Part shown: positions 1 to 64,000 of the stretch, in pieces
Layout: every line of letters begins with the position of its first letter
Numbering within the stretch: position 1 is the first letter of the stretch
Assembly: GCF_011806565.1 (NCBI RefSeq)
Contig: NZ_JAATOP010000010.1
Coordinates: 1 to 64,000, forward strand
From: Marivivens donghaensis
Lineage (GTDB): Bacteria > Pseudomonadota > Alphaproteobacteria > Rhodobacterales > Rhodobacteraceae
DNA length: 64,000 nucleotides
Direction of reading: 5' to 3'
Notes under the pieces: generated by a model
Databases searched by the model: none
Seen by the model: the letters and a program-made list of their open reading frames with translations, nothing else
What the model was told of the DNA's origin: nothing
Translations under genes and position numbers: made by a program

Positions 1-76
<76 letters not shown>

Positions 77-107
77 ATATTCAATGACTATCCGTACATC
101 GTCCTGC

Positions 108-120
108 AACCCGCGGGGTT
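108..120 (+). terminator. Short hairpin after the tRNA
   Basis: AACCC and GGGTT form a 5-bp stem around a GCG loop, 32 bases after the tRNA end. A T-rich stretch (CTTTGCGTTT) follows, which fits a small intrinsic terminator of the tRNA transcript. Confidence 0.5.
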
Positions 121-145
121 CTTTGCGTTTGATGCCGCTATCCCC

Positions 146-170
146 TTGGGCCACCGTTCCGATGGCCCAA
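146..170. terminator. Perfect 8-bp hairpin between tRNA and metY stub
   Basis: TTGGGCCA and TGGCCCAA form a perfect stem with a 9-base loop. It lies just past the stop of the leftward metY remnant, so it may be the surviving terminator of that gene. No clear T-run follows on either strand, so the role is uncertain. Confidence 0.35.
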
Positions 171-182
171 AAGGCGCGTCAA

Positions 183-317
183 TCAGGCCGTCGCAGCACT
201 CAAACCCTGATCAAGATCCGCGATGATGTCCTGCAAATCCTCAATCCCGATCGAAATCCGCACAACGTTCGGACCAGCTCCAGCCTTAACCTGCTGCTCT
301 TCGTCCAGCTGACGGTG
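183..317 (-). pseudogene. 3' remnant of a metY-type O-acetylhomoserine sulfhydrylase gene
   Basis: Reading leftward from about 317 to a TGA at 183-185 gives about 44 residues. They include [26 protein letters not shown] and [10 protein letters not shown], which match the C-terminal end of Cys/Met-metabolism PLP enzymes (O-acetylhomoserine sulfhydrylase or homocysteine synthase). The residues upstream of the His at 315-317 no longer fit the family, and no start codon or N-terminal part is present. The stub ends about 20 bases before the stop of the next gene. This looks like the scar of a replacement that removed most of the gene; the assignment rests on motif memory only. Confidence 0.65.
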
Positions 318-338
318 CGGCGCTATCGACGAAGTCCG

Positions 339-1586
339 CTATTTTGAAAGCGTGATTGCGTCGTACACCTTCAGCACATTTTGCACGGCTTCTACTAAAG
401 CTTCATCGAAGTACTTCGCGGTCAAATTTGGCAGATACTGCGAAAGAAGCGGCTCGGGAATAGTTCGACCAGCGAAACGGGCTTTGAGGGCCTTAACAGC
501 TTCAGATGCGTCCTTGGTCGGCCAATAATAGCGAATGCGGTCAGAATAGCTGAAGTGGCGCTGGAAGAAGAGTTCCTCGGCAGAGCCTTCGTAGTATTTC
601 GCCCAGTTTTCGGGGCTTTCGAGCATCGTGTTTTCCAATGCCGACATGAGCCGGTTCTTCGGTGCGTGTCCATCCATGACGTCAGCAATCGCATCCAGGC
701 CATAGAGCGCTTCGCGCAGAGCGAAGGTCAGCCAAGGGCCGACTTTCAGGATGCAGAAGCCGCCCTGTACCAGAGCTGCTAGAGCTTCTTTGCTTTGGTA
801 GTCGGTCGAGTGCGCTTCGAAAACGATCGTCGGGATGAACTTTAAGTAGGATGTCAGACCGGACGCTTTGGCTGGGACGAATTCGATGACGTCCGAGTGG
901 CCAAACTCTACACCAGGCTGCACGACCATGCCGATGACGCGGTCGAAGGCACTTTGCTGATTTCGCTCTGCGAACGCAGCCTCATGGACCGCATAGGTTT
1001 CTGATACCGCGTCGGCGGTCGTCACAGCCAGATCGTGTAGCTCTTCAAGTGCACCGCCGGGTACGGGGACTTCGGTGCCGATCACGTACACTGGGTCCAT
1101 GTCCGTTTTGTTGGCTTCGGCCACGGTGGCAAGTCTAGCTGCGCGCGACGCCGTTGTCTCGTCATCCAAAGCGACGGGTTCACCTGCGCAGCCCATCGAG
1201 CAATCGAGGTGAAGTTTTGTAAAGCCCGCCGCAGAGAATGCCGCAATCATGGCTTCGGCTTTCGCCATGGCTTCTTCGGCAGGTAGCGATTTCCACGGGT
1301 TCGGCCCCAAGTGGTCGCCACCGAGGATTACGTTATCCATGGCGATGCCGACCTTTTGCGCGATCTCCATGACAAAGGTCCGGAAGTCGGATGGCGTCAT
1401 GCCCGTGTAGCCGCCCTCGTGATTGACTTGGTTGCATGTCGCCTCGACGAGGGCAGGGCGGCCCGTTTCTTTTGCCAGCGACAGTGCTGCCTCAATGACA
1501 ACAGGATGTGCCGAGCAAACGGACGTGATGCCAAGCGGCTTTCCAGAATGGAAGGCAGCGGGGATCGAACGGAGAGGATGGGTCAT
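339..1586 (-). CDS. gatZ: GatZ/KbaZ-family protein, probable D-tagatose 6-phosphate 4-epimerase
   Basis: This 415-residue protein belongs to the GatZ/KbaZ (COG4573) family, with the characteristic N-terminal ITSVCSAHP, VEATCNQVNHEGGYTGM and GGDHLGPNPW motifs and a TIM-barrel layout. Family members were first described as the non-catalytic partner of tagatose-bisphosphate aldolase. Agrobacterium members encoded beside a tagatose kinase were later shown to be D-tagatose 6-phosphate 4-epimerases. No GatY/KbaY aldolase is present here and the gene overlaps a PfkB kinase by ATGA (1583-1586), so the epimerase role is the better inference: tagatose 6-phosphate to fructose 6-phosphate in the cytoplasm. 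The gene is second in a two-gene operon driven from about 2531-2725. Confidence 0.8.
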   Translation of the reverse strand: MTHPLRSIPAAFHSGKPLGITSVCSAHPVVIEAALSLAKETGRPALVEATCNQVNHEGGYTGMTPSDFRTFVMEIAQKVGIAMDNVILGGDHLGPNPWKSLPAEEAMAKAEAMIAAFSAAGFTKLHLDCSMGCAGEPVALDDETTASRAARLATVAEANKTDMDPVYVIGTEVPVPGGALEELHDLAVTTADAVSETYAVHEAAFAERNQQSAFDRVIGMVVQPGVEFGHSDVIEFVPAKASGLTSYLKFIPTIVFEAHSTDYQSKEALAALVQGGFCILKVGPWLTFALREALYGLDAIADVMDGHAPKNRLMSALENTMLESPENWAKYYEGSAEELFFQRHFSYSDRIRYYWPTKDASEAVKALKARFAGRTIPEPLLSQYLPNLTAKYFDEALVEAVQNVLKVYDAITLSK

Positions 1587-2530
1587 ACGGCTCTCTCTTT
1601 GGATTTCATAAATTCGATAAGGGTTTCATAGCTCGCGGCACCTTCCATCGGGCCCCGTTTGGTCACAGCATGGGCGCCTGCTGCTGCGGCAACGTTCAGG
1701 GCATCGGTAACGTCCGTTCCAGCGTACCACAGGGCGACGAAGGTACCGCCAAAGCAGTCGCCCGCGCCAGTCGGGTCCACCTCGTCGACGATATAGGGCG
1801 CGATGAATTTGCTTGTGTTGGCATCATAGTACTGCACCCCCTTTGCGCCCATCTTGTGGACGATGACTTTGATGCCGAGCGCCAGGAGCTCCGCGACCGC
1901 GTCCAAGTCGTTTTGCGCCTTTGTCAGCAAGGTCAGTTCGGCGCCCGAGGGAAGAAAGACGTCTGTCAGCGCGACGAACTCTTTCATCGCTTCAGCCATG
2001 CCGGGGGATAAAAGGATCTCCTTGCGAAGGTTTGGATCGAACGAGATTGTGCCACCGCGCTGCTTCACCGCTCGCGCCGCTTTCAAGTTCATCATCACGA
2101 AGGCCGGGCTTGAAAGCGACGAGCCCATGACGTGGAGGTGCGTTGCGTCAACTAGAACGCGTTGAGCGGCTTCACTCTCGGGCAACAGCCCGCTGGCTGA
2201 ATGACGGATGTTGAACAGGAAGTCCCTTGACCCATCACTGCGATATCTGACGAAGGCCGAACCGGTCGGGCGGTCCTGATCGACCGCTATTCCTGAGATA
2301 TCCACACCGTCTGAAGCCAACCGCTCGATATTGAGACGGCCGAAATCATCGTCGCCGACCGTGGAAACAATGGCGCACTCTGCGCCCATGCGTGCCACTT
2401 GGTCGATAAAAATGGCTGGCGCGCCGGACGGATAGGGGCCCGTCATCGCGATGGCTTCGTTAAACCCATTGCCGATGGAGTCAGCCATGATCTCAACGAG
2501 AATTTCGCCAATAACCACGATTTTACTCAT
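1583..2530 (-). CDS. PfkB-family sugar kinase, probable tagatose kinase
   Basis: The 315-residue protein has a ribokinase/PfkB fold: an N-terminal glycine-rich strand (MSKIVVIGEILVEIMADSIG) and the C-terminal signature DPTGAGDCFGGTF, whose Asp is the catalytic base and whose GAGD forms the anion hole. The start at 2530 is chosen because GAGGAAGG precedes it at good spacing; an upstream in-frame start lacks family similarity. It overlaps the GatZ-type gene by four bases. Together they could phosphorylate and epimerise D-tagatose or a close ketohexose. The specificity is inferred from the partner gene; 2-keto-3-deoxygluconate or fructose kinase activity cannot be excluded. Confidence 0.75.
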   Translation of the reverse strand: MSKIVVIGEILVEIMADSIGNGFNEAIAMTGPYPSGAPAIFIDQVARMGAECAIVSTVGDDDFGRLNIERLASDGVDISGIAVDQDRPTGSAFVRYRSDGSRDFLFNIRHSASGLLPESEAAQRVLVDATHLHVMGSSLSSPAFVMMNLKAARAVKQRGGTISFDPNLRKEILLSPGMAEAMKEFVALTDVFLPSGAELTLLTKAQNDLDAVAELLALGIKVIVHKMGAKGVQYYDANTSKFIAPYIVDEVDPTGAGDCFGGTFVALWYAGTDVTDALNVAAAAGAHAVTKRGPMEGAASYETLIEFMKSKERAV

Positions 2531-2625
2531 ACCCGACCCTTCCTCGCGCTCAACGGTGGCGCGAATGCGCTGGCGGATCTTAACCGTGTTGGTGCCATCC
2601 AGCGGTATCACAGTTAATCAAAAAT

Positions 2626-2639
2626 TTTACGCGCGTAAA
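2626..2639. promoter_or_regulatory. LacI-type operator palindrome TTTACGCGCGTAAA
   Basis: A perfect 14-bp palindrome with a central CG lies in the divergent spacer between the kinase operon (start 2530) and the LacI-family gene (start 2726). That is the expected form and place for an operator controlling both. A near copy occurs just after the LacI gene. Confidence 0.7.
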
Positions 2640-2725
2640 TAAAATGTTCCGACTTGCGGCCCGTCATGGCAATCTTTGTCTACTTGCGGCAAGTAAATGG
2701 TCCCGCTCAAGGAAAGGGATTGAAG

Positions 2726-3751
2726 ATGGAAGAGAAGAAAATCCGCAATATGGACGAGCTCGCTACAGTGATTGGTATCTCCCGTCCGACCCTCTCGAAA
2801 TATTTCAACGACCCGACGAAGGTCCGGAGCGCGACCCGCGAGCGCATCGAGGCTGCTCTCGACCAATATGACTACCGCCCGAATATGTTTGCGATGAACC
2901 AGAACCGCCGGTCCACGCGAAATATCGGGATCGTCGTGCCGACCATCGCCGACCCATTTTTTTCGGAAGTCGTGCGCCATGTGGAAATGCGCTGCACTGC
3001 TGCGGGATACTGGCCGATCGTTATTCCGTCGCACGGCGCGACAGAGCAGGAACTGGCTGCGCTGGACACCTTGCGCACGTTGAAGCTGGCTGGTGCGGTG
3101 ATTGCGCCATTGGGAGAGACGAGCGACGTCGAGCGCTTGCGCCAGTTCGCGGATGAGACCCCAACTGTGCTGTTTGATAGCTACCTCGATGTTGGGCAAA
3201 CCTTTGTCGGAAATGACAATTTCAACTCGATAGGACTGATGGTCGATTACCTTTGCCGCACTGGCCAGCCGCCTTGTTTCCTCGATATGCCTGCTGTCAA
3301 TCTGAACGCTTCGGAGCGGCGGGACGCCTATACCGCCTCGATGGAGCGTCTCGGCCATGAGCCGTATGTTGTGCCGATCTCGCGGTCCAACTGGAACTTT
3401 GAAGAGCTCGGCTACGAGGAAGGTGTGCGGCTGATTTCGAACCGGGAATTCCCTTCCGGCACTGTCTTGTGCGCAAATGACCGTATGGCGATCGGGCTGC
3501 TGGCTGCGGCGTACTCTAAAGGATTGCGGGTCGGGCGCGGGTCTGGCTGTGCCATGCGTATTGCTGGTCATGACGACCACCCGCTGGCGCGCTTTACCTG
3601 CCCGCCGCTGACCACGGTCGCGCAGGACTACACGGCGATTGCAGAGCGGAGCGTTGAGTCTCTATTTGCGCTCATCGATGGAAATAGTGGTGCTGCCGTG
3701 CCAGCAATCCAGAAGCTGGAGGCACGACTAATCATACGGGACTCGGCCTGA
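2726..3751 (+). CDS. LacI-family transcriptional regulator
   Basis: The 341-residue protein starts with a LacI helix-turn-helix (residues about 6-27, MDELATVIGISRPTLSKYFN) and the hinge region. A periplasmic-binding-like effector domain follows (IGIVVPTIADPFFSEVVRHV). The start at 2726 is chosen because GGAAAGGG lies 8 bases upstream and family proteins begin here; longer in-frame extensions add unrelated residues. It is divergent from the kinase/epimerase operon, with a palindromic operator in the shared spacer, so it probably represses that operon and itself until a sugar or sugar phosphate binds. The inducer is unknown. Confidence 0.9.
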   Translation: MEEKKIRNMDELATVIGISRPTLSKYFNDPTKVRSATRERIEAALDQYDYRPNMFAMNQNRRSTRNIGIVVPTIADPFFSEVVRHVEMRCTAAGYWPIVIPSHGATEQELAALDTLRTLKLAGAVIAPLGETSDVERLRQFADETPTVLFDSYLDVGQTFVGNDNFNSIGLMVDYLCRTGQPPCFLDMPAVNLNASERRDAYTASMERLGHEPYVVPISRSNWNFEELGYEEGVRLISNREFPSGTVLCANDRMAIGLLAAAYSKGLRVGRGSGCAMRIAGHDDHPLARFTCPPLTTVAQDYTAIAERSVESLFALIDGNSGAAVPAIQKLEARLIIRDSA

Positions 3752-3771
3752 TAGGTCGCGTAAGGAAAAAA

Positions 3772-3786
3772 TTACCGCGCGTAAAA
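3772..3786. promoter_or_regulatory. Second, imperfect copy of the LacI operator
   Basis: TTACCGCGCGTAAA carries the same right half (GCGCGTAAA) as the perfect operator at 2626-2639, with one extra C in the centre. It lies 20 bases after the LacI stop and about 70 bases before a short ORF with a good ribosome site. It could control that ORF or be a leftover from a lost LacI-controlled gene. Confidence 0.5.
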
Positions 3787-3853
3787 TACTATCGAAGCGA
3801 CATGGGGGATGCTCCTCAATTCCCACCGGTGTCTTCCAGCATCTAAGGATGAA

Positions 3854-3976
3854 ATGGATAATATCCGCATTGGTATCCGTGGCGACATTGGCGCGCCGCT
3901 GGAGGCACTCGATGCCATCGGCGCAATCGGGCCGTATATCGGCGCGCTGGTGACTCATCGCTACTGGCGGCGGTGA
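3854..3976 (+). CDS. Short 40-residue ORF, possible gene remnant
   Basis: An ATG at 3854 follows AAGGA at ideal spacing and opens a 40-residue frame beginning MDNIRIGIRGDIGAP and ending in TGA at 3974-3976. It has no signal peptide or membrane helix and I do not recognise it. The operator copy upstream and the good ribosome site suggest the beginning of a former sugar-catabolic gene whose remainder is gone, or a true small protein. Nothing recognisable follows up to the GntR gene stop at 4044. Confidence 0.3.
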   Translation: MDNIRIGIRGDIGAPLEALDAIGAIGPYIGALVTHRYWRR

Positions 3977-4043
3977 GAAAGGGTGCAAAGACTGCGGGGA
4001 GCCTGAAAATTCAGGTGCAGGACCACTATGCCCGGCGCAAATC

Positions 4044-4763
4044 CTACCCGTGCATCACGTTGGCATAGCCGTCGTGGATGACTTGGCTCATCGCTTCTCG
4101 TGCCTCCGTCGGAGCGCCCGAAGCGATGGCCGAGACAATGGCGCGGTGACGCTTGGCGACGGTCTCGCGGCGATCAGAGAAGTCGCCGATATGCTCCGCC
4201 ATGAACAGCGAGTAGAGCGCCGTCTGCACGAGGTCGCCAAGCGACTGTAGGAAGCGGTTTCCGGACAGGCGCAGGACCTGTTTGTGGAACTCGTAGTCGG
4301 CCAGTGCGAAATCGGTGCGACTTCCCGCGGTCGCCAAGCGGTCGCAGAGAGCGTGCAATTCATCCAGATCGACCTGATTAACCCGGCCCGCCGCTTGCGC
4401 GGCAGCTGCGGGCTCGAAGATCATCCGGATTTCGTACAGCTCTTCATAGAACCGCGTCGGATTGCGGGCCGTGGCGTGCCAGCGCAGGACGTCCTCATCG
4501 AACATGTTCCAGTCATCGGCGCGGCGCACGTGGGTGCCGACCTTGGCCTTCGACTGGATCATCCCTTTGGCGATTAGCGTCTTCTTCGCCTCGCGCACCA
4601 CCGTGCGTGACACGCCGAACATCTCGCACAGGTCCGGATCGAGCGGGATCATCGTTTCCGCCGGATATTCGCCTGCGACGATGGCGCGACCGATCTGGTC
4701 CACCACGAAGGCCGTGTGGTTCGACGCACGCTCCGCCACGCCTCCGGATTGGATGAGTGTCAT
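4044..4763 (-). CDS. FadR-subfamily GntR transcriptional regulator
   Basis: The 239-residue protein has an N-terminal GntR winged helix (residues about 10-75, with MFGVSRTVVREAKKTL). An all-helical FCD domain follows, with the metal/ligand residues in LADYEFHKQVLRLSGN. The start at 4763 overlaps the yjfF stop by ATGA, which favours it over an upstream in-frame start and suggests translational coupling. Being last in the ABC-transporter operon, it is likely an autoregulated, sugar- or sugar-acid-responsive repressor. It is a second regulator of the sugar module besides the LacI protein. Confidence 0.88.
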   Translation of the reverse strand: MTLIQSGGVAERASNHTAFVVDQIGRAIVAGEYPAETMIPLDPDLCEMFGVSRTVVREAKKTLIAKGMIQSKAKVGTHVRRADDWNMFDEDVLRWHATARNPTRFYEELYEIRMIFEPAAAAQAAGRVNQVDLDELHALCDRLATAGSRTDFALADYEFHKQVLRLSGNRFLQSLGDLVQTALYSLFMAEHIGDFSDRRETVAKRHRAIVSAIASGAPTEAREAMSQVIHDGYANVMHG

Positions 4764-5764
4764 GAATGAGCGGCGAAGCCAGTAGCTTTCTTTCGTTTTG
4801 CCTGCCCCGCTTTTGCCTGCGTCGCCCACATCAATCCTTTCTGTAGGAGGATGAATGCAAACAGCAGCCCTCCGATGACGATTTTCGTCCACCAACTCGA
4901 CAGGGTGCCGTCGAAGACGATGTACGTCTGAATAAGTCCCATGATGAGGATGCCGAAAAACGTCCCCGCGACAAAACCATATCCACCAGTCAAAAGCGTG
5001 CCGCCGATGACGACCGCTGCAATTGCGTCGAGTTCAACGCCCACAGTCGCTAACGAATAGCCGGCCGATGTATAGAGCGAGAAGACGATCCCTGAAAGCC
5101 CCGCGAGCCCTCCGGACAAGGCATAAATGCCGATCGTGGTCTGCGCGACAGGAACGCCCATCAGCTTTGCAGCCTGTTCACCGCCGCCGAGCGCATAGAC
5201 GTTCTGACCGAAGCGGGTGCGGTGCGCGATGAGGATGCCCGCGATGAACGTGAGGACCATCACGCCACCAATCAGGCGGAAGCGGGCGCCGTCGACTTTC
5301 CAATACAGACCTTGCAGCGTGTCGTAGAATTCATGCGTAATTGGGACGCTTTCGGTCGACAGAACGTAAGCCGCGCCGCGCGCGAGGAACATGCCAGCCA
5401 AGGTCACGATGAAGGGCGGCATTTCGAGGTAGTGGATCGTGGCGCCCATCGCAGCACCGAAGCAGGTGGTCAGTGCCAGAACGATGGCAAAGGCGACCAG
5501 CGGGTGCAGCGAGGTATCCCGTAGGATGACGGCGAGGAAAACGCCTGTGAAGGCGATAATCGAACCGATCGACAGGTCGATGCCGCCTGACAGGATGACA
5601 AACGTCATACCGACGGCTGCGATGCCGATAAATGCATTGTCCGTCAGCAGGTTCGCGATCACCCGCGTCGAGAGCATCGCAGGGTAGGCGTAGCCGCACA
5701 GGGCATAGGCCAGAACGAATGTCCCGAGTGTGACCAAGAGCGGAAGATGGGTCGCGCGGATCAT
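4760..5764 (-). CDS. yjfF: Sugar ABC transporter permease, YjfF-like
   Basis: The 334-residue RbsC-type (BPD_transp_2) permease has about nine hydrophobic segments and the family motif GGIDLSIGSI, plus a C-terminal GGTLLTGGYG loop. The start at 5764 overlaps ytfT by ATGA and precedes typical family sequence; a long upstream extension reads as a shadow. With YtfT it forms a heterodimeric membrane channel, as in the Escherichia coli galactofuranose importer. The C-terminus is basic and cytoplasmic. Confidence 0.88.
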   Translation of the reverse strand: MIRATHLPLLVTLGTFVLAYALCGYAYPAMLSTRVIANLLTDNAFIGIAAVGMTFVILSGGIDLSIGSIIAFTGVFLAVILRDTSLHPLVAFAIVLALTTCFGAAMGATIHYLEMPPFIVTLAGMFLARGAAYVLSTESVPITHEFYDTLQGLYWKVDGARFRLIGGVMVLTFIAGILIAHRTRFGQNVYALGGGEQAAKLMGVPVAQTTIGIYALSGGLAGLSGIVFSLYTSAGYSLATVGVELDAIAAVVIGGTLLTGGYGFVAGTFFGILIMGLIQTYIVFDGTLSSWWTKIVIGGLLFAFILLQKGLMWATQAKAGQAKRKKATGFAAHS

Positions 5765-6804
5765 TGGGTAGCCTCTTTCTTGGGACGTGCTCGGGTGGCT
5801 TCGGGCTGGGGTTGCGGACCGGTGGCGCGGATCAGATAGATCAAGTTCCCCATACGCGGCGACTGGATCACGAGGATGGTCAGGATCAGTGCGGCCTTGA
5901 TGACAAGATTGAATTCCGGCGGCATTCCCGAAAGCAAGATTACCGAATTGATAGACTGGATGATCAGCGCACCAAGCAGCGACGCGACGATAGAGAACCG
6001 CCCGCCAAGGAGCGAGTTGCCTCCGATGACCACCGCGAGGATCGCATCCAGTTCCAGCCAAAGCCCCGCGTTATTGGCGTCCGCGCCCTTGATGTCGGCG
6101 GCAACGATGACACCGGCGAGAGCAGCGCACAGGCCGGTCAAAAGGTAGACGCAGACCAGCAACACGCGGCTGTTGATACCGGCCAAGCGGGACGAGCGTT
6201 CGTTGATGCCGATGGCCTCGATCAGCATTCCAAGCGCAGAGCGGCGGACGACGAATGTCACTAATGCTCCCAATACGACCCAGATCAGGATCGGTGTGGG
6301 CAAGCCGAATACCGTGCCGGAACCGAGTTGGATCAGACCCTCGTTTGAGAAGGTCAGGATCTTGCCTTCGGTTACCAACTGCGCAATCCCGCGTCCGGCC
6401 ACCATCAGCACAAGCGTCGCGACGATCGGCTGGATGCGCAGCACCGCCACGAGGAACCCGTTCCACAGCCCGCAGAGGCCGCCCGCAAGCAGTGCGGCCA
6501 GTAGCGCTGTGCCCCAGCCGTGGCCCTCAACCACAGTCGATGCAGCCACTGCGCCCGAGATCGCCATGACCGCGCCGACCGACAGGTCGATGCCCTTGGT
6601 CGCGATGACGAGCGTCATACCGATACACAGCAATGCGACAGGTGCGCCGCGGTTCAGAACGTCGATGAGGTTGCCGAAAAGTCGGCCATTGCGGAAGTCG
6701 ATCTGGAAGAAGTCCGGAAAGACGATCACATTCAGCAAAAGAGCCGCCGCGAGGATGATAAGCTGCGGCAGGATCCGTTTCAAAAGCGAAGGTTTCGGTC
6801 CCAT
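5761..6804 (-). CDS. ytfT: Sugar ABC transporter permease, YtfT-like
   Basis: The 347-residue RbsC-type permease has multiple membrane helices and the motif TKGIDLSVGAVMAISG. It overlaps the ATPase stop (TGATG at 6804) and yjfF (ATGA at 5761), so ytfR-ytfT-yjfF-GntR is translationally linked. It is the first of two different permeases, the arrangement found in YtfQRT-YjfF systems rather than in ribose systems with a single permease. Confidence 0.88.
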   Translation of the reverse strand: MGPKPSLLKRILPQLIILAAALLLNVIVFPDFFQIDFRNGRLFGNLIDVLNRGAPVALLCIGMTLVIATKGIDLSVGAVMAISGAVAASTVVEGHGWGTALLAALLAGGLCGLWNGFLVAVLRIQPIVATLVLMVAGRGIAQLVTEGKILTFSNEGLIQLGSGTVFGLPTPILIWVVLGALVTFVVRRSALGMLIEAIGINERSSRLAGINSRVLLVCVYLLTGLCAALAGVIVAADIKGADANNAGLWLELDAILAVVIGGNSLLGGRFSIVASLLGALIIQSINSVILLSGMPPEFNLVIKAALILTILVIQSPRMGNLIYLIRATGPQPQPEATRARPKKEATQ

Positions 6805-8324
6805 CAGGCGTCCTCTTTTTCGTCTGCGATGGCGCGCACGATGTTGTCCGGCGTGATTTCGTCGCCGTTTAACTCGCCAACCTGTTTACGGTCGCGCAGA
6901 ACGATGACGCGGGTGGAGTAGGCGACCAGTTCCTCGAGTTCGGACGACGCCACGAGCAGCGCCATCCCATCCGCGCGAAGCTGGTCGATGAGCGCGATGA
7001 TCTCTGCGTGCGCCCCGACATCAATGCCGCGCGTGGGTTCATCAAGGATCAGGAAATCTGGGTTCGTCGCCAGCCAGCGGGCGAGGAGCGCCTTCTGCTG
7101 GTTGCCGCCAGACAGAAGGCGGATCGGCATGTCCAATGAGGCCAAACGGATGTCCAACGCCCGCACGTAGCGTTCGGCGATCTCCTGAACCTTGGCGCGG
7201 GGGATCGGCTTCATCCAGCCTTGGCGGGCCTGAAGGGCGATGATGATATTATCGCGCACCGACAGATCGCCAACGATACCGTCGACCTTGCGATCCTCGG
7301 GGCAGAGGGCAAAGCGCTGCGCCACAGCATCTCGAGGACGGTTGATCGACACGGGCTGGCCCCGCAGGTGCGTTTCACCTTCGTCTGCAGCGACAACGCC
7401 GAAAATCAGATTGCAGGTCTCTGACCGACCGGAGCCGAGGAGACCAGCGAGCCCGACGACTTCGCCTTCGTGGACGGTCAGATCGAACGGCTCGATCATC
7501 CCGCGCTTGGTCAGCCCCTTGAACTCGACCAGCGCCTTACCAGCCGGAGCGACCGTTTTGCGCTCGACCCGCGATTCAAGCTGGCGGCCCAGCATCATCG
7601 TGACCACATCCCGCTGCGTGACATCGCGGATGATGCAGCTATCCACGATCCGACCATTGCGCAGGATCGTCGCGCGGTCCGAAATCTCGAACACCTGGTC
7701 GAGGAAGTGAGTGACGAACACGACGGCCAGACCACGCGCGGTCAATTGACGGATCACGCCGAACAACAAGGCGACTTCATCGCGATCCAAACTCGCGGTT
7801 GGCTCGTCGAGGATCAGAACTTTGCCAGACATCTCGACCGCACGGGCGATGGCCACGACCTGCTGGATCGCGACCGAGTAGGCCGAAAGCGGCTCTGCGG
7901 GGTCTATGTCCAACCCGTAGCTCGCCAGCACGTCGCGCGCTTCCGCATTCATTTTACGGCGCGCCAGAAAAGGCCCGCGCATCGGCTGCCGACCGAGGAA
8001 CAGGTTCTCGGCCACGGTCAGGTTCGGCAGCAGGTTGACCTCTTGATAGACGGTGCCGATGCCAAGTTTCTGGCTGGCCGCAGTGGACTCCGGCGCGACC
8101 TCTGCACCGTCGAGGATAATGACGCCGCCGTCGCGCCTGTAAGCGCCGGTCAGGCATTTGATCAGCGTGGATTTTCCCGCGCCGTTCTCACCCAGCAGGG
8201 CATGAACTTCGCCAGCGTGCAGAACCAGTTCCACATCGTCCAGAGCAATGGTGCCGGGGAAAAATTTAGAGATACCTCGTGCGTGCAGCATCGGTGCCGC
8301 GAGCGATGGCGTCATGTCGTTCAT
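6804..8324 (-). CDS. ytfR: Sugar ABC transporter ATPase with two nucleotide-binding domains
   Basis: The 506-residue protein is a duplicated ATPase of the RbsA/MglA/YtfR type. The first domain has Walker A GENGAGKSTLIKCL and Walker B VLILDEPTASL. The second domain has a degenerate P-loop (GLLGSGRSETCN), signature LSGGNQQKALLARWL and Walker B FLILDEPTRGIDVGAH. It powers import through YtfT and YjfF. A 105-base gap with a strong hairpin separates it from the upstream binding-protein gene. Confidence 0.92.
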   Translation of the reverse strand: MNDMTPSLAAPMLHARGISKFFPGTIALDDVELVLHAGEVHALLGENGAGKSTLIKCLTGAYRRDGGVIILDGAEVAPESTAASQKLGIGTVYQEVNLLPNLTVAENLFLGRQPMRGPFLARRKMNAEARDVLASYGLDIDPAEPLSAYSVAIQQVVAIARAVEMSGKVLILDEPTASLDRDEVALLFGVIRQLTARGLAVVFVTHFLDQVFEISDRATILRNGRIVDSCIIRDVTQRDVVTMMLGRQLESRVERKTVAPAGKALVEFKGLTKRGMIEPFDLTVHEGEVVGLAGLLGSGRSETCNLIFGVVAADEGETHLRGQPVSINRPRDAVAQRFALCPEDRKVDGIVGDLSVRDNIIIALQARQGWMKPIPRAKVQEIAERYVRALDIRLASLDMPIRLLSGGNQQKALLARWLATNPDFLILDEPTRGIDVGAHAEIIALIDQLRADGMALLVASSELEELVAYSTRVIVLRDRKQVGELNGDEITPDNIVRAIADEKEDA

Positions 8325-8367
8325 ACGGAAATCCTAGAGGCTGACCGGTCTTCTTCTGACGAAAATA

Positions 8368-8397
8368 CTGACCGGCCCGATGGGAAAGGCCGGTCAG
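8368..8397 (-). terminator. 10-bp perfect hairpin between ytfQ and ytfR
   Basis: CTGACCGGCC and GGCCGGTCAG form a perfect stem with a 10-base loop in the spacer after the binding-protein gene. No T-run follows. Such hairpins usually stabilise the upstream message or partly terminate transcription, so that binding protein is made in excess over the membrane parts. Confidence 0.7.
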
Positions 8398-8429
8398 CAG
8401 TTGGGTGCTAACGCACCTCCGGGAGAGCC

Positions 8430-9383
8430 TTAGTAACCAAGGTCTTTCTTCATTTCGTAGATCGCTTGGTTGTCGTCAGCTGCAGTGAACAGCTTGGATT
8501 CCGTCTGGATCCACTTCGCAGGCTCGGTGCCGTCAGCGAAATAGGCCTCGAGTGCGTCCAGAGCCGGACCCGCCATGTTCGGCGTCAGTTCGATGGTTGC
8601 GTTCATCTCGCCGTTGGCAATGGCAAGGTGCGCATCCGGAACGGCGTCGATGGCGACGATCTTGATGTCTTCACCCGGGGTCAGACCGGCCTCTTTGATC
8701 GCTTGGATCGCGCCGACGGCCATGTCATCGTTGTGGGCGTAAAGCGCGCAAATGTTCTCTCCGCCCTCTGCCTTTAGGAAGCTTTCCATGACGACCTTGC
8801 CCTGCGCGCGGGTGAAGTCACCGGTCTGCGAGCGGACAATTTCGAGGTTGTCGTGTCCGGCGATTCCTTGCTCGAAACCGTTTTTACGGTCGATGGCGGG
8901 CGAGGAGCCAGTCGTGCCCTGAAGTTCGACGATACGGCAATCCGCGCCGTCCATTTCGGTTGCAAGCCATTCACCGGCAACCTGTCCTTCGTGAACGAGG
9001 TCGGACGTCACGGCGGTCAGATAGAGAGACTCGTCCGCGTCCACTGTGCGGTCGAGCAGAACGACCGGAATTTCGGCATCCTGCGCTTCTTCGAGTACCT
9101 CGTCCCAGCCAGTCGCGACGACAGGGGCAATCAAGATCGCATCGACGCCCTGAGCAATGAAGCTACGGATCGCCTTGATCTGGTTCTCCTGCTTCTGCTG
9201 CGCATCGGCGAATTTGAGTTCGATGCCGCGCTCTTCAGCCTCAAGACGGGTCACGGTGGTTTCGGCAGCACGCCAACCGGATTCCGAGCCGATCTGGCTG
9301 AAACCGATCGTCATATCCGCGGCAGTCGCGGCGATGGGCGCAGAGGCAATAGCGGTCGCTAAAAGTACAGTTTTAAGTTTCAT
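8430..9383 (-). CDS. ytfQ: Periplasmic sugar-binding protein, YtfQ-like
   Basis: The 317-residue protein has a signal peptide (MKLKTVLLATAIASAPIAATAA, cut near residue 21) and a class I sugar-binding domain. It contains the YtfQ-type stretches GFSQIGSESGWRAAETTV, DAILIAPVVATGWDEVL and VVLLDRTVDADE. In Escherichia coli YtfQ binds galactofuranose. Here the ligand could be that or another hexose, since the linked catabolic genes point to tagatose. A strong ribosome site (GGGAGGAA) precedes the start at 9383. It is first gene of the transporter operon. Confidence 0.9.
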   Translation of the reverse strand: MKLKTVLLATAIASAPIAATAADMTIGFSQIGSESGWRAAETTVTRLEAEERGIELKFADAQQKQENQIKAIRSFIAQGVDAILIAPVVATGWDEVLEEAQDAEIPVVLLDRTVDADESLYLTAVTSDLVHEGQVAGEWLATEMDGADCRIVELQGTTGSSPAIDRKNGFEQGIAGHDNLEIVRSQTGDFTRAQGKVVMESFLKAEGGENICALYAHNDDMAVGAIQAIKEAGLTPGEDIKIVAIDAVPDAHLAIANGEMNATIELTPNMAGPALDALEAYFADGTEPAKWIQTESKLFTAADDNQAIYEMKKDLGY

Positions 9384-9759
9384 AAATTCCTCCCTTGGAG
9401 CCTTCTCCTAACTCCGTGAAAGCTATTAAGTATTATTTTATTAGTTTTGGCAATCTTAGCGTGTGTTGCGAGGAGGAGTGTGATTGTAGTAGTAATATCA
9501 ATGACTTGCAGATTGTATTTGCCATGTGATCCAATGACCTCCCGATGGGGCGGCCTTCAAAAACGCACCTCATGCGGGCAAAATTCAAGCCACGATTCGC
9601 CTCTGTCGGACGCTGCGCTGCGCACCAGATCTCACGCGACATCCGCCTGATTGAAGATCGTTACTTGGTGAGCAAACACCCAATTGCCGACCGCCCCGCA
9701 CTTCATTGACAATCCCTCTGGACTTGTCAGTCTGGCACCCTTTTCAGAAGGTGCCCCAG
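9384..9759. other. Intergenic region with ytfQ promoter
   Basis: This 376-base spacer separates divergent ytfQ and ybaK. The part next to ytfQ (about 9425-9460) is strikingly AT-rich and on the minus strand holds TTGCCA followed by TAATAC/TTAATA elements, so it is a plausible promoter. No copy of the LacI palindrome was found here and no coding remnant is recognised. The part from 9540 to 9700 looks featureless. Confidence 0.4.
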
Positions 9760-10233
9760 ATGTCGAAAAGCGTTAACCGAGTTCAAGAAGCAGCCAAATC
9801 ACTGGGGCTCGATGTCGAGGTTGTCCGGATGCCGGATAGCACGCGAACGGCGGCCGACGCCGCGAAGGCCTGCGGATGCGAAGTTGGCCAAATCGTCAAA
9901 TCGATGATCTTCGAAGGCGTGGAAAGCGGTGATTTGAAACTGCTGCTTGTCAGCGGCGCGCACGACGTCGACCTCACGACGATCAGCGATCATGTGGGCG
10001 AGGGGCTGACACGTGCCGATCCGAAGCGCGTTCGCGAAGAAACCGGCTTTGCCATTGGTGGCGTGTCCCCGATCGGGCATCTCGCGCCAATCGCGACATG
10101 GATGGATGACACGCTGCTCTCATATCAAGAGGTCTGGGCGGCCGCTGGGGCGCCGAATGCGGTCTTCCGCGTTGCGCCGGACGATTTGAAGGCCAAGATC
10201 GGAGCGAAGGCTCTGCCGCTGAACAGCGCGTAA
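9760..10233 (+). CDS. ybaK: YbaK/ProX-type aminoacyl-tRNA deacylase
   Basis: The 157-residue protein has the YbaK/EbsC fold: DAAKACGCEVGQIVKSMIF near residue 40 holds the conserved lysine, and FAIGGVSPIGH near residue 100 is the family glycine-rich motif. Relatives hydrolyse mischarged tRNAs such as Cys- or Ala-tRNA-Pro in trans. The start at 9760 is chosen because AAGGTG lies 7 bases upstream and the length matches the family; an in-frame ATG at 9706 adds 18 unrelated residues. It stands alone between sugar and RTX genes. Confidence 0.88.
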   Translation: MSKSVNRVQEAAKSLGLDVEVVRMPDSTRTAADAAKACGCEVGQIVKSMIFEGVESGDLKLLLVSGAHDVDLTTISDHVGEGLTRADPKRVREETGFAIGGVSPIGHLAPIATWMDDTLLSYQEVWAAAGAPNAVFRVAPDDLKAKIGAKALPLNSA

Positions 10234-10474
10234 GTGCCGCTGACAAGTCAGAAATATCCGGTCTTGTGATGCTCTCGAGCGCGGGGTCGATGCATGATGC
10301 GTTCAAGCTCTGAGGAAAAATCGCTGTCCCTCGAAGATCCGCTCAATGGTTGAAAACGTTACCAGTCTGGCACGCGAAACATATTGATTGGACAATGGTT
10401 AACAGCCAATCTCATCGTCACAGTTTTCCTATTTTGCCTAAGTTTTGTTCACCATTTACATAGGATGTTTCCCA

Positions 10475-11686
10475 ATGACTGTTGAAGTTACGCTCACCGA
10501 CCTGAACGGTTTGGTCGAATACACTTTTGACGATGTCGATTTGCTTTTCTTTGCTGGCGGCGGCGCCGAGTTCGATTTTAGCTATCTCGATGCCAATCAG
10601 CTCACCGGATTGGCGGAAATGACCCCCGCTACGATTATGCCCGAGAATACGTTCCGGCTGACCTATTACAGCGATATTACGGGATCGGTTACGGCCGATC
10701 TGGTTGGTGACTGGCCTGAGCCGCTACAGCTTTTCCAGATCGGAAATAGCGATGCGTGGGTGGAGAGCACCGCGAATATCCAGATCGACGAAATCACCGT
10801 TATCGCGCCGCACTCCTACAAGATCGTTATCGATTTCAACGGCGAAGGCCCGACGGTCAAAGAGTTCGTCGAAACTTGGACTGAAGCGGACCTTGCTGCG
10901 CTGAACCCGCTTGTGAATGGTGAATTCGCCACCCAGGACGGATGGTCGGGAACCAGCGGCAAGGACAAATACAACGGCACCGCGCAGGACGACGTGATCG
11001 AGGGCCTTGGGGGGAAAGACACCCTCAAAGGTGGCCGCGGCGACGATGAAATCTTTGGCGGCAGCGGTAACGACAAACTGGTGGGCCAAGCCGGAAACGA
11101 CACGCTTGATGGTGGCGCGGGCAATGACAAACTGTCTGGCGGCGGCGGGCGTGACCACCTGAGCGGCGGTGAGGGCAAGGATAAACTGATCGGCGGTGGC
11201 GGCCGTGACAGCCTTGCCGGTGATGGCGGAAACGACGTTCTCTCGGGTGGCGGCGGAAATGACCTGCTTCAGGGCGGCACCGGCAATGATCGTCTGACTG
11301 GCGGGGGCGGGAATGACACGCTCTCCGGTGGTGACGGCAAGGACACCTTCATCGACGGTGGTGGCGACGACTACATGTACGGCGGCGGTCATGCGGACGT
11401 TTTCATCTTTGAAAAGAAGAGCGCTGGCGGAGACGATTTCGTTTCAATGGAGCGGTTCGGCGGCGACGTGATCCGTCTGGAGGGGTATGGCGTGAATGTC
11501 GACACCTCCACAGCCAGCGCCTCCGAAATCGAAGCAGCAATGTCCAATCGCGGAATTACCATCACTCAGGAAACAGCAGGTGGCGAATTCGTTGTCCACT
11601 TCGCGAAGTCCGGCGATACCATCACGATGAGCTTCGACCAAGCGGTCCTCATGCCTCAAGTCTGGGACTACTTCGAGTTCGGCTGA
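10475..11686 (+). CDS. RTX-repeat calcium-binding protein
   Basis: The 403-residue acidic protein has a unique N-terminal region (1-170). It is followed by about fifteen glycine/aspartate-rich nonapeptides of the GGxGxDxLx type (about 177-311, for example GGAGNDKLS and GGTGNDRLT), which form a calcium-filled beta-roll. The C-terminal 90 residues lack repeats and end in hydrophobic WDYFEFG, consistent with an uncleaved type I secretion signal. No Sec signal peptide is present and no T1SS genes are in the window. The start at 10475 follows AGGATG; an earlier ATG at 10445 adds ten odd residues. No enzymatic domain is recognised; adhesion or surface-layer roles are possible. Confidence 0.88.
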   Translation: MTVEVTLTDLNGLVEYTFDDVDLLFFAGGGAEFDFSYLDANQLTGLAEMTPATIMPENTFRLTYYSDITGSVTADLVGDWPEPLQLFQIGNSDAWVESTANIQIDEITVIAPHSYKIVIDFNGEGPTVKEFVETWTEADLAALNPLVNGEFATQDGWSGTSGKDKYNGTAQDDVIEGLGGKDTLKGGRGDDEIFGGSGNDKLVGQAGNDTLDGGAGNDKLSGGGGRDHLSGGEGKDKLIGGGGRDSLAGDGGNDVLSGGGGNDLLQGGTGNDRLTGGGGNDTLSGGDGKDTFIDGGGDDYMYGGGHADVFIFEKKSAGGDDFVSMERFGGDVIRLEGYGVNVDTSTASASEIEAAMSNRGITITQETAGGEFVVHFAKSGDTITMSFDQAVLMPQVWDYFEFG

Positions 11687-11705
11687 CGTCAGTGATTTAA
11701 CGCAG

Positions 11706-11736
11706 AAGCGTCCCGACCGGTGAGGGCGGGGCGCTT
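11706..11736 (+). terminator. Hairpin after the RTX gene
   Basis: AAGCGTCCCG pairs with CGGGGCGCTT (one G:T pair) over ten positions, 20 bases after the RTX stop. It is followed by GTCTGG rather than a T-run. It also sits 9 bases before the stop of the convergent AraC gene, so it may serve both. Confidence 0.55.
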
Positions 11737-11744
11737 GTCTGGTG

Positions 11745-12641
11745 CTAGTGCCGGCGCCGATCCGACCCCCTGATCCGATTGCGATAGGCGCTCGGGGTTT
11801 CAGACCGCGTCCGCAGGAAGTGGCGGTTGAAGTTCGCCTGAGAGGAATAGCCGACGTCCTGCGAGATGATCCTGACAGGCAGGTTTGTCGCCGCAAGCCG
11901 GGCACACGCTTCACCGATCCTGAGGTTGATGAGGTAACTCGACAGGCTGACGCCCACATGCCGGATGAACATCCGGTGCAGCCCCGAAGGACTGAGCGCC
12001 GCGATTGCCGCCAGAGCCTCGACGGTAATCGGCTGATCGTAGTGCTGGTGGACATGATCGAGGACGCGGTTCATCCGGTCGGAGTAGCCTTCGGATTTCT
12101 GGAGGAAGCCGATCGATGACAGCGTGGTCGCTCCATCGTCTCTCGACAGAAGCAGCAGCAGTTCCAGCAGCGTCGTGATCCCCTCGCGGACTGGCAGATC
12201 GAACAGGCGCTCGACAAGGGGGCGGGCTTGCGATTGCGTTGCCTGTGAAAACTGTAGCCCGCGCTGGGCGCGATCACAGAACGACGTGAGAGCCGAAAAC
12301 TCTGGCGCGGACCGCCCTATGGCTTTCAGCCACTCCGCGTCGAACCATATGACCTTGGCGAGGAACGGCTGTGACAGGTCGATCCGATCCTGTGACGCCC
12401 ACGTGTGGGGCAGGTTCGAGCCGACCAGAGCGAGGTCGCCGTCCACGAAACCGGACACATGATCGCCGACAAAACGTTGCCCGACGCAGTTCAGCGTCAA
12501 CGTCAGTTCCATCTCAGAATGGTGGTGCCAGTTGAACGGAATGCCCTGTTCCAGACGACGGTCGAGCCGCTGCCACGACACATCGCCGCGTTGGGGCAAT
12601 ACCTCGCGGCTTGCGCTCTTGAGCATGTAATCCGGCGACAT
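11745..12641 (-). CDS. AraC-family transcriptional regulator
   Basis: The 298-residue protein has an N-terminal cupin-like sensing domain (FNWHHHSEMELTL, GDLALVGSNLPHTW) and a C-terminal AraC double helix-turn-helix (LHRMFIRHVGVSLSSYL, VGYSSQANFNRHFLRT). This is the layout of carbohydrate-responsive AraC regulators. The start is uncertain: ATGs at 12641 and 12626 and a TTG at 12722 are possible, none with a good ribosome site. It is divergent from the PhyH dioxygenase gene with under 100 bases between, so it most likely controls that gene. Confidence 0.88.
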   Translation of the reverse strand: MSPDYMLKSASREVLPQRGDVSWQRLDRRLEQGIPFNWHHHSEMELTLTLNCVGQRFVGDHVSGFVDGDLALVGSNLPHTWASQDRIDLSQPFLAKVIWFDAEWLKAIGRSAPEFSALTSFCDRAQRGLQFSQATQSQARPLVERLFDLPVREGITTLLELLLLLSRDDGATTLSSIGFLQKSEGYSDRMNRVLDHVHQHYDQPITVEALAAIAALSPSGLHRMFIRHVGVSLSSYLINLRIGEACARLAATNLPVRIISQDVGYSSQANFNRHFLRTRSETPSAYRNRIRGSDRRRH

Positions 12642-12736
12642 AACGCCAGAATAGGATTGGAAATTGCCAGAAGTCGACAACAATCGGCAACCGTGCGGCG
12701 CATGATCGGAGGGACTTACCAAGAGGGAGAACCACC

Positions 12737-13669
12737 ATGTCAGAAGCCACCGAGCGCGATCATCACCCGACCACGTCCCAAACGACGCCGCTGCACCTTA
12801 TCGAAAAACAGCTTCCGCTGCGTGTCCTGTCGCAGAGCGAGTGGGAGCATTGGATCACGAAAGGCTACGTCATCGTGCGTCAGGTCGTGCCGCAAGCGAA
12901 CGTCGAGCGACTGGCAAATCTGCTGTGGGAGTTCGACGAAAAGGACCCGAACGACCCATCGACGTGGTACGCCCCGCAAAGGCGAGAGCACAAAATGAAG
13001 GAACTCAACAACACCGGAATGCTGGAGATCTACAATCACCAGTACCTCTGGGATAACCGTATGGAGCAGCGGGTCTATGACGTGTTCGTCGATATCTGGG
13101 ATCGCACCGACCTTTGGGTGACCATCGACCGCGCTAACCTCAATCCGCCGAAAAAGGTCAAAGGCAACCCTGACGGGTTCATCCACTGGGATGTGGACAC
13201 CTCGCTCGATCCACTGCCGATTGGCGTGCAAGGCGTCCTGAGCCTCATGCCGCAAGATCACGAGACGGGCGGGTTCCAGTGTGTGCCGTACCTCTTTGAA
13301 AAGTTTTACGAATGGAAGGCCACGCAGCCCGCCGACCGTGACCCGATGCACCCCGATATGACGGGACTGGAGCGCGAGAATATCGAAATGGCGCCAGGTG
13401 ATCTGTTGATCTTCAACTCGCTGTTGGCCCACGGGGTGCGCCCCAACCACTCGGAGAACCGTCACCGCATGGCGCAGTACATCGCTATGCATCCCGCCGA
13501 GCCGCAAAATGTCGCGGAACGTGACGAACGCATCCGGCTCTGGCGCGAACAGGACCACCCGCAGCGTGATGCATTTCCGGGCGACCCGCGTGAGTGGGAA
13601 AAGGGCCATGGAAAGGTGGCTGAGTTGAGCGAACTGGGCGAGAAACTTCTCGGGCTACAGCCGTGGTGA
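12737..13669 (+). CDS. PhyH-family Fe(II)/2-oxoglutarate dioxygenase
   Basis: The 310-residue protein belongs to the phytanoyl-CoA dioxygenase family. The iron ligands are visible as IHWDVD (His150, Asp152) and the distal LLAHGVRPN (His232), with a nearby Arg235 likely to bind 2-oxoglutarate. GAGGGAGAA precedes the start. Substrates of bacterial members range from ectoine to small phosphonates and sugars, and nothing here decides between them. The divergent AraC gene with a sugar-type sensing domain suggests a sugar-related or osmolyte substrate. The protein is cytoplasmic. Confidence 0.85.
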   Translation: MSEATERDHHPTTSQTTPLHLIEKQLPLRVLSQSEWEHWITKGYVIVRQVVPQANVERLANLLWEFDEKDPNDPSTWYAPQRREHKMKELNNTGMLEIYNHQYLWDNRMEQRVYDVFVDIWDRTDLWVTIDRANLNPPKKVKGNPDGFIHWDVDTSLDPLPIGVQGVLSLMPQDHETGGFQCVPYLFEKFYEWKATQPADRDPMHPDMTGLERENIEMAPGDLLIFNSLLAHGVRPNHSENRHRMAQYIAMHPAEPQNVAERDERIRLWREQDHPQRDAFPGDPREWEKGHGKVAELSELGEKLLGLQPW

Positions 13670-13748
13670 GTTGGCTTTAGGTGGGGAGCTTGGGTTTTCG
13701 GCCTCACTGAAGCCCAAAAGATCACAACGGCAAAAGTCGACGTGTCGG

Positions 13749-14621
13749 TCACGTCGAAGACAGCATGATCACGCCACCGATCAGGACTGCGCAGCCGATC
13801 AATCGCCATTTGCCGACCGCTTCGCGCAGGATCAACATGCCCATCAGCGCGCCGACCATCATCGACATCTCCCGCATGGGGGCGACGAGGCTCAGCGGTG
13901 CGCCCATGCTGAGTGCGGTCAGGACGAGGATGTAGGAGAGGGGGGACAGCAATCCCACCCCCGCAGCCGTCCACCAGTGCCCGCGCATCGCGGTCAGCGC
14001 ACGGCGAGGATTGGCGAGCACCAGCGGCAGCAACAGCAGCAGGCGAAGGACGCTCGAAAACCAGTCGAGGACCACGGGCGCGATGCCGAGCGCTTTAACC
14101 TCGTAGGCGTCGACAACCGTGTAGCTGGCGATAAGCCCGCCTGTCGCCGTGCCCCATCTGATGCCCGCTTGGCCGCCGGGCTGGGTGAAGGCGGACAGTC
14201 GCCCTTGGGTCGCGATCAGCAGGATGCCGGCGACGATCAGCACCAGGCCGACCACGCCCAAAGCAGTTGGTGTTTCGCCAAGGATCAGGAACGCTCCGAT
14301 TGTCGACAGCAGCGGGCCGGTGCCGCGCGCCACCGGATAGACGACCGAAAGATCGGCCACCTGATAGCCGCGCTGCAAACACAGGCTGTAGGCCAGATGG
14401 ATTAGGCCGCTTAACACGACAAATCCGACCTTTAACCACGTCCAGTCGATGGTGCCTTGCAAAAGCAGATAGACCACCCAAGGTGCGTAAACGATGACGC
14501 CTATCACGTTGTAAAAAAATACGAATACAGCGCCGACCGATGCGGCCCGCTTGGCCAGTAGGTTCCATGTGGCGTGGCAGATGGATGCGAGAACGACGAG
14601 CAGTAACGAGGAAAGCGTCAT
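13749..14621 (-). CDS. EamA/DMT-family transporter
   Basis: The 290-residue protein has ten predicted membrane helices arranged as two EamA repeats (residues about 1-140 and 150-290), with VVYPVARGTGPLLSTIGAFLILGE in repeat one and APLSLVAPMREMSMMVGALMGMLILRE in repeat two. Family members export metabolites or amino acids across the inner membrane. The start at 14621 has a strong AGGAGG. It stands alone, followed in convergence by the PhyH gene and preceded by the broken LysR gene; the substrate is unknown. Confidence 0.88.
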   Translation of the reverse strand: MTLSSLLLVVLASICHATWNLLAKRAASVGAVFVFFYNVIGVIVYAPWVVYLLLQGTIDWTWLKVGFVVLSGLIHLAYSLCLQRGYQVADLSVVYPVARGTGPLLSTIGAFLILGETPTALGVVGLVLIVAGILLIATQGRLSAFTQPGGQAGIRWGTATGGLIASYTVVDAYEVKALGIAPVVLDWFSSVLRLLLLLPLVLANPRRALTAMRGHWWTAAGVGLLSPLSYILVLTALSMGAPLSLVAPMREMSMMVGALMGMLILREAVGKWRLIGCAVLIGGVIMLSST

Positions 14622-14818
14622 TGAGACCTCCTGATGCGCAGTTGGCGTGGTTGATCTCGACGTCTCCTCCCCTGGGCTTTTGTCCCTTGGGTGCAGCCAG
14701 AGAACTCCCCCGGTCTCTGCAACGCTCGGTCCTGCGGCGTGTCGCCCGGAACCCTAGTTGCCACTCAGTCGATGGGCCGATGCTAATCATGGACGATCTC
14801 GGGCCGCAAGGGCGTGGC

Positions 14819-15735
14819 CTAGTAACTCATGAGGAACTTGGCTTCCGCGTCCTTGGTGAACTCGGCCAGCAAATCAATAAAGACGCGAACGGCAGGCACG
14901 CTGGCGCGGCGCGGCGGGAGGCAGGCAAAACCTTCGATCAAAGGGCCGGAGTGGCGCGGCAGGGCGCGCACGCAGATGCCCGACCGGACGAGCAGATCAC
15001 CCAAGATGGCGGGGAGGAGGCCGACGCCGTTGCCGCTCCGCAAGATGCCCAGAACAACCGCGGGATCGCCGACGCTCGCGAGGGGGGGGAGCTCATGGAA
15101 ACCGCGCTGCCGTCGTCCGCGCGCAGCACCCAGTCTTCCGGAACACCGGGGGCCTGAATGACGACGCGGCCGAGCGCTTCGATGGACATGGGGTCTTCCA
15201 CGTCGATCTGATCGGCCTTCGCGGCGGGGATGTACAGGTGGAGCGGCGAGCGCATGATGCGCCGCACGACGAGGTAATCTTCGGTCGGTTGGCCGATGCG
15301 CAGCATGACGTCGATGTCCTCAACCAACGGATTGGGCGCGCTGCCCGTCACGATCACCTCGGCGCGGACCGAAGGGTGACGGCGGTGCAATTCGCCCAGC
15401 ACGGGCCCCAGCACCAACTGCGCCACGATGGCCTCCGCCGCGATCCTGAGCGGCCCTTGGGGCGTCTCGTGCGCGGCGCGCAGAACGGCCTCTGCCTCTT
15501 TCGCGATAGAAGCGGTGCCTGCGGCGACCGATGCCAGCGCAGCGCCCGTACGGGTCAGGCGGAAACCTTGTCCCATACGGTCAAACAGAGGCGTGCCCGC
15601 AGACTGCTCCAGCCGCGCAAGGGCACGTGACAGGGTTGCCTTGGACGCGCGGGATCTGCGGGCGGCGGCGCTGATGCCGCCTTCTGTTGCAATCAGGTGA
15701 AAGACCCTGAGGTCATCGAGGCTCACATCATCCAT
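14819..15735 (-). pseudogene. LysR-family regulator, frameshifted at an 8-G run
   Basis: The first 217 or so codons from 15735 encode a LysR winged helix (ISAAARRSRASKATLSRALA) and the start of the effector domain. At a run of eight Gs (15082-15089) the frame is lost. One added base restores ASVGDPAVVLGILRSGNGVG and a normal LysR C-terminus ending in FLMSY before the stop at 14819. As given, the protein would end at 14938 with a nonsense tail. The gene is divergent from the emrAB remnants, which it presumably regulated. Sequencing error, true decay and slippage-based switching are all possible. Confidence 0.85.
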
Positions 15736-15837
15736 GGGATCGCCGTTTCAAAATTGGAACGCCTGTCATCAGATGCGGTCATTTTCGAGACGGCGCAATT
15801 CGTTAGATTGCCAAGCAACATTGCAGGACTCGACGAT

Positions 15838-16672
15838 ATGAATAACGCCAAAGCTTCGAACCCGACCGAAAGCACGAACGCCATAGACCCGCTGGGGGTT
15901 GTCGGACACCCCGAACCGAGCGAAACGCCGGATCAGCCCGCCCCCGAGGCTCCCACCTAAACCGCACCGCCCAAACGCGGGGGCGCAAAAAGTTCATCCT
16001 CCTCGCTGTGGCCTGTGTCGCGCTGGCGCTTGCAGTGCGGCAGGGCGAGCACTGGTGGACCGTGGGCCGCTTTATCGAGGAAACCGAGGACGCCTACCTT
16101 CAGGCGGACATCGTTTCGGTTTCCGCGCTGGTTGAAGGCACGGTGCAGGAACTGCCGGTATCCGACAACGCGCAAGTCAGTGCAGGCGACGTGCGACCAC
16201 CTACGAGGCGCGGCTCCAATCTGCGCAGGCAGCCGAGCGTCTTGCCCGCATTGATCTGGACAACACCACAATCGTTGCGCCGCGTGACGGTATCGCGGGC
16301 AATATCGGTGTCGCGGTCGGTGAATACCTCCGTCCCAGCAGGCGCTTCATGAGCCTCGTTCCCACGGGCGATGACATCTACATCACCGCCAATTTCAAGG
16401 AAACGCAAGTCGCCGCCTTCCATCCCGGAATGCCGGTCGAGATCGCGGTCGACATGCTCCACGGTGAGAAGCTGCACGGCACCATCGAAAGCCTCGCCCC
16501 CGCCACGGGTAGCGAATTTTCGGTGCTGCCGACGGATAACGCCACCGGCACCTTCACCAAGATCGTCCAACGTATCCCCGTCCGGATCAAACTGACCGAG
16601 ATGGGCGAGCAGCCGCTGCGGGCAGGGGCCTCGGTCGTCGTTAGCGTCGACACACGCGGAGGCCACCAGTGA
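15838..16672 (+). pseudogene. emrA/HlyD-family periplasmic adaptor, gutted
   Basis: Pieces of an EmrA-like membrane-fusion protein lie in three frames. A proline-rich start (MNNAKASNPTES) ends at 15960. A membrane anchor and first lipoyl half follow (KKFILLAVACVALALAV, then FIEETEDAYLQADIVSV to VSDNAQVSAGD, near 15984-16190). The second half runs from ARLQSAQAAERLARIDL through ANFKETQVAAF to the stop at 16672. About 100 residues of the alpha-helical hairpin are missing at about 16191, and that junction is also out of frame. A further shift of one base lies near 15945-15960. The product cannot be functional. It overlaps the MFS gene by four bases. Confidence 0.88.
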
Positions 16673-17925
16673 CCGACGACGACGACTTCAAACCGAAAGG
16701 AGGAACCTTCGGGTTCTTCCTGATGGTCTGCGGCATGTTCATGGCGATCCTCGACATCCAGATCGTCGCCGCGTCCCTGCCTGACATCCAGTCGGGCGTT
16801 GCCGCGTCGATGGACGAGGTGACATGGGTCCAGAACGCCTACCTCGTGGCAGAGGTCGTGATGATCCCGCTGTCGGGCTGGCTGGCGCGGGTGATGTCGA
16901 CACGGTGGCTGTTCGCGGCGTCTTCCTTCGGTTTCACCCTGATGTCGCTGGCCTGCGGCTTTGCGTGGGACATCAATTCGCTGATCGTTTTCCGTGCGCT
17001 ACAGGGCTTCCTTGGGTCGCTGGAATTCGTGCTGGACGAAGGTCCGCGCGAGGACTCGTTCGACAGCCACGAGATCATGCTCTTCGCCGTCATCTCGGCC
17101 ATTTCCGGCATCCTGCTGTTCTGGCGGGCTTTCACGATCAGAGAGCCGATTTTCACCTTCGGCGCGTTCAAGAACCGCAACTTCACCGTCGGCTGCATTC
17201 TGACCTTCGTGCTGGGCATCTGCCTTTTCGGGCAGAGCTTCATCCTCCCGCAGGTCCTCAGCCGAGTGCGCGGGTTCAATTCGTTCCAGATCGGGCAGGT
17301 CATGTGGGTGACGGGAGCGGCGATGTTCTTCACAGCCCCGCTGGTAGGCCGCCTGAACGGGCCGCTGGACCCGCGCGCGATGCTCGCCATCGGCTTTCCG
17401 AGGACCGCTGTTGGGATGTGGCTCAATTCGCAGATGACGGGGCAGGTCGGGTTCGAGCAGCTCTTCTGGGCGCAGTCCATCCGCGGCGCGGGATTGGTGA
17501 TCTGCATCGTGCCGTTTACGCAGGCCGCGTTGGGGACGCTGCCGCTGTCCGAGGTTGGCACGGGCTCGGGGCTGTTCAACCTGTTCCGCAACATGGGCGG
17601 CGCGCTTGGTCTTGCGATGATGAACACGCAGTGGGACGGGCGATACGACCGCCATTACTGGTGGCTGGCCGAACGGCTGAGCAACACCGACGCCGATGTC
17701 GAGGCCCGTCTGGCAGGCATTTCGGGGGCGATGAACGGGCAGGGTGTTCTGCTGGGTGATCCCGACCAGATGGCGCTGCAACAACTGGCGTTCAGCGTGT
17801 CGGGACAGTCGAACATCATGGCGTGGAACGATGTGTTCTGGATGCTGGCCGTGGTTTCGATCTGCTCGACCTCGCTTGTGCCTCTGCTGGCAAAACCGAG
17901 AAAAGAGCAGATCGCCGCGCACTGA
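16669..17925 (+). CDS. EmrB/QacA-type MFS efflux protein with internal in-frame deletion
   Basis: The 418-residue frame matches the DHA2 drug:proton antiporter family (MAILDIQIVAASLPDIQ at the N-terminus, LFNLFRNMGGALGLAM near the C-terminus). Family members have about 510 residues and 14 helices. Here FRALQGFLG (residues 109-116) joins directly to SLEFVLDEGPRED, so about 95 residues covering helices 5-6 and the following loop are missing. The junction, near nucleotide 17017, is in frame. The adaptor partner upstream is also gutted, so the pair is almost certainly inactive. It overlaps the adaptor stop (ATGA-like) as in intact emrAB operons. Confidence 0.82.
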   Translation: MTDDDDFKPKGGTFGFFLMVCGMFMAILDIQIVAASLPDIQSGVAASMDEVTWVQNAYLVAEVVMIPLSGWLARVMSTRWLFAASSFGFTLMSLACGFAWDINSLIVFRALQGFLGSLEFVLDEGPREDSFDSHEIMLFAVISAISGILLFWRAFTIREPIFTFGAFKNRNFTVGCILTFVLGICLFGQSFILPQVLSRVRGFNSFQIGQVMWVTGAAMFFTAPLVGRLNGPLDPRAMLAIGFPRTAVGMWLNSQMTGQVGFEQLFWAQSIRGAGLVICIVPFTQAALGTLPLSEVGTGSGLFNLFRNMGGALGLAMMNTQWDGRYDRHYWWLAERLSNTDADVEARLAGISGAMNGQGVLLGDPDQMALQQLAFSVSGQSNIMAWNDVFWMLAVVSICSTSLVPLLAKPRKEQIAAH

Positions 17926-17932
17926 GCACTTG

Positions 17933-17966
17933 TTTGCCCGCACGCCAGATCAAGCGTGCGGGCAAA
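17933..17966 (+). terminator. Strong rho-independent terminator
   Basis: TTTGCCCGCACGC and GCGTGCGGGCAAA form a perfect 13-bp stem with an 8-base loop, followed by TTTTTAG. It lies 7 bases after the MFS stop and ends 3 bases before the stop of the convergent CoA-transferase gene. Confidence 0.92.
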
Positions 17967-17969
17967 TTT

Positions 17970-20483
17970 TTAGCTGGGCAGATACTCGCGGCTCCAGCTT
18001 TCGCTGATGGCGCCGCTGGCGATCATTTCGTCGATCTGCTCGCCCGAATAGCCAAGCTCTTGCAGGATCACGCGGGTGGAGGCACCGAACTTCTCGGTCG
18101 GCTCCAGCGCATAGATCGAGCCGTGCTGCGGGCGGATCGCGAAGGGATCGAGCTGCGTGATGACATGGCCGCTCGGGTGGTCCTCGTAGACCGAGAACGA
18201 ATAGCTCCCGTTGTCAGTGCCCGGAGTGCCGTCGGCAGGGCGGCTGTTATAGGTGCGCAGCGCTTCGATATTCTCGCAGACGGTGGCCCCGATGTCGGCG
18301 GCAACCAGACGCTCCGCCCAATCCTCTGCACGGGCCTGCATGAAGGCACTAGCAAGGAACGCGGCACGCTCGTCCTCGGGCACGTCGATGATGCCTTCCA
18401 GCCCTTCGACAGTGTTCAGCTTGGGCAGATCAGCCTCGTACGCCGACAGCAGGATGAAACGATCCGAGGCAGTGTAGTAGAACCGCTCCAGCGGACCAGT
18501 GCCGTTCGCTTCGCGGCCAGAGGGTTCATCGAACAGACCCCGCCGTTCGTAGTCGTAGCAGAACGGAATTTGCGCGAGGCCCGCCAGCGCGGACAGCGAG
18601 GTTTGCGGGCGACCAATCCTGCCGAACTTGAGCTTCTGATAGAGCGCGGCCGCAATCCCCAGCGACGCCCCGAAGCCGCACATGACGTCGATCGTGCCGA
18701 CGTGCGCGTGCTCTTCGGGCGTGTGCATACTGCCGCCGAAACGCAGCATGATGCCCGTGGTCGCCTGCACGAGGTCGTCATACCCGAGGTAATCGGTGCG
18801 CGGCCCACGGCGGACACCGCTGAAACAGTCGAGCTGACAGAAGATCACCTCGGGGTTCAGCTTACGCAGCGCTTCGACGTCGAGGCCCTTCGCCTTCACC
18901 TGACGGTCGGGCGCGTTCCAGACGACAACGTCGACCTCGGCCACCAGCTTCTCGAAAATCTCGCGGCCCTCGGGGGTCGAGATATCCGCAAGGATCGAGC
19001 GTTTCCCGCGCCCATGCGAGAGGCTGAAAATCACGGTGTTCCAGCAATCGTAGTTCGGAACGGCGGGGTCGATCTTGATCACCTCCGCCCCGAAACGGGA
19101 CAGGTAGGACACCGAATGCGGACCCGCGATGACGTTGCACATATCGAGGATACGTACGCCATCCAGCCAGCCCGCCGTTTCCTGATTGCGCTTCGGACGC
19201 GGCAGTTTCGTCGGCAGCTTGCGCAGTTGCTTCAGCGCGGCCTCCACCGTGTCCCAACGGCGCGGGGCGGGGGAGAGCATCTCTTCGCCGCTTTCGGTCA
19301 GCCAGACCATCGGACCGGGTTGGGTCATGGGGCCGAACTCCGGATCATCGACCTCGACCATCAGGCCCGAGGTCTCAGCATGGTCGTCGTTGATCCATTC
19401 CTGAAGCCAGCGCTGCGGCGCACCGGGGAATTTCCCGCGACCGAAGATCTTCTCCCATTCCTTCGCGGTGCGGGTGATGAAAACCTCTTTCATCCGCGCA
19501 GCGATCTTGTCGGCCCAGTGTTTCGGCAGCGGGTAGACGCCGAGCGACACTTCGGATTTCCATTCGGCAACGGGCAGATAGGTGTCCTCTTCCTCCGTCA
19601 GGCCTTCGGCCACGAGGTCGTCGTAGATGCCCAGCACCTTGAGGCAGCGTTTGGCGTGCTGCTTGTGGCTGGGGCAGACAACGTAGAACATCCGCCCGTC
19701 CTTGCATTCGTAGGAGCGATAGAACGGGTCGAGGAATTCCTGCAATTCCTCGTAGGTTACGTTCATCGGCAGACCCTCGGTGCGGCGGCGTTCGATCTCC
19801 ATCTCGCGCTGGGTCTTGTAGCGTTCGGGGTAGTCCTGAATGTGGATAGAGTTGTACGACAGCCCCTCCATCACGGCGGCGGCCAACGGCACTTCAATCG
19901 CATCGCCGTAGCCCGTGCGTTCCCGCGATTGCAGCGCGAGCACAACCGCCGAGGCGGCCAGCATGGTCCCGTAAGCGGACGACAGCGGCAGCGGAGAGAA
20001 CGACGGATTAACGCCCATAAGCACGCGGTTGAGGCCCATATCGGTAAACACGCCCGAGCTTGCCGCAATGATGCTTTCGAACGCCCGCCAGTCACGGCGG
20101 AGCGTGTCGTTCGACGCAAATCCGGGGATCGAGAGGGCGATGAGTTCGGGGCGTTCCTCGCGCAGCGCGGCAAAGTCGATGCCGAGGCGCTTCATCACAC
20201 CGGGGCGGAAGCTTTCGACCACGATGTCGACTTCGGCGATCAGCTCCAACGCTTGCTCCAGCCCCTCGGGTGTCTTGAGGTCGATGGTCACGATGGTTTT
20301 GTTGCGGTTCAGCGTGGCATTCGCGGGGCTCTGCCACATCGGACCGTTGGGCGGGTCGACATGGATCACGGTCGCGCCAAGGTCGGCGAGGATCATCGCA
20401 ACGGCGGGGCCCGCGATATACTGGCCGAAGTCGAGCACTTTGACGCCCTTGAGCGGCAGGAGCGAAGGCTGGGGATTGGTCAT
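17970..20483 (-). CDS. Tandem-domain CaiB/BaiF CoA-transferase, candidate DMSP-cleaving DddD
   Basis: The 837-residue protein holds two class III CoA-transferase domains (about 1-420 and 437-837; second-domain start WLDGVRILDMCNVIAGP). The catalytic Asp of the family is kept in domain 2 (YLGYDDLVQATTG, Asp569) but replaced by Glu in domain 1 (WRAFESIIAASSG, Glu135). Fused proteins of this length with one working active site are characteristic of DddD, which makes dimethyl sulfide and 3-hydroxypropionyl-CoA from DMSP and acetyl-CoA. The GMC dehydrogenase 36 bases upstream resembles DddA in type, and a LysR gene is divergent. The symbol is withheld because other fused CaiB proteins exist. Confidence 0.6.
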   Translation of the reverse strand: MTNPQPSLLPLKGVKVLDFGQYIAGPAVAMILADLGATVIHVDPPNGPMWQSPANATLNRNKTIVTIDLKTPEGLEQALELIAEVDIVVESFRPGVMKRLGIDFAALREERPELIALSIPGFASNDTLRRDWRAFESIIAASSGVFTDMGLNRVLMGVNPSFSPLPLSSAYGTMLAASAVVLALQSRERTGYGDAIEVPLAAAVMEGLSYNSIHIQDYPERYKTQREMEIERRRTEGLPMNVTYEELQEFLDPFYRSYECKDGRMFYVVCPSHKQHAKRCLKVLGIYDDLVAEGLTEEEDTYLPVAEWKSEVSLGVYPLPKHWADKIAARMKEVFITRTAKEWEKIFGRGKFPGAPQRWLQEWINDDHAETSGLMVEVDDPEFGPMTQPGPMVWLTESGEEMLSPAPRRWDTVEAALKQLRKLPTKLPRPKRNQETAGWLDGVRILDMCNVIAGPHSVSYLSRFGAEVIKIDPAVPNYDCWNTVIFSLSHGRGKRSILADISTPEGREIFEKLVAEVDVVVWNAPDRQVKAKGLDVEALRKLNPEVIFCQLDCFSGVRRGPRTDYLGYDDLVQATTGIMLRFGGSMHTPEEHAHVGTIDVMCGFGASLGIAAALYQKLKFGRIGRPQTSLSALAGLAQIPFCYDYERRGLFDEPSGREANGTGPLERFYYTASDRFILLSAYEADLPKLNTVEGLEGIIDVPEDERAAFLASAFMQARAEDWAERLVAADIGATVCENIEALRTYNSRPADGTPGTDNGSYSFSVYEDHPSGHVITQLDPFAIRPQHGSIYALEPTEKFGASTRVILQELGYSGEQIDEMIASGAISESWSREYLPS

Positions 20484-20519
20484 GTCTTAATCCATCAAAA
20501 ACATGGTGTGAGTTGTGGC

Positions 20520-22181
20520 TCAGACGCCCGCTTGGATCCAGCGTGCGGCTTTCTCGGCGATCATCAGGGTCGGCGCATTGGTGTTGCCGCTCGTGATTTC
20601 GGGCATGACGCTGGCGTCGACGACGCGCAGACCTTCGATGCCGCGCACGCGCAGGTGCGAGTCAACGACTGCGGTAGGATCATCGTCGCGGCCCATTTTC
20701 ACGGTCCCTGCGGGGTGGAAAATCGTGCTGGCGATATCGCCCGCGAGGGTCGCAAGCTCTTTGTCCGACTGGAACTGCACGCCCGGTTTGAATTCGACCG
20801 GTTTGTATTTCTGCATAGCGGGCTTCGCCATGATCTCCCGCACTTGGCGGAGGCTCTGGGCTGCGATCAGGCGGTCTTCTTCGGTCGACAGATAGTTCGG
20901 CTGGATCACCGGCGCATCCTCGGCCTTGTTCGAGGTGATGCGCACATGCCCGCGCGATGTCGGGTTGAGGTTACACACGCTCGCCGTCATGGCAGGGAAC
21001 GGATGCAGATCGTCGCCGAATGCCTCAAGGCTTAGCGGCTGCACGTGGTATTCGAGGTTCGCGTGCGGGCGATCGGGGCTGGAGCGGGTGAATGCGCCAA
21101 GCTGGCTGGGCGACATGCTCATCGGGCCGGAGCGTTTCAGCGCATATTCAAGCCCGATCTTCGCCTTGCCGAACATCGAATTGGCCAGCGTGTTCATCGT
21201 CTTGGCATTCTCGACCTTATAGACCGCGCGGATTTGCAGGTGGTCCTGAAGGTTCTCGCCCACGCTCGGCATGTCCTGCACAACGTGGATGCCGTGGGAT
21301 TTCAGCAGAGACGCCGACCCGATGCCCGACAGTTGCAGGATTTGCGGTGAGCCGATGGCTCCAGCGGAGAGGATCACCTCGCCCTTCGCTCGGACGGTGA
21401 CTGGCTTGCCGCCACGACGGACCGAGGCACCGACGCAGCGTTTCGCACCGCTGCCCGTGGTCGTGAAAATCAGCCGTTCGACGTGGCTTTCGGTCCAGAC
21501 AGTGAGGTTCTTGCGGTCCTTGATCGGACGCAGGAAAGCCTTGGCCCCGTTCCAGCGCCAGCCGGATTTCTGCGTGACCTCGAAATAGCCGACGCCCGCG
21601 TTGTCGCCACTGTTGAAGTCGTCGGTGCTCTCGATACCCGCTTCGTTCGCGGCCTTGGCAAAGGATTCCAGAATGTCCCAACGGAGGCGCTGCTTTTCGA
21701 TCCGCAACTCGCCGCCGCCGCCATGAAGGTCCGAAAAACGGCTGTTGCTGCCCGTTGCAGGGTCCGCGCCGCCATCGAGTTTGTAATGGTGTTCGTGCGC
21801 TTTGAAGTCGGGCAGCGACTTCTCCCACGACCAGTTGTCGTCGCCGGTCAGTTTGGCCCAGTTGTCATAGTCACGCGCCTGACCGCGCATGTAGATCATG
21901 CCGTTGATCGACGAACACCCGCCGAGCGTCTTGCCGCGCGGATAGCGCAGCGTGCGGCCGTTCAGACCCGGCGTCGCCTCGGTGTTGTACATCCAGTCGG
22001 TGCGCGGATTGCCGATGCAGTAGAGGTACCCGACGGGCACGTGGATCCAGATGTAGTTGTCGCGCTTGCCCGCTTCGAGGAGCAGCACATTCTTGGTCGG
22101 ATCGGCGCTGAGGCGGTTGGCCAGAAGGCACCCTGCGGTGCCCGCGCCGACAACAATATAGTCGAATTGATCGGTAGACAT
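20520..22181 (-). CDS. GMC-family FAD alcohol dehydrogenase (choline dehydrogenase-like), DddA candidate
   Basis: The 553-residue protein opens with the FAD-binding YIVVGAGTAGCLLANRLS, then LRYPRGKTLGGCSSINGM (GMC signature 1) and GAIGSPQILQLSGIG (signature 2). The C-terminal active-site region has IFHPAGTVKMG and NTNAPTLMIAEKAA. The start at 22181 has GGAG upstream; an in-frame extension to 22253 has no family match. It is first in an operon with the CoA-transferase. In Halomonas a GMC enzyme (DddA) oxidises 3-hydroxypropionate released by DddD, which would fit, but choline or other alcohols remain possible. Confidence 0.85.
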   Translation of the reverse strand: MSTDQFDYIVVGAGTAGCLLANRLSADPTKNVLLLEAGKRDNYIWIHVPVGYLYCIGNPRTDWMYNTEATPGLNGRTLRYPRGKTLGGCSSINGMIYMRGQARDYDNWAKLTGDDNWSWEKSLPDFKAHEHHYKLDGGADPATGSNSRFSDLHGGGGELRIEKQRLRWDILESFAKAANEAGIESTDDFNSGDNAGVGYFEVTQKSGWRWNGAKAFLRPIKDRKNLTVWTESHVERLIFTTTGSGAKRCVGASVRRGGKPVTVRAKGEVILSAGAIGSPQILQLSGIGSASLLKSHGIHVVQDMPSVGENLQDHLQIRAVYKVENAKTMNTLANSMFGKAKIGLEYALKRSGPMSMSPSQLGAFTRSSPDRPHANLEYHVQPLSLEAFGDDLHPFPAMTASVCNLNPTSRGHVRITSNKAEDAPVIQPNYLSTEEDRLIAAQSLRQVREIMAKPAMQKYKPVEFKPGVQFQSDKELATLAGDIASTIFHPAGTVKMGRDDDPTAVVDSHLRVRGIEGLRVVDASVMPEITSGNTNAPTLMIAEKAARWIQAGV

Positions 22182-22362
22182 CGGCGGCTCCTTCTCAGCG
22201 GCGGGAGGACAGGAAGCGCGTCGCGGCGCGCGGGTTGCGCTTATATTGCCCAAGGTTCGAATGTGTCATTGCGGTCCTCCCAGTCCTCTTGGACATGAAT
22301 AACTGCTGGCGCGAGCGGATTTCCAATGACTAATGATACAGAACATTATAAGTTGGATTTAT

Positions 22363-23286
22363 ATGGAGCAACTCACTGACCTTCGGACCCTGCGGTCTTT
22401 CGTGACGGTTGCGCGCGAGGGGAATGTCTCTCGCGCGGCAGATGTGCTGGGCCTGACGCAGCCCGCGATCAGCTTGCAGATGAAGCGCCTTGCAGAACGG
22501 ACCGAACTGACGCTGTTCGTGCGCACGGCCAAGGGCGTCGATCTGACGCCAGACGGCGCCGCGCTGCTGGTGAAGGCAGAGCAGGTGCTCGGCGCGCTGG
22601 AGGACTTTCGCCAGACCGCCCGCCGGATGAAGGGGACTGTGCGCGGGACGCTGAAGCTCGGCACCGTGATCGACCCCGACTTCATCCGCCTCGGCCAGTT
22701 CCTGCACGAGATGATCGCCGTTGCGCCCGACCTGCGCACGCAGCTGACCCACGGGATGAGCGGCGATGTTCCCGTGCGTCTGCTGCGCGGAGAGATCGAC
22801 GCGGGTTATTTCCTTGGCGATCCTGCCGATGGCGGCTGGTGGTCAGGGCAGGAGCCCGATCCCTCTGCCTTCCACCACACCGTCCTGACCAAGTTCAAAT
22901 ACCGCGTCGTTGCGCCCGCAGGATGGCGCAACCGCACGAGCGGCCTTGATTGGAGCGGGCTTGCCTCGCTGCCATGGATCGCCACGCCGCCTGCATCGGT
23001 CCACCGCCGCCTGCTCGACGCGCAATTCGACGCGCTGGGGGTCAGGCAGAACGAGGTTGCGGTGGTCGATCAGGAATCTTCGATGCTCGCGATGGTCCGT
23101 TCGGGCGTCGGCCTGTGCCTCTGCCGCGAGTCCCTCGCGCTTTACGAAGAACAGGCCCACGGCATCGTCATCGTGGACGGGGCAGAGGTCGAAACGACGC
23201 TGGGGTTCATGTCGCTCGCCAATCGGCAGGCGGAGCCGAGCATCGGTCTGGCGTTCGACCTTGTCGGCAAAATCTGGAACCTGTGA
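22363..23286 (+). CDS. LysR-family regulator divergent from the GMC/CoA-transferase operon
   Basis: The 307-residue protein has a LysR helix-turn-helix (GNVSRAADVLGLTQPAISLQMKRLAE) and a two-lobed effector domain (LKLGTVIDPDFIRLGQFLHE; QESSMLAMVRSGVGLCLCRE). The start at 22363 matches the family N-terminus; an ATG at 22333 would add ten residues and neither has a strong ribosome site. About 180 bases separate it from the divergent operon, the classical arrangement for a LysR activator. DMSP clusters often carry such a regulator (DddR type), which fits the reading of its neighbours. Confidence 0.88.
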   Translation: MEQLTDLRTLRSFVTVAREGNVSRAADVLGLTQPAISLQMKRLAERTELTLFVRTAKGVDLTPDGAALLVKAEQVLGALEDFRQTARRMKGTVRGTLKLGTVIDPDFIRLGQFLHEMIAVAPDLRTQLTHGMSGDVPVRLLRGEIDAGYFLGDPADGGWWSGQEPDPSAFHHTVLTKFKYRVVAPAGWRNRTSGLDWSGLASLPWIATPPASVHRRLLDAQFDALGVRQNEVAVVDQESSMLAMVRSGVGLCLCRESLALYEEQAHGIVIVDGAEVETTLGFMSLANRQAEPSIGLAFDLVGKIWNL

Positions 23287-23346
23287 CGGCTTTCCTTTCG
23301 GCGCGGCGTCCCCCTATGGTGGGCCATTCGACTTAAGGAATTCACC

Positions 23347-23971
23347 ATGGTGTTTGAGACCAACCTGCCGCTCATTCACTCGCGGCCTTTGTCGTTGCCG
23401 CCAGTCCCGGCCCTGCGACGCTCACGATTGCCGGAACGTCAATGAACGCAGGCCGCAAAGCGGGCCTCTGCCTGTCGCCTCGGGCATCTTCGTCGGCTCG
23501 CTCATGTGGTCGGTTGCGGCGGCGCTAGGCCTCAGCACGATCATGCTCGCCCATGCGTGGATATTCGAAGCCATCCGCTACGGCGGCGCGGCCTATTTGA
23601 TGTACCTCGCGTACAAGTCCGCGCGCTCGGCCTTGTCGGCCAAGGACGCGAAGATGACGTCGATGACGGGCAGCACGCGGGCGTTGTTCTCCAAAGGGCT
23701 GATGCTTCACCTGACGAACCCAAAGGCCGTGCTGTTCTTCGGCTCGCTCTATTCGCTCGGCGTGCCTGCGGATTCCTCGGCGTCCAGCCTCATTACGGTC
23801 ATCGTGGCGGTCGGCGCGCAGAGCTTCCTGATCTTCCACGGCTACGCGCTGCTCTTTTCCAGCAAGGCCATGGCGCGGCTTTACCAGCGCCTGCGCCGCG
23901 CGTTCGAGAGCGTGTTTGCCGTCTGGTTCGCAGCCGCAAGCGTGAAGGTTTTCACCGCGAAGTTGCAATAA
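23347..23971 (+). pseudogene. LysE-family exporter with two single-base frameshifts
   Basis: Translation gives a LysE/RhtB transporter only if the frame changes twice. MVFETNLPLI (from 23347) continues as LAAFVVAASPGPATLTIAGT from 23379, then as VASGIFVGSLMWSVAAALGL from 23474 to the stop at 23971. Each shift equals one missing base (near 23377 and 23472). The reconstructed protein of about 208 residues has the family motif SPGPATLTIA and all six helices, so only the reading frame is broken. Either the gene is recently inactivated or the sequence carries indel errors. It lies 60 bases after the LysR gene in the same direction. Confidence 0.85.
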
Positions 23972-24101
23972 GGACTTCGCAAAGTAGGCAGTTATTAGCA
24001 TTCGATATCAAAGTTATCGCGACTGGGCGGATTATCTCATCAATCGGAGCGGTTAGAGTGTCCTGACATTTGGCCGAAATTAAACGGGAGCGATATCCTC
24101 C

Positions 24102-25283
24102 GTGACTGCACACCGCGAACCGGCGTCGATCCGGACATTGGCGACGCTTGCGATCCTTCTGGGCTTCGCTTCGATCTCGACCGACCTGTTCCTGCCAGCG
24201 CTTCCGTCGATGGCGGCGGACCTGAAGGCGCCGCAGGGGCAGCTTGAACTTGTGGTGTCGACCTACCTGTTCGGGTTTGGCTTCGGGCAGCTCCTCTGGG
24301 GGCCGGTCAGCGACCGCTTCGGGCGGCGTGGGCCGATCCTGATCGGGGTCTTGGTGTTCGTCCTCGGCTCCGCCGGATGTGCGCTGGCGACCGAGGCGTG
24401 GCATGTGATCCTCTGGCGCATTGTTCAGGCATTGGGGGCGAGCGCGGGAGTGGCCTTGGCCCGCGCGATGGTCCGCGACCTCTACGAGCGGGACCGCGCG
24501 GCCAAGGTGATGTCGGGCCTGATGATGGTGATGGCCATCGCGCCGCTCGTCGGGCCAACGGTCGGGGCGCAGATCCTCGCGTTCGCGTCGTGGCAGGCGA
24601 TCTTCTGGACGCTGGTCGCGCTGGGCATCGGCGTGGTCATGGCGGTGGCCGTCCTTCCTGAAAGCCTACCCGCCGAACAGCGGTCCGAGGGCGCGATCTG
24701 GCGGGCGTTCCTCGACTACGGACAGCACTTCCGAAACCGCGCGCTGCTTTTGCCCGCTGCGGCTTTGGGCTTCTACTACATGGGTGCATTCGGCGGCATC
24801 GCGGGCGCGCCGTTTGCGTTCATCGAGTACTACGGACTGTCACCGCAAGCCTATGCGCTGGTGTTTGCGTCGGGTGTCTTCGGGCTTTTGCTCACCAACG
24901 CTATCAACGTGCGACTGGTGGTGCATCTGGGCAGCCAGCGGATGTTGCTGATCGGAGCCATCGGCGCGGCGCTATCAGGCGCCTTGTTTTTCGTCGTGAC
25001 GCTAACGGGGTGGCAAGGCGCGATCGGCCTGATCGCGGCGAGCTTCCTGTTCATGGCGATGAACGGGCTGATCACTGCGAACGCCGTTGCAGGCGCTTTG
25101 GCGGGCGTGCGGCAAGGCGCGGGCAGTGCTTCTGCGGTCGTCGGAGCAATCCAGTACGGCAGCGGCATGGTCGGCGCGGCGTTGGTCAGCGGCATGGCCA
25201 ACGGAACGCCTGTGCCGATGGGCGTGGTCACTGTGCTGTCCGGCATCGGCTGCCTGATCTGCGCGTGGCTGGCGCGCAAATGA
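24102..25283 (+). CDS. Bcr/CflA-family MFS drug-resistance transporter
   Basis: The 393-residue protein has 12 predicted helices and Bcr/CflA hallmarks: STDLFLPALPSMAADL in helix 1, WGPVSDRFGRRGPIL between helices 2 and 3, and ARAMVRDLYERDRAAKVMS at helix 4-5. It would export bicyclomycin-, chloramphenicol- or sulfonamide-like compounds by proton antiport. The start is GTG at 24102, with GGGAG about 12 bases upstream; no better ATG is available. It stands alone and ends at a bidirectional terminator. Confidence 0.88.
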   Translation: MTAHREPASIRTLATLAILLGFASISTDLFLPALPSMAADLKAPQGQLELVVSTYLFGFGFGQLLWGPVSDRFGRRGPILIGVLVFVLGSAGCALATEAWHVILWRIVQALGASAGVALARAMVRDLYERDRAAKVMSGLMMVMAIAPLVGPTVGAQILAFASWQAIFWTLVALGIGVVMAVAVLPESLPAEQRSEGAIWRAFLDYGQHFRNRALLLPAAALGFYYMGAFGGIAGAPFAFIEYYGLSPQAYALVFASGVFGLLLTNAINVRLVVHLGSQRMLLIGAIGAALSGALFFVVTLTGWQGAIGLIAASFLFMAMNGLITANAVAGALAGVRQGAGSASAVVGAIQYGSGMVGAALVSGMANGTPVPMGVVTVLSGIGCLICAWLARK

Positions 25284-25287
25284 CGAA

Positions 25288-25308
25288 CGGGCCGCAAAAC
25301 GCGGCCCG
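25288..25308. terminator. Bidirectional hairpin between convergent genes
   Basis: CGGGCCGC and GCGGCCCG form a perfect 8-bp stem with an AAAAC loop, 5 bases after the MFS stop and 14 bases before the stop of the leftward cupin gene. It lacks a clear T-run. Confidence 0.6.
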
Positions 25309-25321
25309 CAAAGGCAGGTCA

Positions 25322-25717
25322 TTAGCCCGCGTAGTCCTCGTCCGAGACCTTCTCCATCCACGTCACAGCCGTGCCGTCGATAGCCTCCTGAACAGCGATG
25401 TGGCTCATCGCGGTGTCCTCGGCAGCGCCGTGCCAGTGCTTTTCACCGGCGGGGAACCAGACAACGTCACCTTGGCTGATCTCTTCCACGGGGCCGCCCT
25501 CGCGCTGCACACGGCCGCGGCCGAAGGTGACGATCAGGGTCTGACCAGCGGGGTGGGTGTGCCACGCGGTGCGCGCGCCGGGCTCAAATGTGACATGGCT
25601 ACCTGCCACGCGGCCAGGATCTTCTGCCTGAAACATCGGGTCGATGCGGACGGTGCCGGTGAACCAGTCGGCGGGGCCTTGAACGGAAGCGGTGCTTCCC
25701 GAGCGGGTGATTTTCAT
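25322..25717 (-). CDS. Cupin protein resembling (R)-hydroxynitrile-lyase cupins
   Basis: The 131-residue single-domain cupin shows the metal ligands as WHTHPAGQ and, in motif 2, GEKHWHGA. Its whole length closely follows the manganese-dependent Granulicella tundricola hydroxynitrile-lyase type ([44 protein letters not shown]). Most bacterial relatives have no known physiological substrate, so only the fold and metal site are firm. It follows the aldo-keto reductase gene by 18 bases, so the two are co-transcribed. AAGGA precedes the start. Confidence 0.82.
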
Positions 25718-25735
25718 CGCTGAATCCTTTGTCAG

Positions 25736-26593
25736 TTACTTGCCAGAGTAGACGGGGAACATCGACGCGTCGCCATAATCCTTGGCGGTGATCGATTTCA
25801 GGGTGTCCATGTCCTCGGCGGAGATATCGAAACCGAGGTCTGCGTTCGATTTCATATGCGCAGGCGTTGCAGTTTTCGGCAGGGCGAGCATTCCCAGTTG
25901 CAGGATGTAGCGGATGCACAGCTGCGGGACCGAGACCTCGTATTTGTCAGCAATCGCCTTGATATCCTCGTTTTCGAGGATCTTGCCATGGCCGATGGGC
26001 GAGTAGGCTTCGACCAGCATGTCCTTGCTCGTCGCATAGTCGATCAGCTCGAACGGCGTGTTGCCGACGTGTGCGAGCAGTTGCAGGATCATCGGCTTGA
26101 CCGAGGCGTTTTCGATCAGATTGTCGAGGTCGGGCTTCTGGAAGTTCGACACACCGATGGCGCGCAGTTTGCCTGCGGCGACGGCTTCTTCCATCGCCTT
26201 CCAAGCGGCGAGGTTACCTTCGAAATAGCGGTCATCGGTGCCCCATTCTGCCCACGGCTGCGGGCTGTGGATGATGAAGAGGTCGATATAATCAAGGCCC
26301 ATCGTCTCGAGCGACTGGTCAATGGCAGCCTTCGCGCCTTCGTTATCCTTGACCTCGGCGGCCAGTTTGGACTGCACGAACAGCTCCTCGCGGGGAACGC
26401 CGCAGGTGCGGATCGCTTCGCCCACGCCGCGCTCGTTGCCGTAGGCTTGGGCAGTGTCGATGTGGCGATAGCCGATTTCGATGGCGGTGCGGACGGCATC
26501 GGCGACCACGTCGTCCTCGATCATCCACGTCCCCAGCGCGAGTTTGGGAATGGTGACGCCGTTCGGCAGTTTTGCGGTTTCTGCAATGTTCAT
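25736..26593 (-). CDS. Aldo-keto reductase (DkgA-like)
   Basis: The 285-residue TIM-barrel reductase has the catalytic tetrad region: Asp and Tyr in YRHIDTAQAYGNE, Lys in FVQSKLA and His in DLFIIHSPQP. The NADPH-binding C-terminus includes LPKTATPAHMKSN. The start at 26593 is preferred to the ATG at 26599 because AAGGAG is then 6 bases upstream. It would reduce small aldehydes or 2,5-diketogluconate-type substrates. First gene of a two-gene operon with the cupin; a role in carbonyl detoxification is plausible. Confidence 0.88.
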   Translation of the reverse strand: MNIAETAKLPNGVTIPKLALGTWMIEDDVVADAVRTAIEIGYRHIDTAQAYGNERGVGEAIRTCGVPREELFVQSKLAAEVKDNEGAKAAIDQSLETMGLDYIDLFIIHSPQPWAEWGTDDRYFEGNLAAWKAMEEAVAAGKLRAIGVSNFQKPDLDNLIENASVKPMILQLLAHVGNTPFELIDYATSKDMLVEAYSPIGHGKILENEDIKAIADKYEVSVPQLCIRYILQLGMLALPKTATPAHMKSNADLGFDISAEDMDTLKSITAKDYGDASMFPVYSGK

Positions 26594-26713
26594 TTTCATC
26601 TCCTTCGTCGCGGTAATGGTCCGCGTTCGGGAGGGAGATAGGCCCAGACACTCGTGTGGATAATCGGCGGAATGTGACTAGGACTTATGACTGTGGTTCA
26701 TGAAACTATCAAA

Positions 26714-26739
26714 GGCGGCTTGGATCGCCCCAAGCCGCC
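26714..26739 (-). terminator. Terminator at the end of the cox operon
   Basis: GGCGGCTTGG and CCAAGCCGCC form a perfect 10-bp stem with a 6-base loop, 7 bases past the coxG stop. In the leftward direction it is followed by TTTGATAG. Confidence 0.8.
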
Positions 26740-26746
26740 CCTACGA

Positions 26747-27199
26747 TCAAGCCTTCTCGGTTTCTTCCACCGTCTCAGCGAACGATGCAAAGAATTGGGC
26801 CGAGAGCTTCTTGGCCGTGCCTTGGATCAGGCGGCTGCCGAGTTGCGCGAGTTTTCCGCCGATATCGACCTTCGCGGTGTAGCGCAGCAGCGTCTCCTCG
26901 CCGCGATCTTCCAAATGCACGTCCGCGCCGCCCTTGGCGAAACCTGCGGCACCGCCCGAGCCTTCTCCCGTGAGGCTGAACGCCTCGGGTGGGTTGTCGG
27001 GGGACAGCGTGACCTTGCCACTGAAACGCGCCTTCACTGGGCCGACTTTCAGAACGACTTTGGCTTCGAGGTCGGTATCGCTGTGCTTGATCAGCTCTTC
27101 GCAGCCCGGAATGCACTGGCGCAGCACTTCGGGGTCTTGCAGCGCGGCGTAGACGACATCGCGGGGGGCATTGATGACAATTTCATCGGTCAGATCCAT
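26747..27199 (-). CDS. coxG: CoxG, SRPBCC-fold CO dehydrogenase accessory protein
   Basis: The 150-residue protein belongs to the CoxG family (SRPBCC lipid/hydrophobic-pocket fold), beginning MDLTDEIVINAPRDVVYAAL with the typical CIPGCEELI. CoxG is linked to membrane attachment of CO dehydrogenase in Oligotropha, and mycobacterial CoxG was shown to carry menaquinone-like lipids for hydrogenase/CODH. The C-terminal stretch LIQGTAKKLSAQFFASFAE fits the family. It is the last gene of the cox operon, 95 bases after coxF, with AAGGA before the start. Confidence 0.92.
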   Translation of the reverse strand: MDLTDEIVINAPRDVVYAALQDPEVLRQCIPGCEELIKHSDTDLEAKVVLKVGPVKARFSGKVTLSPDNPPEAFSLTGEGSGGAAGFAKGGADVHLEDRGEETLLRYTAKVDIGGKLAQLGSRLIQGTAKKLSAQFFASFAETVEETEKA

Positions 27200-27294
27200 T
27201 TCGGAGTCCTTTTAGCAGCATGGAAATTTAACGGTGGCGAGGATGGTCGCCTGTTCGTCCTTCAGGGGCGGGAACAGGCGCCGGAAAGCGCGGG

Positions 27295-28128
27295 TTATGA
27301 GGCCTCTCTCCCGCTGGGGGGCTGAGGGCGGCGGCGGAATGCCACGATTTCAGCCATGATGGAGAGGGCGATTTCCTCGGAGGTGATCGCGTGAATATCG
27401 AGGCCTGCTGGCGCTTTGACGCGGTCGATGCGGGCAGGGGCGATGCCCTCGGCGATTAGCGCGTCGCGCAGCGTCGCGAACTTTTTGCGGCTCCCGACAA
27501 AGGCAATGTAGCCCGCGTCCGACATGACAGCGGCGCGGAGGGCGTCCTTATCGCCGCGCCCTTGGGTGGCGACGACGACCGTTGTGGTGGGGCTGGCGTC
27601 GATCGCGGCGTCGGTCAGCAGGTCTTCGACACGGGGCATGTCGGCGGCCTCGGGGGCGAAAACGCTGCGGCGGAAATCGAAGCGGCCCGCTTGGTCCAGC
27701 AGCGCCCGCGCCACGGGGCTGTCGCCGTAAACCACGAGGCGGGGCATGGGCAGGACGGGTTCGATGAAGATGTCCATCGACCCCTTGGACGGGCAGCCGT
27801 TGCGGGCAAAGCGGATGCCGTCGACCTCTTCGCCGGCGGCATGACCTTCGTCGGCGAGCACCTCTTCGGGCTTCAGCGATACGAACTGCGGCTTGCCAAT
27901 TTCCACGGCTGTGCGGGCGGCGCGGCCCACGGCGCCCCTTGCGCAGCCGCCGCCGATCCAGCCCTCGATGATCTCTCCATTCGCGCCGATCAGCGCCTTG
28001 TCACCCGGTTTGGCGGATGTCGCATTCACGGTGCGGACAATCGTCGCCACGGCATAGGCAACGCCCTGCGCCTGTAGCTTTTCGGCCTCCTGTTCCAGCC
28101 GGAGGGTCGTGTGCATGGACATGGTCAT
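27295..28128 (-). CDS. coxF: CoxF, XdhC-family maturation factor
   Basis: The 277-residue protein has an N-terminal XdhC/CoxI domain (GWIGGGCARGAVGRAA) and a C-terminal Rossmann-like XdhC domain (RLVVYGDSPVARALLD, AYIAFVGSRKKFATLRD). The family protects or modifies molybdenum cofactor before insertion; CoxF is needed for the Cu-S-Mo centre of CO dehydrogenase. The start at 28128 overlaps the coxE stop by ATGA. A second XdhC-like gene (coxI) is not present in this window. Confidence 0.88.
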   Translation of the reverse strand: MTMSMHTTLRLEQEAEKLQAQGVAYAVATIVRTVNATSAKPGDKALIGANGEIIEGWIGGGCARGAVGRAARTAVEIGKPQFVSLKPEEVLADEGHAAGEEVDGIRFARNGCPSKGSMDIFIEPVLPMPRLVVYGDSPVARALLDQAGRFDFRRSVFAPEAADMPRVEDLLTDAAIDASPTTTVVVATQGRGDKDALRAAVMSDAGYIAFVGSRKKFATLRDALIAEGIAPARIDRVKAPAGLDIHAITSEEIALSIMAEIVAFRRRPQPPSGREAS

Positions 28129-29306
28129 AAACGGGTCAGCTCCTTTTCCAGAGAGGCGAGGTCCGCCAGCGTGTTCGCGGCGGCAAAGAGGTCGAGGTGG
28201 GGCAGCGCCGCCGCCATCCCTCGGGCAACGGGCTCGTAGCCGGTCCAACCCTTGAGCGGGTTGAGCCAGATGATGCGACAGCCGCGGCGGGACAGGCGTT
28301 GCAGCGCCTCGGAGATCAGCTCGGGGTCCGCGCTGTCATAGCCATCGGACAGGACCATCAGCACGGTCCGGCCATCGACGAAGCGCCGCGCGTAGGTGCG
28401 CGAGAACTGGTCGAGTGACCCGCCAATCCGCGAGCCGCCACCGAAGCCGTCAGCCAGCAGCGTGATGCGGTTCAAAGCGCGCATTGGATCGTCATCGCGC
28501 AGGGCCTCGGTGATCCGCACGAGGCGGGTGTGGAACAGGTAGGCGTCCGCATCGTGATCGGCACGCATGAGGCCAGCCAGAAACGCCAGAAACGGCCGCG
28601 CATAGAGCGTCATTGATCCCGACACATCGCAAAGCGCGGCGATGCGGAGCGGACGGTCGAGTGGTTTACGACGGATGATGTGTAGCGGCTCTCCGCCCGA
28701 CGCCAGACTGCGGCGGATGGTGCGGCGGAAATCCACGCCGGAACACTTGGCGGCAATGCGCGCGCGGCGGCTGCGCTTGCGGCGGATGGCGGCACCCAGA
28801 CGGCGGGCGATGGCCTCGGCCTCGCGGATATCGTCGGGGGAAACCACCTCGCGCAGGTCTTTCTTCATCAGGTTATTGAGGTCGGAGGCGACGAGCTTGC
28901 CCGTCCCCTCGGCATAGGTGTCGGCCTCACCATCAGGACCGTCCTCGGGGCTGTCGGCGGTGCCGGTGCTGTCGCTCTGTTCCGCCCCCTTGCGGGTGGT
29001 GCGTGTGTGTTCGAGCGACGAGGCAGCGGAGTTCACGATCTTTTCGCGCACCCGCCCATTGTTCATCCAATAAGCGGTGAACAGCTCGGGAAAACGGTCA
29101 CGCTCTTCGCGGCACCCGCAGAGCACGGTTTGTAGGGCGAGGCGGGTGGTCTCCGGCTCGATCATCACGCGGGACAGGGCGTCGACCGACAGGCGGGTCT
29201 CCTCCGGACCAACGCGGAAGCCATTCGCCCGCAGGTGCGCGACAAATCCGGCGATGCGCGTGGCCGGACCATCGTCACGCGCAGAGAAACGCGTCACGCG
29301 GGTCAT
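28125..29306 (-). CDS. coxE: CoxE, von Willebrand-A domain protein
   Basis: The 393-residue protein has a variable acidic middle (residues about 105-135) and a C-terminal VWA domain with the metal-ion motif CDVSGSM and downstream VLSDGYDSADP. CoxE works with the AAA+ ATPase CoxD in building the CuSMoO2 active site of CO dehydrogenase. It overlaps coxD (ATGA at 29303) and coxF (ATGA at 28125), so the three maturation genes are translationally coupled. Confidence 0.92.
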   Translation of the reverse strand: MTRVTRFSARDDGPATRIAGFVAHLRANGFRVGPEETRLSVDALSRVMIEPETTRLALQTVLCGCREERDRFPELFTAYWMNNGRVREKIVNSAASSLEHTRTTRKGAEQSDSTGTADSPEDGPDGEADTYAEGTGKLVASDLNNLMKKDLREVVSPDDIREAEAIARRLGAAIRRKRSRRARIAAKCSGVDFRRTIRRSLASGGEPLHIIRRKPLDRPLRIAALCDVSGSMTLYARPFLAFLAGLMRADHDADAYLFHTRLVRITEALRDDDPMRALNRITLLADGFGGGSRIGGSLDQFSRTYARRFVDGRTVLMVLSDGYDSADPELISEALQRLSRRGCRIIWLNPLKGWTGYEPVARGMAAALPHLDLFAAANTLADLASLEKELTRL

Positions 29307-30175
29307 GCCGCTTTCCCCGCGAGGCGTGCGGCGACTTCGGGCGGGATCGCCGCGCGGTCGCTGCGGGTTTTCAGGAGCGTCGCCAGCGTGACCGACAGCA
29401 CCGCCGGATCGCTGTTCAGGTCATTGACGCCAAGGCCCGCAACAGCAGCGGCGAAGTCCAGCATCTCTGCCACGCCGGGTTTCTTTTCGAGCTCCTCGCG
29501 GCGGACCGCCTGCACGAACCCGACGATCTGCGCGGCAAGGCGCGGCTCGACCTCGGGGTGGCGGCGCGTCAGAATGGCGCGTTCGGTGGCGGGATCGGGG
29601 TAGTCGACATAGGCATAGAGGCAGCGGCGGCGCAGCGCGTCGGACAGATCGCGGGTGCCGTTGGCCGTCAGGATTACCATGGGCCGCGAGGTTGCGGTGA
29701 TGGTGCCGAGTTCGGGAATGGTGATCTGGAAATCGGATAGGATTTCGAGCAGGAACGCCTCGAATTCCTCGTCCGCGCGGTCGATCTCGTCGATCAGCAG
29801 AACGGGCGGAGTAGGCTGGCGGATCGCGCGCAGCAGGGGGCGTTCGAGCAGATAGTCTTCGGAGAACAGACGGTCCTCAGCCCCGCGCTCGCCCGCCTCA
29901 GAGGCGGCGCGGATTGCAAGAAGCTGGCGCTGGTAATTCCATTCATAGATCGCCTGCGCTGCGTCCAGCCCTTCGTAGCATTGCAAGCGGATCAGATCGC
30001 ATCCCTTGGCGGCGGAGAGGGCGCGGGCAAGTTCTGTTTTGCCCACGCCAGCCTCGCCCTCGAGAAGCAGAGGTCGTCCCAGTTCCAGCGAGAGGTGCAG
30101 CGCCATCGCAAGATCCGGCGCGGCCACATACCCGTCTTGTTCAAGATCGTTCTGAAGGTCTGTCCAGTCGCTCAT
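29303..30175 (-). CDS. coxD: CoxD, MoxR-type AAA+ ATPase
   Basis: The 290-residue MoxR-family ATPase has Walker A LEGEAGVGKTELARAL, Walker B PVLLIDEIDRADEEFEAFLL and sensor/arginine-finger regions near RDLSDALRRRCLYAYVDYP. CoxD is the membrane-associated chaperone that drives sulfur and copper insertion into the molybdenum centre of CoxL. It follows coxL after 51 bases that contain a GC-rich hairpin. GAGG precedes the start. Confidence 0.92.
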   Translation of the reverse strand: MSDWTDLQNDLEQDGYVAAPDLAMALHLSLELGRPLLLEGEAGVGKTELARALSAAKGCDLIRLQCYEGLDAAQAIYEWNYQRQLLAIRAASEAGERGAEDRLFSEDYLLERPLLRAIRQPTPPVLLIDEIDRADEEFEAFLLEILSDFQITIPELGTITATSRPMVILTANGTRDLSDALRRRCLYAYVDYPDPATERAILTRRHPEVEPRLAAQIVGFVQAVRREELEKKPGVAEMLDFAAAVAGLGVNDLNSDPAVLSVTLATLLKTRSDRAAIPPEVAARLAGKAA

Positions 30176-30197
30176 ATCTGCCTCGGTCAGGAGAGGG

Positions 30198-30219
30198 CGG
30201 GGCGGCGCGAACCGCCCCG
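30198..30219 (-). terminator. Intercistronic hairpin coxL-coxD
   Basis: CGGGGCGG and CCGCCCCG form a perfect 8-bp stem with a 6-base loop between the coxL stop and coxD start. With no T-run it probably lowers expression of the maturation genes relative to the structural subunits. Confidence 0.55.
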
Positions 30220-30226
30220 TTTTGGA

Positions 30227-32640
<2,414 letters not shown>

Positions 32641-32644
<4 letters not shown>

Positions 32645-33132
32645 TCTGCGGCCTCCTTCGCGGTGTTCATCTCGGCGGCGGCGGCCATGATGGATTTCAC
32701 GATGTTCTGGTAACCCGTGCAGCGGCAGAGGTTGCCGGCCATGCCGAAGCGAACCTCTTCTTCGGTCGGGTTTGGGTTTTCCTGAAGCAGGCGGTAGGCG
32801 CGGGTGATCATGCCCGGCGTACAGAACCCGCACTGGAGCCCGTGGTGTTCGCGGAACTTGTCCTGAAGGACGTGCAGACCGTCGGGGCCAGCAAAACCTT
32901 CGATGGTCTTGATCTCCGCGCCGTTGGCTTGGGCCGCGAAAACGGTGCATGCTTTCACAGACTTGCCGTTCAGATCGACGGTGCAGGCTCCGCAGTGGGA
33001 GGTCTCGCAGCCGATGTGCGGGCCGGTGATGTTCAGCCGTTCGCGCAGTGTGTGAATCAGCAGCTCACGCGGCTCGGCCAGCATCTCGTGCTCTTGGCCG
33101 TTCACGGTCAGCTTGATGTGCATCTTGCTCAT
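32641..33132 (-). CDS. coxS: CO dehydrogenase small subunit, two [2Fe-2S] clusters
   Basis: The 163-residue protein has a plant-type ferredoxin domain with Cys42, Cys47, Cys50 and Cys62 (CETSHCGAC, then KAC). A helical domain follows with Cys101, Cys104, Cys136 and Cys138 ([14 protein letters not shown]). It transfers electrons from the molybdenum site to the CoxM flavin. The start follows AGGGAGG, 12 bases after coxM, and its end overlaps coxL. The M-S-L gene order is that of form I cox operons. Confidence 0.96.
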
Positions 33133-33144
33133 TGTCGTCCTCCC

Positions 33145-33999
33145 TTATGCCCGCGACCAAGCGCGCTCGATCGCGCGGCGGAGCATGGTTGCAGCCACAT
33201 GGCGTTTGAATTCGATGGGGCCGCGGTTGTCCTCGTTCGGCAGGATGTCGGCCTGCATCGCGGCAATCGCGGAGCTGATGGCTGCGGCATCGCAGGCCGT
33301 GCCGACCAGCGCGTCACCTGCACCTGTCGAATGGATCGGTGTATCGCTGAGGTTGGTCATCGCGATAGAGGCGCTCGTCACCTTGCCGCCCGACTGTTCG
33401 ATCAGCACGGCGGCAGCGGCGGTGGCATAGTCACCGATCTTGCGCTTCTGCTTTTCGTAGGCGTAACCGGCGGTGGTCGCCTTGATCTTGATGTGGGTCA
33501 GGATTTCATTGTCGGCGCGGGCGGTCATGTAGGCCGCTTCGTAGAACTCGCGCGCATCGACTTCGCGCTCACCGTCCGAACCGTAGAGGACATAGGTCGC
33601 ACCCAGGCACTGCATCAGCCCCGGCATGTCGTTGCCCGGATCGCCGTTGGCCACGTTGCCGCCGACCGTGCCGACGTACCGCACCTGCGGGTCGGCGATC
33701 TGAAGCGCGGCCTCGCGCAGGATCGGAGCCGCTTTGGCGAGCGCGTCGTTGCTAATCAACTCGGCCTGCGTGACCATCGCCCCGATGGTAACGGTATCGC
33801 CAGCAACCGAGACTTCTTTCAGGCTCGCGACGTCCTGAAGGTCAATTAGATGGGACAGATCGGCCATGCGCAGTTTCATCATCGGAATGATGCTGTGCCC
33901 GCCCGCGAGAACGCGCGCCTCGTCGCCGTGTTCGTCCAGAATTTTGACCGCTGTCGGTAGGTCCGACGGCCGGTGGTATTCGAAACCGGATGGTATCAT
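33145..33999 (-). CDS. coxM: CO dehydrogenase medium (FAD) subunit
   Basis: The 284-residue flavoprotein has the FAD pyrophosphate-binding motifs VLAGGHSIIPMMK (near residue 30) and TVGGNVANGDPGND (near residue 110). The C-terminal CO-dehydrogenase flavoprotein domain includes MTNLSDTPIHSTGAGDALVG. It accepts electrons from CoxS and passes them to quinone. It is the first structural gene, with a strong GGGAGGAA ribosome site and a 155-base spacer after coxC that may hold the main cox promoter. Confidence 0.95.
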   Translation of the reverse strand: MIPSGFEYHRPSDLPTAVKILDEHGDEARVLAGGHSIIPMMKLRMADLSHLIDLQDVASLKEVSVAGDTVTIGAMVTQAELISNDALAKAAPILREAALQIADPQVRYVGTVGGNVANGDPGNDMPGLMQCLGATYVLYGSDGEREVDAREFYEAAYMTARADNEILTHIKIKATTAGYAYEKQKRKIGDYATAAAAVLIEQSGGKVTSASIAMTNLSDTPIHSTGAGDALVGTACDAAAISSAIAAMQADILPNEDNRGPIEFKRHVAATMLRRAIERAWSRA

Positions 34000-34099
34000 G
34001 AGTTCCTCCCTTGGCCCGATGGGCTGGGAAAAACGCTATGACGAGTTTCGAAAGGCAGGTGGGCAATGGCCCGAAAACAGCCCGAAATCCCATGAAATG

Positions 34100-34121
34100 C
34101 GCCGTTTGCGCACGAACGGCG
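34100..34121. promoter_or_regulatory. Inverted repeat in the coxC-coxM spacer
   Basis: CGCCGTT and AACGGCG form a perfect 7-bp inverted repeat around an 8-base centre, about 35 bases past the coxC stop and 100 bases before coxM. It may be the coxC terminator or a regulator site near a coxM promoter; no T-run is present on the leftward strand. Confidence 0.4.
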
Positions 34122-34154
34122 TACGCAGGCGCAGAAAAATCATGCTGCGCTGCG

Positions 34155-35249
34155 CTAAAGGCCGAGCTTCTCGCGCACCTCACTGATGCGGGCGCGGGCG
34201 ACAGGCACCTTGGGCAGAGACTCGATGCCGTCGAAATAGCAGACACCGGTGTCTTTGCGGCGGTCGAAAGCGGTCACAAAACGGGTGTTCACGAGGTAGC
34301 TGCGGTGCGTGCGGATGATGTCGGGATGGTGGATGCGGTTCTCTGCCTCCGAAATCGACCACGGGCAGAACAGCCGCTCGGCTTCGTGGTAGAGGACCGT
34401 GTAATGCCCCTCGGCACGGATGGCGGCGACATCGTTGAAGTCGACGAAGTGGGTCTTGCCCTCTTTCTCGTAGGGGATGCGGTTGGTCTGGCTGACGATC
34501 TGCGTCTCGGGTGCGTCCTCGACGATAGGCTCTTCGGCCATCGGCTCTGGAGCGGCGACGTTGATACCTGTCAGGAGGAACGCGCCGAGGATCACGAAGG
34601 CCACCAATGTGACCGCGAACGCCAATGATGCGTTCGAAATCCACGGCCCGCTGGCCGAGCTGTCCACCGCCACGAAACCCGTACCCGCCATCGCGACGAA
34701 GTGCACCGCAAAAACCGCGACCCCGAAGCCGAGCGAGCCGAGCAGGATGTTCCGTGTCCGCCGTCTGTCGTAGGCGATCCAGAACGCGAAACACGACAGC
34801 GCTGTTGATGCGATCCCTGCAAAGAGGATGCCCATCGGGGTGTAAACAGGACGGCACAACTCCATCCCCGACATGCCCGTGTAGTGCATGACCGCGATCC
34901 CGACGCCCATGACGGCACCTGCGGCCAAGACACGTCCTCGGGTTCGTTTGCCGAAGTGGACGATGATCAGCGACACGCCCGTGATCAGGATCGCGATCAG
35001 CGCAGAGATCAGCGTGGTCAGCGCGTCATAGAAATAGAGCACGGGCAGGTTCAGGCCGAGCATCGCGACGAAGTGCATCGACCAAATGCCGCCGCCCAGT
35101 GCGACAGCCGCCATCGCGACCACGGCCTTGCGTTTGCCGATGGGCAATGCGGACGCGCCGCGGGTCAGGCTGAGACCTGTGAAGCCCGCGATCAGGGCAA
35201 TCGCAAGCGACGCCAGAACCATCCAGTGGTTATGGGTATACTCGAGCAC
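34155..35249 (-). CDS. coxC: CoxC-like MHYT membrane sensor with LytTR DNA-binding domain
   Basis: The 364-residue protein has seven predicted helices with MHYT-type motifs (WSMHFVAM, VMHYTGMSGMEL, AVHFVAMAGTG), whose His/Met residues are proposed to bind copper and sense diatomic gases. A cytoplasmic LytTR domain (about 255-364; HFVDFNDVAAIRAEGHYT, IRTHRSYLVN) binds DNA. CoxB, CoxC, CoxH and CoxK of Oligotropha share the MHYT part, and CoxC sits directly upstream of coxM as here. Start is GTG at 35249 after GGGGAGGAAA. Likely a one-component CO-responsive activator of the operon; its ligand is inferred. Confidence 0.88.
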   Translation of the reverse strand: MLEYTHNHWMVLASLAIALIAGFTGLSLTRGASALPIGKRKAVVAMAAVALGGGIWSMHFVAMLGLNLPVLYFYDALTTLISALIAILITGVSLIIVHFGKRTRGRVLAAGAVMGVGIAVMHYTGMSGMELCRPVYTPMGILFAGIASTALSCFAFWIAYDRRRTRNILLGSLGFGVAVFAVHFVAMAGTGFVAVDSSASGPWISNASLAFAVTLVAFVILGAFLLTGINVAAPEPMAEEPIVEDAPETQIVSQTNRIPYEKEGKTHFVDFNDVAAIRAEGHYTVLYHEAERLFCPWSISEAENRIHHPDIIRTHRSYLVNTRFVTAFDRRKDTGVCYFDGIESLPKVPVARARISEVREKLGL

Positions 35250-35342
35250 CTAGGTTTCCTCCCCGACACCTGGCTTGCCCCACCATAGCCCAGCCAAGGG
35301 GGAGGCAGGCAATTGTTTTGTCAGGTGCCGGAAGGTTGGGCG

Positions 35343-37388
35343 TCAGATATCCTTCATCAGACGCAGCGCATCGTAAATCGCGGCATGGGTATTGCGCGCC
35401 GACACCGCGTCGCCGATGCGAAACAGCTGGAATGTGCCCTCGGGGTTGCGGGTGATGGTCTGCGGCTTGCCTTTGATGAGTGCGTCCTGATCCACCGCAC
35501 CTTCGTTCGACGACAGCGGTTTGAGGTCGAAATAGAGGTCGGCGAGGGGCAGGGTGCCGTAGTTCACGACAATCTGGTCATAGGTCTTTTCGGTGATCAG
35601 ATCGCTATAGTCCGTCCCGATCTTCGCCTTCAGACGGTTGCCGTCGCGCTCCACATCCTTGAGGCGGCGAGTGACGGTGAAGGTCACGTCCTTGTCCTGA
35701 AGGTTACGCATATAAGGGACAAGGTTCATCGCCATGATGTCGGGCGCGAATGTGCGGTCTGGGGTCATCACCTCGACCTTGCAGCCCGCCTTGGCCGCGA
35801 CTTCTGCCGCCATGAGGGCAGGGTGATCGCCGCTTTCGTCATAGATCAGAATGCTGCCTTCGGGCTTCACATCGCCGGTAATCATGTCCCACGTCGTGAC
35901 GACGAGGTCTTGTTCCTTCTTGCTCTCGAACAACTCCACATTGGGCAGGCCGCCTGTGGCGACGATCACCACATCGGGTTTCAGGGCGGTGACGTCCTCG
36001 GCCTCTGCCCAGAGGTTAAAGCGGAACTCCACATCGCGGGCGGCGCACTGGGCCATGCGCCAGTCAATGATGGAGATCATCTCGCGCCGACGGTCGTTCA
36101 GCGCAGTGAGGCGCACCTGACCACCGGGGTCTTTCTGCGCCTCCAGCACCGTCACATCATGCCCTCGTTCGGCAGCCACGCGCGCGGCCTCGAGGCCCGC
36201 CGGACCTGCGCCGACGATCATCACCTTCTTGCGCTGGGCGGCAGGGGTGATGGCGTGCGGCATGGTCAACTCGCGGCCCGTTGCGGCGTTGTGGATGCAG
36301 AGCGCATCGCCCGCCTGATAAATCCGGTCGAGGCAGTAGGTCGCGCCGACGCAAGGACGGATATCATCCTCGCGGCCTTCGATGATCTTCTTCACGATAT
36401 GCGGGTCGGCCATGTGGGCGCGCGTCATCCCGACCATATCCAAGAGGCCCGCAGACACAGCATGGCGCGCGGTCGCCACATCGGGGATCTTGGCGGCGTG
36501 GAAGGTCGGCATTCCGGTTGCCTTGCGAACTTCGCCCGCGAAATCGAGGTGCGGTGCGTTTCGCATGCCTTGAATGGGGATGAGGTCGGTCATCGCGGGG
36601 TCTGTATGGATGCGGCCCTTCACGACGTTGAGGAAGTCGACCAGCCCGCCTTTCGCGAGGCGCTTGGAAATCTCGATCCCTTCGTTGAAATCAATGCCGC
36701 CCTTTTCGACCTCGTCGGCGGTGTAGCGGATGCCGACGATAAATTGGTCACCGACCCGCTTGCGGATGCCCGTGAGCACATCGTTCAGCAGTTTCATCCG
36801 GCTGTCGAGCGTCTGCGGACCGTACTCACCGTCCAGATCATTGGTCAGCGGCGACCAGAACTGATCTAGCAGGTGGCCGTAGACCTGCAATTCGATCCCG
36901 TCCATGCCGCCTTCCTTCATCCGCTCGGTCGCGTCGGCGAAGTCGCTGATGATCCGCTCGATGTCCCAATCCTCGGCCAGCTTGGGGAAGGCACGGTGCG
37001 CAGGCTCGCGGTGCTTGGAGGACGACACGGACGGCAGCCAGTCGCCCTTGTTCCAAGCTGTGCGGCGGCCAAGGTGCGTGAGCTGGATCATCGCGGCGCA
37101 GCCGTGTTCGTGCAGCCCGTCCGTCAGGTGTTTGATCCACGGCACGACCTCGTCTTTATACGCGAGGATGTTATTGAACACGGGCGGGCTGTCCTTGGAC
37201 ACCGCAGCAGATCCCGCTGTCATCGCCAGCGCCACGCCCGCCTTCGCACGTTCGGCGTGGTAGGCGATATAGCGGTCCTTCGGCATCCCGTCTTCGGGGT
37301 AGGCTGGCTCATGGCTCGTGGTCATGATGCGGTTGCGCAGGGTCAGATGCTTGAGCTGATAGGGCTGCAAGAGGGGATCGTTGGACAT
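35343..37388 (-). CDS. Trimethylamine-dehydrogenase-like flavoprotein (DgcA/StcD family)
   Basis: The 681-residue protein joins an old-yellow-enzyme FMN barrel (1-370) to an FAD/NAD-binding half (390-681; KKVMIVGAGPAGLEAARVAA). Of the four cluster cysteines of trimethylamine dehydrogenase, CxxCxxC appears as CVGATYC with Ala at the second position, with a later Cys in GDALC; the cluster may be altered or absent, as I recall for demethylases of dimethylglycine or N-methylproline (DgcA, StcD). The next gene upstream encodes an MttB-type methyltransferase 65 bases away, so an N-methyl osmolyte (betaine, stachydrine) is the likely substrate. GGAG precedes the start. Confidence 0.8.
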   Translation of the reverse strand: MSNDPLLQPYQLKHLTLRNRIMTTSHEPAYPEDGMPKDRYIAYHAERAKAGVALAMTAGSAAVSKDSPPVFNNILAYKDEVVPWIKHLTDGLHEHGCAAMIQLTHLGRRTAWNKGDWLPSVSSSKHREPAHRAFPKLAEDWDIERIISDFADATERMKEGGMDGIELQVYGHLLDQFWSPLTNDLDGEYGPQTLDSRMKLLNDVLTGIRKRVGDQFIVGIRYTADEVEKGGIDFNEGIEISKRLAKGGLVDFLNVVKGRIHTDPAMTDLIPIQGMRNAPHLDFAGEVRKATGMPTFHAAKIPDVATARHAVSAGLLDMVGMTRAHMADPHIVKKIIEGREDDIRPCVGATYCLDRIYQAGDALCIHNAATGRELTMPHAITPAAQRKKVMIVGAGPAGLEAARVAAERGHDVTVLEAQKDPGGQVRLTALNDRRREMISIIDWRMAQCAARDVEFRFNLWAEAEDVTALKPDVVIVATGGLPNVELFESKKEQDLVVTTWDMITGDVKPEGSILIYDESGDHPALMAAEVAAKAGCKVEVMTPDRTFAPDIMAMNLVPYMRNLQDKDVTFTVTRRLKDVERDGNRLKAKIGTDYSDLITEKTYDQIVVNYGTLPLADLYFDLKPLSSNEGAVDQDALIKGKPQTITRNPEGTFQLFRIGDAVSARNTHAAIYDALRLMKDI

Positions 37389-37453
37389 GCGTCGCTCCGG
37401 CTGATGGCAGGGCCATCCTTGTTCAAGTTGTTTGCGCTGGGAAGGCTATCTGT

Positions 37454-39031
37454 TCAGTACCATGCGTCCGGCATCGATGCTTTGTGCTGGGCGATGAAGT
37501 CCTTGAGCGCGCCGTCGATTGCGGGGTCAAGGTAGGGCGCCTCGAACTCTTGCAGGATCTTCTTCCACCGCTTGTTGGCACGTAGCGCGCTGTCTTCCTT
37601 GCCTTGCTCGGCCCACGTCTCCCACGGCTGGTCGTCGTTCATGCCGCTGTCCCAATATGCGGTCTGGTAGTGGCGCAGGGTGTGGTCGGTGGCAAAGAGG
37701 TGCTCCCCCGGTCCGAACTGGGCCAGCGCGTCAAAGGCGAGCGTGTCCTCGTTGACCTCCATCCCCTTCATATACGCATGAAGAGCGCCGCACATGTCAC
37801 TGTCCAAAATGAATTTTTCGTAGGACATGGACAGAAGGCCGTCGAGGAATCCGGCCGAGTGGAGGATGTAGTTCGCGCCGCCCTGAATGGCCGACATCAT
37901 CGACATCATCGCCTGCTGCATGGCCTGACCGTCGGGCATTTTCGAGGTGCTGAAGTTACCTGCGCAGCGCAGTGGCAGGTTTATGCGGCGGGCAAGCTGT
38001 CCCATCACCAGCGAGCCGAGCGCGGGCTCCGGCGTGCCGAAGGTGGGCGATCCGGTGCGCAGCGACATCGACGACAGGAACCCTGCGAGGACGGCAGGCG
38101 CGCCCGGACGGACAAGCTGGGTCAGCGCGCAGGACGACATCGACTCCGCGAGGCACTGCGCCACTGATCCCGCCATGGTCAGCGGGGACACAGCGCCGCC
38201 CAGAAGGAACGGCAGATGGATCGAGCCCTGACCGGCAGCGGCATAGGTCCGGATGCCCGCCGCCGTCACGCCGTCGAGCACCAGCGGCGAGGTCGTGTTG
38301 AAGTTACCCATGATCACGCAGTGCTGGTCGACAAACTCCGCACCGAACAGAATGCGGCACATCTCGATACTGTCGGCGGCACGTTCGGGTGCGGTGATGG
38401 AGCCGAGGAACCCGCGATCGGAATAGCGCATGTGGGCGTAGACCATATCGAGGTGACGCTTGTTCACGGGCACGTCCGTCGGCTCGCAGATGGTGCCGCC
38501 CGAATGGTGCAGCCACGGCGAGGACTGGCCCAGCTTCACGAGGTTCTCGAAATCCAGAATGGTCCCGTAGCGGCGCGTCCCGTCAGCATCCAGAATAAAC
38601 GGAGAGCCGTAGGAGGGCGCGAAGACCGCAGCCTTTCCGCCGATCTGCACGTTGTTGGCGGGGTTGCGGGCGTGCTGGGTGAACTCGGCGGGCGCGGTTT
38701 GCAGGATTTCGCGGATCATGCCCGGCTCGAATTTGACGCGCCATGCTTTGGCCGCCGTTTCGGTGACGCTCGCGCCGGCCTCGCGGTAGAGGCGCACGGT
38801 TTCTTCGTCCTCGCGTACTTCGATCCCGATCTCGGCAAGGATGCGGTCGGCGGTCGCTTCGATTTTCTCCAGCGAACCCTCGTCCAGCAGATCGTAGGTC
38901 GGGATGTTGCGGGTGATAAAGGGCACGCGCAGGTGCAGGTTCTGACCCGGCTCGCTGCTCCGCTCCGTATGGCCGGAACCGCGACGCTTGCGACGTCCTG
39001 ATTTTGCGGGGGGTACTGCATCATGGATCAT
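37454..39031 (-). CDS. MttB-superfamily methyltransferase without pyrrolysine
   Basis: The 525-residue protein belongs to the trimethylamine:corrinoid methyltransferase family (TIM barrel; FITRNIPTYDLLDEGSLEKI, GGTICEPTDVPVN, GYSSPFI-like stretch FAPSYGSPFILDADG). The reading frame has no in-frame TAG, so it lacks pyrrolysine like the glycine-betaine (MtgB) and proline-betaine enzymes. The start at 39031 follows AGGAG; an upstream extension to 39145 has no family match. Known members pass the methyl group to a corrinoid protein, but none is encoded nearby. The adjacent demethylase-type flavoprotein and divergent GcvA-type regulator suggest catabolism of a quaternary amine. Confidence 0.85.
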   Translation of the reverse strand: MIHDAVPPAKSGRRKRRGSGHTERSSEPGQNLHLRVPFITRNIPTYDLLDEGSLEKIEATADRILAEIGIEVREDEETVRLYREAGASVTETAAKAWRVKFEPGMIREILQTAPAEFTQHARNPANNVQIGGKAAVFAPSYGSPFILDADGTRRYGTILDFENLVKLGQSSPWLHHSGGTICEPTDVPVNKRHLDMVYAHMRYSDRGFLGSITAPERAADSIEMCRILFGAEFVDQHCVIMGNFNTTSPLVLDGVTAAGIRTYAAAGQGSIHLPFLLGGAVSPLTMAGSVAQCLAESMSSCALTQLVRPGAPAVLAGFLSSMSLRTGSPTFGTPEPALGSLVMGQLARRINLPLRCAGNFSTSKMPDGQAMQQAMMSMMSAIQGGANYILHSAGFLDGLLSMSYEKFILDSDMCGALHAYMKGMEVNEDTLAFDALAQFGPGEHLFATDHTLRHYQTAYWDSGMNDDQPWETWAEQGKEDSALRANKRWKKILQEFEAPYLDPAIDGALKDFIAQHKASMPDAWY

Positions 39032-39183
39032 CGCGCGTCTCCTGTTTTTCGCAGGAAAACTTTTCGACCTGACAGGCTGATTGGCAATTGCAGAAAAAGT
39101 AATCTTGGAATTAGCTGAAGTAACCTGAGAATAGTGAAGGCGCATCTATTGCGCGTTTTTCGCTCCTTAACCATGAGGTCAGC

Positions 39184-40065
39184 TTGGTCAAACGGCCCTA
39201 CAACCTTCCGCAGATGAGCGCGCTCGTCGCGTTCGAGGCCGCCGCGCGTCATGTCAGTTTCCGCTCTGCCGCTCAGGAGCTGAACGTGACACCCGCCGCG
39301 ATCAGCCATCAGGTCAAAGCGCTGGAGGCCGAACTGCGCTGTTCGCTCTTCTCCCGCCACCATCGCGGCGTCGCTCTGACGGAGGCAGGGGCGTATTTGC
39401 TCGTCGCCCTCCAGCGCGGGTTTGAAACGATGGCTGACGCGACCGACCAGCTTCGCCAGCGGACCGACCGCGCAGCTGTGACCATCGGTGTGTCGACGGC
39501 TGTCAGTTCACTCTGGCTCACCCCGAAGCTTGCGCGGTTCTGGCGCGAACACGGAGACGTCTCGGTCGCGCAGATCGTCAGCGACAGCAGCCAGCAACCG
39601 CAGGACTGTGACCTCAGCATTCATTACGGCGATATCAGCCGCGAAAAGGGCGCCTGCGATGTCCTGTTCCAAGATCAGGTGCAGGCTCTCGCCAGTCCAT
39701 CGTATGCCGAAAAGCACCCCGCACAAACCACCGCCGACCTCGCTCAGCTTTCGCTGATCCACATCGACGTGAATGAGACCGGCTGGGTCGACTGGACCCG
39801 TTGGCTCGCCAGTGCGGGCTATTCAGGCAAAATGCGCCCAGGCCACCGCGTAAACAACTACGTCATCGCGCTGCAAGCGGCAGAGGATGACATGGGCGTG
39901 GTCCTTGGCTGGACGAGCCTCACCCACAGTTACCTCGACACGGGGCGACTGGTGACGATGCTGCCGCACCGGATGGAAGCGACCGAGGTGTTCTACATCA
40001 AACTGCATCCGAATGCCTCAAACCGCGCGAAACTGGTCTACGACTGGCTGCTGAGCGGCGAATAA
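39184..40065 (+). CDS. GcvA-type LysR regulator
   Basis: The 293-residue protein starts in the GcvA style (LPQMSALVAFEAAARHVSF) with helix-turn-helix FRSAAQELNVTPAAISHQVKA and an effector domain (VTIGVSTAVSSLWLTPKLARF). Start is TTG at 39184, chosen because GAGGT lies 6 bases upstream and family members need the residues before the internal Met. It is divergent from the MttB operon with about 150 bases between, so it probably controls that operon. Its 3' end overlaps the convergent LysR gene by 28 bases. Confidence 0.87.
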   Translation: MVKRPYNLPQMSALVAFEAAARHVSFRSAAQELNVTPAAISHQVKALEAELRCSLFSRHHRGVALTEAGAYLLVALQRGFETMADATDQLRQRTDRAAVTIGVSTAVSSLWLTPKLARFWREHGDVSVAQIVSDSSQQPQDCDLSIHYGDISREKGACDVLFQDQVQALASPSYAEKHPAQTTADLAQLSLIHIDVNETGWVDWTRWLASAGYSGKMRPGHRVNNYVIALQAAEDDMGVVLGWTSLTHSYLDTGRLVTMLPHRMEATEVFYIKLHPNASNRAKLVYDWLLSGE

Positions 40066-40988
40066 AGCCTCGCGAAACACTCTGCGATCTGCCCCCTGAG
40101 CCACCGATGGCCGGGGGCATTATCGGAGCGGCGGTTCCACAGCATCATCAGCGGAATATCGGCTCGGTCCACCGGCAGGGGATGGCGCGTGATGCCGTGA
40201 TGCGGGCCGAGGCGGTCGATCAGGTGTGAGGGCATGGTGCCGATCACCTCGCTCCCCTTCACTGTAGCGAGCACGGCGGAAAAAGTCGGCAGAGTTGCGA
40301 TGATGTTCCGCTTGCGGCCCATCTTGGTGAGGATCAGGTCCATATCGTCCAGCGTGCGGCCGTCGGGTGAAAAATGGACGTGCGAGAGGTCGCAGGTCAG
40401 ACCCAGCGGGATCTGCTCGCCATCAGCAATGCCCGCCGAGGTCAGACGCTTGTTGCCGGTTCGCGCAATGAACTCAAATCGTGTGGTGACCAAGTGCTGA
40501 CGGTTTACCCATTTGGGCATGTCCAGATCGGGCCAGAACGCGATGTCGACCGTGCCGTTTTCCAGCGCGTCGAGCGTGGTGCCGAACACGCGGTCCACCA
40601 TGATGATTTGCAGGTTCGGGGCTGAGAGGCGGATGTTCTCCAGCAGGCGCGGCATCATCAGTTCGGAAAAGAAGTCCGACCCCGACAGCCAGATCCGTTC
40701 GTTCAATCGCGCAGGGTCAAGGTCGGTACCGTAGTCAAGCAGACCCGATATCGCGGTCAGCGCCTTTTCGACCTCGGGCCGCAATTCCAAGGCCACGGCG
40801 GTCGGCGTCAGCTTGTGGCCCGCGCGAACGAACAGCGGGTCACCCAGCGCGTCGCGCAACTTTCGCAAAGACGTCGACGCGGCGGGTTGCGACACGCCCA
40901 GACGCTCCGCCGCTTTGGTGACGGAGCCCTCCGCGAACAGTGCAGCAAAGACTTTGAGAAGGTTCAGGTCGAACGACTGAATATTCAT
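40038..40988 (-). CDS. LysR-family regulator (NodD/NahR-like)
   Basis: The 316-residue protein has the N-terminal motif SFDLNLLKVFAALFAEGSV and helix-turn-helix VTKAAERLGVSQPAASTSLR, typical of the NodD/NahR group that responds to aromatic ligands. The effector domain is complete. The start at 40988 fits the family; an ATG at 41024 would add 12 residues. It is divergent from the cupin/membrane-protein pair at 41145, which it may regulate, and convergent with the GcvA-type gene, overlapping it by 28 bases. Confidence 0.87.
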   Translation of the reverse strand: MNIQSFDLNLLKVFAALFAEGSVTKAAERLGVSQPAASTSLRKLRDALGDPLFVRAGHKLTPTAVALELRPEVEKALTAISGLLDYGTDLDPARLNERIWLSGSDFFSELMMPRLLENIRLSAPNLQIIMVDRVFGTTLDALENGTVDIAFWPDLDMPKWVNRQHLVTTRFEFIARTGNKRLTSAGIADGEQIPLGLTCDLSHVHFSPDGRTLDDMDLILTKMGRKRNIIATLPTFSAVLATVKGSEVIGTMPSHLIDRLGPHHGITRHPLPVDRADIPLMMLWNRRSDNAPGHRWLRGQIAECFARLYSPLSSQS

Positions 40989-41144
40989 TTCATTTATGTA
41001 CGATATAACATCCAGAATATTCAATTATGATCGCACTCGGCGTAGGGTACATCCACGCAATTTAATTACAAACGGAGGTTTCAGAACTGAACGGGATGCC
41101 CGAAGGCACCCCGCTGGGAACCTGTATCTTCAAGGGGGGGCATT

Positions 41145-41579
41145 ATGGAACGAACCGAAGAGGTGAGCTGGAACAACGTCAGCTACCGCACCATCCTGAC
41201 CAAAGAGGCAACGAACGGCGCGATGTCGATCGTGGACTCCACGACACCGGCAGGCGAAGGGCCGCCACGCCATGTTCACGCCGCCGAGGACGAAGTGTTC
41301 ATCGTCCTCACCGGAGAGATCGAGATCTGGGTCGAGGGCGACCTGCGCCGTTTGGGACCGGGCGAAAGCGTGTTCATCCCGCGCGGCAAAGAGCACACCT
41401 TCCGCGTCTGCTCCGACACGCCGTCACGCCATCTGGTCATCCTGACTCCCGGCGGTTTCGAGGGCTTTTTCTACGAGGCCGCAGATCGGGATCTGAGCAT
41501 TCCGATGGACATGCCCGCCATCATCGAGGCGGGCAGCCGCTTCAATCTGACATTCACCGGCCCACCGCTGGGCGCCTGA
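41145..41579 (+). CDS. Cupin-domain protein
   Basis: The 144-residue protein is a single cupin_2 domain: motif 1 RHVHAAEDEVFIVLTGEIEIW holds two His and a Glu ligand, and motif 2 PGESVFIPRGKEHTFR holds the last His. It resembles quercetin-dioxygenase-like cupins of unknown substrate. GGGGGG and a moderate ribosome site lie before the start. The next gene begins 17 bases later, so they form an operon, divergent from a NodD-type LysR gene. Confidence 0.85.
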   Translation: MERTEEVSWNNVSYRTILTKEATNGAMSIVDSTTPAGEGPPRHVHAAEDEVFIVLTGEIEIWVEGDLRRLGPGESVFIPRGKEHTFRVCSDTPSRHLVILTPGGFEGFFYEAADRDLSIPMDMPAIIEAGSRFNLTFTGPPLGA

Positions 41580-41596
41580 CAAAAGAGAAGACAGCT

Positions 41597-41968
41597 ATGA
41601 ACTCTGTATCACAACGGTTTTTCGCGTTCGGCGCACTTTGCGCGCTGATTGGTATGGCTTGGGGGATCGTGATGTCCGCCACGGGGGACCACAGCCTTTC
41701 GCCAGCCCACGGACATCTCAACCTCATCGGTTTTGTCGCTTCGTCGGTGTTTGGCGCGTACTACGCGCTCAGTCCCTCGGCTGCGGCGTCGAAACTGTCG
41801 AACGTCCATTTCTGGCTGGCGGTCCTATCGGTCATCGTCATCGTGCCGGGTATCGTGATGGCATTGACCGAGCAGGGCGAGACATTGGCAAAGGTCGGTT
41901 CGATCCTGACCATCCTGTCGATGCTGCTGTTCTTCGTGACAGTGCTGCGCAACCGAGTCGGCGGTTAA
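41597..41968 (+). CDS. Small four-helix membrane protein with HGHLNLIGF motif
   Basis: The 123-residue protein has four hydrophobic segments (about 5-27, 37-58, 69-90, 98-117). The AHGHLNLIGFV motif at the second helix recalls small relatives of heme-copper oxidase subunit I found in many proteobacteria. The length and single His pair make it too small for an oxidase, and its role is unknown. It follows the cupin gene by 17 bases in the same operon. Confidence 0.7.
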   Translation: MNSVSQRFFAFGALCALIGMAWGIVMSATGDHSLSPAHGHLNLIGFVASSVFGAYYALSPSAAASKLSNVHFWLAVLSVIVIVPGIVMALTEQGETLAKVGSILTILSMLLFFVTVLRNRVGG

Positions 41969-42064
41969 TAGGGTCAGGAATCCTCTAGGTTGCCAAGCCG
42001 CACCCAGCGCTTTACGCTCGGGTCATTGGTCAAGGATTTCACAACGGGAGGGCAAGAGCTGAAC

Positions 42065-42130
42065 ATGCGTATCATCCGCCGACTTCAGCATGGTCCCCGT
42101 GTTGCCCTGCAAATCTGTTTGCAGGGCTGA
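42065..42130 (+). CDS. 21-residue leader peptide upstream of ABC-F gene
   Basis: An ATG at 42065, preceded by GGGAGG and AAGAG, opens a 21-residue frame (MRIIRRLQHGPRVALQICLQ plus Gly) ending in TGA at 42128-42130. The last codons lie inside a perfect hairpin that is incompatible with a second hairpin downstream. Leader ORFs of this size commonly precede antibiotic-resistance ABC-F genes, where drug-stalled ribosomes change RNA folding. The clustered arginines early in the peptide could aid stalling. No homologue is known to me. Confidence 0.55.
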   Translation: MRIIRRLQHGPRVALQICLQG

Positions 42131-42157
42131 CCGACGATTTCCATCAAAGGTCTGCCC
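42105..42157 (+). promoter_or_regulatory. Mutually exclusive hairpins (putative attenuator) before the ABC-F gene
   Basis: Hairpin A is CCCTGCAAA (42105-42113) with TTTGCAGGG (42118-42126), a perfect 9-bp stem with a 4-base loop covering the end of the leader ORF. Hairpin B pairs GGGCTGACC (42124-42132) with GGTCTGCCC (42149-42157), eight pairs and one mismatch, and shares GGG with A. A ribosome stalled on the leader would block A and allow B. A smaller stem, GCCGC-ATT-GCGGC (42161-42173), followed by AAAATTT, lies just before the gene. Confidence 0.55.
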
Positions 42158-42198
42158 AGAGCCGCATTGCGGCAAAATTTCTGTGACCCGAGATATCT

Positions 42199-43716
42199 AT
42201 GACCATTATCAATACCAATGCGCTGGGCGTGACCCTTGGCGACCCGCTTTTCTCTGACCTCAACCTGACTGTTTCCAAATCCGACCGCATCGGCCTCGTC
42301 GCCGCGAACGGGCGGGGGAAGACGACGCTGCTCGATTGCCTCGCGGGTGAGCACGATCCGACGACGGGCGACATCACCTATGCCCGCGGTCTCCGTGTCG
42401 GCTATGTGGAGCAATACGTGCCTGACGAGGCGCTGGGCGTAACCCTCTATGACTGGGTACTGGCCGCGCTGCCGCCCGAGCAGGTGGACTTCGAAAGCTG
42501 GCGCGTAGACGTGGTGCTGGACGAGCTGTCGGTGCCCGACGAGATGCAGCACAAGACGCTCGGCGAACTCAGCGGCGGCTGGCAGCGGACGGCGATGCTG
42601 GCGTCGGTCTGGGTGAAGGAACCCGATGTCCTGCTGCTGGACGAGCCTACCAACCACCTCGACCTCGAACGTGTGGCGTTGCTGGAGGCGTGGCTGGGCA
42701 ACCTGCCGCGTGAGACACCGGTGATCCTGACTTCCCACGACCGCGCGTTTCTGGACGCCACGACGAACCGCACCCTGTTCCTGCGGGCCGAAAATTCGCG
42801 CGTGTTCAACCTGCCGTTCTCGGCTGCCCGCGCTGCACTCGACGAGTCCGACGCGGCGGACGAACGCCAGCTGGCGAACGACATGAACAAGGCCAAGCAG
42901 CTGCGCCGTCAGGCGGCCAAGCTCAAGAATGTCGGCATCAACTCCGGCTCCGACCTGCTGCTGACCAAGACCAAGCAACTGACCGAACGCGCCGACAAGC
43001 TCGAGGCCGCCGCTCGTCCCGTCCACCGCGAACGGTCGGCGGGTGACATCAAACTGGTGAACAGCGGCACCCATTCCAAGGCGCTCGTCACGCTGGAGGA
43101 TATCGAGGTTCAAACGCCCGATGGCCGCGTTCTCTATAAGACCGGCCAAAAGTGGATTTCGCGCGGCGACCGTGTGGTTCTGCTGGGCGCCAATGGCACG
43201 GGCAAAACCCAGCTCGTCAGCCTGATCCAGAAGGCACTGATGGGCGAAGATGACACCGTGAAGTGCGCTGCCTCGATCGTACCTGCGTTTTCCGATCAGC
43301 ACCTGAGTATGCTTAGCGCCGCGGACACGCCAATCAGCGCCGTCACCAGCAACTTCAGCATCGGCGACGAACGCGCGCGGGCGTCACTGGCGGGCGCTGG
43401 CATCAATTTCCAGATGCAGAGCACGAACATCGACGCGCTGTCCGGCGGGCAGAAAGCGCGCCTCGCCATGCTGCTCCTGCGGCTGAGGAACCCGAACTTC
43501 TACCTCCTCGACGAGCCGACAAATCACCTCGACATCGAAGGGCAGGAAGCACTTGAGGCCGAGCTGATCGACAACGACGTCTCCTGCCTGCTCGTCAGCC
43601 ACGACCGCACATTCCTGCGCAACGTCGGCAACCGCTTCTGGTGGATCAAGGGCAAGCGGCTGGTCGAAATCGACGATCCCGAGGAATTTCTGAGGGGGGA
43701 GATGGCCCGAGGTTAG
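42199..43716 (+). CDS. ABC-F family ATPase, possible ribosome-protection factor
   Basis: The 505-residue soluble protein has two ABC domains and no membrane segment. Domain 1 has a slightly altered P-loop (AANGRGKTTLL), signature LGELSGGWQR and Walker B LLLDEPTNHLDLE. Domain 2 has GANGTGKTQLV, signature LSGGQKARLAML and DEPTNHLDIEGQ. A charged linker of about 80 residues (AADERQLANDMNKAKQLRRQ onward) corresponds to the P-site tRNA interaction motif. ABC-F proteins act on ribosomes, either in translation or in antibiotic protection. The leader ORF and hairpins upstream favour an inducible resistance type. Confidence 0.88.
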   Translation: MTIINTNALGVTLGDPLFSDLNLTVSKSDRIGLVAANGRGKTTLLDCLAGEHDPTTGDITYARGLRVGYVEQYVPDEALGVTLYDWVLAALPPEQVDFESWRVDVVLDELSVPDEMQHKTLGELSGGWQRTAMLASVWVKEPDVLLLDEPTNHLDLERVALLEAWLGNLPRETPVILTSHDRAFLDATTNRTLFLRAENSRVFNLPFSAARAALDESDAADERQLANDMNKAKQLRRQAAKLKNVGINSGSDLLLTKTKQLTERADKLEAAARPVHRERSAGDIKLVNSGTHSKALVTLEDIEVQTPDGRVLYKTGQKWISRGDRVVLLGANGTGKTQLVSLIQKALMGEDDTVKCAASIVPAFSDQHLSMLSAADTPISAVTSNFSIGDERARASLAGAGINFQMQSTNIDALSGGQKARLAMLLLRLRNPNFYLLDEPTNHLDIEGQEALEAELIDNDVSCLLVSHDRTFLRNVGNRFWWIKGKRLVEIDDPEEFLRGEMARG

Positions 43717-43722
43717 CCCTTT

Positions 43723-43751
43723 GAGGCGGCGGCCGCGATTGCCGCCGCCTC
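43723..43751 (+). terminator. 11-bp GC hairpin after the ABC-F gene
   Basis: GAGGCGGCGGC and GCCGCCGCCTC form a perfect stem with a 7-base loop starting 6 bases past the stop. No T-run follows; it likely still ends or protects the ABC-F message. Confidence 0.65.
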
Positions 43752-43861
43752 TGACAAACTGCCAGCGACCAGCCGCATAAATTGTCCCAATTTGCAAAGC
43801 TCTGTGTTACGCTCGCAATTGTTAATGCTGTTTTATTTGTTTTTTGGTTTTCGGGGTCTGT

Positions 43862-44323
43862 ATGTTTGTTCCCATCGAGAAGGCGCGATATCAGCTCGCG
43901 ACCATCTGGTTTGCTGCTTTCGGCCTGATTTTTCTCTGCCTGATCGTGATGACGTCCACGCCCCGTTTGGGGGCGGAAAGCGCGCGTATCTGGAACTGGG
44001 CGCTCCCGAATTTCGTCCCGACGCTCGGCTTGATGACGAGTGTCCTCGGTGCAAGCGCGATCCAGTCCAAGAGATCCAAAGAGCAGAAAGTCCGCAGAGC
44101 ATTCTGTCGTCTCGCTGTCGGGATCTCCGTGTTCTACGTGCTGGTTTTGCTTCTGGTGCTTCTTATGCCGAGCATCAATTGGTGGATGGGAGTTGAAACA
44201 CCGACCGGCCCGAAGATCGTGAGCCATCTAGAGAATTCCACGATCTTCATGGGTCCACTTCAAGGTATCGTCATCGCCGCGATGGGCTTTTTGTTCTTCG
44301 TAAGAGAAGACAGCGATGCTTGA
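43862..44323 (+). CDS. Hypothetical inner-membrane protein
   Basis: The 153-residue protein has hydrophobic segments near residues 14-34, 47-66, 85-108 and 132-148, with a basic cytoplasmic loop (SKRSKEQKVRRAF). No family is recognised. The ATG at 43862 is used; an in-frame TTG at 43844 is possible. Its 3' end overlaps the lipoprotein gene by 8 bases, and the patatin gene follows, so the three form an operon. AT-rich DNA upstream (about 43800-43855) is a plausible promoter. Confidence 0.65.
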   Translation: MFVPIEKARYQLATIWFAAFGLIFLCLIVMTSTPRLGAESARIWNWALPNFVPTLGLMTSVLGASAIQSKRSKEQKVRRAFCRLAVGISVFYVLVLLLVLLMPSINWWMGVETPTGPKIVSHLENSTIFMGPLQGIVIAAMGFLFFVREDSDA

Positions 44324-45041
44324 GACGCTGCGACGAACTCTCGGAGTGCTCTTTGCATTGCTGCTTTTCGCGTGCTCGGAGGGTGCAGAAAGTCCCTCGG
44401 ATGAGGGGGAAATCTCCGCAAAGCCGCCCACACTATTTCCGATGCCCGCACCGCGACCTTCGCGAGACGTGGTGCTGAGCGTAGCTCGCCTCAAAGACCA
44501 GTTCGGCCCTGTTGAAACACTTGCAGATGCCGAGCTTGCATTGCGTGATGCGTTGCGTTCGGCAGGCTATCACAGCTTCGGCTCGCTCCGTACTCCGGGT
44601 GGAGGATTCGCGCTTTTGACGCCGGTTGAGCAGATCTATTCGGACGGGGCGATCATCGACGGGCCGGAGCGTTGGTATGAGGATTTTGACCGCATAACCT
44701 GCGGTTCCAATTTTCTGTCGTGCATTCTCAACGGTCTGTTTTCGTTGCCAGTTGGGTACTACCGTGTCCTGGCCATCGTGGTGACTGACGAAGAGCTCAA
44801 GATCAATCAGAACGTCCAGTTCAGCCGCGATGAAATCGACCGTCAGCTTGGCGCAGGTCGGCGCGATCCGGACGCTGCATTGAAGGACATAGCGATCAAC
44901 AAAGAGCACGATGTCTGGTTCCTCGTTTATGAATTCAGGTTGGACGAGACGGATATCGAAACGCCCATACCTGTCCTGCCGCAGATTGCCATACCAGCAG
45001 CGAACCATCTGGTAGCGGTGGATTTCGCGAGGTTCCAATAG
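44316..45041 (+). CDS. Hypothetical lipoprotein
   Basis: The 241-residue protein has a lipoprotein signal: MLETLRRTLGVLFALLLFAC, with the lipobox LFAC and Cys20 as the acylated residue. A proline-rich linker (about 36-49) precedes a soluble domain with SAGYHSFGSLRTPGGGFALLTPVEQI and a probable disulfide pair (ITCGSNFLSCILNG). No known family is recognised. It would sit in the outer membrane or periplasm, between the membrane protein and the patatin-like lipase in one operon. Confidence 0.72.
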   Translation: MLETLRRTLGVLFALLLFACSEGAESPSDEGEISAKPPTLFPMPAPRPSRDVVLSVARLKDQFGPVETLADAELALRDALRSAGYHSFGSLRTPGGGFALLTPVEQIYSDGAIIDGPERWYEDFDRITCGSNFLSCILNGLFSLPVGYYRVLAIVVTDEELKINQNVQFSRDEIDRQLGAGRRDPDAALKDIAINKEHDVWFLVYEFRLDETDIETPIPVLPQIAIPAANHLVAVDFARFQ

Positions 45042-45062
45042 TTTTGTTAAGTGGTTATTTCT

Positions 45063-47207
45063 ATGCAGGAAATCTTTGATCGCGATAGCGATGGGACACC
45101 CGTATTTGTCATTGGCCTGACGATGGCCGGCGCGATTTCTGCTGGTGCTTATACCGCGGGTGTTGTCGATTATCTGATGCGGGCGATGTATTCGCATAAT
45201 GCGCGCGTCGGCCAACCGGGCGGGCCGAAGCACAAGGTGATGCTCAAGGCGATTTCGGGCGCATCGGCGGGCGGGATGTGTGCCGGACTGATCGCGACGA
45301 ACCTGCTCGCGGTCGGACGCAATGGCGAGCCGGATTGGAGCGCGCCGCAGGACCTTTCGTACCCCGCGTGTGGCAACGGCGAAGTCTCGGGCAAGCTGGT
45401 GCTGAAGCGCATTTTCGACACGTGGGTCAACAACGTCCGTATGTGGGACGAAGGTTTGAAAACGGGCCTGCTCGCGATGGAGGATCTGGAGACCGATCGC
45501 AAAACACTCGATCAGGAAGCTGCTGGTATCGACGCGACTGGCGCGATTTCGGTGTTGAACGGGCATCACCTCGATGACGTTGCGCGGCAGGCTCTGGTTG
45601 GGATCAATGCGTGGACAGGGTCCGAAAAGGGCTACGATTTCATCTCGTCCCAGCTGGACCTGTTCCTAACCACGACCGCGATCAATCCGACGGTTTATCA
45701 GGTGACGTTCGGCGGCGGCGATCCGTTCCTGATGTCCCAGCACGGCATCGTGCGGCACTTCCGGTTCAACGGATTGGGCGAAGGGCCCGCGCTGCCGTCG
45801 CCATGGCTTGATGCGTGGGGCGATGATGGTGTGCAGCTTGATCCGCGGCAAAGCCAGTCGCCGCTTCCGCTGGATCGCTCGGATGGCGGGAACTGGACAA
45901 AACTGACGGTGGCGAGCCTTGCGACAGGGGCGTTTCCGTTGGCGCTGGCGCCGCGCGTCGTCGACACTTCGCCGTGGGAAATGGGTGCGCTCGACAGCAA
46001 TGCGCGGGCGCAAGGCGGGGCGTTGCCGTATGACCTCGACCCGAAACAGACCGCGCGTCCGTTCTTTGGCGAGACGGCATATCAGACGCAGACGCCCTAC
46101 ATCGCGCTTGATGGCGGCGCGATTGATAACGAACCCTTCGCCCATGCCCGTTACGCGATCCGTCAGGCCGCAAAAGAAACCGAGGACGGCCCGCTGCTGC
46201 GGCCCAATCCACGCAAAGCAAGGATGGCGCACCGCGCCGTGCTGATGGTCGATCCGTTCCCAGAGGGTGAGAGCTTTGCCGTTTTGCCCGCTGGTAAGCT
46301 GCACAAGATGCTCGGCATCGCGGCGATCGCCAAGAAACTGCAAAAGACGTTCACGGGGCAGGCGCGCTTCAAACCGGCGGAGCTTTTGCAGGCGCAGGAC
46401 CCCGATGTGCATTCGCGTTTCCTGATCACCCCGTCGCGTAGCAAGAACGGAAAAACGCTCGGTGTTGGCGCAAGTGCGATTGCCTGTGGCCTGCTCGGCG
46501 GTTTCGGAGGGTTTCTGGACCGCGGTTTCCGTCAGCACGACTTCGTCCTTGGTCAACGCAATTGCCAGCGGTTCCTGCAAAAACACTTCGTTCTCGACCC
46601 CGCGAACCCGCTGCTGGGGCTAAGTGAGGCAGATCAGCAAGCCGGCGCACCAGTGCCGATCATCTCGCACGATTTTATCGATCCCCAGTTTGCCAAGGTC
46701 GAACTGCATGACTGGATGCGCGCGCCAAAGCAGTCACTGAACGAAATGTCGGCCCAGCTTGATCGCCGTCTGAAACGGCTCGGGAAGGTGGAGATCGACA
46801 AGCTCGGCCTCGGCGGCTGGGTCATCGGGCCCGCACTGAAATTCGTTTGGACCAATGGGCTGGGCGTCAATGTCCGCTCTGCCGTGATGCAGGCAGCCCG
46901 GCGCGCCGTGCTATCCGATCTGGTGCTGCGCGATCAACATGCGGAGTTCGCGGGACTGTCCATGGCTGAACGCGTGATGGTGGTGGGCCTGATCCGTTGC
47001 GGCACCAAGGGCGTCTCGGCGGAGGAACTGCGCGACTTCGTTTTCGATGCCCAGCATAGCGAGGAATTGACGAGCAAACTACCGCTCGCTGATCTCCCGC
47101 CTGTGGGCGAGATTAAATCGCTGCTCAAGCGGCTCGAAGCGCAGGGCTATGCCAAGCGGACCCTGCGCTCGATCATTGGAAAGCCGAGATACATGGCGAC
47201 CGTCTAG
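45063..47207 (+). CDS. Patatin-like phospholipase, large multidomain
   Basis: The 714-residue protein has a patatin catalytic core: oxyanion loop GLTMAGAISAGAYTAGVVDY (about 19-38), nucleophile elbow SGASAGG (Ser near residue 70) and catalytic Asp in ALDGGAIDNEPF (near 355). The C-terminal 300 residues are unrecognised and end in a helical region (LSMAERVMVVGLIRCGTKGVSAEELRDF-like, kept short here) resembling a winged helix. No signal peptide is seen, so it is probably cytoplasmic. Start is ATG 45063 or GTG 45051, neither with a clear ribosome site. Third gene of an operon with a membrane protein and a lipoprotein; it overlaps the convergent rhaK stop by four bases. Confidence 0.82.
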   Translation: MQEIFDRDSDGTPVFVIGLTMAGAISAGAYTAGVVDYLMRAMYSHNARVGQPGGPKHKVMLKAISGASAGGMCAGLIATNLLAVGRNGEPDWSAPQDLSYPACGNGEVSGKLVLKRIFDTWVNNVRMWDEGLKTGLLAMEDLETDRKTLDQEAAGIDATGAISVLNGHHLDDVARQALVGINAWTGSEKGYDFISSQLDLFLTTTAINPTVYQVTFGGGDPFLMSQHGIVRHFRFNGLGEGPALPSPWLDAWGDDGVQLDPRQSQSPLPLDRSDGGNWTKLTVASLATGAFPLALAPRVVDTSPWEMGALDSNARAQGGALPYDLDPKQTARPFFGETAYQTQTPYIALDGGAIDNEPFAHARYAIRQAAKETEDGPLLRPNPRKARMAHRAVLMVDPFPEGESFAVLPAGKLHKMLGIAAIAKKLQKTFTGQARFKPAELLQAQDPDVHSRFLITPSRSKNGKTLGVGASAIACGLLGGFGGFLDRGFRQHDFVLGQRNCQRFLQKHFVLDPANPLLGLSEADQQAGAPVPIISHDFIDPQFAKVELHDWMRAPKQSLNEMSAQLDRRLKRLGKVEIDKLGLGGWVIGPALKFVWTNGLGVNVRSAVMQAARRAVLSDLVLRDQHAEFAGLSMAERVMVVGLIRCGTKGVSAEELRDFVFDAQHSEELTSKLPLADLPPVGEIKSLLKRLEAQGYAKRTLRSIIGKPRYMATV

Positions 47208-48550
47208 CCGTTCACCAGCCGCCACCAGTCCGTTGCGTAAGCGGCAAGGCGGCTGTCCTCGGGCGGGGTGACGCGGGTGGTCTCTGGCGCTTTAGCGTCC
47301 GGAATGCACAGCATTGCCGCGCCGACGCTGGTGCCTGTGGCGGAGGCCGCGACCTCGACACCGTCGGGCCTGATCGCGGCAAGCATGGCGAGGAAGTCGG
47401 TGTTCTTGGCGAACGGACCTTCGATCACGGTCGGGCCTTTGGCGCGGATCAGGTCAAGGCACGTGTGCGTCATCAGGGCGAGGTAGTAGGACAGGGCGAC
47501 CAGTTCTTCGCCTTCGGTGCGGGCAAGCCCGACACATGACGCGGCGCGGCCCGCAAAGGGGCCGGTGTTCGGCTCCACCGCTGGCAGCAGATAGATCCCG
47601 CCGAGTATGCTGTCGCGGTCAGCATCGGTTGCCTGCCAGTCGCGGGCTTTGCGGATGATTTCGAACTCGCGCCCTCCCATGAAGCGTGAGGTCGGGACCG
47701 CTTGGCCCAGTGCGTTTACGTTCATCAGCGTATCGCGGTTCGGGTCTAGTCGCTGCGCGCTGCCGCCCATCGCCATGCAGATCACCCATGTCCCTGTCGA
47801 GACGACCGAGAACGCGCCCTCACGGCCAAGCAGATGCGGGTAGAGCGAGGCGTTGGAGTCGTGGATGCCGACCATCACGGGCGTGCCGGACGGGATGCCG
47901 GTAGCCTTTGCGATGACATCGGTGATTGTGCCAAGCACGTCGGATGATTTACGGGCAGGGGCCATGAGGCCCGCGATCCCCAGACTGTCGACAAGCGCCG
48001 AGAAACGTTCATTTTGCGGCTCCCACAGGTCGGTGTGACAGCCAAGACTGGTGACGTCGGTCGCCAGCTCTCCGGTAAGGCGATAGCCCCAGTATTGCGG
48101 GTAAGTGACGATCGCTTTGACCTGATTGCGCAGGTCGGGGTGCGCATCGAACAGCCAATGCAACTGAGCGCCGACGTTGAGACCGAGCGGCAACCTCGGC
48201 GAGCCGGTGGCATCGAAAGACGGCCTCAGCGCGTCATAGCCGTCGGCGCTATCTGGCCCGCTAAATTCGTAGTCCAGCATGGGCAGCGCAGCACCGTCGT
48301 GATCGATCAGAGTAGCAGACGCCCCGTGCGTCGTGATGCTGATCGCGTCGATGCCGTAGGCGGTCTGAAACTCGGCCAAAACCTCCATAAAGAAGGCGAA
48401 ATGACCATCCAGATCGAAGTGCGGGTAGGGACCGTCCGTCAGCACCACGTTGGGCCGCGTCCGCACAGCGATTTCTTCCAAAGTCGCGGCATCGACCAGC
48501 GCCAGCTTGGCGTTGGTCTTGCCGACGTCGATAACGGCGATGTGCTTCAT
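47204..48550 (-). CDS. rhaK: L-rhamnose catabolism sugar kinase RhaK (FGGY family)
   Basis: The 448-residue FGGY kinase begins [20 protein letters not shown] (ATP phosphate loop) and has the substrate/catalytic stretch [15 protein letters not shown] and late [11 protein letters not shown]. It matches RhaK of Rhizobium leguminosarum, which phosphorylates rhamnose or rhamnulose and is also needed for ABC transport there. The start at 48550 overlaps rhaU by ATGA. Last gene of rhaRSTPQUK. Confidence 0.88.
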
Positions 48551-48873
48551 GGCATGTGGAACACGTTCGTCAGCGGGGTCGCGACGGGTTCGTTGTTCGG
48601 GTGCGTTTCCATGATGTCGGCCATATGCGCCCACCATTTCTGCATCACAGGATGCTTCGGCAGATCCTCCATGCCGTGATCGTCCGTTCGCCAGAGGACA
48701 CCGAAGAGGATCCCCGTCTCCTCGTCCAGATGGATCGAGTAATCCGATATGCCCGCGTCTTTCAACAGCGCGACCAGTTCGGGCCAGATCTCGTCATGGC
48801 GGCGCTTGTATTCTCCGAGCTGCCCGTCGTGCAGCTTCATTTTGAAGGCATATTTCTGCATCACTTCCTCCAC
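48547..48873 (-). CDS. rhaU: L-rhamnose mutarotase
   Basis: The 108-residue protein matches the RhaU/RhaM mutarotase family throughout: [20 protein letters not shown] with the catalytic His, [25 protein letters not shown] and a conserved C-terminal [15 protein letters not shown]. It interconverts alpha and beta L-rhamnose in the cytoplasm. It overlaps rhaQ by 13 bases and rhaK by 4, so it is tightly coupled in the operon. Confidence 0.95.
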
Positions 48874-49844
48874 ATCGCCCAGAGGCGCGGCAGGGCGATT
48901 ACGCCGATCAGCAGCGCACCGATGAAGATCGACATCACGATACCCGGCACGTTCAGCAGGCCAAGGCCGAAGGTCACGAGGCCCATGACGAAGGCTGCGA
49001 TGACGACGCCCGGAATGGAGCCCGAACCGCCTAAGATGTTGACACCGCCGAGGACGACCATCGTGACGACCTCAAGCTCCATGCCAAGCCCGATGGACGG
49101 GCGGGTGGAGCCGAGGCGCGAGGTCAGGCAGACCGCTGCGACGCCTGACATCAGGCCGGTGAGCATGAACAGGATGAACTTCACACGGCCCACGCGGATG
49201 CCCGAAAACAGCGCGCCCGTGGCGTTGTTGCCGATGGCGTAGACCGCGCGCCCGAAGTTGGTTTTGTGCAGCAGGATGCCATAGATCACGGCGAGCACGA
49301 GGAAGAGCACGAACTCGAAACTAATGACCCACCAGACGTAGCCCTGACCGAAGAAGGCGAAATCGCGCGGGTAGCCGCGGTAGGCTTGGTCGCCGAGGAC
49401 GATGTAGCTGATGCCGCGGAACAGGCTCATGGTACCGATAGTCACCACGATCGATGGTAGGCCCATGACCGTCACGAGGACCGCGTTGAACGCGCCGCAA
49501 GCGGTGCCGACGGCGAGGCCGGTGAGCACGATGGTCAGCGTGGATACATCGAACTGCGCCACAGCCCCCATCGCGGTCGACGCCAGCGCGATGATCGACG
49601 CGACCGAGAGGTCGATCTCGCCCGCGATGATCAATAGAGCCATCGCAAATGCGATCATCGCCTTTTCGGTGAAGTTGAACGTCGCGTCCGACAGGTTCCA
49701 AGCGTTCAGGAAGTACGGCGAGGCGAACGAGTTCGCGATGAAAATCCCGATGGCGACGGCGAGCAGCAGCGTCTCCCAGCTTTTCAGGTTCTTCTGGAGC
49801 GGGGACTGGAGGCGGTCGGGAATGATGCGGTCGGTATGGCTCAT
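48861..49844 (-). CDS. rhaQ: Rhamnose ABC transporter permease RhaQ
   Basis: The 327-residue RbsC-type permease has about nine helices, with the motif [16 protein letters not shown] and a C-terminal [15 protein letters not shown]. It pairs with RhaP to form the rhamnose channel. Overlaps rhaP by ATGA (49841-49844) and rhaU by 13 bases. Confidence 0.9.
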
Positions 49845-50818
49845 TGCGCGGCCTCCGCTTTCTTGAGGATGATGCGGCCTTTGGTGCGGCCAGCGCGGGT
49901 GTTGACGGCGATGGCGATGATGATCGCGCTACCCGAGATGGCCATTTGCCAGAACGGGCTGACGTTGATGACGGGCAGGGCGTTCTTGATCACGCCAAGG
50001 AACAGCGCGCCGAGGACCGCTCCGCCGATGGACCCGATCCCGCCCGAGATCGCGATGCCTCCGATCACACAGGCGGCGACCACGTCGAGCTCGAACCCCA
50101 GCGCGATATCCACGTAAGCGACCGCGTAGCGCGACACCCAGAGGTAGCCGACGAGGCCAGCAAGCGCGCCCGAAAAGGTGAAGGCCCAGAACTGGGTCTT
50201 GCCCACGTCGATGCCCGTATAGACCGCCGCATGAGGGTTGCCGCCGACAGCGTAGAATGCGCGGCCCAGTGTGGTGCGGGTCATGATGACAAAGAAGACA
50301 ATGGTCAGGATGATCGCGATCCACGACAGCATCGGCAGTCCGAGCAGAACGGCGCGGGGGAATGCCTTGAACGCGCCGGACATTTCATGACTGTTGACCC
50401 ATTTCCCGTCTGAAATCAGGAAGATAATGCCGCGATAGATGGTCATCGTGCCGAGCGTCACCACGATGGGCGGGATGTCCAGCTTCCACACCAGCACGCC
50501 GTTGAACATGCCGAGCAAAGCGCCAAGCGCGATAGCGACGATCAGGATGACGACCACCGGCGTTCCGGGCGCTGCGACGTTGATCATCGCGCAGACCATC
50601 CCCGTCAGCGCGAGGTTCGCCGCCACCGACAGGTCGATACACTTGGTCAGGATCACGATCATCTGGCCGATCGCCAGCAGGATCAGCGGCGAGGTGTCAT
50701 TGAACACGGCGGCGAGGTTCGATGGCGCGACAAACGCGGGGAAACGGGTCGCGATGAGGATCACCAGAACGACAATCGCGCCTGTCAGGATCATCTCGCG
50801 GGATTTGAGGATGCTCAT
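49841..50818 (-). CDS. rhaP: Rhamnose ABC transporter permease RhaP
   Basis: The 325-residue RbsC-type permease has the motif TKCIDLSVAANLALTGM and GGIAISGGIGSIGGAV near its end, with about nine helices. GGAGG precedes the start and rhaT ends one base earlier. Forms a heterodimer with RhaQ. Confidence 0.9.
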   Translation of the reverse strand: MSILKSREMILTGAIVVLVILIATRFPAFVAPSNLAAVFNDTSPLILLAIGQMIVILTKCIDLSVAANLALTGMVCAMINVAAPGTPVVVILIVAIALGALLGMFNGVLVWKLDIPPIVVTLGTMTIYRGIIFLISDGKWVNSHEMSGAFKAFPRAVLLGLPMLSWIAIILTIVFFVIMTRTTLGRAFYAVGGNPHAAVYTGIDVGKTQFWAFTFSGALAGLVGYLWVSRYAVAYVDIALGFELDVVAACVIGGIAISGGIGSIGGAVLGALFLGVIKNALPVINVSPFWQMAISGSAIIIAIAVNTRAGRTKGRIILKKAEAAQ

Positions 50819-52333
50819 TTATGCCTCCGCGATGCCCGCAGCGTGGCGGACCAGAGTTTCGGGGGTCATGTCATCGCCGCTGACTTCTGCAACGATCTTG
50901 CCTTCGCGCATGACGATCACGCGGTCGGACATGCCGAGGACTTCGGGGATTTCGGAACTGACCATGATGACGGCGAGGCCCTGCGCGGCAAGTTCGGCCA
51001 TAAAGTCGTGGACGGCAGCTTTCGAGCCGATGTCGATGCCCTTGGTCGGCTCATCAAGGATGATGACCTTCGGCTTCGTCGCCAGCCATTTCGCGATGAC
51101 AACTTTCTGCTGGTTGCCGCCCGACAGATTGCCGACAGGCGTATCGAGCGATGCCGCCCGCAGGTCGAGGCGCTGGGTGTATTCGCGGGCGAGGGCGAAT
51201 TCCTCGGCCAGCCGGATGAACCCGTCCTTCGACGTGCGTTTCAGCGAGGCGAGCGACACGTTCTGGAAAATCGGCATGGGGCGGATCGCGCCTTGCAGGC
51301 CGCGGTCCTCGGGCACGTAGACGATACCCGCCTCGACCGCCGCAGCAGGAGACCGGATGACCGTGATCTGTTCGTCAATTTTGGTCACGCCCTTGGACGG
51401 TTTGGTGATGCCGAAGAGCGATTGCATAAACTCTGACCGGCCCGCACCGACAAGGCCATAAAACCCAAGGATTTCGCCACGATGCAGGGTGAAGTTGATG
51501 CCCTCGAACTCCGTCGGATGGTCGTAACCGACGACCTGAAGAACCTCGGTCCCCAAGAGCGGCTCGCGTTTCGGGAACACCTGATCGACGGAACGGCCGA
51601 CCATCATCTGGACCAGCTCGCCTTCGCTAATTTCCGAAATCAAGCCGTCCGCCACGAACTGCCCGTCGCGGAACACGGTGTAGCGGTCGGCGATGCGGAA
51701 GATCTCGTCGAACTTGTGGCTGATAAACAGGATCGCCTTGCCCTGCGCCTTGAGCTTATCCACCAGCTCGTACAGTTCGTGGATTTCCTTGTGCGACAGC
51801 GAAGCGGTCGGCTCGTCCATGATTACGACCTGCGCATCGATGGACAGCGCGCGTGAAATGGCGACGAGGTGCTTGGACGCGATGCCGAGGTCGCGCAAAC
51901 GAGCCTGCGGGTCGATCTCGGCCCCGATGCCCCGCAGGATTTCGGCGGCCTTGCGGGTCTGGGTGCGGGTGTCGATCAGGCCCCATTTGGTCTTGGGCGC
52001 GTGACCGAGAAAGATGTTTTCTGCTACGGTGAGGTCGTCGAACAGCACCGTTTCTTGGTGGATGGCCGTGATACCGTGCGCCGCCGCGTCCTGCGCGGTC
52101 GGGAAATTCACTTCGGTGTCGCCGACATAGATCGCGCCGCCGTCGGGCTGGTAAATGCCCGTCAGGATCTTCACGAGCGTCGACTTGCCTGCGCCGTTTT
52201 CGCCGACAAGCGCAGTCACCTGACCCGGATAGAGGCCCAGCTGCACGTTATCGAGCGCTTTGACGCCCGGAAATGTCTTGGTGATCCGGTCGAGCCTGAG
52301 AGCGGGCCCGTCCGACTGATGAAGAGATTGCAT
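50819..52333 (-). CDS. rhaT: Rhamnose ABC transporter ATPase RhaT
   Basis: The 504-residue double ATPase has Walker A GENGAGKSTLVKIL and Walker B VVIMDEPTASLSHKE in domain 1. Domain 2 has a degenerate P-loop GLVGAGRSEFMQSL, signature LSGGNQQKVVIAKWL and VIILDEPTKGIDIGSK. It energises rhamnose uptake. A 57-base spacer with a 12-bp hairpin separates it from rhaS. RhaT here is the rhizobial ATPase, not the enterobacterial proton symporter of the same name. Confidence 0.92.
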   Translation of the reverse strand: MQSLHQSDGPALRLDRITKTFPGVKALDNVQLGLYPGQVTALVGENGAGKSTLVKILTGIYQPDGGAIYVGDTEVNFPTAQDAAAHGITAIHQETVLFDDLTVAENIFLGHAPKTKWGLIDTRTQTRKAAEILRGIGAEIDPQARLRDLGIASKHLVAISRALSIDAQVVIMDEPTASLSHKEIHELYELVDKLKAQGKAILFISHKFDEIFRIADRYTVFRDGQFVADGLISEISEGELVQMMVGRSVDQVFPKREPLLGTEVLQVVGYDHPTEFEGINFTLHRGEILGFYGLVGAGRSEFMQSLFGITKPSKGVTKIDEQITVIRSPAAAVEAGIVYVPEDRGLQGAIRPMPIFQNVSLASLKRTSKDGFIRLAEEFALAREYTQRLDLRAASLDTPVGNLSGGNQQKVVIAKWLATKPKVIILDEPTKGIDIGSKAAVHDFMAELAAQGLAVIMVSSEIPEVLGMSDRVIVMREGKIVAEVSGDDMTPETLVRHAAGIAEA

Positions 52334-52349
52334 AAAACCCCCGAAAAGA

Positions 52350-52381
52350 AGACCGGCGCGCGGTCTGACGCGCGCCGGTCT
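52350..52381 (-). terminator. 12-bp perfect hairpin between rhaS and rhaT
   Basis: AGACCGGCGCGC and GCGCGCCGGTCT form a perfect stem with an 8-base loop, 10 bases after the rhaS stop. As after ytfQ, it likely protects the binding-protein message and reduces read-through into the ATPase gene. Confidence 0.75.
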
Positions 52382-52390
52382 GTGGGATGC

Positions 52391-53383
52391 TTAGAAAATG
52401 TTGACGAAGTCGGCGATGTTCGATGCGTCGTAGACGAACGGATCGGCCATGGCGCCCGAGTTAGTGTCGTCGAGGGTCACTTCGCCCATGCGGCCCATCG
52501 GGATCGATGCACCCGGCTCTGCGGTGGCTTCACCGGTTGCCAGTGCGTGCGCGATCATGGTTGCCGAGTAACCGAGGTCGATCGGGTTCCAGATGGCGAA
52601 CGACTGCGATGCGCCGGACTCGATCGCGCCAGCCATTTCCGACGGCAGGCCCAGACCGGTGACGTTGATCTCGCCCGCCTTGCCAGCGTCCGCGACAGCC
52701 TGAGCGGCAGCCACGATACCAACCGAGGTCGGCGCGATGATGGCGTCGAGGTCCGGATAGGACTGCATCAGGCCCTGCGCTTCGCGGTAGGACTTGTCGG
52801 CGAGGTCGTCACCATAAACGGTCGCGACGACTTCGATTCCGGGGTAGTTGCCCATCACCTTGTTCATCTCTTCGATCCAGATGTTCTGGTTCGTCGCGGT
52901 GGCCGATGCCGAGAGAACGGCGACCTGACCGCCTTCGGGCAGGTGGTCGGCGGCCAGCTTGATGATCATGTTACCGATCAGCGGGTTCGACGACGGGTTC
53001 AGGTGCATCTGGCGGCCTTCTTCGGCAACGCCCGAGTCCCACGAGATGACGGTGATGCCGCGCTGCATGGCGCGGGCGAGGGCAGGCGCGACCGCGTCAG
53101 GGTCGTTGGCCGAAATCGCGATGGCGTCGACGCCCTGCGCGATAAGAGAGTTGATCACTTCGATCTGACCTTCAGCGGTGGTGTCGGTCGGACCGGTGTA
53201 GATGATTTCGACGTCGCCAAGCTCTGCGGCGGCCTCTTCGGCACCTTTGGCGGCAGCTTCGAAGAAGCCGATACCCAGTGCTTTCACGACCAGAGCGATG
53301 CGCATGTCCTCGGCCTGAGCGGCCGAGCCGGTAAACGCAGCGGCGATCGCTGCGGTCGACAAGATCTTCTTCATTACACTCAT
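52391..53383 (-). CDS. rhaS: Rhamnose-binding periplasmic protein RhaS
   Basis: The 330-residue protein has a signal peptide (MKKILSTAAIAAAFTGSAAQ, cleavage near AQA) and a class I sugar-binding fold (DAIAISANDPDAVAPALARA, VISWDSGVAEEGRQMH). It matches RhaS of rhizobial rhamnose transporters (also LsrB/autoinducer-2-like). The start at 53383 follows AGGGAGG at 6 bases; an earlier ATG at 53404 would be too close to that site. First transporter gene after rhaR. Confidence 0.9.
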   Translation of the reverse strand: MSVMKKILSTAAIAAAFTGSAAQAEDMRIALVVKALGIGFFEAAAKGAEEAAAELGDVEIIYTGPTDTTAEGQIEVINSLIAQGVDAIAISANDPDAVAPALARAMQRGITVISWDSGVAEEGRQMHLNPSSNPLIGNMIIKLAADHLPEGGQVAVLSASATATNQNIWIEEMNKVMGNYPGIEVVATVYGDDLADKSYREAQGLMQSYPDLDAIIAPTSVGIVAAAQAVADAGKAGEINVTGLGLPSEMAGAIESGASQSFAIWNPIDLGYSATMIAHALATGEATAEPGASIPMGRMGEVTLDDTNSGAMADPFVYDASNIADFVNIF

Positions 53384-53413
53384 GATTTCCTCCCTAAAGT
53401 GCAACTGGCGGAT

Positions 53414-54217
53414 TTAAGTTACCGCCTCCTTCGCTTCCGCGCCCTCAACTGGGGCTACGATGAGCTTGACCTCCGCTGCTTCGAGCATGGCGGCCGTTTT
53501 GTCCGTGATCCCTTCATCGGTGATCACGATATCGATCCGGTCGAGACCGCACAGAACGAGGCTGCTGCGGTGCTCGAATTTCGAACTGTCGACCAGAACG
53601 ACGAGTTCGTCGGCCTGTCCGATCAGTTTCTGTTCGGCCTGGATCAGAAGCGGGTCTGCCTCCATCAGACCCAGCGGGCCGATACCTTGCGCCCCCATGA
53701 ACATGCGGCGCGCGTAGAAATTGCGCGTCACGTCGTTCTCGAACGGGGAGAGCACGATGTTCTGTTCGCGGTAGATGACACCGCCCGACAGCATGATCGT
53801 GTTCTTGGAGTTCTTCAGCAGATGCGCCGCGATGGGGAACGAGTTGGTGAACACCTGCATCCGCTTGGACGCGAGCGGGTGGACCATCTGGAACGTCGTC
53901 GTGCCGCCGTTGATGATGATGGGATCGCCATCCTCGCACAATTCGACGGCAGCGCGTGCGACTGCTTGTTTCTGCTTGATGTTGATCGTTTCGTTGATTG
54001 AAAACGGACGGCCGGCCAACCCGACCACTTGCGGCGGGGTCAGAGCCTCGGCACCGCCACGCACGCGGCGCAGCTTCTTGCGCTCATGAAGCGTGCCGAT
54101 ATCCCTGCGAATAGTGGCTTCCGAGGCTCCGGTCAGGCCACATAGGTCAATCACCGTCACGACCGGCCGGTCCTGAACAGCGGATAGAATGACCCTATGA
54201 CGCTCGGTTTCGTGCAT
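53414..54217 (-). CDS. rhaR: DeoR-family regulator of rhamnose genes
   Basis: The 267-residue protein has an N-terminal DeoR helix-turn-helix (VTVIDLCGLTGASEATIRRD) and a C-terminal sugar-phosphate sensor domain (IIINGGTTTFQMV, VLVDSSKFEHRSSLVL). The start at 54217 has AAGGGAG upstream; an in-frame ATG at 54268 lies inside the operator region. In R. leguminosarum RhaR is the negative regulator of both rha transcripts. The divergent spacer here carries four copies of its likely half-site. Confidence 0.92.
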   Translation of the reverse strand: MHETERHRVILSAVQDRPVVTVIDLCGLTGASEATIRRDIGTLHERKKLRRVRGGAEALTPPQVVGLAGRPFSINETINIKQKQAVARAAVELCEDGDPIIINGGTTTFQMVHPLASKRMQVFTNSFPIAAHLLKNSKNTIMLSGGVIYREQNIVLSPFENDVTRNFYARRMFMGAQGIGPLGLMEADPLLIQAEQKLIGQADELVVLVDSSKFEHRSSLVLCGLDRIDIVITDEGITDKTAAMLEAAEVKLIVAPVEGAEAKEAVT

Positions 54218-54266
54218 TGAATACTCCCTTGGAATGAGATGTTGCGAGAGAATCCGCCAATCTGTC

Positions 54267-54332
54267 AATCACAAAAAGTCAAAAACAATCATGCTGCACA
54301 TGCAAACGATCATTTATGATTGTTTATGATTG
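54267..54332. promoter_or_regulatory. Repeated CAATCA/TGATTG sites in the rhaR-rhaD spacer
   Basis: CAATCA occurs at 54267-54272 and CAATCAT at 54287-54293. The inverse ATGATTG occurs at 54316-54322 and 54326-54332, where TTTATGATTG is repeated in direct tandem. Multiple short repeats of this sort are typical DeoR-family operators. They lie between divergent rhaR and rhaD and could overlap both promoters. Confidence 0.72.
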
Positions 54333-54404
54333 ACATTGCGCCGCACCCCCGACAGTTTTGCATCAAAGGGTATTATCGCGTTTTGCGCGCGAAGGGAGGA
54401 TATG

Positions 54405-56507
54405 ATGTCGAATTCCGGTGCAGATCAGCGCCTTGTTAACGGGTGGGACGACGCAAAAGCCGCCAGCATGAGCGAGTCGGAAAAGCTGCTTTACCGCTCG
54501 AACCTGCTCGGTTCTGACAAGCGGATCACCAATTACGGGGGCGGCAACACCTCGGCCAAGGTCATGGAGAAAGATCCGCTGACCGGTGAGGAGGTCGAGG
54601 TTCTCTGGGTCAAAGGCTCGGGCGGTGACGTCGGTTCGATCAAGATGGACGGTTTCGCCACGCTCTACATGGACAAACTCCGCGCGCTTAAAGGCATCTA
54701 TCGCGGGGTGGAGTTCGAGGACGAAATGGTCGGCTACCTGCCGCACTGCACTTGGAACCTGAACCCGCGCGCCGCGTCGATTGATACCCCCCTTCATGCC
54801 TACGTTCCGCGCAAGCACGTCGATCACATGCACCCCGACGCGATCATCGCTATTGCTGCGTCGAAGAATTCCAAGGAACTGACGCAAGAGATCTTCGGCT
54901 CCGACATCGGCTGGTTGCCGTGGAAAAAACCGGGTTATGAACTGGGTCTTTGGCTGGAAAAGTTCTGTCTGGAGAACCCCGATGCAAAGGGCGTCGTGCT
55001 GGAATCGCATGGCCTGTTCACCTGGGATGACGATGCGAAGGCGTGTTATGAGTTGACGCTGGAAATCATCCAGAAAGCGATGGACTGGTTCGCGGCCAAG
55101 ACCGAAGGGCAGGCGGCATTCGGCGGCGCGGTTCACACCTCTCTTGATGGTGACGCCCGTCGCGCTGTCGCGGCCCGCCTGATGCCTGCGATCCGCGGCA
55201 TGGTCTCGGGCGCGCAGCACATGGTCGGACATTTCGACGATCAGGATGCCGTACTTGAGTTCGTCAATTCCAAGAATATGGAGCCGCTTGCCGCGCTCGG
55301 CACCTCGTGCCCCGACCACTTCCTGCGCACAAAAATCCGTCCGCTGGTCGTTGCTTTCGATCCCGCGAAGAACAACGTGGACGAGGTGCTGGAAGGGCTG
55401 CCCGCGCAGGTCGCAGCCTACCGCGATGACTACGCAGCCTACTACAACCGCTGCAAAAAAGATAACTCGCCCGCGCTGCGCGATCCCAACGCCGTGGTCT
55501 ATCTGGTCCCCGGTGTCGGCATGATTACCTTCGCCAAGGACAAGGCCACGGCGCGGATCTCGGGCGAGTTCTACGTCAACGCGATCAACGTGATGCGCGG
55601 TTCGTCGGCGGTGTCGGAATACTGCGGCCTGCCCGAACAGGAAGCTTTCGACATCGAATACTGGCTGCTCGAAGAGGCGAAACTCCAGCGGATGCCGAAG
55701 CCGAAATCCATGGCGGGCCGCGTCGCGCTGATCACGGGCGGGGCTGGCGGCATCGGTGCGGCGACCGCGCATCGCTACCTGACCGAAGGCGCCTGCGTCA
55801 TGCTGGCCGACATCAACGCAGGCTCGCTCGAAGAAGTCCGCGCAGGTTTCGCCAAGCAGTTCGGCGCGGACGTCGTGCGCACAGTCGAAATGAACGTGAC
55901 CGACGAGCAGGCGATCATCGACGCTTACGCCTATACCGCTGTCGAATTCGGCGGGGTCGATGTCCTCGTGTCGAACGCGGGCATCGCGTCCTCGGCGCCG
56001 ATCGAGAAAACGACGCTCGACCTGTGGAACAAGAACATGGACATCCTGTCCACAGGCTACTTCCTCGTGAGCCGCGAAGCGTTCAAAGTCATGCGCCAGC
56101 AGAGCATCGGCGGTTCTATCGTGTTCGTTGCCTCGAAAAACGGCCTCGCCGCATCGCCGAACGCATCGGCCTATTGCACCGCAAAGGCCGCTGAAATCCA
56201 TCTCGCCCGCTGCCTCGCGCTGGAAGGCGCAGAGGCGGGTATCCGCGTCAATGTGGTGAACCCCGATGCCGTACTGCGCGGCTCGAAAATCTGGGAAGGC
56301 GAGTGGCTGGAACAGCGCGCTGGCACCTACGGCACCGACAAGGAAGGGCTGGAGGAGATGTACCGCAACCGCTCCATGCTGAAGCGTTCGGTCCTGCCCG
56401 AAGATATCGCGGAAGCCGCCTATTTCCTCGCGTCCGAAGCTTCGGCAAAGTCGACGGGCAATATCATCAATGTCGATGCTGGCAACGTCCAAGCGTTCAC
56501 GCGGTAA
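54405..56507 (+). CDS. rhaD: Bifunctional rhamnulose-phosphate aldolase/short-chain dehydrogenase RhaD
   Basis: The 700-residue fusion has an N-terminal class II aldolase domain (about 1-420; ITNYGGGNTSAKV, metal site HVDHMHPDAII and late His in VVLESHGLFTW). The C-terminal short-chain dehydrogenase (about 430-700) has NAD motif ALITGGAGGIGAATAHRY and active-site YCTAKA. The fusion cleaves rhamnulose 1-phosphate to dihydroxyacetone phosphate and lactaldehyde and then oxidises or reduces lactaldehyde. Two adjacent ATGs exist; 54405 has better spacing from GGGAGGA. It forms an operon with rhaI and is divergent from rhaR. Confidence 0.94.
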   Translation: MSNSGADQRLVNGWDDAKAASMSESEKLLYRSNLLGSDKRITNYGGGNTSAKVMEKDPLTGEEVEVLWVKGSGGDVGSIKMDGFATLYMDKLRALKGIYRGVEFEDEMVGYLPHCTWNLNPRAASIDTPLHAYVPRKHVDHMHPDAIIAIAASKNSKELTQEIFGSDIGWLPWKKPGYELGLWLEKFCLENPDAKGVVLESHGLFTWDDDAKACYELTLEIIQKAMDWFAAKTEGQAAFGGAVHTSLDGDARRAVAARLMPAIRGMVSGAQHMVGHFDDQDAVLEFVNSKNMEPLAALGTSCPDHFLRTKIRPLVVAFDPAKNNVDEVLEGLPAQVAAYRDDYAAYYNRCKKDNSPALRDPNAVVYLVPGVGMITFAKDKATARISGEFYVNAINVMRGSSAVSEYCGLPEQEAFDIEYWLLEEAKLQRMPKPKSMAGRVALITGGAGGIGAATAHRYLTEGACVMLADINAGSLEEVRAGFAKQFGADVVRTVEMNVTDEQAIIDAYAYTAVEFGGVDVLVSNAGIASSAPIEKTTLDLWNKNMDILSTGYFLVSREAFKVMRQQSIGGSIVFVASKNGLAASPNASAYCTAKAAEIHLARCLALEGAEAGIRVNVVNPDAVLRGSKIWEGEWLEQRAGTYGTDKEGLEEMYRNRSMLKRSVLPEDIAEAAYFLASEASAKSTGNIINVDAGNVQAFTR

Positions 56508-56516
56508 GGTGCTGTT

Positions 56517-57782
56517 ATGAAAACTGTTATTCAGAACGAAAACGAAAAACGCATTGCCGATCTTCAGCGTGATTACGATGCGCTGGGTGAGCAGCTTGAC
56601 CGCCGCAGTATCGACATCGCGGCCATCAAGGACCGTGCGAAGGGCTTCGGCGTCGCGGTCCCGTCGTGGGGTACCGGCACGGGCGGCACCCGTTTTGCGC
56701 GCTTCCCCGGAAAGGGAGAGCCACGCGATATCTTCGACAAGCTCGACGATTGCGGCGTGATCCACGGGCTGACGGACGCGACGCCCAAGGTCTCGCTCCA
56801 TATCCCGTGGGACAAGGCCGATCCGGCAGAGATGAAGGCGAAGGCCGCCGAGTACGGCCTCGGGTTCGATGCCATGAACTCGAACACGTTTCAGGATCAG
56901 CCCGATCAGGCGCATTCCTACAAGTTCGGCTCGCTCAGCCATGTGGACGGCGCGACCCGCCAGCAGGCCATCGACCACAATATCGAGTGTATCGAGATCG
57001 GCCAGAAGCTCGGTTCCACCGCGCTGACGGTGTGGATCGGGGATGGCGCGAACTTCCCAGGACAGACGCATATGGGTCGCCAGTTCGACCGCTACATGCA
57101 GTCGATGTCCGCCATCTATGACAAGCTGCCTGACGACTGGCAGATTTTCAGCGAGCACAAAATCTACGAGCCCGCGTTCTATTCGACCGTGGTTCAGGAC
57201 TGGGGCACATCGCTGATGATCGCGCAGGAGCTGGGCGAGAAGGCCAAGTGCCTCGTCGACCTTGGCCACCATGCGCCGAACGTGAACATCGAGATGATCG
57301 TCTCGCGCCTCATCCGCGCGGGCAAGCTGGGCGGCTTCCACTTCAACGACTCCAAATACGGGGACGACGATCTGGATAGCGGCACCATCGAGCCGTACCG
57401 TCTGTTCCTCGTCTGGAACGAACTGGTGGATGCCGAAAGCCCCGATCTGAACCTCGCGCATATGATCGACCAGTCGCACAACGTGACCGATCCCATCGAG
57501 AGCCTGATGATCTCGGCCATCGAAATCCAGCGCGCCTATGTGCAGGCGTCCATCGTCGACCGCGAGGCTCTGGGTGGCTATCAGGCGGATAACGATGCGC
57601 TCATGGCCTCTGCCACGCTGCGCCGCGCATTCCGCACGGATGTCGAACCGATCCTGCAAATGGCGCGCTTCGAGGCCGGAGCCGCGATTGATCCCGTCAT
57701 GACCTACCGCGCATCTGGCTACCGCGCCAAGGTCGGCGCAGAGCGTCCCGAAGTGAGCGGGGCAGGCGGCGGCATCGTCTGA
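56517..57782 (+). CDS. rhaI: L-rhamnose isomerase RhaI
   Basis: The 421-residue TIM-barrel isomerase matches the alphaproteobacterial RhaI family. It has VPSWGTGTGGTRFARFPG near residue 45, metal-site regions FSEHKIYEPAF and LVDLGHHAPNVNIEMIV, and substrate-loop GGFHFNDSKYGDDDL. It converts L-rhamnose to L-rhamnulose using a divalent metal. It begins 9 bases after rhaD and ends the operon at a strong terminator. Confidence 0.94.
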   Translation: MKTVIQNENEKRIADLQRDYDALGEQLDRRSIDIAAIKDRAKGFGVAVPSWGTGTGGTRFARFPGKGEPRDIFDKLDDCGVIHGLTDATPKVSLHIPWDKADPAEMKAKAAEYGLGFDAMNSNTFQDQPDQAHSYKFGSLSHVDGATRQQAIDHNIECIEIGQKLGSTALTVWIGDGANFPGQTHMGRQFDRYMQSMSAIYDKLPDDWQIFSEHKIYEPAFYSTVVQDWGTSLMIAQELGEKAKCLVDLGHHAPNVNIEMIVSRLIRAGKLGGFHFNDSKYGDDDLDSGTIEPYRLFLVWNELVDAESPDLNLAHMIDQSHNVTDPIESLMISAIEIQRAYVQASIVDREALGGYQADNDALMASATLRRAFRTDVEPILQMARFEAGAAIDPVMTYRASGYRAKVGAERPEVSGAGGGIV

Positions 57783-57804
57783 TCGGCGTTCCAGACCGCA
57801 AAAG

Positions 57805-57830
57805 CGCCCTCTGCCGAAAGGCGGAGGGCG
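57805..57830 (+). terminator. Terminator of the rhaDI operon
   Basis: CGCCCTCTGCC and GGCGGAGGGCG form an 11-bp stem (one T:G pair) with a GAAA tetraloop, followed by TTTGCTTTT, 22 bases after the rhaI stop. Confidence 0.92.
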
Positions 57831-57857
57831 TTTGCTTTTGCCTGATCGAAGCCGAGG

Positions 57858-57878
57858 CTTCTACACCTTTAGTAGAAG
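57858..57878. promoter_or_regulatory. 7-bp inverted repeat upstream of the PQQ dehydrogenase
   Basis: CTTCTAC and GTAGAAG flank a 7-base centre about 175 bases before the PQQ dehydrogenase start. It could be an operator for that gene or an accessory stem after the rha terminator. No promoter consensus was firmly identified in 57880-58040. Confidence 0.3.
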
Positions 57879-58053
57879 GCCGAAACGGCTCTCGCCCTTA
57901 AAAAACGCCATTCTCCGTTTTTTTGACATTTGCATTACTACCATTGTGCAATTTTTCGCGAGCTTTCTTTGAGCCGATGATGATCGCGGATCGAGCCACT
58001 TGCGGGAGGGAGCGGCGGCGCGGTTGCAAAACAGCATCCGAGGGAGGATTAAG

Positions 58054-59832
58054 ATGAACCGTTTTATCATGGCCGCATGTGCCATGGTCACAAGCGCCGC
58101 AATGGCGACCGGTCCCGTGTGGGCCGAGGTGACCGAAGAAGATCTGGCCAACGACGCCGCATCGACGGGCGACGTGCTGACCAACGGCATGGGCCGCGAT
58201 CTCCAGCGTTTCAGCCCGCTGACCACGCTCAACCGCGACAACGTCGATAACCTCGTTCCGGTCTGGGCATTCAGCTTTGGCGGTGAAAAGCAGCGCGGTC
58301 AGGAAACCCAGCCGCTTATCCACGACGGGATGATGTATGTCACCGCGTCGTATTCGCGTATCTACGCAATCGACCTCGAAACCGGCAAGGAAGTCTGGCA
58401 GTACGACGCCCGCCTTCCCGAAGGTATTCTGCCGTGCTGTGACGTGATCAACCGCGGCGGCGCGATCTACGGCAACAACGTCTACTTCGGTACACTCGAC
58501 GCCCGCATCGTGGCGCTCGATCTGAAGACCGGCGATGTCGTCTGGAACAAGAAGATCGCCGACTACAAGGAAGGCTACAGCTACACTGCTGCTCCGCTCA
58601 TCGTGGATGGTCTGGTCATCACCGGTAACTCGGGCGGTGAATTCGGCATTGTCGGCGAAGTTCAGGCACGCGACGCCGAAACCGGCGAAACCGTGTGGAC
58701 CCGTCCGGTGATCGAAGGCCACATGGGCACGCTTAACGGCGAAGAGAGTACCATGACCGGCACGCTGAATGCCTCTTGGCCGGGCGATATGTGGAAGACC
58801 GGCGGCGGCGCGACGTGGCTTGGCGGCTCGTACGATGCCGACACCGACACGCTCGTCTTTGGTGCTGGTAACCCCGCACCGTGGAACTCGCACCTCCGCA
58901 ATGCTGGTGCGCCGACCGAAGGCAACGCGGGTGACAACCTCTATGCGGCCTCGCGTCTTGGCATCGATCCGGCAACGGGCGAGATCAAGTGGCACTTCCA
59001 GACCACCCCGCGCGAAGGCTGGGACTATGACGGCGTGAACGAAGTCATCGCCTTCACCGATGCAGATGGCAACATGAAGTACGCCACTGCCGACCGTAAC
59101 GGCTTCTTCTACGTTCTGAACCGCGAAGACGGTGCGTTCATCGACGCGTTCCCGTTCGTCAAGGACATCACGTGGGCCGAGGGCATCGACGAGAACGGTC
59201 GCCCGATCTTCAACGAAGACAACCGTCCGGGTAATCCCGCCGACTCCGTCGATGGCGCACGCGGCGAGATGGTCTTTGCCTCGCCGTCGTTCCTCGGCGG
59301 TAAGAACTGGATGCCGATGGCCTACAGCCAGAACACCGGCCTGTTCTACGTTCCGTCGAACGAGTGGGGCATGGATATCTGGGACGAGCCCGTCACCTAC
59401 AAGGCAGGCGCGGCCTATCTCGGCGCTGGCTTCACTATCAAGCCCAACTACGAAGACCACATCGGCAGCCTGAAGGCGATCGACCCGCAAACTGGCGAAT
59501 GGATGTGGGAGTACCAGAACGAAGCTCCGCTCTGGGGCGGCGTTATGACCACCGCTGGCGGTCTGGTGTTCTTCGGCACGCCCGAAGGCGAGTTCATCGC
59601 GCTCGACGACACCACTGGCGAGAAGCTGTGGTCGTTCCAGACCGGCTCGGGCATCGTCGGCCAGCCTGTCACTTGGGAAGCTGACGGCGAGCAGTATGTC
59701 TCGGTCGTATCGGGCTGGGGCGGCGCTGTTCCGCTCTGGGGCGGCGAGGTTGCCAAGAAGGTCAACTACCTGAACCAGGGTGGCACCGTCTGGACTTTCA
59801 AACTGCCCGAAGCACTTGCCATGGCGAACTGA
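58054..59832 (+). CDS. PQQ-dependent alcohol dehydrogenase, lanthanide-type signature
   Basis: The 592-residue quinoprotein has a Sec signal peptide (1-24, ending WAE), an eight-bladed propeller with tryptophan docking repeats, and the vicinal disulfide LPCCDV (Cys128-Cys129). Metal ligands are Glu196 (GGEFG), Asn273 (GAGNPAPWN) and catalytic Asp324. Asp326 two residues later (WDYDGVNE) is the extra acid that marks lanthanide-dependent enzymes (XoxF, ExaF, PedH), where calcium enzymes have Ala or Ser. Oxidises methanol, ethanol or 2-phenylethanol-type alcohols in the periplasm. AGGGAGG precedes the start. A convergent accessory cluster follows; no cytochrome c or PQQ-synthesis gene is in view. 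Confidence 0.9.
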
Positions 59833-59857
59833 CCCCCTCCGGTCATCGTCCGCAAGG

Positions 59858-59881
59858 CGCGCCATCCGAAAGGGTGGCGCG
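59858..59881 (+). terminator. Rho-independent terminator of the PQQ dehydrogenase gene
   Basis: CGCGCCATCC and GGGTGGCGCG pair over ten positions (one T:G) with a GAAA loop and are followed by TTTTGTTT, 25 bases after the stop. Confidence 0.92.
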
Positions 59882-59924
59882 TTTTGTTTGGGGATTTGAT
59901 ATTTGGGTGGTCGGCACGGATCAA

Positions 59925-59950
59925 AAAGCCCCGCTCGGTAGCGGGGCTTT
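59925..59950. terminator. Bidirectional terminator, mainly of the leftward ABC cluster
   Basis: AAAGCCCCGC and GCGGGGCTTT form a perfect 10-bp stem with a 6-base loop. Flanking As on the left give a T-run in leftward transcripts, and TTTCGTTTG follows rightward. It lies 12 bases beyond the permease stop. Confidence 0.92.
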
Positions 59951-59962
59951 CGTTTGTTAGGA

Positions 59963-60751
59963 TCAGCCCTTGCGGGACTGGACGCCTCTGGCCGGATCGT
60001 AGCCCCAGACCGCGACGCCGGCGAAGGCAACCAGTGCAAGGAGCGTCCATCCAAGGGCGGGGAGGTTGGGTTGACCGTAGAGCGCGAAACGGATCATCTC
60101 GACCGCTTGGGTGAACGGATTGACCGCGCAGAGGTCGGCCAGAAGCGGGCTCACCTCGCGCATCTTCCACAGCGGGTAGAGCGCCGATGACATGAAGAAC
60201 ATCGGGAAGATGACGAAGTTCATCACCCCCGCGAAGTTCTCCAACTGGCGGATGACGGACGATAGCATCAGGCCGAGTGCGCCCAGCATCAGGCCGGTGA
60301 CCAGCAGCGCGGGCAGCACGGCGAAATAGCCGACGACGGGCGGGCGGATACCCCAGATCGCCGCGATGCCGAGGAAGATCATGCACTGGAGGATCGACAC
60401 CAGAGTGCCCGCCAGCAGCTTTGCCATCAGCAGCCACCAGCGCGGTAGCGGCGAGGTCAGAAGGAGCCGCATCGACCCCATCTCGCGGTCGTAAACCAGT
60501 GAAAGAGAGGACTGCATCCCGTTGAAAAGGCATATCATTCCGAGAAGTCCGGGGATGATGTAGGTCTCGTAGGTGATGTAGGTCTGATAGGGCGGCGTAA
60601 TCGACAGGCCCAGCGCCGCACGAAAGCCAGCAGCGAAAATGAAGAGCCACACCAGCGGCCTGACTAGCGCCGCGACCAGCCGCCCGCGTTGGCCGACGAA
60701 CCGCAGCGCCTCGCGGTGGAGTATGGCGCGAAGGGCGATGAACCAACTCAT
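59963..60751 (-). CDS. ABC-2 type permease of a PQQ-associated ABC system
   Basis: The 262-residue protein has six predicted helices of the ABC-2 export type (LVYDREMGSMRLLLTSPLPR at the cytoplasmic coupling region; VMNFVIFPMFFMSSALYPLW). It overlaps the ATPase gene by ATGA (60748-60751). Such permeases occur with an ATPase, a beta-propeller protein and a periplasmic binding protein next to PQQ alcohol dehydrogenases (the ped-type cluster). What is transported is not established; lanthanide, PQQ or alcohol-derived toxicants have been considered. Confidence 0.85.
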   Translation of the reverse strand: MSWFIALRAILHREALRFVGQRGRLVAALVRPLVWLFIFAAGFRAALGLSITPPYQTYITYETYIIPGLLGMICLFNGMQSSLSLVYDREMGSMRLLLTSPLPRWWLLMAKLLAGTLVSILQCMIFLGIAAIWGIRPPVVGYFAVLPALLVTGLMLGALGLMLSSVIRQLENFAGVMNFVIFPMFFMSSALYPLWKMREVSPLLADLCAVNPFTQAVEMIRFALYGQPNLPALGWTLLALVAFAGVAVWGYDPARGVQSRKG

Positions 60752-61470
60752 AGCGCGTCCTCTCCGGTCATTTGCAGGAAGCGGTCGGAGAGGGTCATGC
60801 CCCGACGGATTTCCTCCGCTGTGCCGCGTGCCAGAAGCTGCCCGCGATGCAGGATGGCCAGATCATCGGTGTCGCGCACCTCGTCCGTCAGGTGCGTCGC
60901 CCAGAGGACGGCCATCCCGTCGGCGGCAAGTTCATGCGCGTAGTCCGTGATCGCCGCCCGCGCCGCCGCATCAAGGCCGACGGTCGGCTCGTCCAGCAGC
61001 AGAACGGGAGGGCGGTGGATCAGTGCCCGCGCCAGTTCCATCCGCCTGCGATGACCGCCGTTCAATGCGCGAAGCTGCTCGCCCGCACGCTCCGCCATGT
61101 CGAGCCGTTCCAGCGCGGCACCAACCCGTGCATCCGCCTCCTTGCCCGCGAGCCCGTGCAAAGCCGCGAAATACATCAGGTTCCGCCGCACCGTCAGGTC
61201 GAGGTCCATAGTGGGTTGCTGGAACACCACGCCGATTTTCGCCAGCGCCTTGCGCGGTGATTGGGAAAGGTCGTGACTCGCCACGGTGATCTGGCCGCTC
61301 GGCGCCACGAAGAGCCGTGTCAGCAGCGAAAACAACGTGGATTTCCCCGCGCCGTTCGGCCCCAACAAAGCGCAAAACCGCCCCGAAGGGACGGTCAGCG
61401 TGAGGTCGTTCAGGGCCGTTTTCGGCCCGTAGCTGTAGCTTATGCCACGGATCGAAAGCCCGTCCGCCAT
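60748..61470 (-). CDS. ABC transporter ATPase of the PQQ-alcohol-dehydrogenase system
   Basis: The 240-residue ATPase has Walker A LLGPNGAGKSTLFSLL, Walker B VLLLDEPTVGLDAAAR and switch His in LWATHLTDEV. The signature is unusual: LNGGHRRRMELARAL instead of LSGGQ, which is a trait of this PQQ-associated subfamily as far as I recall. It pairs with the overlapping ABC-2 permease downstream. It starts 10 bases after the small periplasmic-protein gene. Confidence 0.9.
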   Translation of the reverse strand: MADGLSIRGISYSYGPKTALNDLTLTVPSGRFCALLGPNGAGKSTLFSLLTRLFVAPSGQITVASHDLSQSPRKALAKIGVVFQQPTMDLDLTVRRNLMYFAALHGLAGKEADARVGAALERLDMAERAGEQLRALNGGHRRRMELARALIHRPPVLLLDEPTVGLDAAARAAITDYAHELAADGMAVLWATHLTDEVRDTDDLAILHRGQLLARGTAEEIRRGMTLSDRFLQMTGEDAL

Positions 61471-61480
61471 GTGTCAGCCC

Positions 61481-61897
61481 TTATTCAATCGTGATTTCAA
61501 CGCGCTGGGTGTCACCAGTCGAACCGGGGATCGCGAGGTGATAACGTCCTGGTTTGATGGCGATAAAGGACATCTCTAGAGTCCCTTCATCGTCGAACTC
61601 GAACGAGCTCAGGCCCATTGGCCGGATTTCGATGTCGTTGATGACCACCTCGTTCACCCAGATCGCACGAAAGAAACCCGCACCTTCGAGGGCAAGCTCG
61701 GCGCTCCCATCCGCTTCGATTTCGATGGTGTAATAGGTGCCGGAGGTCAGGTTCAGCGGCCCCTCGGACACCGGCACGCCCGATGACAGCGTCAGTGGCG
61801 GCAGGTCAACGCGGTTGGCCTTGGACAAGAGGCCGGCGGTTTGCGCATTGGCGCTGAGGGGCAGGGCGAGCAGGGCGGCGAGCAAAAGTGTTTTCAT
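61481..61897 (-). CDS. Small periplasmic protein of the PQQ-associated cluster
   Basis: The 138-residue protein has a signal peptide (MKTLLLAALLALPLSANAQ) and a beta-rich domain (FFRAIWVNEVVINDIEIRPM, AIKPGRYHLAIPG) with a cupredoxin-like look but no clear copper ligands. I do not know its function. It is always read in the same direction with the propeller gene 9 bases upstream and the ATPase 10 bases downstream, so it probably works in the periplasm with the ABC system. GAGGAA precedes the start. Confidence 0.75.
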   Translation of the reverse strand: MKTLLLAALLALPLSANAQTAGLLSKANRVDLPPLTLSSGVPVSEGPLNLTSGTYYTIEIEADGSAELALEGAGFFRAIWVNEVVINDIEIRPMGLSSFEFDDEGTLEMSFIAIKPGRYHLAIPGSTGDTQRVEITIE

Positions 61898-61906
61898 CTG
61901 GATTCC

Positions 61907-62875
61907 TCAGTTCGACGTGGGCCGCATCGCCGCGCCCCAAGGGAAGCGGCCGACCTTGATGGATTTGATGGCCTCCTCGCGCGCGACGTCGATCACGGTC
62001 ACATCGCCTGAGACGCCGTTCGTGGTGAAAAGCTGGGTCTGGTCGGGCGAATAGGCCATGTGCCAGACACGGCGACCAACGAGGATGTATTTCTCGACCT
62101 CCAGCGTTTCGGCATTGACGACGGCCACGTGGTTCGAAGGGCCGAGCGCGACATAGACCTTGGTCTGATCGGGCGAGAATTTCATGCCGACGGGCTGGAT
62201 CAGATCGTCGTTCACGCCCTGAATGGCAAAGCGGACTTTGCCGAGCTCGCTCTGATCCGCGACGTTGAAAACGGTGATCGTGCCGCCGATTTCAGAGCTG
62301 ACCCAGACCTTCGTTCCGTCCTCGGTGAACTCCGCATGGCGGGGGCGGGCGCCGACGAGTGTGTTGGCGAAAAGCTCATGCGTCGAGGTGTCGATCCAGT
62401 GCGCCATGTTGGTCGTCTCGGACGTGGTGATGACGATCTTGCCGTCGGGACTGACGGCCATGCCTTCGGGCTCGATGCCGACGTTGATCTGGGCGACCAC
62501 GCGGCGGTTTTCGGTGTCCACCACGGTCGTGACCGCATCATCCTCGTTCGCGATGTAGAGATGCCGGTTATCGGGGTGCAGGATGAACTGTTCGGGATCT
62601 TCGCCCGACGGCAGATCGCGCAGGATTTCACCCGTGTTCGGGTCCATCACCTGCACGGTGTCGCTGTCGGACGCGCAGATATAAAGTCGCGAATAGTCAT
62701 GCGAGAACGTCACCCCGCGCGGGCGCTCGCCTGTCGGGTAGGTCTGCACGACCTCCAGCGTATCCACGTCGATCACGCTCACGGTGTCGTCCTTTTCGTT
62801 CGTCACCCAGATTTGGCCGTCCGCCATGGCGGTGGAGGCAAGCAGCGTGAAGGCAAGCGCTGAGATGCGGCGCAT
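61907..62875 (-). CDS. Periplasmic YVTN beta-propeller protein, PQQ-catabolism associated
   Basis: The 322-residue protein has a signal peptide (MRRISALAFTLLASTAMA) and about seven YVTN-type blades (VSVIDVDTLEVVQTYPTG, RHLYIANEDDAVTTVVDTE, VAVVNAETLEVEKYILVG). Propellers of this family accompany PQQ-dependent alcohol oxidation clusters. They do not bind PQQ themselves, since the tryptophan docking motifs are lacking. AGGAG lies before the start and the binding-protein gene ends 3 bases earlier. Confidence 0.88.
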   Translation of the reverse strand: MRRISALAFTLLASTAMADGQIWVTNEKDDTVSVIDVDTLEVVQTYPTGERPRGVTFSHDYSRLYICASDSDTVQVMDPNTGEILRDLPSGEDPEQFILHPDNRHLYIANEDDAVTTVVDTENRRVVAQINVGIEPEGMAVSPDGKIVITTSETTNMAHWIDTSTHELFANTLVGARPRHAEFTEDGTKVWVSSEIGGTITVFNVADQSELGKVRFAIQGVNDDLIQPVGMKFSPDQTKVYVALGPSNHVAVVNAETLEVEKYILVGRRVWHMAYSPDQTQLFTTNGVSGDVTVIDVAREEAIKSIKVGRFPWGAAMRPTSN

Positions 62876-62878
62876 GGG

Positions 62879-64000
62879 TTACTCCTGAAATGCGGTGCAA
62901 TCGCTCTCGGCCTCGTCGAGGCCAAGGCTATCGGTTTCGTTGCGGTGGTGCAGAAAACCCTCGACCGGAGCCAGCGTGACCAGTGCGCGGTCATTCACAA
63001 CCGCAATGGGCTGGCGCATCTGGCCGTTCCAATGGCGGAAGGTCAGCGCGCGGCCCTTAAAGCCGTCGAGCTGGAAATCGTCCGACAGGAAGTAGTCGCG
63101 CAGCACAGCAGGATCGGTGCTGGAGGTGCGCGTGACGGCCTCTCCGATTGCTCGAACGGCGGTCCATGCGGCGTAGTCCTGCGAGCGCATGTTGCGGCCC
63201 GTGGCGTCCTCGAACCGGTTCTGAAGCTGCACGGCACCCCACGCTTCGATCACGCTAGCCCAGCTTTCGGCGCGAAGTCCGTGGGTGCCTGCAACGGGGC
63301 GCGGCAGCCATGTGTTGTGCAGCACGTAGCGCCCGAAATCGTCGGTCGGATCGGCAACCAGCAGCAGGTCGTGGTCGGGCATATCCTGCGTGAAGCGCGG
63401 GATCTCGGACATCGTGGACTCGCGCAGGTCCGTGTCAAATGTCCATACTTTCTCGGCTTTGAAGCGCATCCCAAACTTGCGGGCCGAATTGCGCAGCGCC
63501 TCGGCGAAACGTTCGTCATCCTCGCGCGGGCCGACGATCATCGCGAGGTCGGTCCACTGCCGCGCAACGAGCACCTGCATCAGCGCGTCGGTGCGCGCGG
63601 CGTCCTCTGGAATGGTGTGCAGCAGGTTCGCGCGGCAATCGGCGGAGCGCAGTCGCTGCTCGCCTGACGAGACATTGAAAACGACCGTTCCCGCAGCAGA
63701 TGCAAGGTCGGCGGCGGTGATGAGATTGTCCGCGCTTCCTTCGACCAGAACAACGGGATAATTCGCGATGACCTCGGCGGCGGTGCCAGAAAAATCGCCA
63801 TCGGGCGGGACGCTGATGTAGTCGAGTTGATAGGTCTGACCGAGGAACCGCCCCGTGGTCTGGTTGTCGCCCAGAGCGAGTTCCGCGCCTGCAATTCCGA
63901 GGTCATCCGGTATCGGATCGAGGTTCGACAGCACCGGCGGGTGGTCGATTTCCTGCCGGAGGTAAAGGATTGGAACGTCAAGAGAAGTTGCGTTCTGCGC
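62879..64000 (-). CDS. Branched-chain-type periplasmic binding protein, 5' end outside window
   Basis: At least 373 residues are encoded; the frame stays open to position 64000, so the start and signal peptide lie beyond the window (the first visible residues are AQNATSLDVPILYLRQ). The fold is that of LivJ-type binding proteins (YPVVLVEGSADNLITAADLA, DLAMIVGPREDDERFAEAL, ESWASVIEAWGAVQLQNRF). It corresponds to the substrate-binding member of PQQ alcohol-dehydrogenase ABC systems. Genes run from here to the permease with gaps of at most 10 bases, one operon. Confidence 0.85.
   Translation of the reverse strand, partial: AQNATSLDVPILYLRQEIDHPPVLSNLDPIPDDLGIAGAELALGDNQTTGRFLGQTYQLDYISVPPDGDFSGTAAEVIANYPVVLVEGSADNLITAADLASAAGTVVFNVSSGEQRLRSADCRANLLHTIPEDAARTDALMQVLVARQWTDLAMIVGPREDDERFAEALRNSARKFGMRFKAEKVWTFDTDLRESTMSEIPRFTQDMPDHDLLLVADPTDDFGRYVLHNTWLPRPVAGTHGLRAESWASVIEAWGAVQLQNRFEDATGRNMRSQDYAAWTAVRAIGEAVTRTSSTDPAVLRDYFLSDDFQLDGFKGRALTFRHWNGQMRQPIAVVNDRALVTLAPVEGFLHHRNETDSLGLDEAESDCTAFQE

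Follow-up and report, generated by a model that had tools for sequence, protein, structure and literature searches.

Upstream of an ABC-F ATPase gene in Marivivens donghaensis we find a short leader ORF, followed by four RNA arms that can pair in two competing ways. We suggest that this element is a leader-peptide-controlled translational attenuator with the four-arm layout of the ermC attenuator, and we put the probability of this reading at roughly 0.8. The region was studied in a stretch of 64,000 nucleotides, here called the window, and in related genomes.

In the proposed mechanism, arm 1 contains the Ala-Leu codons at the end of the conserved leader core and arm 4 the ribosome-binding region of the ABC-F gene, with arms 2 and 3 between them. 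When the leader is read normally, arms 1:2 and 3:4 would pair and the ABC-F start site would be closed. A ribosome paused at the Gly-Pro codons would cover the first four to seven bases of arm 1; arm 2 would then capture arm 3, arm 4 would be released and the ABC-F protein would be made. A ribosome-targeting compound, or some other block of translation relieved by the ABC-F protein, would be the most likely cause of the pause. We infer the pause, its place, its cause and its effect on expression. An earlier note on this DNA had already proposed a stalled-leader switch before the ABC-F gene; that architecture is well supported and widespread, and an antibiotic, one of the two inducers that it suggested beside translation stress, remains a candidate.

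The well-conserved leader is found before ABC-F genes in Alphaproteobacteria, including Rhizobiaceae and the Roseobacter group, and the spacing between its Gly-Pro core and the switch is fixed. It offers a testable handle on an uncharacterised group of ABC-F proteins, as the cause of the Gly-Pro pause is likely to be the job of the protein. If a drug does cause the pause, drug-dependent stalling would be seen here in a peptide context that is new.

Leader ORF and RNA arms in the window

Table 1. Features of the leader region and the ABC-F gene (positions in the window).
Feature	Position	Strand	Basis or remark
Candidate promoter, TTGCCA-N17-TACGCT	41990..42018	+	RNA start would be near 42025
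Ribosome-binding site of the leader, GGGAGGG	42046..42052	+	sequence
Leader ORF, encoding MRIIRRLQHGPRVALQICLQG, then stop	42065..42130	+	21 codons, ATG...TGA; upstream of the ABC-F gene
Conserved Gly-Pro codons, proposed pause site	42092..42097	+	Gly 92/94, Pro 92/94 loci
Arm 1, left arm of P1, begins at Ala codon GCC	42104..42113	+	GCC in 94/94 loci
Arm 2, P1 right arm (42118-42127) plus P2 left arm (42124-42132)	42118..42132	+	P1 covariation, swap test
Arm 3, right arm of P2 or partner of arm 4	42149..42157	+	swap tests of P2 and P4 across relatives
P3, small hairpin GCCGC AUU GCGGC between arms 3 and 4	42161..42173	+	predicted fold
Arm 4, UCUG-U-GACC and GAG, ABC-F ribosome-binding region	42180..42192	+	complementarity in relatives; own versus swapped or shuffled
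ABC-F ATPase gene, 505 aa, proposed regulated gene	42199..43716	+	best family NF000355, 288 bits

The 21-residue leader ORF and its ribosome-binding site are confirmed as the earlier note described them, see Table 1. An ermC-type attenuator calls for a leader ORF that has a ribosome-binding site to itself and precedes the regulated gene; as judged from sequence, this is the case in the window. Related leaders, read by eye, are preceded by purine-rich GGAGG-type sites. In 10 of 26 loci with RRLQ-type leaders the top match by our own scoring is a TTGCCA box at 17-nt spacing that ends 45-49 nt ahead of the leader start region. A stricter scan found no promoter, so the site in Table 1 is a candidate only.

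Of the 26 distinct RRLQ-type loci, 25 share an in-frame CTG that lies six bases ahead of the leader ATG position (42059-42061 in the window). In locus L071 the in-frame CTG sits at -9 instead, and L078 has no ATG at the leader start position. From these sequences, the leader may start at CUG. Two small genes lie just upstream on the same strand, both named from a look at their sequences: a cupin-like protein gene (41145-41579), for which the family scan gave weak matches, and a membrane-protein-like gene (41597-41968), for which the family scan gave no match.

The first hairpin, P1, is a perfect stem as claimed earlier. It has 10 rather than 9 bp, 42104-42113 pairing with 42118-42127 around the loop 42114-42117, and the leader stop codon (42128-42130) follows directly after its right arm instead of lying inside the hairpin. 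The second hairpin, P2, was described correctly, with 42124-42132 facing 42149-42157 in eight pairs and one U-U. The two hairpins exclude each other, as had been noted; their overlap is the four nucleotides GGGC and not only the GGG at 42124-42126. P1 and P2 compete because both use this GGGC.

Two further structures had been overlooked. P3 pairs 42161-42165 with 42169-42173, and GC-rich hairpin-like stretches are seen by eye at its place in many relatives. Arm 3, taken as 42149-42160, is also able to pair with the ABC-F ribosome-binding region at 42180-42188. This pairing, P4, joins 42149-42152 to 42185-42188 and 42157-42160 to 42180-42183 when read by eye, and its GGUC:GACC part is also recovered when complementarity is compared in relatives. 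The fold of 176 nt of the window is more stable than chance would give, with a z-score of -2.5 and 2 of 200 shuffled sequences as good, and the layout is met again across the class. The lowest-energy fold contains P1 and a short GACC:GGUC stem, not P4. No Rfam family matched the element above the gathering score, either in the window or in nine relatives; only tRNAs elsewhere were matched.

It could also be that transcription stops early at P3 or at a structure close to it, except when a leader ribosome stalls. Leader-controlled ABC-F genes are documented in Firmicutes, where vmlR of Bacillus and msrD of Streptococcus have, as here, a leader ORF before an ABC-F gene and alternative hairpins, which in those two genes are controlled by stalling (PMC9226507, PMC10314930). 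Both act at least partly through an intrinsic terminator; in vmlR the ribosome-binding site is, in addition, partly masked by a hairpin. Leader-controlled ABC-F genes are documented in Streptomyces as well (PMC12421871). In the window, P3 is followed by AAAATTT, which would fit such an ending. However, no terminator-like site was found between 41900 and 42300, most relatives inspected by eye have no clear T-run after P3, and the pairing of arm 3 with the start region would have no role. Transcription attenuation is therefore an unlikely explanation, and translational control is favoured since no terminator-like site was found in the window.

Distribution and conservation of the leader

Relatives of the ABC-F protein are present in 45 of 394 genomes of the family (E 1e-100 or better), 14 of 385 genomes of the class and 12 of 61 genomes of the order of genome G724 (both E 1e-110 or better), and 21 of 374 genomes of the phylum (E 1e-80 or better), all 21 in this class. 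These sets overlap, and together they contain 83 genomes with a match, the window's own included. After removal of two genomes in which the gene start lies at a contig end (G166 and G818) and one that was not fetched (G028), 80 genomes with a readable upstream region are counted, again with the window's own.

The leader and P1 are found together in 72 of these 80 alphaproteobacterial genomes. The remaining eight are six genomes of one genus, whose ABC-F proteins are 64-65% identical to that of locus L054, and two distant relatives, with ABC-F proteins 42% and 38% identical to that of the window. In the genus of L053 and L095-L100, where the ABC-F gene has no leader, some copies show by eye a different upstream inverted repeat, CTACCTTT...AAAGGTAG or near.

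Searching genome contigs with the ABC-F protein yielded 20 loci, and the leader and P1 are present in all 16 that have a full-length match. Left out of the counting were three fragments (L026-L028) and L023, a rearranged or truncated copy in which the first 82 residues are missing and whose locus shows no leader. The named loci most like the window belong to the Roseobacter group. An ABC-F relative is also found in 12 plasmid records, and all eight that were fetched have a related leader. These are loci L044-L051, in which Rhizobiaceae, Ketogulonicigenium and Gemmobacter carry the leader and the ABC-F gene on large plasmids, some of them predicted to be conjugative. In L011, L042 and L090 the leader is present and the ABC-F gene is apparently interrupted.

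Further loci were collected by a pattern search that required Gly or Gln followed by Pro or Ser. It found 78 loci, and those it missed were read by eye, adding L072, L076 and L081. Of the 15 matches of an earlier sequence-pattern search, 13 are this leader element; the other two, L037 and L041, were rejected as both lie inside other reading frames.

A covariance model built from the leader core and P1 was searched in the 385 genomes of the class and gave 30 matches. The 13 with at least 39.9 bits all lie beside this ABC-F gene: 12 before ABC-F relatives, in 12 of the 14 ABC-F genomes of the class, and one in genome G664, before an ABC-F gene cut by the contig end. The next match has 32.4 bits. 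The 17 matches at or below this score were set aside as chance, five of them (L146, L131, L132, L133 and L147) after inspection of the sequence; the stricter filters of this search lose some weak matches.

Over 94 loci (L049, L114, L063 and L160 included) the leader core reads [RL]-[QT]-[RH]-G-P-[VR]-x-A-[LP]. The start and the N-terminal half of the leader vary between groups and the core is near-invariant, with Gly in 92, Pro in 92 and Ala in all 94 loci. Four loci have an altered Gly-Pro and keep P1, namely Ser-Pro in L076, Gln-Pro in L062, Gly-Ser in L057 and Gly-Thr in L081. All four Gly codons and all four Pro codons occur. The Ala codon, the first codon of P1, is GCC in all 94 loci and the next codon is CTG in 81. 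From this codon use, Gly-Pro is kept as peptide and Ala-Leu also as RNA.

The Ala codon begins 12 nt after the start of the Gly codon, and the distance from the Gly codon to P1 is identical in all 94 loci, which partly reflects the selection rule, since the hairpin was sought at this distance. The rule was not applied in reading the first 16 loci, those on plasmids and one class set. The leader stop of relatives is found inside P1, just behind it or a few codons further; in 18 of the 94 loci it comes six codons after Gly and falls within the left arm of P1. Among RRLQ-type leaders (18 distinct sequences of 28, 10 codons), the variable columns at codon positions 1, 2 and 3 number 2, 1 and 9, as expected for a translated ORF.

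Covariation of the arms and predicted opening of the start site

As judged from the sequences of relatives, P1, P2 and P4 co-vary. For P1 this was examined in an alignment of 68 of the 73 loci of the swap test described below, made without reference to structure. In this alignment 96.0% of the P1 cells are paired and six of the ten pairs contain changes on both sides. The cells with both-side changes number 50, compared with 11.9 +- 2.8 in shuffled alignments (0 of 500 as high) and 2 to 18 when the stem is slid. By a weaker measure, the number of further pair types, P1 reaches 17 against 14.2 +- 1.3, a value attained by 21 of 500 shuffles. When upstream regions of orthologues are compared, as the earlier note had suggested, a conserved leader and compensatory changes in P1 are thus found across Alphaproteobacteria.

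In the swap test the arms of each locus were paired with its own partners and with those of other loci (n = 73, 2000 permutations; L049, L114 and L063 dropped for an uncertain ABC-F start, repeats removed). The own partners are better for P1 (-17.9 against -15.6 kcal/mol), P2 (-19.0 against -17.7 kcal/mol) and P4 (-12.9 against -9.4 kcal/mol), each with p = 0.0005, although these values overstate independence and are not strict probabilities, because the loci are related. For P4, shuffled start regions give -8.75 +- 0.30 kcal/mol. Arm 3 was located through its pairing with arm 2, so the choice of arm 3 in the P4 test is independent of the start region. Although favoured on average, the own partner rarely ranks first; the median ranks are 0.49 (P1, ties counted), 0.29 (P2) and 0.19 (P4). 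The ermC-type alternation of 1:2 plus 3:4 against 2:3, with arm 4 at the ribosome-binding site, is found across the family; P4 is short in the window and long in divergent loci, reaching 11 bp in L090.

The co-varying pairings also bear on the idea that the leader encodes a small protein acting in trans, with hairpins that are incidental or serve RNA stability. There is a precedent in peTrpL of Sinorhizobium, a leader peptide whose described role is not confined to the transcript that encodes it (PMC7298713). However, while the N-terminal half of the leader varies between groups, the spacing of Gly-Pro and P1 is constant and P1, P2 and P4 co-vary. We therefore regard a trans-acting peptide as very improbable.

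The folding computation supports an easier opening of the ABC-F start site in the paused state. Counted from the start of its P-site codon, a ribosome reaches forward by about 16 bases, so that the first four bases of arm 1 are covered when Gly is in the P site and the first seven when Pro is. Over 90 loci (L049, L114, L063 and L160 dropped), the mean cost of opening the start region is 8.64 kcal/mol in free RNA and 7.07 kcal/mol with a ribosome paused at Pro; pausing makes the region more open in 71 of the loci but not in the other 19. Shuffling arm 2 in the paused state brings the mean over the 90 loci to 8.55 kcal/mol (cost raised in 69), and shuffling arm 1 in free RNA brings it to 7.44 kcal/mol (lowered in 68). 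A ribosome at the leader stop gives 8.78 kcal/mol, compared with 7.16 kcal/mol for the paused one (n = 76, the 78 loci of the pattern search minus repeats). In the window itself the computed switch is weak, as free and paused states differ by only 0.1 kcal/mol. The mechanism rests on the family and not on the window copy, because folding of the window gives no clear switch.

Possible causes of the proposed pause and the ABC-F protein

By analogy, the known relatives of the proposed mechanism would be the translational attenuators of erm genes and the toiL-topAI leader, with vmlR and msrD set apart by their terminators. Compared with erm, the gene regulated here is an ABC-F ATPase, the hosts are Alphaproteobacteria and the leader has a Gly-Pro core, which to our knowledge is not a feature of Erm leaders. 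Like the element studied here, ermC-type systems have a short leader ORF, and in them a stalled ribosome switches hairpins to allow downstream translation (PMC11264731). The toiL-topAI leader of Escherichia coli is an uORF of a Gram-negative bacterium at which ribosome stalling is proposed to unmask a ribosome-binding site; it regulates a toxin-antitoxin operon and not an ABC-F gene (PMC12121999). The uORFC-6-1 motif before hflX likewise combines an uORF with co-varying RNA before a ribosome-rescue gene, but the gene is another one and the leader is of Arg-Leu-Arg type, and the words ABC transporter and ATPase are absent from the main text (PMC8632094). A literature search, with most subscription journals and all bioRxiv preprints outside its scope, found no recognisable work on this leader element.

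The same switch could work with another cause of the pause. A physiological pause at Gly-Pro may be an alternative to an antibiotic inducer: the leader would pause unaided and the ABC-F protein would resolve the pause, giving a drug-free feedback gauge of ABC-F activity. The Arg/His-Gly-Pro-x core resembles the RGPx and RAPx motifs of SecM/RAPP-like arrest peptides (ApdP, ApcA), which stall at the peptidyl transferase centre (PMC10987492, PMC12992588, PMC10951233), and added MsrD suppresses the erythromycin induction of msrD via its leader (PMC10314930). However, the Arg that RAPP stalling requires, two residues before the P-site residue, where a change to Ala abolishes stalling (PMC10951233), is Arg in only 40 of 94 loci here. 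It is His in 32 loci, as in the window, and another residue in 22. After Pro there is Val in 53 of 94 and Arg in 29, not Pro. Also, the named SecM/RAPP-like cases precede protein-localization genes, while here a very short peptide without a conserved Arg precedes an ABC-F gene. A physiological pause is possible, yet we hold it only tentatively. It can be speculated, with similar reserve, that the whole forms a class-wide alphaproteobacterial family of RNA and peptide in which a drug-free Gly-Pro pause, resolved by the ABC-F protein of the same locus, gauges ribosome-rescue capacity.

The Arg-x-Arg motif is a macrolide-related leader motif. It was rejected as the general sensor because the RRLQ-HGPR group is without it.

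For the attenuator proposed here, an antibiotic may be the inducer, although the leader core is Gly-Pro and the ABC-F protein does not reach the cut-off of any resistance ABC-F model listed in the best 25 of 185 families. Its best family is NF000355, a general model of ribosomal-protection-like ABC-F proteins, at 288 bits and below the cut-off of 380. Among solved sequences, 8buu_9 (named ExpZ, E 1.7e-67), which we take to be VmlR2, is the nearest by profile. In the profile alignment the protein has 25 residues fewer than 8buu_9 in the inter-domain helical region, and the extended helical tip of VmlR2 is not present. The predicted structure (mean pLDDT 49.5) was too poor for a fold search. Patchy presence within genera has been used to predict resistance ABC-F proteins (PMC6723617); the patchy presence here, in 45 of 394 genomes of the family, is only suggestive of one.

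Other ABC-F paralogues are found in the same genome. One matches Uup models best, one PRK10636, presumably YheS, and one is unclassified. The unclassified paralogue (L005:1459-3042, minus strand) has 527 aa and scores 331 bits with NF000355 (cut-off 380), and in its genome the RNA model matched only the site in the window.
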